Source of the DNA: Nymphaea colorata
Lineage: Eukaryota > Streptophyta > Magnoliopsida > Nymphaeales > Nymphaeaceae
Reading direction: 5' to 3'
Assembly (NCBI RefSeq): GCF_008831285.2
Contig: NC_045142.1
Coordinates: forward strand, 1,803,001 to 1,867,000
DNA length: 64,000 nucleotides
Positions 1 through 64,000 of this stretch are shown here, in pieces; position 1 is the stretch's first letter; every line of letters begins with the position of its first letter. The notes below the pieces were generated by a model. It was given only the letters and a program-made list of their open reading frames with translations. It was not told the origin of the DNA and ran no database searches. The position numbers and the translations under genes are program-made.

Positions 1-374
1 TGGGTGAGTTTGAATCCTATGAGCTGACATTAATTTGTCAATGATCTGCTGACTTCTAGTAGTAATCTTCAACTATATCCTTTTTCTTCTTTCTATAAAA
101 GCTTGGACCCTAAGATCCGCGTAAATACGAAAACGAACTCCGGATGTGTCGTTGACCTTCGACTCCTCTGGTTAGATCTCAGGTCCAGGGTTTTCTAATA
201 TATAAAGAAAAAACATCCACTCTTATCTGAACAATGGATCTTTTCCAGTGTGAAACTCAGATCGTCCTCTGGCCTTAGCAAGCGCAGCCTTCGTCTTTAA
301 TTTTTTGTTTTTTTTCTGAAAGAATCCTTGAAAAAAGTGTGTTAGCATGGAAACCTGCTCTATATTCTCACCGC
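1..374. other. Gene-free left edge
   Basis: No coding frame, RNA gene or recognisable transposon terminus is seen before the MITE that starts at 375. The sequence is ordinary AT-rich intergenic DNA. The last eight bases (367-374, CTCACCGC) are the left target-site duplication of the following element. Confidence 0.5.
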
Positions 375-520
375 TACGGATGTTCACAAGTCACTAACTC
401 GAACTCGAACTCACCTGATAAACTGGACTTGTTTATTACACGAGTCAAGATTGAGTTAAGAAATCAACTCCACAACATAAACGAGTCGAGCTCCCGGTCA
501 ATTAAACTCGGTTAAGCTTG

Positions 521-576
<56 letters not shown>

Positions 577-851
577 CATCTCATTAAGTTATTTGAAAGT
601 AGGTTGCTCAAATGGGCATGCAGGCGTCTCATGTTCATATTTACATGTTGCCTTTTAAAAAATAATTTTTTTAATGAAATGTTTTTTTTGCTCAAGCCAA
701 TCTTCGTTTCAAGGTTAATCAAGCCGAGTTCGCGTTTTGAAAGCTTGAGCTAATGAAATCGAACTCGACTCAAGCTCAAGCGAGTTTGAGTTTCTTTCAA
801 GACACTTGAGCCGAGTTTGAGCTGGCTCAGCTTGGCTCATGAACATCACTA
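375..851. mobile_element. hAT-like MITE with 8-bp target duplication
   Basis: The termini are imperfect inverted repeats: the left end starts TACGGATGTTCAC, and the right end read in reverse starts TAGTGATGTTCATGAGCC. The flanks 367-374 (CTCACCGC) and 852-859 (CTCACTGC) match at 7 of 8 bases, the 8-bp duplication expected of hAT transposition. The subterminal parts are packed with the CGAGCTCGAG-type motifs typical of non-autonomous plant hAT elements. No transposase frame is present, so it is a MITE. The centre carries a (TA)n microsatellite at 523-572. Confidence 0.75.
523..572. repeat. (TA)n microsatellite, about 50 bp
   Basis: Uninterrupted alternating TA of about 25 units, lying inside the MITE at 375-851. 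It probably expanded after insertion. Confidence 0.95.
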
Positions 852-859
852 CTCACTGC

Positions 860-1360
860 CCAAGTAAAAAATTCAAATTCAAAGTCATATGTTAAAAGTA
901 AAAAATCAATTTTTGGAAAAACAAAATTCAAAGTCATATGTTAGCCATTTACATCTGAAAAAAAAAAGAACGAAATTGGTGGTTGGAATGTCGATATATT
1001 TGATGTAGATCAGATTATCCAATTGAACTGTTCTGAAAAAATCATATATAAATCATATTGGATTTGAATTTAAGAAATGACATTGCATCAAATTCGAAAT
1101 ATACATAAATATCCAATCGAATTTGGATTCAGATTTGGATCAGATTTATTTTTAAGTAACAATGTCCTTACATTTTAGAAATTGGTAGGATTTGATTCAA
1201 AATTTGGATTCAGATATAAATATAAAAACTGTATTCAGATTGGATTTATATTGTGAAATTGGAATTGGATTTCGATATGGCTTTACTTTATTCAAATTAG
1301 AATCCGATTGAACATATGAATATCTCAAAGAATGGATATGGTTAACACTGCATAGTCACA
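860..1360. repeat. AT-rich block with GGATTTGAAT-like motifs
   Basis: The block repeats words such as GGATTTGAAT, GATTTGGATT and ATCCAAT on both strands. The same vocabulary occurs at 14169-14586, 29340-29570 and 57840-57944, where terminal inverted repeats can be proposed. Here I could not find convincing ends, so I treat it as a degenerate copy of that repeat family rather than a bounded element. Confidence 0.4.
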
Positions 1361-1690
1361 AATAATGTTTCGAAGTTTTAAACGGTAAGGTTTTTCCTCG
1401 GGTATAATATATCAAGCTTTAAAAAAACGAAAAAAATATGGTAAATTTTTAAAAAACTAAAAATAGAGAGAATAACACAAACATACAAATATACGTAGAT
1501 TTGCAATAAGCAAGAAATGAAAAATGAAAAAAAAAAACTGCTTGACATTAAAAAAACTGAAAAAAAAAATTAAAGAAACCTGAAAAAAACAAGCGAAAAA
1601 ACGTGTTTTTCATTTTAAATGTTGTTTTAAAAAAAAACGAGTTTTTAAAGTTTAAAACAGTAAATTAATTCATCGCATTTTTGAAACGAG
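1361..1690. repeat. Dispersed AT-rich repeat, copy A
   Basis: This segment shares a long ordered series of words with 9725-9995: AATAACACAAA, then GTAGATTTG, AATAAG or AATAAA, runs of GAAAAATGAAAAA, AAACTG, long A runs, CGAGTTTTT and finally ATTCATCGCATTT or a close variant. The order is the same in both places, so they are two copies of one non-coding family. No terminal inverted repeats or coding frame are evident. Confidence 0.6.
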
Positions 1691-4504
1691 TGGGCAGTCG
1701 GGGTCTCTGTTTTGAATTTCAAAAATTCCTTATAGTAAGAAAGGCACCACCTACATACAAATTAGAACATAGCGAAGGCATTAATTATCCCATAAAGCTG
1801 AAAGAAGACCTGAAGAAAATGTGAGCACATTTGTTCACTTCTTAAGATGAAATAAAGAAACATCTCGTCCCTCACAAGAGACCTTGTGGAGAGAATGAAG
1901 TAGCAGTCACATGCCGTGGGCACGTCGTCGAACAAACGGGCGGACAAAGTTTGTGACTTTATAAACTAGCCCTTGTCATCAAAGTCCTAAACTATATAAC
2001 GTGACCACGTCGGACCTAAAAAATCGCAGATTAAGTCACGAAAATAAGAAAGACAGAAATTAATAAGAAAAAATTAGTTAAAATACTTTATGAAGAACAT
2101 GAATTTCATGACCTCAAAAAACAAAACACACACATGTTACCTACAACATGCACACTTTTAATATTAGAAACAACCAAAATTGACTATTTAAATTGTTCTT
2201 AATACTTAAATAGGTTACCTCTATGGTTCTTTTCTTAAAATCTTATTTCGTTAAAAAAATCATCACAAAAAATGCATTCCATTGTTAAAGACTGTGGTCA
2301 AGCAATTATTATCGCCAATACACCTTTTAAGATAGTTTTTAATGACAAGAAATAAGAGAAAAAAAAAGCCATAGGTAAAAACTAAAAAATGATCAACTTA
2401 CTTAATATATATTTTGTATCAACTTATAAGATCATATTGGTAAGGTTAGAAACACTTTAAATATCATATTTAACATTTTTTCGTATTTTCAATCTTTTTA
2501 TTTTAAATATGTATAATGACTTTCACATGCAACATAATATTGAATTTTTTAAAAAAATATCTAACTTTGGGACTTGAGTTCCCCCCAAAAACAAAAAACC
2601 TTCTTAACATTTTTTATAAGTGCATTGTATCGTTGTTCTCCATAATACATTATATAATGCACTATATTAGACATAGCACTAGTTGCCATTGAAAGCGGAT
2701 CCCAATTAAGAACGCTAAATTCCTCAAAGCAAAGAAGTAAGAACCCTTCTTTTACGATAAGCATGTCCATAATAGTGCACATATACAAAAAAGGTCGTGC
2801 TTGTCAACCAATAAATCTCTGTAGCACGGAAGTAATCAAGTTAATACAACGGCAGTAAGGAAGGGCAGGTGTTTGGGAGTTAACGGCGAAAGTTCGGCAG
2901 TCAAATGCATACTCTGTTTTGTTAGGTGTGCTTTTGTAAAATGTTTAGTCGCTGGCGTGTTTCGTAATCTTTATCTCTTCAAATAATAAAGAGAATTGCA
3001 GAGACCAATTTTCGGTCGCTGACTGATGCTTGCAGACACCAATTCACTGCTCTGCGATTCTTGAATCGTGAACCGGTCATCTGGTGATGCCTGGAATAAG
3101 GCCAATATACCGAGAAGGCCAAAAACCATGGTTGTCAGCGGGGTTTCTGCAAATTCTTTGACCTCATCAATTTCCAGAGTACCAATCGACCATTTAATGC
3201 AATTGATTGGGAGTTGCCAGATACAACCATCTAAATAATGAGGAGAACATCCCTTGAAACTAAAGCTTCAAAAGCTTCTCGTGCTTCATACCTACATACT
3301 TTTCTCTGTACCATCTTTGATTTTTTTTTCTTCATTGATGCTTCAATCTGTACTTTCTGCAAATCACTAAAATGTATAAATCTAATATAAAATGCAATAA
3401 ATGCTGCTATACCATGAAGATGCATGCTAAAGGGTCCCTCAAGTGACAGCAATGCAATACATATACATACAAAACATGCACACACAGAGGCACAAAATAG
3501 GTCGACAGCCCAAACAGAGAATTGCAGGTATGACAGGCTCGCTTTCACAGACATGGAAACCTTTTAAAAGGGGGATGAATTGATACTGCATTTTTGAGCA
3601 TCTTCCAATCCAAACTGCCATAACAAATAATATACATTCCCAGGCATGAAGTTTTCTTGGATTTGCAGCATGACCAAAAACCATGTCATCTCAAGGATCC
3701 TTTGAGCTGCAGGAGAATAAGAAATCTTAAACCATAAGCTCAAACCTGAAATGGCGTGCATGTTTTCCAATGAGTTTCATGGGTAACCTGAACCAAAAAC
3801 TTAGAACTTTTTCAAGAATGCCTCCTCAATCTTGTTTGTAAATCGAGTCACTTGGCAATTTACGCAACTCTGTCAACGAACCAAAACTAAAGAATCATCA
3901 CGCAGTGGCTTACATTGCTAGTGACAATAGGCTGCCTAGATGTGCGGTCTCTGTACACCAAGTTGTCCAGTTATTTTTCTCCATTTGCACAAAGAATGAT
4001 ACCCATCTCCAAAGCGCCATGTTTCCCTCAATCGTTTTGCAATATCAGCCTCAAGGAAACCAATTTTGTCCAATAACCCATATCAGCTGTTTAAATGGAG
4101 TTTTCCTTGCAGATGCCCAACAAATGTATTCTCAAAGATAAGCTGCATGTTGGTGAGATTTAAGAGCTTATACATTTACAACAAATCAAACCACATCGGG
4201 TTTTTTATAGAGATATTATTATCAGCAAAGAATTTCTTTCCACATAAAACTTTCGAGAATATAAAAAATTATATACACCGAAAGAATCAAACCTGTAAAA
4301 GGAAAAGTAATTAGGAGACTCTGTATAGGCCTCTCATAAGATGTACCACGACGAAGAGCTGATTCTTTACGCACACGACACTCTTTTCGACGAACTACAC
4401 GCATTGTTGCTGCATCGAACTTCCTGAAAATTGTGGAATTCCTACGACAATTAACGAGAAAACTGACTTTTCCGGTTTCACGCTTGGAGACGCTGTCACC
4501 AGCA
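1691..4504. other. Gene-free intergenic region downstream of the PSI-like gene
   Basis: The open frames here are short, unrelated to known domains and not linked by convincing splice sites. The right part, roughly 3200-4504, lies just downstream of the minus-strand DUF668 gene and probably contains its 3' UTR and polyadenylation region, but I cannot place the cleavage site. No tRNA or bounded transposon is visible. Confidence 0.5.
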
Positions 4505-6166
4505 TCAACGCTCGAGAACCACGTTAAGATCTTCACTAGCAGACCGGCGATTTTCATAATGGCAGATGAAACTGAGCCCTACCAAGAGCTCCGCCATAGC
4601 CTCCTCCGTCTTCTCCCTATCGGCGAAGTAGAGAGTTTGCATAAGCAGAACGTTGGTCCTGGAGATAAACTGCTGCTGCTCGAAATTCCGCTCGGATTGC
4701 CAGCGGACCATGTCGTGAGCTAGCGGCGACAGCCACTCCAAGATGTTTTCAAGCTTTTCTCTGCAGCAATCGGCAGCCTGATCGTCGCAGTCGGCGGATT
4801 CTTTTTTCATTCCGCGCTGCCTGTGCTTCGTCTTGATTTTCGCTCGCAGGCTTGTGGGTAGCAACTGATAGAGATCGCACCTGGCATCTTCGCCGACCAT
4901 ATGAGGAAATTGAATCAACCTCTGTACAAGAAGTATGACGTTGGCGTAGCGCAAAGCCAGAGCGGAACCACCAACGGTCGATGGAGAAGCGTTCAATAAT
5001 CGGTTCTTCTGCCCCGGCACCCATCCTTGACCCTCCAAGAAGTGAAAATTTTGGGTTTCCGATCCATCTTCTGGACCAAAATCGTGAATTTTAGACGATC
5101 GAACGCTCTGTTTGTGCTTGACATCTGAGGAGCGGAACAAGCTGTCCGAGTAAAATGCCGTCAAATCCCCGCTCTTTACGGCAAGGCCTGATCCGATGCT
5201 CTGAAAAAGCGGCCCAGACCTAGTGACACCAGCACTCTTTGCCGTTGAGGTCCTCTCCAAGGGGCCGGAAAAGTTTCCCCTCGGTCTAGCTTCTGGGAAA
5301 CGGAAAGCACAATCCGACGCGCGGGGAAAGACTATGGAACGAGACCCCGAATTTCGACCGCTCCCACCGGAAGCCACAGGCATGATCACGATGGCGCTCA
5401 CCTTGGGTAATCCGGGAACGTGAGGGCCGAAGATGAAGCAGATCCTGGCGTAGATCGTGCAGACCATCCTAGCCATTAGCCCGACGGCCATATCAAAGGT
5501 CTGGTTCCAAAGAGATACCTGACGAAGATGCCGGACCCGCTGCTTCTGCCACGCGAACTTCTGCCTGAAAAGCTCGACGTTTGCCTTCGGCCCGCCGAGC
5601 GCCCGCCATTGCTGCATCCTCTTGTCCGACGCCTCCATATCCTTCAGCGTCTCGAGCTCCACGAAGAGATCGGCGGTGAGCGAGACGTAAGTCTCCATGG
5701 ACCTCACCCTCTCGTCGACCTCCACCGCCGGGAACCCCAATTCCCCGATCCCCGTGCCGTCGCGCGCCAAATCGGCGTATATGTGCACGAACCCCCTCAG
5801 GCTCGGCTCCGCGCACCGCTGCCCCAGCCTCGCGACGGCGTCGGCTATCCGGCCGAGGTCCTCGAGCTTCTCGGCGCAGGCGAGGCCGAGAAGGAACCCC
5901 TCGTCGCGGGAGATGAGCGACGCGACGCCCTCCGACTCCATCGTCTCCGATCGGAGCCGCGACATCTCGTCGTCGCCGAGGGAGCGGTGGAGGTAAACGA
6001 TCCTGGACATGATCTTGGCGACCTCAAGGGATAGTATTCCTATCTGCCCGGGCGGCCGCTCGGGCTCCGTAAGGCGGCCCTTCTTCTGGCTCTGTTTCTG
6101 GTTCTTCTTCCGCCCCTCCAAAACCTGGCTGCGCAGGCGCGCCAACCAGGATTTGACGGTGAACAT
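4505..6166 (-). CDS. DUF3475/DUF668 protein, PSK SIMULATOR-related
   Basis: A single uninterrupted 553-codon frame, so the gene appears intronless. Residues about 42-98 (starting IGILSLEVAKIMSRIVYLHR) form the DUF3475 block, and about 397-490 (starting ALALRYANVILLVQRLIQFP and including DLYQLLPTSLRAKIK) form DUF668; the conserved tail includes RWQSERNFEQQQ and TLYFADREKTE. This order and length fit the plant family that contains the PSI proteins and the Arabidopsis At3g23160/At5g04550 group. PSI proteins are linked to phytosulfokine-related growth control, but the biochemical role is unknown. The start MFTVKSWLARLRSQ resembles the basic N-terminus of this subgroup; it lacks the MG myristoylation start of PSI1-type members. 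The linker, about residues 255-395, is serine/glycine-rich and poorly conserved. The 5' half is GC-rich compared with its surroundings. Confidence 0.88.
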   Translation of the reverse strand: MFTVKSWLARLRSQVLEGRKKNQKQSQKKGRLTEPERPPGQIGILSLEVAKIMSRIVYLHRSLGDDEMSRLRSETMESEGVASLISRDEGFLLGLACAEKLEDLGRIADAVARLGQRCAEPSLRGFVHIYADLARDGTGIGELGFPAVEVDERVRSMETYVSLTADLFVELETLKDMEASDKRMQQWRALGGPKANVELFRQKFAWQKQRVRHLRQVSLWNQTFDMAVGLMARMVCTIYARICFIFGPHVPGLPKVSAIVIMPVASGGSGRNSGSRSIVFPRASDCAFRFPEARPRGNFSGPLERTSTAKSAGVTRSGPLFQSIGSGLAVKSGDLTAFYSDSLFRSSDVKHKQSVRSSKIHDFGPEDGSETQNFHFLEGQGWVPGQKNRLLNASPSTVGGSALALRYANVILLVQRLIQFPHMVGEDARCDLYQLLPTSLRAKIKTKHRQRGMKKESADCDDQAADCCREKLENILEWLSPLAHDMVRWQSERNFEQQQFISRTNVLLMQTLYFADREKTEEAMAELLVGLSFICHYENRRSASEDLNVVLER

Positions 6167-7025
6167 TGTTCCCCGCCGGCAACCTCACGGTTTCCGGCGC
6201 ATCTCCGGCGGAAGGAGAGGAGATAGAGGAGCGACCGGTGGGCTGTTGGTGGTCAGGGCGGCCTTAAAGGAAAGAGCTCAAGAGGCGGAGACGCGGTGCG
6301 GACCTCGGACAGTTGGATTACAGCGATGGAGGGGAGAAGCCAGCCTTTCATTTGGGGGCCCCGCCTTTCCCGCCAACTGGGACGCACTGAGACGCAAGGG
6401 AAGGGAAGGAGCTTCCGATTTTTGTTCTTTTTCCCCAAATTCTGTTTCAGGACCTTATTTCCTCTATTATCATTTAAAGCGCCTTATTTTTTTCGAATTC
6501 ATCGATTTGACTGCTCTAAAGTCTAAACCTTTTTGTTTTTCCTCTCAAGGGTCCATAAATAGAAAATAATTGTTGTGTTTTTCCTTTTTACCTTGCCATG
6601 TGTTGGCCAATTGACTGCCACACGATAAAGAAAGAATGTTTTTATGTCCTTGAGTGTTTGATTTTATGAATACCAATTACTTTTTAAGAACCCAAATTTG
6701 TGACTTTTAATTTCGCTCAAAATATTACATATTTGTTCCAAACTTTTAATTTACAAACACTTGTGAGTGTTTGATTGTTTCAGCTTTTACATTTTGAGAT
6801 TCTGAGTTAACTTAAGTCAACTTCTATTTTATGGTTCTAACAAACTATAGATTTCAAAATGGTGTTCTTAAGATCTTGTTCATGTTTTAGCTCTTAAGTT
6901 GGAAAAAAAAAAGGGCGAGGTTTGATTTGAGATCCATCTAGGTAGGTTATTTGTAATGTCATTTCATCATAGTCGGTTGAATGTGAAAAACAGCTAATTG
7001 CATTTAAGTAAGTTTTGCTACATAC
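6167..7025. other. Upstream region of the PSI-like gene
   Basis: About 300 bp next to the start codon are GC-rich and would hold the 5' UTR and core promoter of the minus-strand gene; no clear TATA box is seen. Frames on the plus strand here are shadows of GC-rich sequence. From about 6590 rightwards the DNA is AT-rich without recognisable features. Confidence 0.4.
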
Positions 7026-7227
7026 CATTGGTTGTTATGTGCATTCTACCTGCGATGGTTCAGCACCAAAAGTACTTTATGAAATCTATGAATTTCAAAT
7101 AAATCTTTACAATTAACGACTTACCATTATCATTAGTTGCTATGTGCATTCCACCTGCGATGATAAAAATTGTTCAACACTAAAAGCGCATTGTAAAATC
7201 TATCAATTACAAATAAATCTTTACAAT
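7026..7227. repeat. Imperfect tandem duplication, about 105-bp period
   Basis: Two successive copies begin at 7026 and 7131. They share GTTRYTATGTGCATT, CACCTGCGATG or CTACCTGCGATG, CACYAAAAG, AAATCTAT and AAATAAATCTTTACAAT in the same order, with substitutions and a short insertion. It is non-coding. Confidence 0.75.
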
Positions 7228-8440
7228 ATTCAAACCAAATATTTTATATTCTTCTTAAAAGTCGAAGATATAAACTATAGTTATAAAGTCTTCTAAGAAA
7301 GACAGAACACAACAGTGAGAGTAGGAGAAGAAAATGGTTTTGGAAACGTAAGACGCGTTGGGGATTTTAGATGAAATGTTGGTTTTGAAAGGAAAGAATT
7401 TCCCCTTCCCGTAACTCTCGTAGGGCGAGTGGACTTGGAAGGAATGTCCATGTAGGGACGGCCCGCTTCTTCATTTGTCCATTTAGACCGACTTTTGGTT
7501 GTTTGGATATGGGAGATCTACTTTTATCTGGTCCGACGCCGTGGTCCAAACTGGCAGGGCATGGACGCTAGTGGCGCTCAAATGATAAGGGGGTCGGTTG
7601 GCGTTATTCGCTTGGATCATGATCCGAACTGTATGGACCTCGATCCATTTAACTAAACTTTTAAATACTGCCCTAAAAAAAAAATATTTGGTTGTTTTTA
7701 AATTCGACCAAACTTTAGAATACTTCATATCCTTACAATGATAAGAAAGTCATATATAAGCATTTTTTCGTAGATGAAATAGTATGTAATTGTTACGTGA
7801 ATTTGTTCTTAAAATTGAGGTTTATTCATCAAACACTTCTTAAGTTGTTTTATTATCTTCATGAAATAGTTAGATATTATTTCCCTTACTAAAAACCCTA
7901 AAATTTATGTTGACATTCTTTGTATTTTCTCTTGTTGTAATGCCTAAGAATTTATTTACGTCGATGTCAACATGAATTTTAAAATTCGTGCTTCAAGTCC
8001 CACCATGTTGATGGAATATGAGCTGTTTGTCTTTTATTAGAGTAAGATTTAAAATATTATGATACATTAAGGTGATTCAACCTACAAACTTAGCAAAATA
8101 AAATTATACAATTGTTTTATCAAAACATGGTGGCAAGTTTGTTTGATGTACTAAATTCGACCGAATCTGATTTTCTAATATTATTTAAATTTTATTTGAG
8201 TCCTGACCTTTGGCAGCTCCAATGAAGAAGATGTGTTCTTTCCAGTTGGAAAACTGCTAGGACTTTGGGATTTGGGTTGGCGGTGACCACTCTTTTTATG
8301 TTATGTCTTTGTTTGAGATTCCTGTTCTCCTTCACTTGACAACAGCTTCTTTTTTTGGTGTAATATATTTGGCTTGCCTTAAAAAAGAAAGTCTCAAGGC
8401 AAAAAGAAAGTCTCAAATTCAATGGAAAGAATAAGTCTTA
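7228..8440. other. Gene-free AT-rich stretch
   Basis: No supported coding region, RNA gene or bounded repeat. Two short minus-strand frames near 7367-7728 have no family resemblance and no splice partners. Confidence 0.45.
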
Positions 8441-8668
8441 TTATGGCGGCAAAGTGGTCCGGCTTGTCTAATAACTTGGGTTCGAGTCATAGAATGGTCA
8501 TTGTCACGTTGCAGTACACGGCATTTGCACCAACTCCTTGTTAAGCCAAAGCAGGCATAAGGCTTGGAGATGAAACGTTTTACGCTGCTAGATGAGCGAC
8601 AAAGTTTATCAACTTGGGTACAGTTTCTTCGAGTTAGAAATGTGAAAGAACATTAAAAAAAAAAAAAA
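8441..8668 (+). mobile_element. tRNA-derived SINE candidate
   Basis: A pol III A-box-like sequence, TGGCGGCAAAGTGG, lies at 8444-8457 and a B-box-like GGTTCGAGTC at 8479-8488, which is correct tRNA-type order and spacing. The segment ends in a run of 14 A at 8655-8668. Short AAGTCT words flank the unit (within 8430-8440 and just after the A tail), a possible target duplication. There is no coding frame. This fits a plant tRNA-derived SINE of about 225 bp; without a second copy in the window the call is tentative. Confidence 0.5.
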
Positions 8669-9554
8669 GAAGTCTCCCTATATACACATTTGATTGAATT
8701 ACCTTTTTAAAGTAAGTTTACGTGCATACTTGGTATATTTTTTCATTTTGATTGGTAGATTATATGGTGAATACGGAAGTTGATTCTATTATATATTTAA
8801 GAGTAATTGGTACATCCCATACCACTAGGTCGGGAACAATAACAAGATATCTCAAAATTGATTGTTAAAACATCTTTTTGTACAATCCAACTTTATAAAT
8901 ATGATCTTAAGAATGTTTTGATGAGAAACATATGATAAGTTAAATAATTTTTTGAGTTCAAAATGTTTTTGTGATAATGAATGATTGAATGACTTCAAAA
9001 TTTTACTACTAAAAAAGTCAATATTTTTCACGAAAACAACTTGGACTAAGAATCATGCTCTAATAAAGAGGCACCTCTAATAAGAAGTTATATATAATAT
9101 GCCTTCTTAGATAACTTTTAAGCCTTAAATATTCATATTATTAATAAAATATGCCTCCTTAAATGAGCCAATTAATGAAAAGATTTTCAAATCTTTTGCC
9201 AACAGATCTTGATACGGCTTTAGAAGCCCTTTAATCTCACCTCTTGAAGAGTCACATAAGGCATGAAGAATGCCAAATTGAATGCAGAATCTGCGCTCGC
9301 TATACAGATCTATATCTAACAGTGCCTTGTTATTATCATCAGACTCCTGATCACAGAAAAGCACAGTAATAAATAAATCAATCAACTTCCAACCAGTTAT
9401 TTCTCATCAAATCTTTTCAACTTCGATTCCTTGTGCCCTTAAAACTTCAATAATTTCTTGATCTCATTTAATCTCAAAGATCTTTAATCACATTACTTTG
9501 TCCTTATCAACCAAGAGGGAGAAATGTGTTTGTCAATTATTTGCGCCGACTGAG
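8669..9554. other. Gene-free AT-rich stretch
   Basis: No supported gene or repeat. The minus-strand frame at 9125-9385 has no recognisable domain. Confidence 0.4.
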
Positions 9555-9720
9555 CCCGGTTGACCCAATAAAAAAATTTTAATACATATTTTGTTAATTT
9601 TTATATTTAATTATAATATTTTATTACTATCAATTATATTTATATATTACATATATTAAAAATATATGTTTTTTTAAATTTAATCAGGCCGGGTTCGGGT
9701 TTGGGTTTTAGGTGTTAGGT
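9555..9720. repeat. Truncated relative of the 11755-12081 MITE
   Basis: The segment repeats the internal layout of the element at 11755-12081: a TTATATTTAATTATAATATT-type AT core followed by AAATTTAATCAGGCCGGG. Only this part is shared, and no second terminus or target duplication is visible, so it looks like a partial copy. Confidence 0.5.
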
Positions 9721-9724
9721 TGGA

Positions 9725-9974
9725 AAAAAAAATGAAATAAGTGAGAAACTAATAACACAAATATCAAAAAAATAAGTAGATTTGTAATAAATAAAAAATT
9801 AAAAATTAAAAAAACTGTTTGGAATTAAAAAAATTGAAAAAAATGAAAAAGTGAAAAAATTGCAAAAAAAATCGTTAAAAATGGGTTAAAAACTCATTTT
9901 TTTTAACTTTTTTTTTCTAAAAAAACACTTTTTTTAAAAGTTTTAAAACGTCATTTAATTTATCGCATTTTTTT
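9725..9974. repeat. Dispersed AT-rich repeat, copy B
   Basis: Second copy of the family described at 1361-1690, with the same ordered words (AATAACACAAAT, AGTAGATTTG, GTTTTAAAAC, TTTATCGCATTT). Copy B runs directly into the short palindromic tandem at 9975-10020. Confidence 0.6.
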
Positions 9975-10020
9975 CGAGTTTTTTTCGAAAAAAAAAACGA
10001 GTTTTTTTCGAAAAAAAAAA
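9975..10020. repeat. 23-bp palindromic unit, two copies
   Basis: The unit CGAGTTTTTTTCG followed by ten A occurs twice in direct succession. CGAGTTTTTTTCG against TTTTTTCGAAAAAA gives strong potential for hairpins. A third partial unit follows (CGAGTTTTC). Confidence 0.8.
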
Positions 10021-10031
10021 CGAGTTTTCTG

Positions 10032-11560
10032 TTATTATGATTATGAGTTAGAAAGTATCAAAATGCTCTTGTTTGCTAAATGGAAGACCCCACCCTTATA
10101 AGGACAAAAGTTGTCTGAAAAAAAAAAAAACCTACAAATGACCAAAAGCTCCCATGAGGGAACACGATTTCCCATGTTTTGAGCATAACAGGGAAAATCA
10201 ACCTCTCCCATATAAGAGACTGTTAAAGAAAAAATAATGAAAAATATTAAAACAAAAGAGTTGATTGGACCTGTCACAAGAAATTATTCAAATAAAGAGG
10301 GCAAAAAAGGAAAAGAGGTGATAGTGATGGTAGTAGCGGTGCACTAGTGGCGAATGTGATTATACTCGAAGTCTTGTAGTTATGAAATAAAATAAATGAG
10401 AAAGGTACTTTAAAAAATGATGTTTATTTAAGAAAGGTAGTTACTCTCATAAAAAAAAACAAAAAAAAAACAAGGTATGAATCGATCATTTTAAAAATAA
10501 GTGTCTGAGCTTGTTCTGCCAAGACATCAATGCTGGTATTCGACCAATGTAGGTAGAAGTTGAGCAGATCATATAATTTGCTAAACCACATTATTTATTA
10601 AGATTTTTTTTTTTTGATTTAGGAGGTTACAGTTTGGATATAATCCTGCCTTGTGTTTTTGCTTTTTCTTGATATGAGCCTCAACTTTTTTGAGTGGCCT
10701 TTTTTGAAGATGAGGTTAACAACCCACCACCCGAAAAAGCGCAAGAAGGACCTCTCCATTTCTTCAGTCTTCAGGGTCCTGCGTTGCATTGGGACATGGG
10801 CATGGTATGGTATACCTGTCAACCAGAGCATCACAGTCTCACTTTTTACGGTTCAGGAGTGTAGTACTTATAGGAATCAATCCGGCATTCTATGCATCCA
10901 TCCGTTTGCCCAACCAGCTACATTAAATCTTTTTTGCAACATCAGTAAATTCATGTCGCGTCAAAACCGATCCACGGATTTCAAATCTAGAGTAATCAAA
11001 ACGCTCCTTTAAAGTATGTAATAAGATCCCCATAAGTTCAATAAAACAGCTAATAGTTAGGTAACAGAAGAATCCCCAGTGAGAGGTAACCTCCAAAAGC
11101 CAAGCGTGGAAAAGCCCAACAAGTGTTAGATTTGGATCTTGTCAAGTGGGTCTGCTCACACCGATCACGTACTCCAGCTAGCAAACAGCCAACGAATAAA
11201 ATATAAAGCACTCCCTTGATTGGCAAGTAAAACATAGCTTTCTCTTATCTTATCTTATGCTTCTTGGTGACATTAATTAATGCTTAGCTAATTATTGTAT
11301 GTGCTCCTGCAAAGATTCCTTCACCGAACAAAGAGAATATCAAGTTTCTTTTTCCTTGTTTATGAGTCTATTATTATTAAAGGGTTCAAGGTCTCTCACT
11401 TCAAGAGTCGCTTTCCCCTTTATAAAGGGCAAGGAATATGAATGATGTGAAGAAGTTGAAAGTTTACCAAACTAGGGGGGAACATGGCTAAAAATGTTGA
11501 TGCATATTTGGTATTTCTTGGCCTTAGTCTTTCCTTCTTTCTTCTTTTCTTTTTTCTGAG
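10032..11560. other. Gene-free stretch
   Basis: Short frames on both strands (for example 10653-11012 and 11050-11235) have no domain resemblance. I see no RNA gene or transposon end. Confidence 0.4.
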
Positions 11561-12297
11561 ATAAAGTTTACTGAGCCTTCAACTCGTGTAATTAGTGTAC
11601 AAATATTTACCTTAGTAGAGTTACCTAAACTCTTCAAGTTAAAGAACCTAAAGATGATTGTGGGTGATTTGGAGAAGCATTCCATCTTATTGCCCAAAAA
11701 AGAGCCAAAGCTCCCATCTACTTTGCTGTCTTGGGGTGTTGTATTTGTTGTGCTTAAGCCTGGGCACCGGACCGAGCCGCTGCCTAGCCGGTACCCCGCC
11801 CAATTCGGGCCTGAGCCTAAGCCTGAGCCTGGAAAAAAGGAACCCATGCCGGCTCGATAATGAGTTTTTTACTTTTTTTATTTTTATATATATTTATAAT
11901 ATTTTATTTTAATTAATTATATTTATATAAATTTTTTATTTAAAAATATATTTTTAAATTTAATCAGGTCGAGCTCGAGCTTGGTTTTTCGAGTCGGGCT
12001 GGCCCGGGCCCGGGTTTGGAATGTTGGGCCGGCCTGGGCGCGACTCATTATCGGGTCGGGTCAGCCCGATGCCCAGGCTTAGCTGTGCTTGAACTAACTA
12101 ACTGCCTATTAGCCCTTGCCCAGACTGCGGCACCAAAGAAGGTGAAGGTTGTTGTTGTGGACTTCTCTCCAAGCAGTGCTAAGCATTTGGAGACTTATAC
12201 TACCCTAAGAAAAGAAGAATGCCTAAAGAAATTGTTTGATGGGGAGAAACATATAGAGCAACAACTTTCTTGTGCCGTTCCATGCGTTCTAGGATGA
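11561..12297 (+). pseudogene. Old coding exon interrupted by a MITE
   Basis: A pyrimidine-rich tract ending in CTGAG at about 11560 resembles a splice acceptor. The frame that follows is open from 11561 to 11754, where the MITE begins. If the element (11755-12081) and one copy of its 8-bp duplication (12082-12089) are left out, the same frame continues at 12090 and stays open to the TGA at 12295-12297, about 134 codons in all. The predicted peptide is rich in K, L and V, with a KKVKVVVVDFSPSS segment, and I do not recognise its family. Continuity across the insertion argues that the host sequence was once coding; its present function is unlikely unless the element is spliced or bypassed. Confidence 0.45.
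11755..12081. mobile_element. hAT-like MITE, TAAGCCTGGGCA termini
   Basis: The left end reads TAAGCCTGGGCACCGG and the right end, in reverse, TAAGCCTGGGCATCGG, a nearly perfect terminal inverted repeat. Flanks 11747-11754 (GTTGTGCT) and 12082-12089 (GCTGTGCT) match at 7 of 8 bases. GC-rich subterminal GGGCC/CCGGG motifs enclose an AT-rich core. No transposase is present. A partial relative lies at 9555-9720. Confidence 0.85.
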
Positions 12298-12467
12298 GTT
12301 AAACATAAACCTCATGATTTCTCCCCTGTCCTGTAAAAAAGGGAACACCACCTAACAAGCAACGCCATTGATGAATCTCTGTTTTTTTGCTTAAGTTTTC
12401 CGCGTTTCTGTATACATATAGGGCTGCCAATCATCATCTGATTATGAGTTAGGATATAATATTTTCA
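12298..12467. other. Short gene-free gap
   Basis: Nothing recognisable. Confidence 0.4.
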
Positions 12468-12553
12468 AGTAAACTTCAGCTATATGATTTCTTATCTGCA
12501 ACTGGTAGTTAGTAAACTTCAGCTATATGATTTCTTATCTGCAACTGGTAGTT
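12468..12553. repeat. Perfect 43-bp tandem duplication
   Basis: The 43-bp unit beginning AGTAAACTTCAGC and ending CTGGTAGTT occurs twice in a row with no difference, so the duplication is recent. It is non-coding. Confidence 0.95.
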
Positions 12554-12740
12554 GTCCGCATAACCCTAATTTGCCTATCAGAAAAGCAAAGGAAGGATTT
12601 TAAAAAATTTTACTTGTTATACATAAAAATTTTGACATAAAAATTTTGAAAAATGATATTTTGACCTTAGTCAAAATTTAGAAACTCTAATTTAGCCTCC
12701 CTCATGAAAATCTTTTGGCTCCATCCCTGCTCTGCGCAAG

Positions 12741-13048
12741 TAGGGGTGAACAACGAGTCGAGCTACTCAAGCTCGTGAACGAGTTCGAGCCGAGTCTTTG
12801 CTTAACGAGTCGAGCTCGAGTTCATGAGTCGACTCGTTCAAATAATTGAGTCGAGACGTAACTAACGAGTCGAGCTCGAGCCTTAATCAAGTTGATATAT
12901 TCTAATGAGTTTATGAGTTTGTCGAGCCTTAATCGAGTTGAGTTCGTGCTCAATACGTAACAATGAGTATAAATTCTATTCAAATGAGTTTGTTGAGCCT
13001 TAATCGACTGACTGAACTTGGGCTCGACTCGGCTCGGGTTCAACCCTA
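12741..13048. mobile_element. hAT-like MITE, TAGGGGTGAAC termini
   Basis: The left end TAGGGGTGAACA pairs with the right end read in reverse, TAGGGTTGAACC. Flanks 12733-12740 (TGCGCAAG) and 13049-13056 (CACGCAAG) agree at 6 of 8 bases. The body is filled with ACGAGTCGAGCTCGAG-type subterminal motifs, as in the element at 375-851 and in many plant non-autonomous hAT families. No coding capacity. Confidence 0.78.
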
Positions 13049-13056
13049 CACGCAAG

Positions 13057-14168
13057 GATGACACACACAAGTAGAAATATATTCCTTTACTAAGGCTGGT
13101 GTTTGGTGGACATGGATTCCTAAACTCTCTTGTAGTATGCATTTCACCTTTCAGGTTGAACAAAATGTCACGGTCGATAGAACAAAACAGGGACAGACAG
13201 TGCCATGAAGATCATCTTGTCTTCATTATCAGGCTTCTGATATTTCTAATGGAACCGTTAGGTAGCCCGCAGTGAGAGCACTGCTTTTTAAACAAGAAAC
13301 AGAAAGGACCATTTTCATGAACCTTAATCTACAAGTAATTCCGCCAACCTGGCCGGCGGTTCGAGTTAAAGACCTTTAAGTTGAAGAAAGTCAAGAGTTC
13401 GAGATGTGGTCAACACGGTGGGCGTATGCTTTGGCGAAATTAAATTGGTAAGAATCTGCCTAACTCCAGCTTGCCTATCCAACTGTCTCCAAATGAGAGA
13501 CTGAGGCTGGACAGCTAACCCGCTGCTCCGACCCCACGAAGCTTGTTCTTTTCCTTTTCTTTCCATCCATTGTTGTATGAATCCGAACCGCCGGCATCAA
13601 GGAAGGGAGGCGAAATACAACTTGTTGTTGGCCTGTTCATACAGTCAAAAGATCGATCTCGCGTGGACCAAGTCGAGCTTGCTCGCATTCACAAATAGGC
13701 TGAGTGTGAACTCAGAGTGCGAAACTTCGGCCTTTGCTCACGTAGGTTGGCTTATATATGTATAGTTGGCAAACTTGTTGATCCGAGTTGGAAGCCACTT
13801 GAGTCGGCTAGGACTGTTCATTTACAGGTCATGAGTTAGGGTTTTGCAGAGTCAGCTGCGATTATCAACAAATTACAAGTTCTTTTTCGTCATGTGTTGT
13901 TGAATGCTAAATTTTGTTACTTTTTCAATTGTGAAATACCACAAATTTTACTAAGTATAACAAATACTCTTATTATTCAGTTTTAGTTGACTAAAAAAAA
14001 ATCAAACATGAGTCCCAACAAACTTACTTTTTATATCTATTTATAGAAAAAATGCATATATATATATATATATACACGTCAAACATTTGTAGTGGACGTT
14101 TCGGCCTTCTTTTGAGCGGTGGGTCAAATCCTGCTTATTGCTCAACGTGGGCCAGTTCAGCTCATAGA
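13057..14168. other. Gene-free stretch
   Basis: Short frames around 13366-13765 on both strands have no family resemblance. A TA microsatellite of about 20 bp lies near 14055-14073. Confidence 0.4.
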
Positions 14169-14586
14169 TAGAGATGTTAATTGATTGGACTTATCTAGTG
14201 TTACCGGATGTTAAAATATTTGGATTTGAATTCGGATTTTAAAATGAACGAAGACAAGTATGTGCTATATCTGGATCTGAATCTGATCCAAATCTTATAA
14301 TTCACATCCAAATTCGAATATGAAACTTTTAAACCAAATCCCAACTGCACCACAATATATTGAGCGCCGACTTTCAAAATGTGTGGATATTAGGTGTAGG
14401 ATATTTATTTAAAAGTAAATTTGGTTCAAATCTATTCTGAATTTGAACAGGTATTTATTTAAATCTAAATCTGAATCTGAATCTGAATTTGATCTGGTTT
14501 TTCAATCATTTTTTTTTTCATATACTTCTTTTAGGTAGTTCGGTTAGACTGACGTCGAGTCCAATTCGGATTCATTGACATCCCTA
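14169..14586. mobile_element. MITE-like element, TAGRGATGTYAAT termini
   Basis: The left end TAGAGATGTTAATTGATT and the right end in reverse, TAGGGATGTCAATGAATC, form an imperfect terminal inverted repeat; both are followed by GGAC or a close variant. The interior is rich in GGATTTGAATTCGGATTT-like words. I did not find a matching 8-bp duplication (CTCATAGA on the left, ACATTCAA on the right), so it may be old or its ends misplaced. Confidence 0.5.
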
Positions 14587-15295
14587 ACATTCAACTCGAC
14601 ACTAGTCAGTGGTGCAGATCGAGCTGGTTCGTTCAGCTGTTTCCCTTTGCTTCGCACTACCCGCTCTGGATGTTCATTAGGATGATTTCACATGCATCTG
14701 CTCCATGGAGTTCTTGCCATTTCAAGATGTAAGTGATCATTTATGTGGCATGGATTTTTTTTATTTATCTTTATTAAAAAATATAAATACAAGTACACAG
14801 GTCTGAGAATAATTAAGAATATGCACAAAATAATGTGAAATGCTTCGAAAATAAATATTTTTGATAATTTTACACAATTACAATGTCTTAATATCTTAGA
14901 TCAGCTTATACGTCATCAAATCGAGTTGGGGTGGGTGTGAAGGGGAAAAGAAGGAAACAGAAGCTTTACAAAAAGATTGGCATAACCAAAGTTGAACATG
15001 TTTTTTATTACTCCTTCAAAATTAGATGTGTTTCTATAAAATTTTCAAAAAAAAAAAATTGTAGCACAGATGCAACTGATTTAAATGTTGTTTTAAATAA
15101 ATAAAAACATCGTTTTTGTGGTTGATGATTGAGCAATTGTACTTTTTCGAAGATACGAAGATCTTAGGCATTAAAATTTCAAATCTTTAAGTATCCAATT
15201 ACATATGGAAACTCTTAAATCATTGCATCTTTAACAAATCAATCCTCAAGTTTTAAAAGCTAACAAGGAGACCCTTACCTTTGAGCCAATCACCA
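14587..15295. other. Gene-free AT-rich stretch
   Basis: No recognisable gene or bounded repeat. Confidence 0.4.
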
Positions 15296-15830
15296 CCGAC
15301 ACGTGGGAAAATGGGACGTCAGACGTCCGCCAGTAAATGTTGGTGAAGATTAATTTTTGCCAACGTTCAGAACAGGACATCGGTGAAAGTAGTTTTCAGC
15401 GACGTGTGCCACTAAGATGTCGTTGAAGTTGAATTTTTACCGATGTCCAACTCAAAAACGTCAATAAACATTCACTCTTACCCAAGTCTAAACGAAGATG
15501 TCGGTGAAAAGTAGCTTTTCCCGACGCATGTCACTAGGATGTCGTTGAAGTTGAGCTTTTACCAACATCTAGCTCTAAAACGTTGGTTAACATGTTACTA
15601 TAATCGACGTTCAGAACAAAACGTTGGTAAAAAGACTTTTACTGACGTCCATTTCGCAGACATTAATAAAAAATAAGATACTTTTACAGACATGTGGTTA
15701 TGCTTGCGTCTCCAAGTCACTTTTACCAACATGCATCAAATGTCGGTAAAAGTTACAACAAAACTTTTACCAACGTTTTTAAGTGCGACCTTTTATCGAC
15801 GCATCCCGGGCAAATTCTCCGCCAACTCTA
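15296..15830. mobile_element. CACTA-type subterminal repeat block
   Basis: About a dozen degenerate copies of a short motif occur in both orientations: TTTTACCGACGT, or TTTTACCAACGT, and its reverse ACGTCGGTAAAAG or GATGTCGGTGAAA. Such head-to-head arrays of ACCGACG/CGTCGGT with TTTTA are characteristic of the subterminal regions of plant CACTA (En/Spm) elements. I found no clean CACTA terminus or 3-bp duplication and no transposase frame, so this is a fragment or non-autonomous derivative. Pyrimidine-rich sequence follows to about 15960. Confidence 0.6.
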
Positions 15831-16921
15831 TAACTCCACCCGTGCCCTTCTTCTTCCATCTTTTCATTTCTCCTCTCTCTTCTTCCCACTGATATTTACC
15901 GAAGTTTTTGAGCAATTTCAGGTGTTCTTCATCAATTTTTGACGTCTAAATGATAAAAAGGTAGGTTGCTTGTTAAGTTTTTTCGATTTGTCAATGATTT
16001 TATGTTATGATATTGTTTTAGAGTTTGTAGGTTGGTTTTGTTTTTGTAAATGATGTTTTGCTTGTGGCCTATATTTGCTTATTGTATGTATTGATTGGTA
16101 GTATCTTTTACCATTATATACTTTTTCTTATAAGTGATTTTTGCCATACTGCACACAATCCAGGGAATATCATCAGCTAGTCTTCTTCTCCAAGCAACAT
16201 ATGCAGTGTTGCCCAAGCAGAAAAGAGCATTAGCTGCTAATGAGTTTAAACATTAGAATGATGAAGAATCAGGGAGTCCTAGACAAAAGCTATTTTATTT
16301 GGTTCATGTCTTCTCTATCTTGTTGTTGTTTTTGTTTTGCCTTTTAACTATTTCTTCTCTGTTTATTAGAGATAATCATTTTAGGTTTTCTATTTCACTC
16401 TTTTTTCATTTTAGGTTTTAATACTTGCAGAATCTTATATGAGTTGTACCTCTAAATGCAATACACATGGATATGGGTCGATAAAAAAAATAACAAATCT
16501 TCACCAACACATGAAATTGCATCGAATATTTCATGTGTACATGACCTCTTGAGATCAATGAATATTATATGATTTATATTACACAAGAAAGAAGTAACAA
16601 TTTTATGATAGTCATAGCAGTTGGCATCTCTTCACTGGGCATTAAACATGCTACCTCCATAAAAGAGTCGAGCTTCCCACTCTTAACAACGTTAAATCAG
16701 AAGTTATTAAAGGATGGAAAGAGAATTTACTAATAAATTCAAAGTTGGTGTTCATTTGCTGCCATTGTGTGCATAAACAACAAATACAATTTAAAAAAAA
16801 AAAATGCCTTGAATTGCATGTAAAAAATAATCTAATGATCTTGGCCCGTAGCTAGACTTTAATTCTTGCTTGGTATCAGCATGATTTAATTTTCATGATT
16901 ATCGCTTTTTACATGTACCTC

Positions 16922-16954
<33 letters not shown>

Positions 16955-17180
16955 ATATATAATGATACTCAACATATGATTGTCGAAAGACATTATATGA
17001 TATTGTTTTTACTGTACAGTCGTTCGCTTATATTTAAGTTTTTGCTTATGCTTGTTCAGTTGTAAGGAGTGGTTTTCACCGGTTTTGGAGATTTTATGGT
17101 AGCCCGTGGCAAATAAATCGATATCCGGATCCGAGCGCTCTATGATCTAAACCGTATCCGACCCGCTTCCTTCTCAACAC
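15831..17180. other. Gene-free stretch before the SRRM1-like gene
   Basis: AT-rich DNA with a (TA)n microsatellite at 16922-16961. The last 100-200 bp should contain the promoter of the gene that follows; I see no clear TATA box near 17100. Confidence 0.4.
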
Positions 17181-17349
17181 TTGCCTCCCCGAAGAGGTGG
17201 AGCTCTTCCCCTCCGACGAAAATATCTTTCGAAGGCGAACCCTAGAGGTGTTTTCTTGAGACCGAGGAAAACTCTCTCTCTCTCTCTCTCTCTTTCTCAG
17301 CTCTGGTTAGGGGTTCCGGCAGCCGGAGCGTGCAATCGGAGCCGCGAAG
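17181..17349 (+). promoter_or_regulatory. 5' leader of the SRRM1-like gene, with CT repeat
   Basis: GC-richer sequence immediately before the start codon contains a CT-repeat tract at about 17273-17295, a common feature of plant 5' UTRs and core promoters. The transcription start is not fixed. An open frame overlapping the leader is not needed to explain it. Confidence 0.4.
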
Positions 17350-20300
17350 ATGTCGGGCGGTTTCTTTCGAGTAAGCATTATTGTCCTAATCCTGGTTTTC
17401 TCCTCTGATTTGCTTCTTCCTCTTCTCTAAATTTTCTGTTTCTTGGCGGCTTTCGCTTTTGAAGTAGAGAGGTCTGATTCTATGGAGTGGCCCTCCCCTT
17501 TGGAGTTAGAATTCCATTTTTGTGTGTATGGGTGTCTTTTGGAGTAATTTGGAGTCTTCCATTTTTTCCTTTTTGTTTTAAGGGCACGTCGGCTGATCAA
17601 GACACTCGTTTCTCGAACAAGCAAGCGAAGCTACTCAAGTCCCAGAAATTCGCAGCAGAGTTGGAGCATCAGGTTCGTGGTTCGGCCTAATATGGGTGGT
17701 CGTTTTGTAATTACGGTACTCATTCGGTTGCATTGTCTTCCTGTGTAGGTTGATATGACGAAAGTGAAGGTGGATGTTATTAGGCCATGGATTGCGAATC
17801 GAGTGACTGAGCTTCTCGGTTTCGAAGATGAAGTTCTTATCAATTTCATATTTGGACTGCTAGAAGGAAAAGTAAGTCGTCATGCGGCATTGGGGTTTGT
17901 TTATAAGAACATGCTTTTCTTGGTTCATTTGTAATTCTTCCCTAATGTTTCAGTTTTTTTTTTTCATTTATGAATTACTTTGCGCATCGTTAGAGAGGTC
18001 CTTTCAGGTGTTCATAATTAGTCAGGTTTCGTTACAAATTTTGAAGTTTTCGTTGTTTGATTATCCGTGAATGAATAAATTCCGTTGCTTACTTGTGAAG
18101 TTGGGGTGGGGGGATCGAGAAGTTCAACTGCTACAGTACTTTCGGGCACTGTTTGTACGTTTGGGGCCTCTAATTTGTTCATTTGTTTCGTTGAAGAATG
18201 TGGATGGGAAGCAAGTCCAAATACAATTGACTGGGTTCATGGAGAAAAATACGGGGAAGTTCATGAAGGAGCTATGGAGTTTATTGCTTAGTGCACAGAA
18301 GAACATTAGTGGAGTACCTCAGCAATTTTTAGATGCCAAGGAAGAAGAGACGAAGAAGAAAAAGGTTTAATTTCAAACACGTTATTTTGAGCGATCAGTT
18401 CCATAAAGCACGACCAGTTTCGGTTTATACTGCTTGGCTTTCTTTAAAATAAAATTTTTCTCACTTTTTGAATTTTTGGTGGACTTTAGGCTGAGGCTGA
18501 TCGTATTAACCTGGAAATTCAGAAAAGGAAGGAGAAGGATAATAGGGAAATGGAGCAAGGCCATAAGAAGGAACTGGTAACAAATATTGATAGATTGTGA
18601 TATCTTTTTAGACATTGTAATACATGATCAGTAGCCTCTATTTTCCTTGTTTTGCTACTTTTATCTGTCTTCAACAGTTCATCTAGAATTAACATCACTT
18701 ATTTTTTGTGCTCCGTTCAGCTAGCTTCTGCAATGTTTTGGGTTCATATCCTTGTTTACCTCGAACTGCTGTAGGATGGTGAGACTGATGACTCGAGAGC
18801 TGCTTTCCGTGCTTCTGATGCTACCTCAATGCATTTGTTGACCAACTCTAGCCTAGAAGACAGCAAAGTAGGGGCACATAAATTGCAAGGAAGAGAAAGG
18901 TTAGATATGTTACAACGTTTCCTATGCCTTATTTTGACACAGCTTAAATGATTCATGAACATGTCTTTCTTCAGATTCAGCAGATTCTTTATCCTCTCGT
19001 ATGCTCTAATCAATGTCATTATTTTATCACATTTTCCTGCTTTCCCTTTTCTATTACTCCTACCACTACTACTATATGATCAAGGAGGTACTGAATATTA
19101 CTTTAGACATTTATTTATTTATCTTTTGGTGAACGCATCTCTTTACTGTTTCTTCAGCTCCATTCTTCCTTACGTTATTCACCTATCTGCAGATGTTTTA
19201 GTTATTACTTGTTAGTTACTTTCTCTCCTGTTTTCGACCTTCTGAAAAGTAGTTCTAATAAGTTTTCTTTCAGCATGTAGGGTTTTCCATGATTGATATT
19301 TTAAGCATTTGCTTTTTGCCACTGCTGTTTAAGGTAAATATTGTGCTTGTATTTGTTGTTCTAAGTTGATGACATGACAAATGGACATTATGTTGAAGAA
19401 GATTTAAAAGAGTGCATCTCATATAGCATCTGTGATTCTGTTTATCCAGTATTAAAAATAAGATGTTCTTTTCATGCAGGATTGCAAGTTCCCCACATGG
19501 TTTGGACCAGTCGCCCACACATCACAGGCATGCTGTTGTTCTTATTTTTATTTTAACTGTAATTTTGCTTGCGTAGTTAGTTATGACAAATAGCTTTGGG
19601 GCTGTGGGCTAATTTGTTTTCTGGTTGTGGTCTGTTGTTCTAGAAAATCTTCACATTCCCCTCGGCCGAGGAGCAAGTCCTTCTTAAATAACAGGAGCCC
19701 CTCAAGGTATGATCTCCATACCCTCTCTCTCAAACGCACACATACAGACACACATGTCACAAAATTCTTGTGCCATGTTTCATTTTCCCTTTTTTATCAT
19801 GGATGCATGTGTTATTGCTTCTAGGTCTGGCTCTTCTAGTGAAAGATCTAGATTGGAAAGTGTGTCAAGATCTCCTAGACGTCGAAGGCGCTCCCGTTCT
19901 GTTGATAGGCGCTCTTTTTCTCCAGTACATTCTCCACACGGTAAGCATTCATCACGTTATGCTAGGTCACCGCCTAGACGCAGACCACATTATCCAAGGC
20001 GGCGATCACCCTCACCATTGCCAGTAAGACGTAGGTCTCAAACTCCTATTGAGCGTAGATCCTCTTCTCCTCTACGCCGCAAATCGCCATCCCTTCTGAA
20101 GAGAAGGTCTCGATCACCAAGATATAGGTCTCCTTCACCTGTGCGAAGGAGATTTTCTCCAGCACGTTCTCCACCTCATCGCAGATCTCCTTCTCCTTCT
20201 AGAAGGAGATTGCCTTTGCTTCAATCCCCAAAATACCGCCGATCTCCTGTTCGGTCACCAAGAAGACGCCATGTGGAGGTTTCTCCTGTTCGAAGAAATC

Positions 20301-22215
20301 GGTAAGATGATCATATTTTCAAATAACATTTGCTTGCTTTCTCATTTCTGCAGTATGTAACAAATGCATTCTTGCAACCATATGTTCTCAGGAGTCGGAG
20401 TCCATACAGAAGTCACAGTCCTCCATATAGAAGTCGTAGGAGCTTGAGTAGAGAGCGTGTTGCTCATGCAAATGGTTCAGATCCAAGAAGATATAGAAAC
20501 GAAGAAAAGAGTCATAGGTATCAGAATCTAACTTTTGTATTCCACTAGCGGTACTAGAAATCCTCTTTCATCTTATTGTCCTGTTGATCTTTTCATTTTC
20601 CCTCAACATGTCCAGGGCATATGGAAGAAGGTCCCCAGATGCACATGCTATTGAGAGAAGTGAGAGTAAACGCTCTGGTGGAGGATACGAGCGTCATGGT
20701 CCTTCAGTGCGGCCACTATCTATTAATTTGAGGTCACCACAACGTGACGTAAAGTTGCCACCTGATTCCTCTCATAAAATCTCCACATTGTCACCTTCAG
20801 AAGAGCCAGTTCGCAGTCAGTTGGACTCACCTGTGTATGACAGGAACAAAAATATGAACCAGAGGAGGTATGTATATGATCTTTTATAATTTCAAATTTT
20901 CAACTCTATATCACCGTCGTGAATTTGCTTCTCTTGTTCTGTTGTGACTTGTTTGATTCTTCTACTCTTCTCAGTGATATGGTTCAAGGTGACAGCTCTA
21001 GAATGCTTCATAAGGAACAAAGGGTTCGCCAAGACAGTCCAGAGACAAGTACAGATGAGTAAGACGTCTTATCTTCTAGTTGTGGAAAATGTTCCTTTAC
21101 ATACCAGTTGCCACATTAGTTTACCCTGACAAAGTGCATATCATTGGCAAAATCCTAGTTGATAGAGTTTATTAGAAAGAAAAAGGAAAAGGGCAAAGGT
21201 CCAGCTAAGGTTGCAGAGGTGGATTAATTCTAGTAGGTCAACTCAGGAAAACCTCGGCTGCTAGCTGGTTTTCATAATCTGCAATGTTAGACGTCATGGA
21301 GTTCAGACATCCAGCAGCCAGTATTCAGATTCCAAGAGGGCGATCCATCCTTTGGAGATGCTTTATCTTTAGTCCTGGTCCAATGTATGGGTTTGTTGCT
21401 TTCTTCTTTTCCTGACATTGTATTCCGATTGCAGGGATGGTGTTCCTTACCAGAAAAGTCCCTCACAGAAGCCGGTGCAGCAACCTGCACGCATGCTTGA
21501 AGAAATTGAGTATGGCCCTGGTCGGCTAGGGAACACTGTTTCTCATAATCATGCACTGGTGAGGCAGTCATCTTCAAGACGATATGCTAGAGATAATTCG
21601 TCTCCAGAAGAAAGGCTTGATGATGCACATGCCACTCCAAATAAATTTGACACAAAAGACAAGAACGACAGAAAGATGAGCCGATCACCTGCAGATGATG
21701 ATTTTGGCATGGAGTACGAAAAAGAGCACACCAAACGATCCACAAAGATAGTGGAACACGCTGATAGGATTGGCAGATATGAGTCAGACGCTGAGGAAAG
21801 TGCAGATTCTAGGTATCGTAATTTGGGCAGCAAAAAAAAGAAGAGGGAAGGAGATGAAAGATCACCTCGTGATGATGATGACAATTCACAAAGTGATGAG
21901 AGGAAGCAAGCAAAAAGAAGAAGGAAGGAAGAAAAAAGGTTGCGGAAGGAGGAGAGAAGGCGCAGACGGGAAGAGCGGCATAGGAGGAGGGAAGAGCGAC
22001 ATGCAGCAAAGATGAAATCCAAATCTGGTGTTGCTATTTCCGTTGACATTCGGGAAAATGACAGAGGTGCTGATCAGTTGGACAGTGATGATGCGCATGA
22101 AAATTCCCATCAAAGTGATGCAGAGGAAGCTGAATCAGAGCAAAAAAGGTTGGAGATTGAGCTTCGGAAAAAGGCTCTTGAATCATTGCGAGCAAAGAAG
22201 GCTGTTGTTCATTAA
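17350..22215 (+). CDS. SRRM1-like PWI/RS splicing factor
   Basis: A nuclear pre-mRNA splicing factor related to animal SRRM1 (SRm160) and Arabidopsis At2g29210. I place 13 coding exons: 17350-17370, 17583-17672, 17749-17871, 18197-18364, 18490-18576, 18775-18899, 19480-19527, 19644-19706, 19825-20301, 20392-20517, 20616-20867, 20975-21058, 21435-22215. They join in frame to 814 residues. The start MSGGFFRGTSADQDTRF is the conserved family N-terminus. The PWI nucleic-acid-binding domain spans about residues 30-115, with RPWI at 49-52. From about residue 205 the protein is an arginine/serine domain (SPSPVRRR, RSRSPRY and similar), then a charged K/R/E-rich region, ending in a helix-like ELRKKALESLRAKKAVVH. 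Intron 7 (19528-19643) begins with GC instead of GT. Exon 7 is 48 nt and in phase with its neighbours, so it can be skipped without a frameshift. Exons 6-12 all end in phase 2. Confidence 0.9.
19480..19527 (+). other. Cassette-like 48-nt exon with GC donor
   Basis: This exon of the SRRM1-like gene encodes about 16 residues. Its donor reads CACAG then GCATGC; nearby GT dinucleotides either shift the phase or are poor donors. Exon 6 ends in phase 2 and exon 8 resumes in phase 2, so the mRNA stays in frame with or without this exon. Confidence 0.55.
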
Positions 22216-23273
22216 ATCTCATCCCAACATGTTGGAACAGCTTTGTTTTGTAGCAACCTAGTCAGACAGCGGTGGTCGTTATGGAGAATGTAAGTGTTCT
22301 TTCTTTAAGCCATTATTATGATGTATTCTGTGTTTACTTTTGACAGTAAAAGTTTATCCCCCCTGATTTCCTGAACAATTGAATCATGTAACCATTCCAA
22401 AAATTGTTCTGCTGGCCGTGAGAATTCAACCTTGCCTCTGATGGCCATGACCTTACTTACACTACTATGCCAACTTTTTAAAGTGTAATTCGATATCGAT
22501 TTTCTTTCTGCTTTTTTTTTGCTCTGATTCCTTTCTGCCATTATCCTGGCAGTTCTATTCGGAAGTTTCTGCCATCTTAATTGACAACAAAAATTGAATA
22601 TTTGGTCATGGGCTCCAGTGAGATCTTGTTCGTCAACTTTTCCCAGCAATGACATGAAAGAGGAGAAAAAAGAATGGCTTATTCAAGTGCATATTGTTGG
22701 AGATTAAAACTTGACAACTTGGTCTATATCAAGCAAAAAACATGACAGACCTGATTAAAAGGAACCTGGAGATTGCTCTGCTACCATTTATGCGCATGGG
22801 CATGCCTCTTTGTGTACGACATGTTTCATGGTAAGAGTAGGATACAAGTGAGTGCCTACAGAAGACTCGAACTAGGGATTTCTTTTTAGATCGTCTCCAT
22901 GTATATTTACGGGCATGCGGAAGTTTCACATTGATCCTGAGATGCGTATTTGCACATTTTCTCAGTAAAAGTCGGTGGCAGGTTACCAATAGCCGGAGTT
23001 CTTCCCAAGCATGTCTTACCTGCCTAGTTAAAGTTGCCCATGCAAATTGTGGGTCTAACTTCTCGAACACAGAGTCACTGCTAAACTCACCAAACTGAAT
23101 TCTCCTAAGTCTGAAATCTGGGTCCAAATAGACCCTAGCCACCAAAAAAAATTCGGCTGCTGCTCTTCTTGAACTGCAGCAGAATCCAATATTTTGCTAA
23201 ACAGTATGCACGACCAATTCAAACATATCTTCTTTCTATGGAATCTAGATTTTAGCACAAATTCCATCCATTT
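22216..23273. other. 3' UTR and gene-free region after the SRRM1-like gene
   Basis: The first few hundred bases should be 3' UTR. No canonical AATAAA stands out. Short frames on the minus strand are unsupported. Confidence 0.4.
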
Positions 23274-23390
23274 GGATATCTGAGATTGAACAAAAACCCA
23301 AAAATTTGAGATGGATATCTGAGATTGAACAAAAACCCAAAAATTTGAGATGGATATCTGAGATTGAACAAAAACCCAAAAATTTGAGAC
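23274..23390. repeat. 39-bp tandem repeat, three copies
   Basis: The unit begins GGATATCTGAGATTGAAC and continues through AAAAATTTGAGAT. Three copies occur in register, identical apart from the last base of the third. The unit length is a multiple of three, so one minus-strand frame shows a repeated peptide, but nothing else suggests it is translated. Confidence 0.95.
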
Positions 23391-24138
23391 CGAGTCTCCA
23401 CAACGCACTACCATCTAACTTGTCTCCACCAAGATAGCTATATATGCTCAACAGAACAGATCTTGTTGACCAGCTCTGCCTGCAATGCGGCTAGTGTTCC
23501 AAGCAAGTATCTTCATGTGTAAACAAAGAGATCATCCTTCTTTGCTCACACAAATTCCGCAAGCATGTGATGTTGTTCTCCTTGCCGTTTATCAGGAACA
23601 AAGTCCTTCACCATTGCAGCATCGCCTTCAGGCATTTGTGCATCATCTCCTTCTACCATCGGACTCATGCCATCAGGTTCAGGGCATTCGTCCTCTTGGC
23701 AGTCGGCTGCCGAGGTTTTCCACTGTCGGCTGAACATTGTTGACAGCTTCAATCAGGACATAATTATTCCAAGATTTGCTTGCCGATATTCTCTTCGGGG
23801 TGCTAACCTCCTTGGATTTCAGGGTCCTTTGATTAATCTGAGCGTTGTGGTCGGATCTTCATCTCTTTGTTCCTTCCTGAATTTTATGCCCTCGCCCTGA
23901 CTCTTTTCATGTTGCATCTCTTCATTTCGTCTTTCATCTCCCCCATCTCTTTTCTACCATGATCCTGCAATCGCATGTCCATAGCCTCCGGATTCTGTTG
24001 CGCATCCATGATTAACCTATTTTACTTCATGTTGCCTTGAGCATGCAAAACTGCTATAGAAAGAAACGTCCTCTGCAGCAAGTGCAGCGGAAGTGATGGC
24101 CATTTGTGTGCATACTTTTGGAAGGAACTTAATAAACA
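23391..24138. other. Gene-free gap left of the retrotransposon
   Basis: No recognisable gene. The sequence up to 24139 is the insertion-site flank of the copia element and continues, in the empty site, at about 28593. Confidence 0.4.
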
Positions 24139-24143
24139 ATGTC

Positions 24144-24441
24144 CGTTGGAAAATTAAGAAGAAAAGAAAACTGAGATTTAACGTGGTTCGGCCACTGGCC
24201 TACGTCCACGAGAGAAAGAACTCTCACTCATGATCTTATTTCTTCCATCAAATACACAGGGCACATATAAAGCTACAAGGCAAGGCTTCATCGTGAAGCT
24301 AAACAACTAATTTCAAAAACAGATTGGATTACTCATCCAAAACCGGGCAAAAAAGAAGAAGGAAGGAAATCTAGATAAGGCAAGATCAACTTCAACAATA
24401 ATTTTGGTGGACGTTGGTGAAGATATCCTTCCCTTTCAACA
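24144..24441 (-). repeat. 3' LTR of the copia element
   Basis: Aligns along its full length with 28287-28591. It lacks a 7-nt segment present in the other copy near its right end. Its first plus-strand base is C where the partner has T. Confidence 0.9.
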
Positions 24442-25470
24442 CTCACCCTCAAGTGGGGCGTAAAGTTTCCAAGAGCCCCACTTGACTTTGATTTCATTAA
24501 ACATATATCTTTCTTTTGCACTTTTTCCCTTACATAATGGCAGTCGATTTCCAAATGCTTCGTTCGTTCATGAAATACCGAAATTGCAGTAATGTGGATA
24601 GCAGCCTGATTGACACAAAGCATAGGAATAGGGTAATCAACCTTGAATCCAAGCTTTTGAATGAAATTCTTTATCCAAGTGAGCTCGCTAGCAGCATTGG
24701 CCATAGACATGTATTCAACTTCTGCGCTTGACCTTGGAACAATGTTTTGTTTCTTACTTTTCCATGAAACTAAATTGCCTCCAAGAAATAAACAATAGCC
24801 TGTGATGGATTTTCTATCCAATCCTCCTGCCCAGTCTACGTCAGAATAACCTTTGATGTCAATGTTTTCATTAATTTTATACCTCAATCTTTGACCGGCC
24901 GTTTTCTTTAGATATCTCAAAACTCGATCCACCATTTTAACGTGTCTGGGTTTTGGAGCATGCATGTGTTGACTGATCAAACTTACAGCAAAAGTAATGT
25001 CGGGTCTAGTCACTGTAAGATAAATAAGTTTTTCGACCAATCTTTGATACCTACTTATATCTTCAATGACTTCGCTCTCAGGATCCTCTAGCTTACAGTA
25101 AAGATCAATAGGAATGTCAATAGGCTCAGACTCGAGTTTTCCCATCTCCTTGAGCAGATCGATGATATACTTGCGTTGAGACAGGTAAATACCTTTCTTT
25201 GATCTAGAGATTTCTATGCCCAAGAAGTATTTAAGTTTTCCCAAATCTTTGATCTCAAAGGCTTTGTGGAGAAATTTTTTCGTCTTGAGCATGATATCTA
25301 GGTCGTTTCAAGTGATGATGATGTCATAAACATATATAAGAACAATTACCACATTTTCTCCAGTTCTCCTGATGAAAATAGAATTGTCTGTATGGCTGCG
25401 GGAAAAATGTTTCATTTTAGCTACTGGTGCGAAAGTTTTCTCATAGTCTAGCCCTTGAGTCTGTGTGTAT
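24333..25470 (-). pseudogene. Copia reverse transcriptase C-part and RNase H
   Basis: Reading on the minus strand, ARLVAKGYTQTQGLDYEKTF appears near 25490-25430, but the frame then jumps to the DNSIFIRR region: the RT centre, with the usual VKNAFLHG and ALYGLKQ motifs, is missing. The polymerase motif usually written YVDD reads YVYD near 25330. A continuous frame, 25292-24333, then carries DLGKLKYFLGIEI, the SRYQRLVEKLIYLTVTRPDI region and RNase H (GYSDVDWAGG, SSAEVEY). It runs on into the left LTR. Confidence 0.85.
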
Positions 25471-25490
25471 CCTTTAGCAACTAACCTGGC

Positions 25491-25721
25491 CTAGCGTCTC
25501 TCTATGGAACCATCACTGTTGTATTTAGTTTTGTATACCCACTTACATCCAACAACTCTCTTGTTCTTAGGTAAAGTCATAATATCCCAAGTGTGATTTT
25601 TCAGTAGAGCATTCAGTTCTTCATTCATCGCTTCAATCCAAATAGATTGTTGTTTTGCTTCTTGATAAGAGCTAGGGTCATGTTGACCAGCAATAGAGCT
25701 TAAGAACACAACATGTCTCAA
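25491..25721 (-). pseudogene. Copia reverse transcriptase N-part
   Basis: Contains WIEAMNEELNALLKNHTWD and GCKWVYKTKYNSDGSIERR, the conserved entry of copia RT (RVT_2). A stop follows where the family continues into ARLVAKG. Confidence 0.85.
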
Positions 25722-25878
25722 AATACTTGTTCATAGGGTACTCACAGGCAGCAAACGCAACATAGTCTTCAAGATACTTGGGGTGTTGAGTTGTTCTTTC
25801 ATATCTTCTAATGTTACTATCTTCTTGAACTTGACTTGGTTCAAGTTGTGAGGTGTTTTCTTCAGGATGTTCAATAGG

Positions 25879-26646
25879 TTAAAGATGCTGATCAGCCGAA
25901 TAAAGAGTAAAAATCACAACATCAAACTCCTTGTAGTCGCCTATGCAAAGATGAACAAGGTTGTGTGTGGCTTTTTCCCCTTGCCCAACATAATCAATAG
26001 GGTGAAAGAAAGGAGTTTGTTCATGAAACACCACCTCACGAGAAATGAGCAGACGACTATTCTTAACATCATAGCACTTGTACTCCTTTTTTGAGGATGA
26101 ATAACCTAGAAAAATGCATTTAGTAGCTCTAGAACTTAATTTGTCGCCCTCTAGATTTTTAACGTATATTGTGCACCCAAAAACACGCATGTGAGAGATG
26201 TTAATTTCCTTTGCACTAACACTTCAAGTGGCGCCTTACCATGTCGCATTTTTGAGGGAGAGCGATTTATGATATAACATGTGGTAAGTACAACATCACT
26301 CCAAAACCACTTGGACAAATTCATTTGAAACAAAAGAGATCTTGTTACCTCTAGAATGTGTCGATTTTTCCGTTCAAAGATACCATTATTACGCTAGGGT
26401 GTTTTAACACAGGAATACTATACCATGTTCTTTCTCAAAAATATCAAAATGGTGATTTTTAAATTCTGTTCCATTGCCAGACCGAAAAACTTTAACATGT
26501 GTTCCATACTGAGCTTCAACCAACTTGTAGATTTCCTTGAACTTGGAAAACACATCATCTTTGGACTTTAGTAAATACATCCAAGTAACATGGGAAAAGT
26601 CATCAATGAATAACACATAATACTTAAAATTGGAATAAGAATCCAC
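25879..26646 (-). pseudogene. Copia integrase fragments
   Basis: 26646-26404 carries the rve core (YYVLFIDDFSHVTWMYLLKS). The second catalytic Asp, normally in RSDNGTEF, is Gly (RSGNGTEF). Frames 26333-26151 and 26190-25879 continue the C-terminal part (INRSPSKMRHGKAPLE, MRVFGC, IFLGYSSSKKEYKCYD) but are separated by stops and frame changes. Confidence 0.85.
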
Positions 26647-26738
26647 AGGCGCAAGACCTCATATGTCAGAGTGAATTAACTCAAAAGGAATACTAGGCTT
26701 GCTTTTAGAGTGAAAAAAAGGTAATCTTGTCATTTTTG

Positions 26739-27417
26739 CTAGTTTGCATATCTCACATAGGCTGGAATCAAGTTGTAGACTAGGAAAAAAAAATTTAAAG
26801 TTCTACTCAAAATATGTTCGAGACGTTGGTGCCACACTGAACCATCATCTTGCACCTTTGCCGAGAGAGCTTGCACTTTATCTTCTAAGATGTAGAGGCC
26901 ATGATCCATGTAACTTTCACCAATCTTCTTCTTCGTCACTAGGTCCTGAAGTATAATATTAGAGGGTGAAAAAATAACTTCACAATTCAAGTCTTTAGTG
27001 ATTTTGGAGACAGATAGTAAGTTAGAGGAAAGATCAGACATGTATAAGACATTTGAAGTGCAAGAGGAATCAAAGAACCGTGATTTCCTCATACCTTCGA
27101 CATTTATGTGTGACCCATTGGCTATAGTAACAGTACTTTTGTGGATGAGTAATATCATATAAAAAAGAGCTATTCATAGTCATATGTTCGCTGGCCCCTG
27201 AATTGACAATCCACTGGTTAGGGATGAACATACCTTTTTCAGCTGCAGAGTTTAACTGGGCTGAGGTAGCAACAACAGATTGAGTTCCTTTGACACTTTG
27301 AAGCAGTTCATTGATTTTTTCTAGAATTATAGGAAGGTTCAGTGTATTAGATTTTTCCCTTGTTGTAGCGACTTTGACACTTGGCTTAGCATTCTTAGGT
27401 TTGTCAACCCTCTTCAT
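26739..27417 (-). pseudogene. Copia protease and GAG-pre-integrase region
   Basis: The aspartic protease signature reads WIVNSGASEHM, where the family has DSGA or DSGAT: the catalytic Asp is Asn. The GAG-pre-integrase motif SVWHQRLEHIL follows. Two overlapping frames are needed, so at least one frameshift is present. Confidence 0.82.
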
Positions 27418-28160
27418 GTCATTAGGCCTCCCATAAATATCCCAGCAACGGTCACATGTGTGACCATCCTTTTTGCAGTAAGTGTAGATCCGTTTGGGTC
27501 GGGTTCTACCTTTAAGATCATGAGTCCTGAAGTTGCGATGAATGTAGCCCTTTCGGTTTGTTCCGCTTCACTAGTTCTAGACGAGGGATTCATCACAAGT
27601 TTCTTAGATTCATCACTTATGAGAAGGGAACATACCATAGATAGGGGCAAAGGGGTAGGAGACATAAGAATCTACTCCCTTGTATATTCATACTCAGGTT
27701 TGAGACTGGCCAGAAGCTCAAAAATTTTTTGCTGCTCACAGATTTTTTCTTTGGAGTTCAATCTCTCGAACATGGCCATAAGATAGTCCAACTCGTCCCA
27801 TTTTCCTTGTAGTTCCCCCAAATGCTCGCTAAGAGATTGAGTTTCCTTTTTGGTGTTGCGGACGCCTTGGGATAGGTGAAACATACGAGCAAGTTGGTTT
27901 TTCTCGCCATATAGATCATTGGCTTTCTTCTACATTTGAGATGCAGTTTCAACAAAGTAGAATCCTTGCGCAATCTTGGGCTCCATGGAATTGAGGAGCC
28001 AATACATGACAACATGATTATTGGATCTCCATTCCTTGTAGGATGAGTCGTCCTCGTTGGACTTGGGAAGATCATTATTGACATAGTCCACCTTCGATTT
28101 GCCACTGAGGTAGAACATAGCAGACTTGGACCATGCTATGTAATTTGAGCCATTTAGCAA
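27414..28160 (-). pseudogene. Copia gag remnant
   Basis: Begins LNGSNYIAWSKSAMFYLSGK, the typical entry of copia gag, and continues with NHVVMYWLLNSMEPKIAQGF, then FHLSQGVRNTKKETQSLSEH. A stop and frame change divide it, and a zinc-knuckle region near 27460-27430 is degenerate. Confidence 0.82.
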
Positions 28161-28286
28161 AACAAGTGATTTTGTTGCCAGGATTTGAGTGTTCCTAAAC
28201 CACTATTTTCTCCACCATCTCGGCCATGGAAAAGATGCCTGTAACAGGCAGGAAGAAGAAAGAACCCACATAATGCTATGATACCA

Positions 28287-28591
28287 TGTTGGAAAATTAA
28301 GAACAAAAGAAAACAGAGATTAAACGTGGTTCGGCCGCTGGCCTAGGTCCACGAGAAAAAGAACTCTCACTCACGATCTTATTTCTTCCATCAAATACAC
28401 AAGGCATATATAAAGCTACAAGGCAAGGCTTCATGGTGAAGCTAAACAACTAATTTCCAAAACATATTGGATGACTCGTCCAAAACAGGGCAAGAAAGAC
28501 GAAGGAAGGAAATCTAGATAAGGCAAAATCAACTTCCACAACTTGCTATAATTTTGGTGGACGTTGGTGAAGATATCCTTCCCTTTCAACA
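28287..28591 (-). repeat. 5' LTR of the copia element
   Basis: The upstream LTR in element orientation. It is followed on the minus strand by the primer-binding site at about 28286-28275. It starts and ends TGTTG..CAACA. Confidence 0.9.
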
Positions 28592-28597
28592 CTGTCC

Positions 28598-28936
28598 AAT
28601 TATCAGTTTCACAAAGGCTTCCTCTATGTTAATTTCTGATTTTACATGCAGAAACTGCAACTATAAAAAAATTGAACAAAAATCTTGCCACCGTCAAAAG
28701 ATATCATGGCACCCTAGAAGATAATATTGATACTGCAGGTTGGAGAAGGTTTGTATCTGAACAGGCCTTGTTGCTGTCTTGATCCAAGCTCATCAATAGT
28801 TTCATGTTTCTTCTTTATTTTTTTCTTCCCGGGTGAGCAGGGAGTTCTGTGCAAGCCCCCTCTATCTCCCTCGGCCCTGGGGTTTAGAGCTTGCTTTGAA
28901 ACCAATATGGTTAAGGAGAATGGTTCCCTAAGCGAG
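28598..28936 (+). other. Right flank of the copia element with a possible orphan exon
   Basis: Just right of the insertion, TTTTACATGCAG at about 28640-28651 resembles a splice acceptor and is followed by about 44 open codons (28652 to about 28782), including TIKKLNKNLATVKRYHG and ending in a stop. I do not recognise it and see no partner exon. It may be a remnant of a gene into which the element inserted. Confidence 0.25.
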
Positions 28937-29098
28937 GTGACCGCCACGAAAGTCTACACAGCGACCACCTTTTATGTGCATTGCATGCCCAACTCAGTTG
29001 CGCTACACCAAAGCGATGTGACCGCCATGGAAGTCTACACAGCTACCCCCTTTTATGTGCATTGCATGCCCAACTCAGTTGCGCTACACTATCGGGGT
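28937..29098 (+). repeat. 81-bp imperfect tandem duplication
   Basis: Two units start at 28937 and 29018 with GTGACCGCCA. Each contains AAGTCTACACAGC and TTTTATGTGCATTGCATGCC. The period of 81 is a multiple of three, and the plus-strand frame 28727-29263 reads through both as a repeated 27-residue peptide. No known domain. Confidence 0.85.
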
Positions 29099-30126
29099 TG
29101 TGTTCCTTCTTATCGTGCAACCAACAAATGTTTTTTTTTTTTGGGCCAAGGTTGGATGACATCCTTGTCCTGGCTGGAAACAGTCGAAATTTATACAAGA
29201 TGTGATCCATTTGCAACCCTAATTGGAAACGTTCGAACACCAATGGTACCCTGGCTTAAATAAAATTGCCTTGTGCGACTGCTAATAGCAACGAGTTGGT
29301 GCTGGAGATTTTTATTAAGTCAGATTGTCTTTCTGATCTCAGTGGAAATGTCAATGAGTTGGATTTAGATTGACTATCTAGCCAAACTATTTCAAAAAAG
29401 TTGAATATGCAAAAAATCTCAGCATCCAAATTAGAAAAACGGATCCGATTCAGATGTGAATCTAAAAAGTTGGGTTTGGGTTGTAATTTAAAAATCAGAT
29501 AAGGATATAATATAGACATGCGTTCAATTATGAATTCTAATCCAAATATATTAACATCCAATAAATCATATATGGTATGACGTACATTTGACTTGAATCC
29601 TAGCTTTTGACAACCTTGTATCTCATGAATTTGGTTACTATACAGCATGCAGTTTCATCACCAACTTCGAATTGTGCTTAATATTTAACTTAGATTTAAC
29701 AAAATCAACCGCGTTTATATATAGATATTACTTCTCTTGCCAGTTTGATTAATATTCCGTTTCAAAAGATAGAATCGAATTTGAGCTCCGACGCAAAATT
29801 TTGTTCTGTGGAATATGATTGTGGAATTCCACGAAGACTGGATCCTAGCTCAAGCTCGAACCAGTGACTTTCCTACAGCACTAATGGATTTTGTGGCGAA
29901 TCTACAATTCCGTGGTGGAACGAACGTCTGGTCTCTGCTTCACCTCGAGTGGATAGAGAAGAAACGACGTGGCACCGCTTCATAGGCCACTATACTCTCC
30001 TACTCATCTGATCCTCCATGCTGGCACAGTTCATGGCAGCGGAATCTAAAGCCCGGACTCAGAAGAAGAAAGGAAAGAAGAAAGGAAAGCACTGGGAAGA
30101 CAAAGGAGGAGGAAGCCGTTCCGTTC
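29099..30126. other. Gene-free region upstream of PTAC16
   Basis: Segment 29345-29570 shows MITE-like ends (AATGTCAATGAGTTGGATT and, in reverse, GATGTTAATATATTTGGATT) of the TAGRGATGTYAAT family. The final 200 bp should hold the PTAC16 promoter and 5' UTR; an AG-rich run AGAAGAAGAAAGG lies just before the start codon. No TATA box is evident. Confidence 0.4.
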
Positions 30127-32843
30127 ATGGCTCACTCTCTTGGCTCCAACTCCTTTCTTCTTAATCCCTCTCATCGTTCATCCCTCCCGTCAAAAAATCA
30201 CAGAAGGAGTTCCTTTATTTCCGCGGCGGCGCCAAAGAGGGGCATCTCCTTCCCTCCCTTTAGAGTCGGGAAGCAAGGCGACGGCGAGCCTGGGGAGGGA
30301 AGCAAGCAAGAGGCGCCGGAGAAAGGCAGAAAGAATCCGTTCAATTTCGGAAACGTGAATGTGCCTGATGTTCAGGCATTGATCCCCATCAGCCAGGCTT
30401 CAGCCTTGACGCGTCGAAAGGACAGCCAAACTGTTTTTGTTGCTGGTGCAACTGGCCAGGCCGGTGTGAGGATCACACAAACACTTCTCCGGCAGGGATA
30501 CAAGGTCCGGGCCGGCGTTCAGGACCTTGGGTTCGCGCAAGAGCTTGCTCGCATTGCTGCTAATTATAAGGTAGAGTTCTCATCTTCTTCATGACATTGA
30601 AGCTCTGTCTCTTTCCAATCAAATCAATGGCTGATCTTAGTGAGGCTCTCCTTCATCTATATCTTTCGGAATGGAAAAGGCATGACACATTGATGTTCTT
30701 GATATAAGAGTAGATTTAATGGTACCATTTTTTTTCTTTCTACTGCAATTCGTTTATCTCTGCGATTAGGATGGCTACCATTGACAATTTACAACGGTGG
30801 AGACAGTCCGAACCCTGCCAGATTATTCAGGAAACGAACTCCAGGCATCGAGCTCTTGACCTCCGATTGTCACATTTTAGGCTAACCATCTAGCTAGGTG
30901 TAAAGAGTTCTTGTTGGGATCAATTTCTAGTCCCATATCTGCAGATTTCTTCACATAGATGACTGGACCCACATGGGCTGCAAATTGCATTATTCTCTCA
31001 ATGAAATGTGAAATTGGAGGCTAAGCTGAGGCTTAAGTCATCAGCGGTTGCCTTCCAAACCTTTTTTAATCATTGTTCAGTAGGATTGCCTGTGGTTAGA
31101 CCAAGCTTAGTTCCACCATGTAATATCATGCAAAACTGTGTTTCCTTTATCCAATTTCTTTCAAAAGAATGAATGAATTTGGTAAATTAGATCTGGGAAC
31201 GGTGATAAGCAATATTAGCGGATTAGGAATGGCCTAGTCTTTGGATTCCAATCTAGCAGATATCAAGCACTCCCATTTGTTCAGTTCCAATTTTTCTGAT
31301 TCACCCTGCAATGACAGGCGATCAAACAATAGTTCACTGTAACCTGCTGTAATCCACCTTAATTTGATCGGAATGGCATAATTTCTAATCAGGCGTGACT
31401 TATGTCTTGTTGAATAACTGCATGGGAAACCATAGTCGTTTTTCGCTGTTTTCGCTGGTACCAGAATTGGAAAATGAAATCTTCACTTGATATTTTAAGG
31501 TACCGATAACAAAGAAAGCTCATACATTCTAAAAAAAAACCTATAGCTACATTTGTAGTGGAGCAGAGTATTTTTGCAATTCTTTTTGAGGAAAAGGCAA
31601 CGTGTCACCATGATATCATATTTTCATGTAAAATGAATCAGACAAGGAATTTCAGCAATTCTCAGTCTGGGTCTAAGCATGCCACTCTTATTTCATCTGT
31701 TCGAAAGGGTTGCCACCATACAAGTTGGAAAAGCCTGATGCATATTCTCGGATTACCAAAATACTTTTTGGGCCCGCCATTTTCTGATACTGGATCAATT
31801 CTTCTGACACAAACTTCTGATCCAGATAATTTCCAATGAGGAACTGAAGCGACTGAATGCTGTGGAATCTGCATTTGAGAGTCCAGAATCAATTGCAAAG
31901 GCAATTGGTAATGCCGCAAAGGCTGTTGTCACTGTAGGTCCTGGCGAGAATGGTCCGAGCACTGCGGTAACTGCATTGGATGCTCTGAAGGTGGTCCAGG
32001 GAGCTGAGCTTGCTGGTGTCCAGCATGTTGTGCTGATCTATGAAGTAGCTGTAACTCCAGTCTCCACCTACAACGTGCTAGATGGTCTCTCATCCTTCTT
32101 CTCGAACATTTTCTCCTTCAACCAAGAGCTATCCTTGCCAGAATTGCTGGCAAAAGTGGCTGAAACTGAAATTGGTTACACACTGATTAAGGCCAACCTT
32201 GCCGATGATTACTCACCAGAGAGCAGCTACAATGTTGTCATTAGACCGGAAGGGAGTGCAGCTCAAGATGACTACAAAGTAATATAGTGGGTGCAATTTT
32301 TTTTCAGGTTTAGTTCGTCTTTGTTTTCTGAAGACTTGCTTTCCAAGTGGCCTGAAATTTTGAATTCGAAATATTTGACCTTTGTGTTTTGAATGGTGCA
32401 GGTGTCAAAATCGCAGGTTGCTACCCTGGTGGCAGATGTTTTCTCAAACATAGCAATTGCAGAAAACAAGGTCAGTGAGGGCTGGATCTATGACTGAATA
32501 ACAGACCTATTCTGGATCTAGGTGCCGACTATGGACCCAACAGATCCACCAATGTTACAAAAAACTCAGGACCCACTTATGTTTTGGTCCACGATTTAAC
32601 ACCTTCATCCTCATGTTCAGGTTGTTGAAGTTGGTACAAGTCCATCGGCTCCAGCAAGATCAACTGATGAACTATTCAGGTAATGTCACTAACTTTTACT
32701 AATCCTACTGGGGCATGAATGAATTGAGTAAAACGAAATGGATCATCTCGATGCAAGTGAAATGTAATAGTTCACGGAACAAGGCCCAACACTTTGACTT
32801 AGACCTGGATAGCTTTCAGACCCAATGAACTGTTCGTCAGAAG

Positions 32844-32926
<83 letters not shown>

Positions 32927-33687
32927 TTTTCTCTGTTTGTCTGTGTGGAGAAGTACAAATCATCTGAGATGCAAAATGAGTTTCAGTATTAAGGAGCAGC
33001 TTTTTGAATAGGCATTTCACAAGGTTTTAGTAATTTTGAAATAGTCACATTGTTTTAGACTTCCAAAGTAAGCGTCTGGGAGTACTCCCTTACAGAAAGC
33101 ATCAGAAATTGGCTATCCGTGGGTGAGCTGTGAAAATGACATCTCAGTTGTGGAAATGCAGCACGATTCCAGAAGATGGAAGAAGGAAGGCCTACGCTGA
33201 AGCTGTGGCAAGAGCTAAAGCAGAGGAAGAAGCACTAGAAGCATCAAGGAAGGCACAAGAAGCAGCAGAGGCTGCAAGGAAGCTGGAAGAGGAAGTAAAG
33301 AAGCTCTCCAAACAGGAGGTAATAGCTGCCACCTTAGCAGAAGAAGCCCAAGAGAAGGCCCAAGCAGTTGGGTCTAACATTGACAAATTACTTAGTAGAG
33401 CAAAATCTGCGGGACAGGACTTCTCCTGGGAGAAATTATCATCTCAGTTTGCAGATTCCATCAAACTGAAACCAAATGAGATTCCAAAAGTTCAGTTGGC
33501 AACAATTCGTGGACAAGCAAAAGCTCAGACTTTGCCTCCAAAGAAGGCGATTGTAAAGCCACCAAAGCAGGCAAAACAACCCCAACCACCTCAGCCGAAA
33601 TTGAAACCCAATGAAAAAAAATCTGAAGTTAGGAATGTGTTTGGTGGCCTATTCAAGCAAGAGACAATCTACATTGATGATGATTGA
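30127..33687 (+). CDS. PTAC16: Plastid transcriptionally active 16 (PTAC16)
   Basis: A chloroplast protein found with the plastid transcriptionally active chromosome and thylakoid membranes; it has an atypical NAD(P)-binding fold and its exact role is unsettled. Exons 30127-30570, 31826-32278, 32402-32470, 32621-32679 and 33162-33687 join to 516 residues, close to the Arabidopsis protein (about 510). Residues 1 to about 45 are Ser/Arg-rich and look like a chloroplast transit peptide. The Rossmann motif GATGQAG lies at 107-113 within TVFVAGATGQAGVRITQTLL. The middle part keeps family words (AESIAKAIGN-like, STYNVLDG, YTLIKANL). From about 345 to 400 it is an A/E/K-rich coiled coil, and the C-terminus GGLFKQETIYIDDD is the family hallmark. 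Intron 1 (1.25 kb) and intron 4, with a 77-bp TA microsatellite, are the largest. Confidence 0.93.
32848..32924. repeat. (TA)n microsatellite in PTAC16 intron 4
   Basis: About 38 TA units without interruption, in the intron between exons 32621-32679 and 33162-33687. Confidence 0.95.
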
Positions 33688-33962
33688 AGGCAAATCTTCT
33701 GGTTACAAAGTAGTGAAAAGGGAGTTGTAGGGCCGAGATTTTGCAAGTGTATTCTTTCTCGGTGTGCTCCTTTCCAAATTTTGTGCAGAAGACATCAAGT
33801 TGCAATACGATGTACCGATATTACTTAACTTTGATTCTGTTTCCTCCCTACAACCGTTTCTTTAATACAATAACCAACAAAGTCCAGAGGATAGTTTCTT
33901 CTTGACTTGCATGCCAGAAATTTCTGGAAAGTGAATGTACCTGAAATTCTTTCATATAATTC
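33688..33962 (+). other. PTAC16 3' UTR region
   Basis: Follows the stop at 33685-33687. No strict AATAAA is present; AATACA and CAATAACC near 33865-33875 are possible weak polyadenylation signals. The last eight bases, TATAATTC at 33955-33962, are the left duplication of the next element. Confidence 0.35.
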
Positions 33963-34338
33963 TTAAGTCACACGGACACTGGTACTAGTACAGATACCGG
34001 GAAGTGGGTATGGATGCGACAATTTTAAAAAATGTGGATACGAGCATACAATAAAAGTACATATAATACACATATATATACGTGTGTGAAAAATCTCACA
34101 AAAAATGGAAAATTAATGCAAAACAGGTGAGAAAAATGTGAAATAGTTGAAAAACACATTTTGGATAATTATATATGCAAAAAATAATATGAAAAACATT
34201 AAAATTAATACGAAAAAAATGTAAAAGATAATATTTTTTTTTAAGAAGCCGTGTCAAAGTGCATCGCTGTAACCATGTCCACGTGTCGACATGTCGACAT
34301 GGGTATAGTGGCAAAATTGCTGTATCCATGTCACTTAG
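33963..34338. mobile_element. hAT-like MITE with perfect 8-bp duplication
   Basis: The left end TTAAGTCACACGGACAC pairs with the right end in reverse, CTAAGTGACATGGATAC. The flanks TATAATTC at 33955-33962 and 34339-34346 are identical. It lies between the convergent PTAC16 and potassium-transporter genes. The AT-rich core lacks coding capacity. Confidence 0.85.
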
Positions 34339-34346
34339 TATAATTC

Positions 34347-34759
34347 AATGAGGGTAAATCATATACAAGGCTATGAAAATGCCATCCACCTTGCTTAAAT
34401 TCGGTCTTGATCATCTTTAACATATGAAATTTTAATTTCGTTCTGATTCTGTTACTCCATAATTTTCATAATGGCCAAAAGTTCCAAGCTCGATGACACC
34501 TAAATGATCCTTGAAAAATGAGTGATTAAAAACCTCCCAAAAGAAAGATCAGAAGCAAGAGCCATTATCATGATTCGGAAGTAATCTGCTCAAAGCCTGA
34601 AGAAACATACAACTAAAGGCAATATAAAAACTTGAAGAGGTTCATGTTTGTAACGTATCTCGGGATTACATTCTCCTTTTCACACTACGAGATCCTGTTA
34701 TCAGTAGTAATGGAACAATCAGCATAACAGAATATAGTAAACTAGCCTTTCCCTAAGAC
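34347..34759 (-). other. 3' UTR region of the potassium-transporter gene
   Basis: Downstream of the transporter stop on the minus strand. No clear polyadenylation signal was fixed and no other gene is seen. Confidence 0.35.
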
Positions 34760-37700
34760 TTATATTTCATAGAGGATTCCAACTTGCAGTAGCTTCTCCG
34801 GATGAATTCCTAGCATAGAAACTGTGGATCTGAAGTTCTTCTGCAGAAAACGGTAGACATAATTGATGATAATGCGATCGATGCACCCATTTTGCTTGCT
34901 TGACCTCAGGATTGTTCTTCCCATGACAAAAACTACATCATGAACTTTGGCAGACTCAAGTTTGGTAAGTTCATCATTACTGTCAATCTGTTCCTTGATT
35001 TTCTCCATGACTGAAGCTATGAATTTGTCATCTTCCATTCCAGGAACATCGGTGTATCCATACTGCACCAAGCATCTGTACATTCCATCAGGTCCCAGTT
35101 TTCCAACAAAATATCGTTCATCTGGAAGAACAGTTCGAATGGGCAGAGTTCTGATGGTAATTATCACTGTGATTCTGCGCAGAGCACCAACATTTTTGAC
35201 ATAATGCCTGACAATTGGTGGGATGCCATTGACAAGGTCTGTGAAGAATAAACAAACCCCAGGAACATAACAGGCTTGTACTTCAGAGATTAGCTGGCTG
35301 AGATCAGCTGGAGTCATCTTCCTTTTTGATTCATACTCATGCTTTTTGCTTCTTCCATACGTCCATGACAGCATGATTATGAGGAAGAACACAGAGATTG
35401 CAAATGGAACCCAACCACCTTGAGGAACTTTGTTGAGTAAAGATGTCATGTATGTTCCCTCTAGGGAGAAGAACACCATGAAGAAGACTGCAACAAGGAA
35501 GGCATTTGTGTGCCATATGGTAAGCATAACTACAGTCATTAAACAAGTTGTTATGAGCATCACCCATACAACGGCTACACCTGCAATGATAGGAACAATA
35601 GATTCTGTATTATCAAGGGGGATTCAAATACTTGTCAGTGTTATCTTGCAGCAATCGCCAGTAGGGTTAGCTCTCGGTTGATATTCTTACAATATTACAG
35701 TAGTAGTTATAAAGGCATGAAAGCCAGCATTAATCTATGTCTTTACATTTGACCAAGAGGAACAGGTTAGGCTGGTTTACCATATGCATTCCCAATCTCA
35801 GGACCGCCTTTGAAACCAGCAACAATGAGAATGCATGCCACCATGAGAAAATAGTTTACTTCTGGGGAATACACCTGGCCTTCATGGCTTTTTGAGGTGT
35901 GCAGCATTGTGACCCGGGGAAAGCAACCTAATGCCATTGACTGTCTTGTGATGGAGAAACTTGCAGAGATTAGTGACTGACTTGCAACAATGGCAGCCAG
36001 TGTGGCAATAACAAACATTGGCCAAAACACTGGATCAGGGATGGAGCTGTAAAACGAACTTCTTAGACTTTCTGGATGTTTTACCAAATATGCAGCCTGC
36101 CCTCCATATGTCAGTATTAGTGCAGGATATATGAAGGCTGAGAATGCAATCTGCAATTATTCAACAATGTCAAAAGCAGGACAACAAAGACATGCAAGAC
36201 ATGATTTTCCTCAAAAAATGAGAAAAAGCCATGCAAGCATATGATCGTTGCAGAAATAGTAGCTTCCGGCATGACCCTTCAGGATTGATGAAAGTTATGT
36301 CTTCATATTTTTATGGCTTTTGATGGTTAAGAAATTAAGGTTGATAGAGACCTAAACAGACTAGTTGGCTCTTACAGGCAACAATGGCCATCTCATTTGC
36401 ATGTAGCCCAAAATTAGCATTTGTGTTTCATTTCAAGTTTCAGGAAGACAGGCAAAGAGGAAACTGATGAAGCCATGGATTTAAACCTGAATGGATTTCT
36501 TGGTGAAGTGTCCCAGATCAGCAAACATGGCTTCTCCACCTGCAATGGAACAGGAAAAGCTGGTTTCACTATAGTAGGAGCAAATCCTGATTCTTCTTAA
36601 AGAAGAGTCTCTAGAAGATTATCACTAACTTCTCAGGACAAATAATGTTTAGCGGAATGGTATATAATATAAATTGGTCAAGCTAGATCCCAAAAGTGTA
36701 AACTGAGAGTATGAAGAAAAGTCAAGGTTCAATCAAGTAAAAAAGCTAAGAATCATGTTTTAATAGCGTGACTGGAACTTTCTCAGGGTCCTTGGACAGT
36801 AATTATGTTTAAGAGAGCTATTTCCTCATTCTATATCAGCATGAAAAGAATTGAGAGTTGGTAATAAATGAGCATACCTGTCATGCACAAAAAAACTGCT
36901 CCAAGAACTTCCCATCCATGCTTATGATTTCTGTCAAAGAAAACAAAAATATAGTGCGGGGAGAGTGCCTTGAAAATCGCAGGATAGAATTTGATGATGT
37001 TATAGACACCAATTGATGACGTGCATCCAAACCACAGAATCATGATCGGAGAGAAAGCAAAGCCAACTCTACTGCTGCCATAGCTTTGGAAAAGAAAAAG
37101 TACCAATAGAATTGCAATTGATATCAGAACCACATCCACTGCACCAAAACCAAAGGAAATTCCATTTAAGAAAGAAAGAAAACATAGAATGGGTAAATAT
37201 TAAAAGCTAAAACCGTGAAAGATTTTACTCACTTTGGTCAATCTTTGAGGATCTCTTCTGGATACCTTGGACAGCAGATAACACTGGATGGAGTAAAAAA
37301 ACAAAAGAATCATATTGGACAGCAGATATGCACGGGAATGTGCACAAAGATCCTGGTCTTGAATGCCAAGTCTACTAGAGAGCCATCAACCATGGATTAT
37401 AGTGACCCTTTTATGGACTTAATTCACCTCAGGTTGGAGTTGTTGGTTGTCTTGGCCATTTGTTTCCCTATCATCCAGTATTTCCTCATTACTCCTTAAA
37501 TTAATAATAAAAAACATGGAGTTGGAAGTTTGACAGGTCATTCAACTAAAACTTGCTTCAAGCAGAAACCCAATATACTTTAATAAAGGCTTGAAAGTTA
37601 AACTTGCATTAAGGGACGCTAGCTAGGATATCAGTGCCAATTGCCGAAGCTCAGGAAGAAAGCATGTCACGCTTCTGACCTCCACATTTATGTTAGTTGC

Positions 37701-39487
37701 ATCTCTATGTATGGACAAACATCAGCCTCTTCTTAAAAGAAATCATGAAAAATTATGAGGAATTATCATCCCATTAAAAGTGCAAAACTTGTAAAACTAG
37801 AAAGTTCAAATTTGCAAATATCTTTTGGATTCTGCTTCCGTGTGTTTCCTGCCAATATCTTGCCGACAAAAATTTGAGGAAAATTTCATTCTCTATGTAC
37901 TTTTCTGCTGATATTTGACACTTCTAGAAGTCATTTGTGCCGGATTCATCTGGACCCTGAGCAGCTCTGCTGGTCTCTTTCCTAGCTGAGCTTCTCAAAT
38001 TTTCTTGATGCATAATGTGGTGCTAGAACTTGGATTGTAAGCTGAGAGTCTAATAGTTTTTGTATACTTATCAGTGAACTCATTTCCATGTTGGTACAGT
38101 TAGTTACAGTTCGATTTTTGCCATTTCAAGACGTAATACTAGAATCCATCCCTTGGAACTTAACCTGAGATTGCAGGAGTTAGAGCTCCATCACCAATAA
38201 GCATGCAAGTTCCAAACAGAACAATAAAGATCACCAGTGCTTGAGCTCTCGGACTCTTCTCTAAGAACTGCTTTGTTCTGGACTGCAACGTGCTTCTTTG
38301 ACTGAAGAATCTCAAGTTGGTGTCTGATTCTAGCCTTGCATTCTGCTTGGTGATTCTTGTTTGCAAATTCACGTGCTGGCATATCAATGAATATAATGCA
38401 AATGTACCACCTAACCGAAGCAAATAATCAATTACTACTAGAAAAGAATTCTAAGGCTTGGTGCTACCATGTAAACTGCGCAAAGAAACATTTGCTCGAA
38501 AAAGGTGATGAATCAGAAGAATAAGATGCATAGAAGCTGTCACATGGATACTCCGTTCCTACTGCCTTTCCTTGTCCCCTTGACTAAAAATTTTATTAGA
38601 AACTTCACAACAAATGGCTGAATCACAGTATCTTCAGCCGTATCCATGTGACAGTTTAGAAGGTGGCATGAGCGCCTACAGCAAGGCTTACTCTTTACCT
38701 TCTCCATGGTCGTCAGCTTGCAGAACAATAAAAACATACTTGACTAAAGCAATAAGAGTTAAGGTCCAAAATATGAGGCTCAGAATTCCCAATATATCCT
38801 TCTCTTCAGGGTTTGAGAGATTAATAGAGCTAAAAACGTAGAGCGGTGATGTCCCAAGATCTCCATAGACAACTCCAAGAGATTGATAGGCAAACAGCAG
38901 TGTTTGCAGTACAGAGTAGTCCTGCAAAAATCACCAAAAACTCATTACCAACTTCTTCATATAATTGTAGTGTCTTTTCTAGTTTTTCTTCTCCGTTGTT
39001 ATTCATGGACACGTTCAATAAAATCTAATTGCTGCTCAGACATTTTCTTGCCTAGTTCCTGCAGAAAATCATAGTTGGAGGTACTTTTTTTTTTTTTTTA
39101 ATCTAAAACTACACATATGTTTATAATTTTTCGTTTTTATCTTCTCTTTACATATAAAAGGTTGCTTCCTTCAAATAAGTTGGAACAAAAGCACCTTCTT
39201 CTTTAGTAAAGAAACAATGAAAAACACAATACCATTTAGAATTATGTTGATCTTATCTGCAACTGTTACTTTTTGAATGAATTTGACAGGATTCTCAAGA
39301 TGCTATAAATAAATACTGCAGTTTTAGTGAACCAACAACTTTATGGAGAATCCACCTGTGGCTCTCGAGGCTTTTCCTTGTAGTAGCGAGTGAAGCTAGG
39401 CATCCTCCTCCCACTAAACTCGCTGCTGCCCTTAACCTCCACCTCCGTAGACTCAATGTGATCGATACGGTCGTCTTCGGCCTCCAT
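34760..39487 (-). CDS. KUP/HAK/KT potassium transporter
   Basis: A plasma- or endomembrane K+ transporter, probably H+-coupled as known for this family. On the minus strand the exons are 39487-39356, 38921-38699, 38410-38165, 37283-37233, 37138-36878, 36539-36487, 36150-35781 and 35580-34760. They join in frame to 718 residues, typical for the family. The signature [13 protein letters not shown] is at about 60-72, [11 protein letters not shown] at 117-127, [17 protein letters not shown] follows, and then [10 protein letters not shown] and the conserved [13 protein letters not shown] region. About 12 membrane segments are expected between residues 50 and 520, followed by a long cytosolic C-terminal domain ending VGILYEI. 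All visible motifs are intact. A 5' UTR intron is likely (see 41379). I cannot place it in a numbered HAK/KUP clade by eye. Confidence 0.92.
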
Positions 39488-41378
39488 CTTTTCTATATAT
39501 CGAGCTACGCAATAGAAATTTCAGAAAATTTAGCAAATCAGTTGCGAAGAAATTATTTCACTGTAACCTGTACAAAACTAAATAATTTCTAAAAGGCTCA
39601 CGTAGAGCGGGGGAACTATGCTGGGACTGAGCTGTTTGTGCTCATTCACGTAAAAAAGAACCCAAGGTTTCTTTTCTTTTCCAAACAAGAAAATTAAAAT
39701 TTAAAAACTCTTGTCCACTTGTCCACTTGTCCAAGACATCTAAATCAACGCACCGCACTGTGGGATTTTTTTAATATATGAACGAATCTAACCGAAGGAT
39801 GCAATCTACATGTCAAAAAGACTTAATAATGGATATACCATATGTAATTTTTCATGAATATACAATTATTTTTTGATGAATATATAAATTGGAGCTTCGT
39901 TGTAACTAATAGACCATGTCTTTATGGGTGAACGGTGCCACTGGATGTGGGCTGATGCCCCATGTCTCTCTCTAGCCTTCAACTTAAGTGTCATTTACTA
40001 CTGTTTGCAGCTTAGGGAACAACTGCAATTGAATCGGTGACACATAATGAATGAGAATACCAGTTTGCTCAACTGTGCCCCTTGAGCAATACACTATCTC
40101 TTTTTGGCTCATAAAAACTAAAAAACTAAAATATATGTAATGATCAGCACAATATATTTGTTTGTAAGTTTTTGGGTATAAAGAGAACTCATCCAAATGG
40201 TTAGATTTGTTATTGTAGATAGATCGAAATTATGGTCTATGGATGCGCCAGGCAGGCTGGGCATTGGGCCGGATCAGGGCTGGGAACCATAATGCTAGAG
40301 AAAGTTGGGTTCGGGCTGGCATGAAGCCCTTGTCGGTGGCTCAAGCTTAGCCCGCTTAGTTATCGGGTCGGACTCAACTGTTAACTTTATACTCGTCGGG
40401 TACTCAGTTCGATGCGTACATTTCATATTTTAATTTTAGAATCCTTTATTGACGTGCCAAGAGTTTGTAAGGGTTTGGCAACACATGAAGAGTTTTTAAG
40501 AGTGCCATCACATAAAAAGTTTCTAAGGAAGTTATTAGTGATACACCAAAGGTTTTTAATTGAGCCCATGGCTGGTGTCATATGTCGGTGAATATATATA
40601 TTGGGTCGAGTCGGGCCCTCAATACATGAATGAGTCAAGCCAGCCTGGCCCCGTAATTTTTTTTTTTTTTTAAATTAGGTCGGCTCAAGTGTCAAATAAC
40701 CAGCCTAAGCTTGGCTCATCACAGACCGGGTACTCAACCGTCCATCGGGTTCTGGACCACTTATCCACCTTTCATGCAGTGCAACATTTTAAGGTGGTTT
40801 CTCTTATTAGACATCGGATAAAATTGGAACCAAACATTTCAAGTTGGTGGCTCAAAATCTTTCCAATTTTTTTGGCTAATCCATGAAATTGCCTCAACGA
40901 CCGTGTGGGTGAGGTAAAAATTTTCCCACCTTGTGGCGCAGTAAAACTTCTTGACCGCACAAGAAAAAACAAAGGCAAAACCAAAAACTGGTAAAATTTA
41001 TAAGCTAAGAAGGCCATGAGTTAACAACTCTCTTCTGAAATACACCAAGTAAAAAGCACACACAATCTTTGATATAATAAATATTTTACCCAATATCACG
41101 AACAAAAGTCACATCACGAGGACAAAATTTTCTCTTTCTTATAGGCAAACTAAAATAGCAAATAATGACAAAGTTTTCACTGAAACCAGATTTAAATAAC
41201 ATAATCAACACTACGTAACACAACACAAAAATAAAATAGGTAATTATGCTGCATAAAAAAATCAACAATATGAATGAAACACCAATAATCAGCCAAAAAA
41301 ACAAAATAAACCCCATAAAATTGAATTAAAATGGAAAAATGAAGAAAAAAAAACAGTGAGACTTGAGGACATATGTAC
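39488..41378 (-). other. Probable 5' UTR intron of the potassium-transporter gene
   Basis: On the minus strand a donor GACAG then GTACAT lies at 41379/41378 and an acceptor ATTGCGTAG at 39505, leaving 17 nt of leader before the ATG. The intron of about 1.87 kb contains GC-biased repeat DNA at 40241-40745 and otherwise AT-rich sequence without genes. The splice is inferred from consensus only. Confidence 0.45.
40241..40745. repeat. GGGCC/CGGGT-rich MITE-like repeat
   Basis: Motifs such as GGCTGGGCATTGGGCCGG on the left and AGCCTAAGCTTGGCTC and CCGGGTACTC on the right resemble the GC-rich subterminal sequence of the element at 11755-12081. I could not pair its ends or find an 8-bp duplication, so it may be a degraded hAT-type MITE. 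Confidence 0.45.
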
Positions 41379-41580
41379 CTGTCGGCCGGGCTCCTAGTCT
41401 GAGTTTGAGAGAGAGAGAGAGGAGTTATAACGAGGTGCGGTTACACTGCCGTGACTGCAGAAGGAGAACTCGTGAGCTTTGATAAAAGAGGAAGGCACAA
41501 TTCTCGTGACCGCTTTGTTGGAACTTGCAGATAATTGGCAAGCACGGTGCAAAAGTATTACTTTATTATATATATGAAAT
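41379..41580 (-). promoter_or_regulatory. Probable first exon and TATA region of the potassium-transporter gene
   Basis: A non-coding first exon would end at 41379. It contains a GA-repeat on the plus strand at about 41406-41422 (CT on the transcribed strand). A TATATATAATAA-like element lies on the minus strand at about 41565-41577, which would place the transcription start near 41540. This is an inference from spacing. Confidence 0.4.
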
Positions 41581-42533
41581 TGAGGTCAAAATAGGATTGT
41601 TTCTTAATATTGCCAACTTGAACACGGATAAACATGTATTAAGAAGGATCAGATAAATTAAGACGAGAAAGAAAAGAAGTAGCTTAGGACCTTTAGGTAT
41701 GTACCAATCGATATATCTCTGTGTGTTTGTTTCTGCGTGACTTTATACTTTTAATTGATGCATATATATTACTTTTGTTTATGTGCGTTCATATGTATGT
41801 ACAATATTATATTATATATATTGGTATATAGTATATGTAAGGTTATACCAATTTATACTCTATAAGATACAAGAAAATTGTAAAACTCAATTTTGTAATT
41901 CTTACATAAGAAAATCATGTTTTACTACGTTTATTATATAAAAATATTGTAGCATTAAAGTGGATGTTTGTCATTTGACCATTATATATTTCTGCTTTTT
42001 CGAGCGACCATCTTGAGATTTTATTCTCTGGAATTAGAAACATTTTGGCATTTTTCCTTGACGATATCAGAAAAAAATTAACGGAGAATACATTCATCGG
42101 TTCCGTCAAAAAATTAAGTTCCTGGCTTCGTTGGTGTCGTCGTCTCGTCGAGCAACTTACCCACGAATGATACGTCGACATGAAATTGAAGATCGAGAGT
42201 TTGGGATCGATCCAAAGTGGGTGTTGCGTTGTTCGATGAGTGCAGAAACTGTTAGCAGTTCAATCTTTCAGATTTTGGCCCATCTTCTGACTGACGCTTA
42301 CCTTTTGTGGACGGCTTGACTGCAGGAACACGGTATGGCTCGTTTCTTTTGCAGCTGCAAGGCAACTTCTTTACGATTTTGTGGCTGGAACTTCGCTGGT
42401 TGAGGAATAGTTGGGGAACTAAAGGAGTTTCAGAGAGAGCGAGGGCTGACCAGATGACGGTTCAAAGTCTACAAGAAAAAGCTGAATCCTGTAACGTGTC
42501 CCTTTGTTTAAGTCTCTCTCTCTCTCTCTCTCT

Positions 42534-42612
<79 letters not shown>

Positions 42613-43362
42613 AAATTATCCAGGTCATCCACATTTTCAAGTTGGTTGTATGGTTGAAAAAAAAAGGAATGAGAAAAAAGAAATATGGTATTTTGGTCAA
42701 TGCATTAAATAACTATTTTTTTTTTCTCATTGTTTTTCTGTCTACCTTCCATCTTGAAAGATAAAGATAGAGCGAAGATGATTATATACATAAATATATA
42801 GAGAGAGAGAGCCAACTTGCCTGCAGGCCCCTAGGGGGAGAGAGCATATGTTGACCAAGCATAATAAAATTTTATATCATTCACAATTAATAAAATTAAC
42901 CAAGCAAGCACGTTCTTAACAAAAGTGCCTTCATTGAATTTTGTCATATGTAACTTTAAAATAAGAAGAGAGAGAGAGATGGGGGTGTCACTTAAATACG
43001 TGAACATGCTTAGTGGGATTTCTATGTCCGAGCACATGCATGTAGCTCATTTATATGGTCACTACATGCCTGCTTGCTTCCCAAATCGTTTAATATCTAA
43101 GATTTACGTTTTTATTCAATGCTAGAGATAATGATCATGCAAGTTAATGCTTATGATTGGGAGCCACAATTGCTACGCATGGACGGAGACTATTAGATCA
43201 AAGCGAAGCAACATTGGATCGCTTGAGTGAAGATACGCTTCCACTTCTTTGCCAATTTTCACACAACCAACGCATTGGAAGCAACGGAGCCACATAACAT
43301 TGTAGGTTAACTCTTCCATGCCAATTCTGCAACCAACTCATCGAATTGGAGTAGCACATGTC
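41581..43362. other. Gene-free stretch with microsatellites
   Basis: Holds a CT tract at about 42511-42534 fused to a (TA)n tract at 42537-42610. A GA tract is near 42800-42810. No gene is supported. Confidence 0.4.
42511..42610. repeat. Compound (CT)n-(TA)n microsatellite
   Basis: About 12 CT units followed by TTTA and about 37 TA units. Confidence 0.95.
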
Positions 43363-43826
43363 ACCCTCCTGCCCCAACCCCAGACACTCTAAGATCCTTT
43401 TTCAAACCTGCTCCATCTCGCGAGTCAAGAGATAGATAAATAGACACATCCCATTGCACTGATCGGGGGCGCTCGTAGTGACTGAGGGGGTCGGAGACCA
43501 AGAAGTGAGTTATTTATACCAAGCATTCTTCTTATGGCTAGATCCAATCTCCTGGACCCCGCGGAAAAAGAATTTCACATTCTTCCTTTCTTTTTCAGGA
43601 AAGGAAGATTAGGGAAATCCTATTGAGTTCTACTTTCTCCAAACCTCTGAGAAAAGCATGAAAAAAAGGCTCCAATGGTACGATCTCTCTATCACCCCTT
43701 TCATTTTGGGGTGATCTCGTAGTTCTTGGTATGTGAAGATGCATTGTTAGGTGCTCCATTTTCCCCATTGAGACCGAAACCTAAACATGTGCTCGAGAGA
43801 TAGATAGCTATCTACACACTGATAAG
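43363..43826 (-). other. Nuclear insert of plastid DNA (trnI-GAU intron, ycf68)
   Basis: On the minus strand the segment reads like plastid inverted-repeat DNA from the trnI-GAU group II intron that carries the ycf68 frame. Recognisable pieces are GGGAAAATGGAGCACCTAAC, the part encoding EPFFHAF followed by GLEKVELNRISLI, and further on CGCGGGGTCCAGGAGATTGG. The plastid-like match stops at about 43826 (GATAAG) and starts at about 43363 (ACCCTCCTG). Differences from the plastid sequence I remember include small indels and a broken ycf68 frame, as expected for a nuclear copy drifting without constraint. A route through mitochondrial DNA cannot be excluded. Confidence 0.8.
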
Positions 43827-46702
43827 TAACCACAGCACATTCATGATATGGCCAGGCCAATTGATCAGTGTTCTTCAAATTGGAAATCCAATGAATTAAT
43901 GGCTAATTCACTGATTCAGTTATCTTCAAAATGATAAAAGAAAGTTCTCATTACGGTTGGTGCGATTGATGGGATGGGGGTTGGTGGACGGTCAGTTTGT
44001 ATTTCGAATTTTCAGGATATCAACTTTCTGTGCTGCAAAAGTGGGGCCACCAACACACAAGTTGAAGTGCGGTGAGGGCAGCACAGGTGTCCGAGGCACC
44101 GAAAGGATTGACTATATCTTAAGAGGATGCGGAGTTGGGTGGAAGCTTCAACCTTCAGTTGAATAGTAGATCTCCCCTGCGCACCCAGAAAAGACAAACA
44201 ATAAAAATTTAAAAACATGCAACCTTTAAAATTATTAAAAAATTAATATATAACGTATGAGCTGAATCAAATTTGCCATTACTTCAAATCTAAACGGTCG
44301 ATTCAGATCAATTTAAATTACTTTGATCTTAAAATGATAGGCAACTGACTTACAGTGTGCCAAGTATAGGACCACAGACAACCAATCACTTCTTCCTTTC
44401 CCACATGTTCCCCTACTACTTAAGTTAATGCCATTATACACCAACTTGGCAAGTGTTGGCTCTGCCAACTCAAAGTGACAAGTTGGTATTAATGAGGCCC
44501 CAGAGGATACTGTTAACTTTGAGAGCTCCCCATATGATAAAGACTTAAATGAACTAACGTATGCAAAGAAAAGAGGGCCCCAAGTTTATTATTAATCACT
44601 TGGGTCAATTCCTTCTTTATATATAATTATATGGCCCCCACATATAAGTAGTTTCCACCACTAAAATGATCAAATTGAAATACAAGTGGTTCACCTTTTC
44701 ATGAAAAAATGAATCCAGTTATGAAACCCATGAGGGTAGCAGTAAACTGCTGCAACAATGTTCTTTCATTAACTTGAACTAATTTATGATTCAAGGTTAT
44801 TGCTTTTATGTGCCATTGATTTTTATATAGTACTGCTCTCCTTGCATTCAATATAAATGACCAAAGAGCTCCAGCTCCATTTACATGTCTGGGGACTAGG
44901 TTCAGATATTTCTAATTTGAACGAGGTCGAGAATTCGATGCTGATCGAAAGAGCCTCTCTTAGCATACTACATAAGCATGCATGCAATTGACCGCCAAAT
45001 TGATTAATAGATGAACAACCTTTCACATGTACACACATGAAATGGATATATATATACTATATAAAAGCCTTAACTATGATTGGTTTTCGTTTTTCTTTGT
45101 TAGTTGATCGAGTAAGATTAAAGGGAATATGAACTAAATGAAATCCTTGAGAAAGTAGCGCTAAAACCCTTACGAGATCTCCTTGACCCGAAGAGATACG
45201 TTTTGCTTCATCCAGTGTAAGTTTGCTTGCAGCGCTCTGATCATTTCTAAATTAGCACTCTTCTCTATTTAAGAAATATTGAGTATTTTTCCTTTGGCAA
45301 CTATTACATCAATCTAGCATTGCAGATCTCCATGTATTTGCTCAAATTATTCGATGGCGGTTAATTATTTGAAGAAAAATATTCATGGCCTTGAATTATA
45401 CTCAAGGCTACATGATAAAATCAAAATTTCATTACATATCTTTTAGTTAATTACGTTGCAATTGTGCTTGAATCTTACCTTTCCCTTTTATCTTACGAGA
45501 TGGATAAACTTTTGAGATACTATTGTATGACGGATGAAAACATGAAACATGTTGACATGAGCAACGTCCGGTTTTCATAAACTTGAATCGTTTGATAATT
45601 TTTTTTTGCTCAACAAATAGATCAATTTGAGAGTACCCTTTATCAAATTAAGTTAAGCAAAGTCTGTCTGCATATATATTATGGATTCCAAACATTAATA
45701 ATCTGTATGTGAATGAGTCGAATTCCTTACCCCTCGGCCAACTGGTGAACCATTTTTGAAGAAATTTGCAAGAAGTTCGGCTATCACGTAATTGACCAAA
45801 AATGCTAATCACATGGAATCTAGGACACCAAAAAACATCACTCTTCCAATAACATGTTCTAGAATGATAATTCTTGTTTGTAGTTTCTTTTCATTCTTTA
45901 ATCTGATTGGAATTCCTTGCGGCTATGATATTAATCATCACAAAATCGTGTTACGCTAATCCATGCATATCCAATCAAATTATCAAAACCATTTGCGCGT
46001 ATCTACTCATGGAATCTGAGACAATAACTAGATATGTCATAGCAACTGAATAAAATTTGATTTATATCGCTCTATCTGAACTCTGTGAAATTCAAATATG
46101 TAAGAACAGCACTACATAAATATTCTAAAAGAAAGAATTTATCAAGCACATTAATGGCAATCAAATCAGGTGAAGATAGGAATAATGATGTTCTAGCACA
46201 AAAGATCATACAAAACTACACTGGAATCTCATTCTTAGGCAACTATGCATCATCATGGAAGTTCAAACATAAAAAAGTTAAAAAACTAAATCTAAATAAC
46301 ACTATCTTTTACGAAGTATCAGTTAGGGAAAAAGTTAATTAATTTTTTGGGTTGGGCATAAGACTATGGAAAGAACCAATCAGTTGCTTGGTCGCTCTTT
46401 AAAGTTTTAGGATTCCTCTTTGCCAACTTTCAGTTAAGATCATATAAATGCAGTGGTTCTAATTCTGTTGAGTTATCATAATTGAAAAAAAAAAATGCTG
46501 GTTGAAGATTTTATGTATGTAGAATGGAGTGATTCGCATGCATCGTTTAATTAAAGGCATCAATACTTTGTTAAGAGTCAAAGAATCGCTTTGATTCCCA
46601 TGTCCATTCAATCTTTCAGTTCACATTCTTGATTCAAAAAATTTCAATTTCCATCTTATCATGATATCCATATCATATTATAGTGAACAAGAATATTGAA
46701 GG

Positions 46703-46738
<36 letters not shown>

Positions 46739-47118
46739 AAACGTTAGTGTAGAAGAAACCTTCGATTTATAAACTGTATGGAAATAATATCCGCAAGGTG
46801 AAAATATAATAGCATAAGAAACATATCTCAAATAAACCAAGATAAAGTTGGAAAATGATGAAATACCCTACGAACATAAATTGAAAAAATGAATGGAGTT
46901 AAAGAGCAGGTTGCTTCTACATATCAAATCATGCCAAAGTTCAATGCAGAACCTTGAAATCATCATGCCATCCCCACAGTGCACAGATTCTCCCCAACCA
47001 CCGCAACCGGCCCCCCCCACCCTCTTCATTTGATAATCCCATCTTTAAATTATGGGATACAAGCCGCCATTGCCAAAATTACACCATATGAGTCCACAGG
47101 ATTCTCTGGTACATAACA

Positions 47119-47122
<4 letters not shown>
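43827..47122. other. Gene-free stretch
   Basis: No supported gene. The plus-strand frame 46085-46342 (85 codons, lysine-rich) has no recognised domain or upstream exon. A (GA)n tract of about 28 bp lies at 46708-46735. Confidence 0.4.

Positions 47123-47212
<90 letters not shown>
47123..47212. repeat. Compound (TA)n-(GT)n microsatellite
   Basis: About 30 TA units pass directly into about 15 GT units. Confidence 0.95.
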
Positions 47213-47215
<3 letters not shown>

Positions 47216-48356
47216 GCACCAATATCGTCTTTTTCTTTGCGTTATGAAGTCTGTGGAGATACTGCACTACAATGAACTGTCATTTTGGACGATGGTTTGA
47301 TAAGTTACTTGCAGTAGAAAGAGGAAGAGGAAAAGGGCAAGGAACTGTGTGATGCCAAGGGATAGAAGCTTCGGTTTTAAGGGACGTTTGATGCAGCAGA
47401 GCCGCACAGACTTCATTGATGGGAGGAAGGGGACATCCATCGACAAGTATGCAAGTTCTGCACTATCAATATACAGTGGAGAACAATGAACCGAACATGA
47501 AATAACAGTACTAGATACAGCTCACCCGCTAGGTACCATCTCAGAGATTTTACCTAACCCATTAAAATAACAGTGACGGACAGAAATTACCACGAGTCAT
47601 CTTCTAGCATGACCACCATTTTCTTTCTGTGTCATCAAATCGAATGCGATAGTTGTCGACATAAACAGCAGCAGAGATTATCGTAGAGCTACCAAGATGA
47701 TGCAACAAGGCCAGAAGAGACTTTTACCGAATTTAATGCAGAGATTTTAACTTTTTACCACGAATTACGGCCTCGTTTGCAAGTTGGTCGTCTTCCTCCT
47801 TCGAGTATCTAGCGGCACAAGGAGGTAAAAAGTCAGAAATCGTGTAATTGGCCGGTTTTTAAAGCAATGATCGGGTTGAGAATAATTGTTTACTGTTACA
47901 GTTCAGAAAACCTATCAAATCAAGAAAGCAAAGCAAAGGAAAAAGAATTAAACCATCGATGTGAAAGCATGCGTTCAAAAGCAGCTGCAATCGAGCGACC
48001 ACTTACGGTGGGGTTCAGAGGGAGAGAGGCCCATACTCATTTGCCAGAGCAGCGGCACAGCTGCTGCCGCTGCTGCTGCCTTGTGGTCATATTCAGGCAC
48101 AAAATACTAAAAGCAAGCACCGTTGAGACTTCCATGGCACCCGTCCGTCCATCTATCCGACGACCCATCCATCCATCCGTCCGTCATCCATACATCTAAT
48201 CTGTGCCCACTCGCCCATCCATTCAGTCATTTCCAAAGGGCTCCCCTCAAAGATGAGATAACCACTTCCATTAATGGAAACATGAACAGGTTCTTTCTGT
48301 CTTGTCAGAGCCCTACTATTCTTGTTTTTATTCAACCTCTCTCTCTCCTCTCTCTT

Positions 48357-48387
<31 letters not shown>

Positions 48388-49109
48388 GTATCATTTTCCT
48401 CATCCTCCTTGAGCTTCTCTTTTCTTCCGATTTCCTCCTGCCTCGCGTCTCCACTTGTACACAAATCCGGGAACTGGAATAAGTTTACAGTACAAATGGT
48501 TAATCTGCATCATAAGATGAGCTACCAGGAATGATAATGATGGAAATAATGATATCGAGAGTGATGGTGATAAAACCAATTGTATAAATTGCATTTCCCC
48601 ATCAGTTGTTCTCATCATCAAGTTCTCATCATCAAGTTCTCATCATCAAAAAAACAACAGTGAGAAGAAGTACTGCCAGACAATTTGATGGTGGTCATCA
48701 AAATGTAGCAATAACAGCAAGCAGCAGCAAAGAAAGAAGAAGAAGCGAATATTCATTGCTCTTCTTATTGCATCCATGTTTCTGAGAGAAGCCCAACTAA
48801 AATTATCCAGTACATCCGTCACTGCGACTAAGCTTCATAGCCTCTCGCTCTCTCTCTTTCTCTCTATTATGAAGAAATGAGCTAACAAAATTCAAATTGT
48901 TAAATCTATTTCAGGGAAAGAAAACGAACAATTAGAGAACGCGAGATAAGGACCATCGTTTGATCTGTGTACACATACATTTGATTAATGAAACTATCAC
49001 TCACAGAAGCAAAACACACGCGCACACCCTTAGAGAAATGAAGAAGAAGACTACCACTCCTGAAGGACTAACAAAAATACCTAAAGAGAGAGAAAAGAAA
49101 AGGGAAAAA
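47213..49109. other. Gene-free region downstream of the AHL gene
   Basis: Contains ATCC/GTCC-type short repeats at about 48140-48195, a CT tract at about 48339-48387 and another CT tract near 48843-48867. The right end would include the AHL 3' UTR. No other gene is seen. Confidence 0.4.
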
Positions 49110-50375
49110 TCAATATGGTGGTGGACGTGGAGCAGCCCAGCCGTAGACGTCGTGGGGCATCTGCCCGTTGGGCAGCAAATTGGGCGGCAGATTGTAGATG
49201 GGCAGCGAAGTAGGGTCGGGCAGGCCGTGTTGCTGCTGCCCGCCGCTTGTTGCCAAGCCACCACCACCATTACTACCACCGTTTGCTCCGCCGCTCTGAG
49301 AATTGTTCACTCCTCCGCCGCCGGAGGACGATTGCTGCTGCTGCATTGCGAGGTTCTCGGCCTCCTCGTCTAGTGGCAATCTCTCATAGGTAGCGTTGCT
49401 GAAGGTCGCGGCAATCACCATGACCGGGCCGGAGGCGATGAGGGCGCCAACGACGCTGCCGCCCACGACCTGGCCCTGGCCGCCTGCGAGGTAGATCGTG
49501 AGGCCGGTAGCGCCGGGTGGAGAAGGAGCGGGGAGGAAGGCACCAGAGAGGGAGAGGATCTCGAAGCGGCCGGGGAGGGTGACGACAGCGCCGGGGGCTG
49601 CCGGCTGGCGAAGAGTGACGTTGGCGACGACGCCGCTGCCGCTGAGGAGACAGACCCCTCGCTGGCGGCGCCGGGCAAAGTTGGCGACGCTCTCCACGAC
49701 GTCGCTGCCGCTTGCGATCTCGAGGATGTGGCTCCGGAGGGCGTTGGGGCTCTCGCGTGTGATTATGATCGGCGGCTTTGGCTTGTTCTTCGAGCCCGGG
49801 GGCCGGCCGCGGGGACGTCGGCCCCCGGCCTCGACGATCTCGGTGCCGGTAGCGTGTTCGTCGTGCTCGTGGTCCCCTTCGCCAGCGCGGCCTTCGTTGT
49901 CCTCATCATCGTGCCCGGCGCCGTTGTTGACCGCGGCGCTGCCTGAGGGGTCATGCTCGCGCTTCGCCGGAGCTCCGAGCCGTCCAAGACCCGCCGGCTC
50001 TTCTTCTGAGTTGTGGAGGTGGAGGCTCGGTGGGGCGAGCGCCGGTGCCGACACCGGATCCACTCCCCCGAGCCCCACGCTCCCTCCCCACCACCTGTTC
50101 GCCAGCTCTTCCTTTGTCCTCACCCCTTTTTTTCTTCCTTCCCTTCTTCTGCTTTGCTCTCTTATTCCTTTTTTTCTTCCACTTATTCCTTTCAGCTGCT
50201 TCTTCTTCTTCTTCTTCTTCTTCTTCTTCTTCTTCTTCTTCTTCTGCTGCTGCTTCTTTCCTTCTTCCCTTTTTCTTCTCCTTCTTGCTGTTCCTTCTTC
50301 TTCTTCTTTGGCTGGCGCTGTTGCTTCGTATGCTACTTGTACTTTTCTGTTGGCTCTTCTGTGTAAAGAGAACAA
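49110..50375 (-). CDS. AHL transcription factor (AT-hook + PPC), AHL19/20 type
   Basis: A nuclear AT-hook motif protein that binds AT-rich DNA and acts in complexes of PPC-domain proteins. The frame from the first ATG has 421 codons and no intron. The type-I AT-hook [16 protein letters not shown] is at about 187-202; the PPC/DUF296 domain runs from about 209 to 335, with the conserved GRFEIL at 269-274 and [13 protein letters not shown] near its end. A Q/G/N-rich tail ends [11 protein letters not shown]. Family members of this type begin MANxWW; here codons 92-96 are ANRWW but codon 91, expected to be Met, is CTG (50105-50103). Translation may therefore start at CTG, giving 331 residues close to family length, or at the upstream ATG, adding 90 residues rich in lysine encoded by a (TTC)n microsatellite. 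The gene body is GC-rich. Confidence 0.88.
50103..50105 (-). promoter_or_regulatory. Candidate CTG start codon of the AHL gene
   Basis: The codon precedes GCGAACAGGTGGTGG, encoding ANRWW, the family's residues 2-6. Context on the minus strand is GAAGAGCTGGCG: G at -3 and G at +4, the strong Kozak arrangement needed for efficient non-AUG initiation. A splice acceptor that could supply an ATG is unlikely because the sequence just upstream is purine-rich. Confidence 0.45.
50203..50243. repeat. (TTC)n microsatellite at the AHL 5' end
   Basis: About 14 TTC units on the plus strand (GAA/AAG/AGA on the coding strand). Read in the AHL frame they give an uninterrupted run of lysine between codons 45 and about 60. 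Confidence 0.95.
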
Positions 50376-51560
50376 CCTGAAGAAGATCTCGAAAAGGAAG
50401 GAGGGCCCGAGCTGGGGAGTCGAGAATCTTTCTCTCTCTAGTTCAACACAGCACCGGAATGAATCGAACTCAGCTGTGGTGAATCACCGTCGTGTTGAGG
50501 CTCTTTTTGCAGCAAATGAGTGGGCTTCCCTTGTGGCCTAAACAAAGAGAGAGATTGTTATTCTTCCCTTTCTTCTTCTCTTCTCTCTGTTAATGTACGA
50601 AGAAAAAGGCGGAAGATGGGGATGGAGATATGGAAGGAACATAAAGAGCAAGATTCAAGACAATGATGTTTATCAGGAAAAAGAAGAGAGAGTACAAGTA
50701 TTGATACTTGGTCTAGCAACCCAAAAAGAAAATCTAAAACTTCGACAAGAGTATGGCGAGAGAGTCCTTGTTCTCCCACAAGATATTGTCATAAAAAAGG
50801 AAAAAACAAATGGGGACAAAGAGAGTCATATAGGTGTAGAGAGAGAGAGAGAGAGGGACTGTACCCTAAACAAGTTGCACCACTTATATATCTAGGGAAG
50901 AAAAAACAGAACCCTAATAAATTCCAACAACAAACCAAAGGAAAAAAAAAAAAAGACAAACAGAAGAATTTAAACTTTAAACACCTTTCCACATCCCGGT
51001 CACTCTCTCTAAAACCCTTTTAAGAACAGCAGAAATTTTTATATGCATATATATATATATATATATATTACTTGATTAGAGAGAGAAAGAGCAGATGGGG
51101 AGAGAGAGAAAGAAGATGTATGAATATAGGGGAGATTTTCTTTGTACGAAATTCATAAATTTAATACATTCACCTGAAACCCAAAACGCCCCACAAAAAT
51201 TTCATTAAAAAAAGCAATAAAAATTTAAAGAAGAGGGGAAAAGGTGAAGAGGTGGGCAGGGAGGGGGTACAACCTACAGACTACAAAAGGCGATCTTCTT
51301 CGGGAAATCTCTCAGAGAGTTCCCTCTTTCCCTCTCTCTTCCTCGAAAGAAAGAGGAAGCGTGTGGGTGTTGTACTATCTTCTCAGAAAGCCAGAGATAG
51401 AAGAGAGAAAAAAAAAAAAAGAACAAGGAAAGAGAAGAGGCAGACCGTTAAAACTATGCAGAAAACCGATACCAACTATCATAACACAACTATAAATGCC
51501 TCATGAGAGGGAGAGAGAGAGAGGGGAACAATGTTTCTAGAGAGAGAACGTGGTGGTATT
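50376..51560 (-). promoter_or_regulatory. AHL upstream region with TATA box and GAGA tracts
   Basis: On the minus strand TATATAAG lies at 50890-50883, about 510 bp before the first in-frame ATG and 780 bp before the CTG. A transcription start near 50855 would give a long leader with upstream ATGs, one opening a 73-codon frame (50779-50558). GA/CT tracts occur at about 50839-50854, 51076-51115 and 51509-51524; GA repeats are known targets of plant BBR/BPC factors. Functional use is inferred. Confidence 0.45.
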
Positions 51561-52194
51561 ACTGACAGGTAAAGGCGGTTTTCCTGTTGCTGGTTTTGGT
51601 GAAGATCCTGGTATTTCCTCCTCCTGAGCTCTGAAAGCCGGAGTTTTTTTTTTTTTTTTTTTTTTTCCTGCCTTAGAGAGTCGTGCAGCGTGGTGGTGGT
51701 GGGAATTGGGAATACGTCACTGTCTCGTGTCCCGACATGGGTATCGAATGCCTAGGCTTTGCTTAATAATAAAGAAATCCAGATTTCGATCATAACCAAA
51801 GAGAATGCTTAACATTTCGATATTGATAAGAAGCACCTAACAGTTAATACTAATAATAAAAAAAATCTCAAAGTTATCTTCTAAAGATGGGCACGAGTTG
51901 GTTGATCCTACCGTTTGAACGAGAGTTGAAACTCTCTTTTTTTCATTTTTCTTTTGTCTTCGGGTTCTAGAGCTGAGTTGGTGTTTGAAAACTAGAATTT
52001 CATGAATTAGTTTACAACACAAAAGAATAGAGACCACAGGAGTCGAATTAGAGATATGCCACCTATGCACCTCCAACTTGCCCATTGCTATTGCAGAAGT
52101 CCTAAACACACTTATTCGACTTGTATCATTCAAGTTAACCATGGTTAAGCCCCAGTATGCCATATATTTTGCTCCTCACACGGGACTATGTGTT
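51561..52194. other. Gene-free stretch
   Basis: A poly(T) run of about 22 lies at 51645-51666. No supported gene; the minus-strand frame 51837-52163 has no family resemblance. Confidence 0.4.
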
Positions 52195-52455
52195 GGTATC
52201 AAAGACAAACACAAATAAGAAAAACTTTTACAGTTTTTTGAGTGACATACTAAAAAAAACTTGGTTTTGTAAAAACCTGGTTGGTTGGGAAAGTTTTTAG
52301 ACCCTACATAAAAGCTGGGTTTTATCAAAATTGGGTTTGCGCAAAACACAATTTTGATGTCATCTAAACACGCATGAAACAGTGTTTTGCAAGTGAAACC
52401 TGATTTTGCACTTTAAAACCTAGTTTTGTGGTGTCATCTAAATGCCAATAAAAGA
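52195..52455. repeat. MITE-like repeat with TGTCATCTAAA words
   Basis: TGATGTCATCTAAACAC and TGGTGTCATCTAAATGCC occur together with inverted AAACCTGGTT/AAACCTAGTT and TGGGTTT words. This resembles widespread plant MITEs with GGCATTTRGATGACACC ends, but the left terminus is not clear. Confidence 0.4.
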
Positions 52456-52986
52456 TTGAAAACATAGGCGTGCCTCGAATATAACCAAAACCTTAGGTGT
52501 GTTTCTGAAAAAGAATCTTAATAATGAAAAGAACTTTTCTTTTTTTTTCTGGTCATGTCTTCATTGGGTTAACCTATCTAATCGTGCTTAGCGAGTTGAT
52601 TATTTTATTGCTAATGAAGTGATTCCCTTCAATTTTCTCTTTGTCGTTTGTGCCATCTTTACCGCCCCCACACACAATAAAAAAAAAAAAAAAAACCATA
52701 GAGTCTAGCACACTATGTCTTAACGGTGTATTTTTCAACATAGTTAGTCAACAATCCCGCACAGTTTGTCCATTTCACCCTCGAAACGGCAGCTCTAAAG
52801 CTTTCCTAGGGCGTGTTTGATTTCTTGAATAATAAAGTTTGGTCCCAAATGTTCTGGATTTTCAATCCGAGCTCTCGAAGTAGGAGGCTATAGTGCTTGT
52901 GTTAATCTTGAAGAAAATGTCCAATATTTTGGCATTCATGTTTAAGTAGGAGCGATTTGTAGCGCAAACACATGCATTCAACGTAC
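52456..52986. other. Gene-free stretch
   Basis: AT-rich DNA with an A run of about 17 near 52679-52695. Nothing else recognisable. Confidence 0.4.
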
Positions 52987-53171
52987 CAGTAGCGGAGCTA
53001 AGTAGGGGCTGGCATGGGCCACAGACCGCACTAGCCAATTAAAAATTTCATTTATATGACTTACAATTACAACATAACATGATCACTTAAAAATTTACAT
53101 GAGATGCCTACACCAAACCTGAGCTAGTGATTCGAGTGCCCTTTCGCCAAAAGATCTTGGCTCTGCCACTG
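52987..53171. mobile_element. hAT-like MITE, CAGTRGCGGAGC termini
   Basis: The left end CAGTAGCGGAGCTA pairs with the right end in reverse, CAGTGGCAGAGCCA. These ends match a very common plant non-autonomous hAT type (CAGTGGCGGAGC). The flanks CAACGTAC and CTTTTGAC do not match, so the element is old or rearranged. Related fragments begin at about 53449 (AGCGGAGCTACATG) and near 53740-53785. Confidence 0.6.
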
Positions 53172-53910
53172 CTTTTGACTTTTTATTCACTTATCAAACA
53201 TGCGATAAAAGAAGGTGAAGAAGGTTTCACTTTCTCGAGGTAGGTTGACCTAAAGCCTCCAAGTTGAAGCTAGCAATCTTAGACTTCAAGGTTTGGAGTC
53301 TAAGTTGCTTGGCGCGGATTGGAAGTGACAGGAAGACTTTCTTGATTGATAAGGAAAGGATTGTGAGGGTTTCAATTGGATGAACAACTAAAACAGGGTG
53401 TGGTCAAAGTGCGCCTCAAGTGACTATGTTTGGGGCCTTCTCAAGCAATAGCGGAGCTACATGTAGGCTGGTATCGCAACAAAAAACTTCTTTATTTTTA
53501 TATAAATGCCTTATAATTATTTACTTATTTATATACGTTGTGCCCTATCAAAAATGAAAATTTCTACCACAGTGCCCCTTAGCCAAAAAATAGCTTTCCT
53601 CACCATTAAAACCAAAATTGACCTTAAAAGTTGAGGTGGAGAAAGTGTGGGCAGTTGCCCGCACGAACCAGCACAAGTTATTTTTGACATAATGGTCGAA
53701 AAAGTCTCATTTTCTTACTTGCATATTGGTGCTCCCGGCCATTGACTTTTAAAAGGTCTGCCCCTCAATTAGAAATGTATGGCTCTACTAATTGTTCAAG
53801 TTTTTTTCTTATTTGAAATGAAATTCATATACTTGTAGGACATTATGCACCATTGTTTAATACAATGATGCGATAATAAAGGTTCTTTGCCTACATTACA
53901 CAAATTAATA

Positions 53911-53946
<36 letters not shown>

Positions 53947-55200
53947 TAAGCTTCATTTGAAAAAGCACCTGAATGAGATTAGCAAGAGAGTCGACTAGCT
54001 AGCTAGAAAGTGGATCTTCGTTATATCTGATAAGTCTTAATATCATATAGTTAGCTCATGATTGGCCCCAGTCACATACTTGTATGTTGATTATAAAATT
54101 AGATGGTGAATTAATTAAGTTAGCTCGAACGGTATGAGCTTATCCAACTTTCCATATGATCCCCGTAAAAGAAAGGAGGGCAAAGCAAAGTGAGATTATT
54201 CTTTTCATACGATTGAAATTTAGAACCATTGGCCTCGTGGGTGGTTAATGAACAGGTAATTTTGAATGAGAAAAAAAAGTACATGTCTCCCTACTCTTAG
54301 GATCTATTAAATTAAAAATTGTCATTTAATGGTACTTTTGATTGGAGAAAAAGCTGAAATGATATTATAAAATAATTATCGTGTCTGTCATTTCACCACT
54401 GAATGCTTTTGAAGGACGCTTGTCCAGTAAGCATTGGTTTGGAGGTAGGTTTCAAATAATATTATAAAATAATTTGCCTATATTTTTATTTTATATTATA
54501 GTTACAAGCATCCAAGTGAAAGACATTATCTTTCAACTGAATCTCTTTTATGTAATCCACATTTCCTTTTAGTATATGCCCACAACCTGGGTCCCCTTAA
54601 AATCACTTTACTCGTTAAAATAACAGTCTTATATATATATATGTATGTATGTATATTCATGCCCAATATAAGCCCCATATTGAACCACATTTAAAGTCTT
54701 GCTTATTTGGGTGGTTACCATATATATTTACTATTAAACATAACACTTTAGCTGAAGAATGTATAGTAGATCTTCTCAAGTCTTAAAACAAACCAAAATT
54801 TTAGAGCCATGAAAGAACTGATCATAAGGGATTTAATTTGAAGGTTTTCATTAAATAAATATTTTTTTTTGGAAAAAAGTATAATTTTGTCGTCCGCTAA
54901 AATTTGTTTGGCTCCTAATAACTATTATTCAGGACTTTATCGGAATTTGGCCGTCAAAGGGGACGTGAAGAGTAGGCCGCTTTTAGGGTATGTCCAGGAA
55001 AGGACATTTAAGTCATTTCACATGTCATTTTAAAAGCCGTCCTCGTAATTTGCCAAATTTTGCGTTTCGGCTTTTGAAATTTGAGCTCCAGAGCGACCAA
55101 ACCGCCACCAACCTTTCTAAAGGGTGACGGAAGTACCAAAATACCCTGATTTTTAACGTCGCAAGAGGCCAACACTGTAGGGGTAATAAGGTAAATAAAA
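53172..55200. other. Gene-free stretch with partial MITE copies
   Basis: Contains partial relatives of the 52987 element at about 53449-53600 and 53670-53790, a (TA)n tract at 53917-53943 and smaller TA/TATG tracts near 54632-54652. No gene is supported. Confidence 0.4.
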
Positions 55201-55237
55201 AGCGTCGGATGGATGGAAGCGTTTATGGGCCAAAATT

Positions 55238-55854
55238 TTGACTGTTTCGATTGGCCGGCGTGCGCTTGCGGTGACTTCGGCGTCAGTGGCTGGCAGTTTC
55301 GTAAATAAGCGGGGTGACGTAGGGGGAGTTTGGTCATTTCGGAAAAGAGGTGGATGGTTTTGACCGGGGGTGCGAGAAGTACAGAAGAAGGCTAGCACGT
55401 TTTGGCGGGCGCTTCGGACGGGTTAGTGGAAAGAAGGACGAATGTGGCTTTTGACTATGTGGGGCTACCCAATTCACCCTTTGACCGCGGAAACGCGGCG
55501 AGGTTTTCTCCCGAGATTTGACCGAGCGGCGCCGTTCACATTCGTTGGACCCTTGACTATTCGGTGGTGGCGTGAGGATAAATACGGAGGAAGAAAAACG
55601 CGGGCCGATATTTTTGAGGTCAAAACTTTTGAATATGTCGGTGGTCTATTTCTCGCTTTCGTCGTCCTTTTCTTTACTTTTTTTTTGCTTTTCCTTTCCT
55701 TCAACGAATTTAACGGGAAAAAGATTGACTAAACAAAAGCGATATGTCGACGGTAGACCCTTCTCTTTTAATATTATTTCCGTAGGTGCCTCTTTTTTCT
55801 CGTCATTTTCCAATCTGGGGATTTCAATCCGTAGAGCTTGAAATCAGATTGACT
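55238..55854. promoter_or_regulatory. Cluster of nine W-box cores
   Basis: TTGAC(C/T), the WRKY-binding W-box core, occurs at 55238, 55360, 55451, 55480, 55518, 55553, 55725 and 55849 on the plus strand and once on the minus strand (55618-55623). That is nine in about 617 bp, against an expectation below one for random sequence. The segment is also GC-richer than its flanks. No coding gene lies next to it on either side within several kb. Confidence 0.45.
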
Positions 55855-55859
55855 AAGAC

Positions 55860-56001
55860 AGATGCACCCGTTCCACCAATTATTGCATTAGTATTTGAAC
55901 TAAATTCTGTAACTTTTTCTTTTGGGGTTTTCGTTTCACCCGTTGGCTAAAATCAAGCAAATCTTGATTTTTTTAATGATCTACTTGTATGGAAAGTTGA
56001 G

Positions 56002-56045
<44 letters not shown>

Positions 56046-56524
56046 GTTAAAATAAAATAATAAAAAAATTCTGATGTCTAAAATGAGTAAGAGGAGTCTT
56101 ATCATATCGAAAGGAGCAGAAAAACCCTTCATTCCCTCCACTTCTCTCATATATCTTAGAGTCTTGCAGTCCATCTAACTTAGGCACCGTGTTTTACCAC
56201 TTAAAGCTAAAAATGTATTAATTTGGGTACCATTAAGCTATTCCCTCCAAAAGGCTAATTTAGCTTTCGGATTCCCATAAGTTGAGTTATTCAAATTTCA
56301 TGCATCGATAAAGGAAAAAGAACAAATTTTGAAATAGTTATATTATTTCATTTATACATCATATTTTCATACATTTATACATTTCTTATAAACTCACCCT
56401 GCTTATCACAGCACAACATTCGATGTATTGTATATTTAATCATGTCTATGTATATGTGGGAGAAGGAGAGTTGGGAACACTTTGGCCTACCACGTATAAT
56501 AAAATCTGAACAGCAAAAAACCCA

Positions 56525-56573
<49 letters not shown>

Positions 56574-57555
56574 AAGAGAGGGAAAAGGGGGGGACACTTT
56601 GGTCTACCATATATAATAGATATATAATAGTGTAGAGGGCAAAAGCCCAAAATCGAATTGTGGAACTCATCCTCGCGTCTTCATATGGAGGGGACAATGA
56701 TGCTGCGGGACCCACGCCCTAAGGCCTTGCTCCTGGACGTGCCCCATGTGTCGTGCGGTCCCCACCAGATTCCCTTCTTCTTTCCCCCACCACACGTTCT
56801 TTGTGGACCCTCCGTCCCCACCCCTATATGACATTTATACCATCTAATTTCCTTTGTATTTCTATGATATTTAATATTAAAGAGAGGGAGAAAACATTAA
56901 TCTTGATTTCGAACTTAGCTCGGGTTCATATAAGCCGAGCTCTATGTCTCCTTTGAGTGGCAAAATCGACCGATCCACCCACCCACTATACTATTATAAA
57001 TTTAATTGTACATACTAATGACACCAACCACGCGGTACAGCCGGTTTAGCCAGTTGAGTGTTAGGTGGCTAGTCAGTAGTTCAAATTTCGTAGGTGCTTG
57101 TCCACTATAAAAGCCTATACATGTTAGAATTAAAGAGCTTTCAACCGCCTAGCCATGTCAGGACTGGCTTTGAGAGTTGAATGCAAGCTTTGATGGGCAT
57201 GATTAATTGACTTAAGTTTAATTTGACCCACGAAAAGCAGTTATGAAATAATGTGTAAAATAGGAGATGGATTATTTTATGCATGAGCAAGAGGCACACG
57301 CATGCATGTGCGTGTGGGGGCACAAGCACAAGTGCATGCACTGCGAGGGGCATGTGGCCTCGCTAGGAGCTACGGCGCCACATGACGCAAGTTGAGGTGC
57401 GAAGGAGTGGGGTCCAACAAGTTGCCGTATCGGACCCACCTTACGCTGATGATTCAGACCCAAATGCTGTCTTATCCAGGTCGCTTGGGCTTGGTGCTCA
57501 CAAGTCTTTATCCTCTAGCTGTTTCTTGCGTAGCATTAATGAAGGCTGCTATGGG
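55860..57555. other. Gene-free stretch with TA tracts
   Basis: (TA)n tracts at 56004-56038 and 56526-56565. Flanking words CACTTTGG(C/T)CTACCA and TATAATA recur at about 56477-56500 and 56596-56620, hinting at a small duplication around the second tract. No gene is supported. Confidence 0.4.
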
Positions 57556-57633
57556 TTGGATATCTTAGAGACAGGACCTGTTTCAAAATCCGATTTGGAT
57601 ATCTTAGAGACAGGACCTGTTTCAAAATCCGAT
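57556..57633. repeat. Perfect 39-bp tandem duplication
   Basis: The unit starting TTGGATATCTTAGAGACAGG is present twice in register. It lies in a plus-strand frame (57382-57765), so the frame repeats a 13-residue peptide; no domain is recognised and coding status is unproven. Confidence 0.95.
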
Positions 57634-57839
57634 TCAGCAGTAAGAACACTTTGTAACTATTATACGAATGAGTGTAATGTTTGGTGTAGAACTCGATTCA
57701 ATTCCAAAAGCAGTTTGGCATTAAGAAAACCTAGTGAGTGTTTTATTGCCTTAAATTTGAGGTAAAATATAAAGTAGATTCAACGTCCAAATAAAAACAG
57801 TATAACTCACGTGGCAAAGCGACAGAAGGCTAATAGCAT
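57634..57839. other. Short gap
   Basis: End of the unrecognised plus-strand frame; nothing further seen. Confidence 0.35.
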
Positions 57840-57944
57840 TAGAGATAACATAATGGATCTGAGTATGACTAGTAATCAGATCCAAATATCTTTATAATTT
57901 TGGCTATTTGGATTTGAGTAAATCCAATCCATTAACATCCCCTA
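57840..57944. mobile_element. Short MITE-like element, TAGRGATGTYAAT family
   Basis: The left end TAGAGATAACATAATGGAT pairs with the right end in reverse, TAGGGGATGTTAATGGAT. At 105 bp it is the smallest proposed member of the family seen at 14169-14586 and 29345-29570. The flanks do not show a duplication. Confidence 0.45.
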
Positions 57945-59999
57945 TTTGGATTGACTTGATCATCAATTTTACAACTCGTGCATTTAGCAGGAATCGACAA
58001 CCCAATCCACTCACAGCCCTAAATATATTATTAAACTCCTATAGTGCTTAACTTAACTATGATTTATGTCGGACGTACCATCTTTTTCGAAATCATAATG
58101 AACACTTGCAAGTAAAAATACAAACTAATATTAATATAGTTCTTAGAGGGACCCATGCAATCCATATTGATTATGGTAATACATTAGCTTTATATAAACT
58201 ATGACATTATTTAAGTTCACAAGGCAATGAGTTACTTTTTTTTTTTTATGTTTCTCTTTTGCCCATGTTGAAAGAAACAATATGTTTGGTTCTTGTAGTA
58301 TAATATAAATGGGCTTCTCTTAGAGAAAAGTACAAGCATCCTCGTAATCGGAACATGTCCTTCAATTATTAATTTGGTGCTTACGTTTATAGTTTATGAG
58401 GTGACTTATATGTCCATATTTAGCGCATGGAGGGCTACATCTCACTATCTCCAGTGAGTGAAATTCCACATTTCACCATGAATATATAGTCTTCACTAAT
58501 GTTTTTAGTGACATTTTTATTGACATATTTTCCGAGTTAACTAGATTGTCTTCTCCAATACAAAGGAATGACACCCACATGAATCGAAATGATGATTAGA
58601 CTTTCACTGGTTCAACTAAATAGTATGGTGGTAAATGGGTCAAAGTTCTTCTCATATCCATATCCGCTGTACCATATTCGATTTTGTCATTTTGATTCCG
58701 GCTCGATAAAATGAACTACAAGGCTAACGACAGGTGGAGGCGGTGCCGGAGAAGGGACCAACTGAGAGATGACACGTGGCACTGGAAAGGAGAGATGATG
58801 AGGGGGACCAGGCTAAACGGATCGGGCCTAGCTCCCCGTGAATGGTGCCGAGAACCCGTTAACATTTATATTATAGGGACATGAACCAAGAGGGGCATCA
58901 TCGCACTGTGCAATGTATTGAAGGGTCAGAGTCCGCCATGGTCGGTGGGCCCACCTGTTCCATGTGACCAAAACTTGGATACTGCGCCGGTTTTACAACA
59001 ACAGAGGATAGATTTAAACAATATCAATGTGATATACATCAAGTTTTTATAAAAAAAAAGTTAGTCTTAGCGAGGTCAAATATCTGCCCCTAGTTTTGTA
59101 AAATCAACTTGAATTGGTCAATTAGAATCGAACAAGTGGCAAATCAATTTGATTCATTTATTAGCCAATACAAGAGCACCACCTGTCATGTTTTTTATTT
59201 TTATAACTTTTTAATATTTTAAGTTTTATTTATATACATTTTTTTCTTTATATATGCATGCATTTTTTTGCAATTTCTATTTTAAGTGGCATTGGATATA
59301 AAATTTTAAATTTAAGGGGTTCCAACATGCAAATAGAAAAGCCCAAGAGTAGGTCAGCCCGACCAAGCATTCAAACTAAGCCCAATTCAATGAAAAGTTT
59401 GGTCGTCGAACTACTACTGCACACAGTTTAGTTTAGCAGGGTTAGCTTCGCTGCGTTGGAACTTGGCCTGGAAGCAAATAATCTTCTCTCTCTCAGTCCC
59501 CTTTTTCTGTCAATCTGACAATCCTAAGTCATGAATCTACAATACCTAAACAATGCAACATGTTGTAGCAATTAGTATATATATATATATGCTGATGCAA
59601 CGATGCCTGGATTCCAGGTTACCGACCGTCCCAGCTCGGCCTGTTCCCGGAAGTTGACTTGGCCAAGAGATGCACCTACCAGTGACATTAGAAAACGTTG
59701 ACATCCGGAACAAGCTGGATTCAAAGTCAAAACCAAAACAATGAAAAATTTCTGGCCACTAATGGGGGGCCACTAAACTGTCCCTGGTTCTCATTTGCCT
59801 TTCCTTGTGGCCGGGCTGCGAGCTTAAGTCCTTCGTCGGAATCTTCTCAACGGCGCGCGTACGCAATCGGTGGGAAGTCGACCACACTAACTCCCATCCA
59901 TTGCCAATCTTTGTTTGTCATTATGTAAAAGATGGGAAGGAAGATAAGGTTTGGACATTACATCCCAATTGTTATATCTCCCATGCCATGCCCATACTT
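57945..59999. other. Gene-free stretch
   Basis: No supported gene. A G-box/ABRE core ACACGTGGC lies at 58772-58780 without an adjacent gene. Short frames near 59698-60062 are unsupported. Confidence 0.4.
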
Positions 60000-60000
<1 letters not shown>

Positions 60001-60046
<46 letters not shown>

Positions 60047-60077
60047 TTGTGTGTGTGTGTGAGAGAGAGAGAGAGAG
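60001..60077. repeat. Compound (TA)n-(GT)n-(GA)n microsatellite
   Basis: TA at about 60001-60021, GT to 60060 with one TT interruption, then GA to 60077. Confidence 0.95.
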
Positions 60078-61849
60078 TAGGATTGTTTTGGTAAGATGAA
60101 TGTTTCGGCCTCTCACAAGACATGCCCTAATGTGTTCATCGGGCAGTGTGTTTATTCATACTTGTCCAATGCAATGCATCTAGCGGAACAGGAGAATTGT
60201 CTTCTTTATATTGCATTGGCTTCCTTTAATCGAAGCCAAATTATTTATCGATGCCCCTAATGTTGGATAGTTTGAGGAATGATTATGTCATATGGAAGAA
60301 AAGGGTTCGATGCATTAATTGGATATAAAAAATCTGACGTAGAGACGATGAATTTGGGACTTGACCAGTAAGGAGGAGGGGGCATTGTGGGAAAAAAATA
60401 TATATATATTTTTTAATGATGTGACGGATTTGTTGAGAATTGGCTGCTCCGTTGACATCATTTACAGGAAGCTGGTGTAGAAGAAATTGAGCTCTAGAGA
60501 TGAAGACTTTGGACACATATAGAAGACATAGAGCCAAGGCCTTTGGGGAGGGTTTCGTTTAAGGCTCAGCCATTTGGCCTTAATCCCCAAAAAGGACGTC
60601 ATATTTCAGAATTTCTTGGTAAGTTTCTTCTTTTTTTAGGGGGTGGGGGAACGCAAGACTTGTTTTTGGGTGAGCGAGAGGATCATTCCACCGCTCGAAG
60701 CGAGGCCCGAAGGCACCCTCCCCTCCCCCCCCATTCCCCCTGTCTCCGAGGTCCTGAGCTGTGTCGGTGTCAGTGATAGAACGGTGCGTCATTTAACTTA
60801 GATGTCACGTCCTACTACCTCAAGACATAAGAACATATCACCCACTAAAATTGAATTAAAGACTTGCTTTATACAAGCCCCTAACCTGACCAGCTACACT
60901 ATGCCCCTTGAGGCGTATGACTTGTTTTAACTCACATGATTTTGACGTGATATTTTGTAACTGAGACTCGACCTGAATTAGTGCCTAGTAGTATGGAGAC
61001 TGAGTATTTGGCATCGCTAGGAACATTAAGGCATAGGGCATATAGAATAGGGCCGCTTTTGGGGATTAGGAGCAAATATATGGGCTTTCAGTTAAACTCC
61101 ACGGTGGCTTTTACCTGTGGTAGCCTTTGATATCCAGCCTCTTCATGTGAAGTGAAGTTGTTGGCTCACTGCCAAAGAAATCACAGGCAAAATCCTGTTG
61201 CATGATGGGCAGTGCAATAGGTTGGGTTGGGTGACATGTAATAATTATACATTCAGTTCGAATTTTGGAGGGTGTTATTTGATAGGGTGGAGTGCTACTA
61301 TGGAAGCCAAGTGGATGAGCTTTTGTTGTCACCTCCGCGCCACTCTCCCTCTCTCTTTCTTATTTTTTTGTGCATTATATTGTATATTTCTTCTTCATTC
61401 TTCTGTTTTTGCGGTTTATTTTTTGCGGATTGTTTTTGTACTTAGGGGACCTCTTGTCCCCAGATTTTGTTATATATTCCCATTTTATCGGCAATCTCCC
61501 TCTCTCTCTCTCTTTTACCAAGTGATGGGTAAGACATTCAGTTGGATTGGGTGGCGTGTTATAACCACGTTCTCAATTTCAATCTTGAAGGGAGCTATCT
61601 TGATGGTATTAAAGAATGTTGAACTTGAGATTAGAGGTGCCATTGTGAAGGCTAACTTCACCGGTTCCCACATCTCCCTTCTCTCTCTCTAATCTCTTTT
61701 AAGTGTGTGATATTTGAAGCGGCTGTCATCATTTAAGAAGGGAGGGACGGTGATTAGTTGCAAATTTCAATATAATTAATAAGTTGTCTTGTGTGCTAAC
61801 GTATGTCAACTAAATTTGTTCGACTCCACGTGCATACATTAATTGTTCC

Positions 61850-61850
<1 letters not shown>
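60078..61850. other. Gene-free stretch
   Basis: Short frames, for example 60543-60776 and 61198-61692, lack recognisable domains. CT tracts occur near 61344-61360 and 61496-61511. Confidence 0.4.

Positions 61851-61851
<1 letters not shown>

Positions 61852-61932
<81 letters not shown>
61852..61932. repeat. Compound (TA)n-(GA)n microsatellite
   Basis: About 23 TA units followed by about 17 GA units. Confidence 0.95.
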
Positions 61933-61934
<2 letters not shown>

Positions 61935-63592
61935 GTATGACTGCTTGTGTTGTGCTATCCTGTCCTATGGTTCTTACCATAATGTAATATAAATCATGGT
62001 AACATCCATTTCTTATGCTTAATGAAATGTCTTTGGTACAAGGTGACTTGTACGTTACATCGGAGCCAATTTTAACACATGATGCTCATAAACAGTGTAA
62101 GCTAAACATGATACAAGAACTTGCTTTTGGGGATTATATAGCCCTAGGTGACTTATAGGAGTGAATTATATATATATAGTGAGAGAGTGAGAGAGAGATG
62201 TGTGCATCATGGGATCCAATAGTTTAAGCTTATCGAGGCGTAGCTGTCAGCTTAATTGCGAAATGTATTTAAGAATAATAAGTTGTTAGTCAATAGTACA
62301 TTATTATTCTCATTGTCAGCTTAAATAGGGGAAGTCCCTTATTATATTACCACATGCGATGGTTACAGGGCTATTATTGTTTCTTCCAAACTGCGCTGTA
62401 CATGCGTTACCACCCCTTCAGCTCTTTGGATTCTAATACACTTGTTATTTGGTGCGTTAGTTGAGATTCACCTGTTCAAACGTGGTGTCAAATAATTATT
62501 TATAATCCAGGGCAAGCACCACTTGCATATAAAGGAAACTATAAAGTTATGATATTGTATGGCTTTCCATATCATTCCAATGTACTATTAGGAATAACTT
62601 GATGCTTCACATCCATTCTGTCTCAAGAAGTGGAAATCTCAACAGATTTCTAAAATTTCCCCTACGAGAACAATTCATTAATTTCTTGTCATCAAATTCT
62701 ATTGATTGTTTAAATGGCGGGGCAGGAATAAATAAGTTGAATATAACTTAAGGAGCTGGGGAATGTTGATGTCCATGCAAGTACTACTGCGACTGGCCGC
62801 TGGAGTTCTTTCTGTATTCTTGTAACTGCAGCAAGCACTGCCTGATGCTGTGTTGCTTTCATAAATTGGTTACTTATCTGTCATAGTTTCCTCTCTATGT
62901 CATATTTAAGGAGCGTTCTGATCTCAGATTTAAAGGACCCAACTGAGAGTTTTTGAAAGGCTATTTTCTTAATCAATGAAGAGCAGATATTAAAGAAGTT
63001 TCAGGTTTACAAGTGGCAGAACCCCTTCAGCTTAAAAACAGAGCAAGTACAGTAGCTCTGGTGCACTCCTTCAATGCGGAAGATGACATATATGCTCCAT
63101 CGTGTACCAATGAGTAACGCGTAAGGTGTTCTGCCATATTCATTGTCGTGTAAATGTTGCAGATTGTATGCTTGAAAAATGTTATACACAATAATGGATG
63201 TGACCTAGAAACTGCAGATAACAGTAAACTAGTCTTCTCGTGAATTTCACTTATATAATAGCATAGTTGGTCGGATGCGCAGGCCGGTGAAGGTTTGGTC
63301 ATCAATTCGATTGCTGTAAGCAATGCTTCCCTAAATTGCAAATTGTGGATTTAAGATACTCTAGTTGAACGCTAGGCCTTACCTCATCATTTTCCATGCA
63401 AAACAAACACTTCGGCAATGTTTCTTCATCTTTTATTTCATTTCCCTTTTCTTACATTCTGCACAGAAGACCCAGTCATATTCCGTTTAACAAGAAGGAA
63501 AATAAATCTCCAGTCATCACGCCCTCAGCCTTTACAAGAGTCTGCAAAAGCAAGTTTCCGGCAGAAATATATAAAAAATAAATCTTCCTCTC

Positions 63593-63627
<35 letters not shown>

Positions 63628-64000
63628 TAATATGTATATATAATATGCTTTAATTTTCAATAAATGAAGAAATAAAGGTACAAATTTTTTTGGTGATTTT
63701 TTATGTACACGCGGCAGAGCCCCGTTGGCCTGGAAAAACAGCAGATATAATTGCATAGATCTGGTCATTCAACAGTAAATGTTATGTCCCATTACGTGGT
63801 AAAGGCTGAAAGTAACGCATACAAATAAATGGTGCCCTCTGCAACACATGTGTATGCACAGGACGTGCAGCTTGGCGTGCTTGCCCAATTGTTGTCTCCA
63901 TCTGACAATCAATATTCCGCCCTTCTGCCAATTTTTTGCAATTTTCTATCCTTTTCAAATATATATATATATATATATTAGTAGATATGACACCACTTGT
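61933..64000. other. Gene-free right edge
   Basis: TA tracts at 62168-62178, 63595-63640 and 63959-63978. A minus-strand frame at 63341-63027 (104 codons, containing FREALLTAIELMTKPSP) looks more protein-like than its neighbours but has no recognised family or partner exon. No gene is called. Confidence 0.35.

Follow-up and report, generated by a model that had tools for sequence, protein, structure and literature searches.

The transcription factor AGAMOUS of Arabidopsis belongs to the MADS-box family. It is cited as being translated exclusively from a non-AUG codon (ACG), and a hairpin is predicted downstream of this codon at nt 30 (-19.9 kcal/mol; PMC2001202). RpoTp of Nicotiana combines a CUG start with a predicted downstream hairpin, which in tobacco NsRpoT-C is located at nt 22 (-12.7; PMC2001202). 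RpoTp of Nuphar advena, a plastid RNA polymerase, is described as having no AUG near its start and its first in-frame AUG far downstream, with the CUG yielding the full functional protein. This start was backed by GFP fusions, and changing the CUG to CAC abolished chloroplast import of the fusion (PMC3022604). Few plant nuclear genes translated only from non-AUG codons are known, and they have been called rare (PMC3022604). In vitro, a hairpin placed 17 nt into the coding part, and to a lesser extent one at 11 nt, was reported to raise recognition of a weak AUG, and hairpins at 5 and 35 nt did not. The same source reports that a hairpin can also raise non-AUG translation, gives nt 12–18 as the critical zone, and describes the mechanism as not fully verified in vivo (PMC2001202).

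We analysed a 64-kb stretch of DNA, hereafter the window, and found a complete clade-A AHL gene on its minus strand at 50105–49110, with 331 codons counted from a CTG and then a TGA. The parts of the gene are as follows.

49110–50105, minus strand: AHL coding sequence running from the CTG through the TGA, a continuous open reading frame that requires no intron (PF03479, 83.3 bits).
49398–49736, minus strand: match to the PPC (PCC/DUF296) domain, containing GRFEIL and with LRSH at its beginning.
49782–49817, minus strand: Type-I AT-hook, an RGR core followed by GSKNK, at codon 97 counted from the CTG.
50103–50105, minus strand: CTG at the place of the AtAHL20 start codon, context GAG-CTG-G, located from the sequence and the AtAHL20 primer.

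The PPC match to Pfam PF03479 had a cut-off of 25 bits and covered residues 214–326 of the 421-residue translation of the frame. Clade-A/Type-I AHLs are reported to be marked by an AT-hook with an RGR core and GSKNK, and by a PPC domain that opens with LRSH and includes GRFEIL (PMC4209074). All of these marks were found here together, and with LRSH at codon 123 and GRFEIL at codon 179 from the CTG the domain is a Type-A PPC. Third-position G+C was mostly 0.60–0.93 per 15-codon block from the CTG onward, with one block of 0.40 that corresponds to the serine/glycine-rich tail of the protein. A PDB search by sequence gave no match at 0.01, Rfam gave none at gathering scores, and the tRNA search gave none. 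Pattern searches for relatives returned 101 matches in microbial contigs and 26 in viral contigs, with none confirmed in either. On the 3' side of the AHL stop codon, a 14-bp unit is present in three identical copies (48608–48649).

Elsewhere in the window, the minus strand contained an intronless ORF of 559 codons with DUF3475 and DUF668 (4505–6184), an arrangement we take to be that of plant PSI-type proteins. An open stretch at 34760–35623 (minus strand) gave matches (K_trans, K_trans_C) to the final part of a K+ potassium transporter and is probably its last exon. Three open stretches on the plus strand (29986–33687) included two with weak, sub-cut-off Pfam matches to NmrA or NAD(P)-binding families and one without a family; they may together be exons of a single gene for a chloroplast protein. 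A reverse transcriptase match (RVT_2, 36.4 bits) at 24333–25307 on the minus strand probably represents what is left of a Ty1/copia element. Repeats included two copies of an 81-bp unit (27 codons), with 93% matches, inside an open frame of the plus strand (28930–29089), and three copies of a 39-bp unit, with 100% matches (23273–23389).

The AHL shares the domain order of Arabidopsis and Camelina AHL20, and a MANxWW start is also found in other AHL19/20-type proteins. Here codons 2–6 from the CTG read ANRWW, and codon 1 is CTG in place of the methionine codon. The cloning primer for AtAHL20 (At4g14465), ATGGCAAACCCTTGGTGGAC, contains ATG-GCA-AAC-CCT-TGG-TGG, which we translated as MANPWW, and the primer for Camelina CsAHL20, ATGTCAAACCCTTGGTGGACG, contains ATG TCA AAC CCT TGG TGG, which we translated as MSNPWWT (PMC7731500). 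Because these primer starts align with ANRWW, the CTG occupies the ATG position of AHL20; M(A/S)NPWW in the two described proteins stands against (L)ANRWW here, and both of those genes start with ATG whereas ours has CTG at that place. AtAHL20 also has an AT-hook, and its C-terminal end, ARPPY-stop in our reading of the primer, resembles the PRPPPY-stop of the present ORF (PMC7731500). By its motifs, we read the gene as a clade-A transcription factor gene of the AHL20-like kind, with CTG where the ATG start would be. The protein would begin MANRWW if the CUG were read by initiator Met.

An earlier note on this DNA had placed ANRWW at codons 92–96 of the AHL frame, directly after a CTG at 50105–50103 with G at both -3 and +4. 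We found the residues, in the frame read from 50375, the codon, and both flanking bases, at 50108 and 50102 respectively, as described. The plant start consensus is reported as a purine at -3 and G at +4 (PMC11062462), and the near-cognate codon here, GAG-CTG-GCG, has both. Of the 17 CTG, GTG, ACG, and TTG codons in all frames between 50640 and 50100, this combination was present at two, the AHL CTG and an out-of-frame ACG at 50490 that opens a 6-codon ORF, so that the AHL CTG is the sole CTG of the region with both bases.

Initiation at another non-AUG codon, or at several, would give a longer protein from CTG 50195, GTG 50123, or TTG 50375, or a slightly shorter one from GTG 50078 or 50063. 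We regard this as highly improbable. These codons are all in frame and uninterrupted, and the two downstream GTG codons also have a purine at -3 and G at +4 and would keep the AT-hook and PPC domain; however, they would lose ANRWW and sit within the hairpin predicted below. Each of the three upstream codons lacks at least one of the two context bases, and the extension that they would add is largely repeat-derived.

Of the ATG codons around the CTG, none gives the full AHL protein on the genomic sequence without splicing.

49419–49421, minus strand: first in-frame ATG after the CTG, at codon 229, inside the PPC domain (by frame reading).
49763–49954, minus strand: 63-aa ORF in another frame and without evident meaning, opened by the nearest ATG downstream of the CTG when all frames are considered (by frame reading).
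50538–50642, minus strand: 34-aa uORF opened by the last ATG upstream of the CTG (50642), in the register of the CTG and closed by a stop.

A start at ATG 49421 would give 103 residues without the AT-hook. The earlier note had the upstream frame reach an ATG about 90 codons before the CTG; that ATG is absent, and at 50375 there is a TTG codon. Upstream of the CTG, 126 codons are open, as far as a TGA at 50486, and not one of them is ATG. In first-order Markov sequences of the same composition, the frame was open over 126 codons in 58 of 3000 and over 82 codons in 371 of 3000, and it lacked an in-frame ATG in 1871/3000 (126 codons) and 2046/3000 (82 codons). Neither the openness of the upstream frame nor the missing ATG is therefore evidence when taken alone. 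The mRNA would include the 34-aa uORF only with a transcription start upstream of 50642. Between 50642 and the CTG there is no ATG in 534 nt, which was also the case for 169 of 2000 Markov sequences and is mild evidence only. With no suitable in-frame ATG, a protein with both AT-hook and PPC domain requires a non-AUG start, unless a leader is spliced on or a base is wrong.

A wrong base would mean that the true letter is A and the start an ordinary ATG. We consider such an error unlikely. CTG is one base from ATG, and 94 nt upstream of it lies the end of a low-complexity GAA repeat, yet errors near microsatellites are mostly indels and not substitutions. The window has no N, and the unbroken 559-codon DUF668 ORF, together with the unbroken AHL ORF, speaks mildly against a base error. 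The same sequence is predicted by a recent start-loss allele, null or weak, in a gene on its way to becoming a pseudogene, since here too CTG differs from ATG by one base. Such an allele fits the missing ATG, and AHLs form a large family with overlapping members in which a single loss may be tolerated. The 331 codons are nevertheless intact, with AT-hook, PPC domain, and C-terminal tail, and CTG in its present context would be among the least damaging single changes. We therefore give the start-loss allele little credence as well. RNA editing was rejected as a source of ATG: a C-to-U change would give UUG and not AUG.

The region immediately upstream of the CTG is rich in purines.

50104–50310, minus strand: purine-rich leader of 207 nt, 91% purine, including a GAA/AAG run at 50199–50245.

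This agrees with the purine-rich microsatellite that had been noted there earlier, and the frame is open in this region because the sequence is T-poor. Third-position G+C upstream of the CTG was erratic (0.13–1.00 per 15 codons), in contrast to the values downstream, so the lysine-rich stretch looks like a leader and not like protein. In a 475-nt fold, pairing probability averaged 0.31 over the 100 nt before the CTG. Many plant leaders contain GA-rich repeats. The leader is nearly all purine and lies 3' of a possible uORF, as in R-motif mRNAs such as TBF1, whose purine-rich leaders are bound by PABP, and the likeness is one of composition only. R-motif mRNAs are reported to undergo PABP-driven translation via these leaders (PMC9998923, PMC11062462).

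A basic N-terminal extension translated from an upstream ATG, as proposed in the earlier note, fails on the unspliced genomic sequence, which has no such ATG. It survives only as a spliced-leader model or as a weaker upstream non-AUG start. In the spliced form, an upstream exon would supply the ATG and a lysine/arginine-rich extension of about 90 or more residues would precede ANRWW.

51174–51205, minus strand: hypothetical leader exon of this rival model, from ATG to donor; splicing to an acceptor at 50376 would give a 101-codon extension.

Ten in-frame chains of ATG, donor, and acceptor were found under lax rules (donor score of 6 or more; ATG within 600 nt; acceptor tract with a pyrimidine content of 60% or more, which 4 of the 72 AG sites reach). 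In the example listed, the ATG is at 51205, the donor CAG|GTGAAT at 51173, and the acceptor TTCTTCAG at 50376. In-frame chains can, however, come about by chance before a stop-poor purine tract, a simple scan found one donor scoring 8 or more in 52000–50376, and Pfam placed the PPC domain as the sole match in the 421-residue frame, with none in the extension. Introns were reported in all 21 Liriodendron LcAHLs (PMC10056439), which favors a spliced leader, whereas Type-I/clade-A AHLs were reported to be intron-free (PMC4209074), also in walnut (PMC10138636), which does not. The present ORF is continuous from CTG to stop, and a leader intron is compatible with the genomic sequence. Taking both sides together, we judge a spliced leader to be improbable. 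Rejected too was a leader with an ATG directly before ANRWW, the arrangement that the earlier note had named as able to overturn its claim. The last AG ends at 50106 after a tract with 12% pyrimidine, and splicing cannot set an ATG in place of the CTG because there is no AG between the CTG and GCG-AAC; such a splice is unlikely, and the CTG would stay in the transcript.

Behind the CTG, folding predicted a strong secondary structure.

50007–50090, minus strand: predicted RNA hairpin, coding nt 16–99, 33 bp, -53.6 kcal/mol when folded alone.

For nt 1–100, 1/200 dinucleotide shuffles was as stable (z -3.3). Shuffles of synonymous codons, which preserve the protein and the codon use, were as stable in 0/400 cases for nt 16–99 and in 1/400 for nt 1–100. 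Because the boundaries of the hairpin had been picked after the fold was seen, we also used a test across the whole CDS, in which the best 84-nt window anywhere (304 windows) reached the observed value in 2/200 synonymous shuffles; the 84-nt length is still derived from the fold. The hairpin was the strongest of 3044 84-nt windows sampled in 42-nt steps along the two strands of the 64-kb window. Other segments gave other values: 52/400 synonymous shuffles were as stable for nt 1–150 and 112/400 for nt 16–75, and for nt 1–60, where the 3' arm of the hairpin lies beyond the segment, 400/400 folded at least as well (z +3.2). A stepped scan gave z -2.1 (nt 13–96) and -2.4 (nt 25–108) in the start region, -3.1 at nt 397, and -3.6 at nt 865, and a 250-nt fold across the CTG gave z -1.7 (11/200). 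The CDS-wide minimum started at nt 4–34 in 51/200 shuffles. The predicted strength is thus unusual (about 1%) and the place is not, and the two together are suggestive but not compelling. A G-quadruplex pattern is present at nt 17–41, but the duplex hairpin won for nt 1–100 when ViennaRNA was run with quadruplexes allowed; for nt 1–60 alone, the quadruplex won over the duplex.

The predicted hairpin starts at nt 16, which is inside the reported 12–18 zone. It is much stronger than those predicted for tobacco RpoTp and AGAMOUS. It begins at nt 16 instead of the 22 of tobacco, and the AGAMOUS hairpin lies farther from its start codon, at nt 30, with ACG there and CUG here. In the 475-nt fold the CTG itself was paired (coding nt 1–5, probability about 1.0), and this predicted pairing could hinder initiation. 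The hairpin may equally predate the start change and have been present in an ATG ancestor.

Among the starts that the earlier note had set side by side, the CTG emerged as the best-supported, through its frame, its context, the hairpin, and the AtAHL20 start position. We hold with moderate confidence that the full AHL protein is made by CUG initiation at 50105, and we infer the following course. The 40S subunit would scan the purine-rich leader, for which little pairing is predicted and whose last 534 nt contain no ATG, and would reach the sole leader CUG with a purine at -3 and G at +4. The stable hairpin from coding nt 16 would block the leading edge of the 40S subunit, which may pause with its P site close to the CUG, and initiator tRNA would supply Met there as the first residue. 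Since a Met that precedes Ala is normally cleaved off, the mature protein would then start ANRWW, the same as from an ATG-starting gene. The hairpin may also hinder scanning beyond the CUG and so guard against the out-of-frame ATG at 49954.

CUG initiation would make the AHL gene a new case of a known kind, the CUG-initiated plant nuclear gene, for which Nuphar and tobacco RpoTp are the precedents, and we consider this probable. A search of open-licence literature, with partial coverage of AHL papers, found no report of a non-AUG start in the AHL family. Compared with RpoTp, where the Nuphar CUG serves a plastid transit peptide, the product here is a putative nuclear DNA-binding protein. ATG-demanding gene predictors would probably drop the AHL gene or trim it to the 103-residue ORF that lacks the AT-hook. 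If the CUG start is used, output is likely to be lower and could be tuned via start-codon stringency. More speculatively, and with doubt on our part, a transcription factor made solely from a CUG, with a dedicated hairpin brake at nt 16 and a PABP-type purine leader, might be a growth and flowering regulator whose dose is set by start-codon stringency together with stress-dependent initiation. If CUG initiation is true, this developmental regulator, whose sequence also shows a candidate for a start helper, would be a natural test of how plant ribosomes accept CUG.
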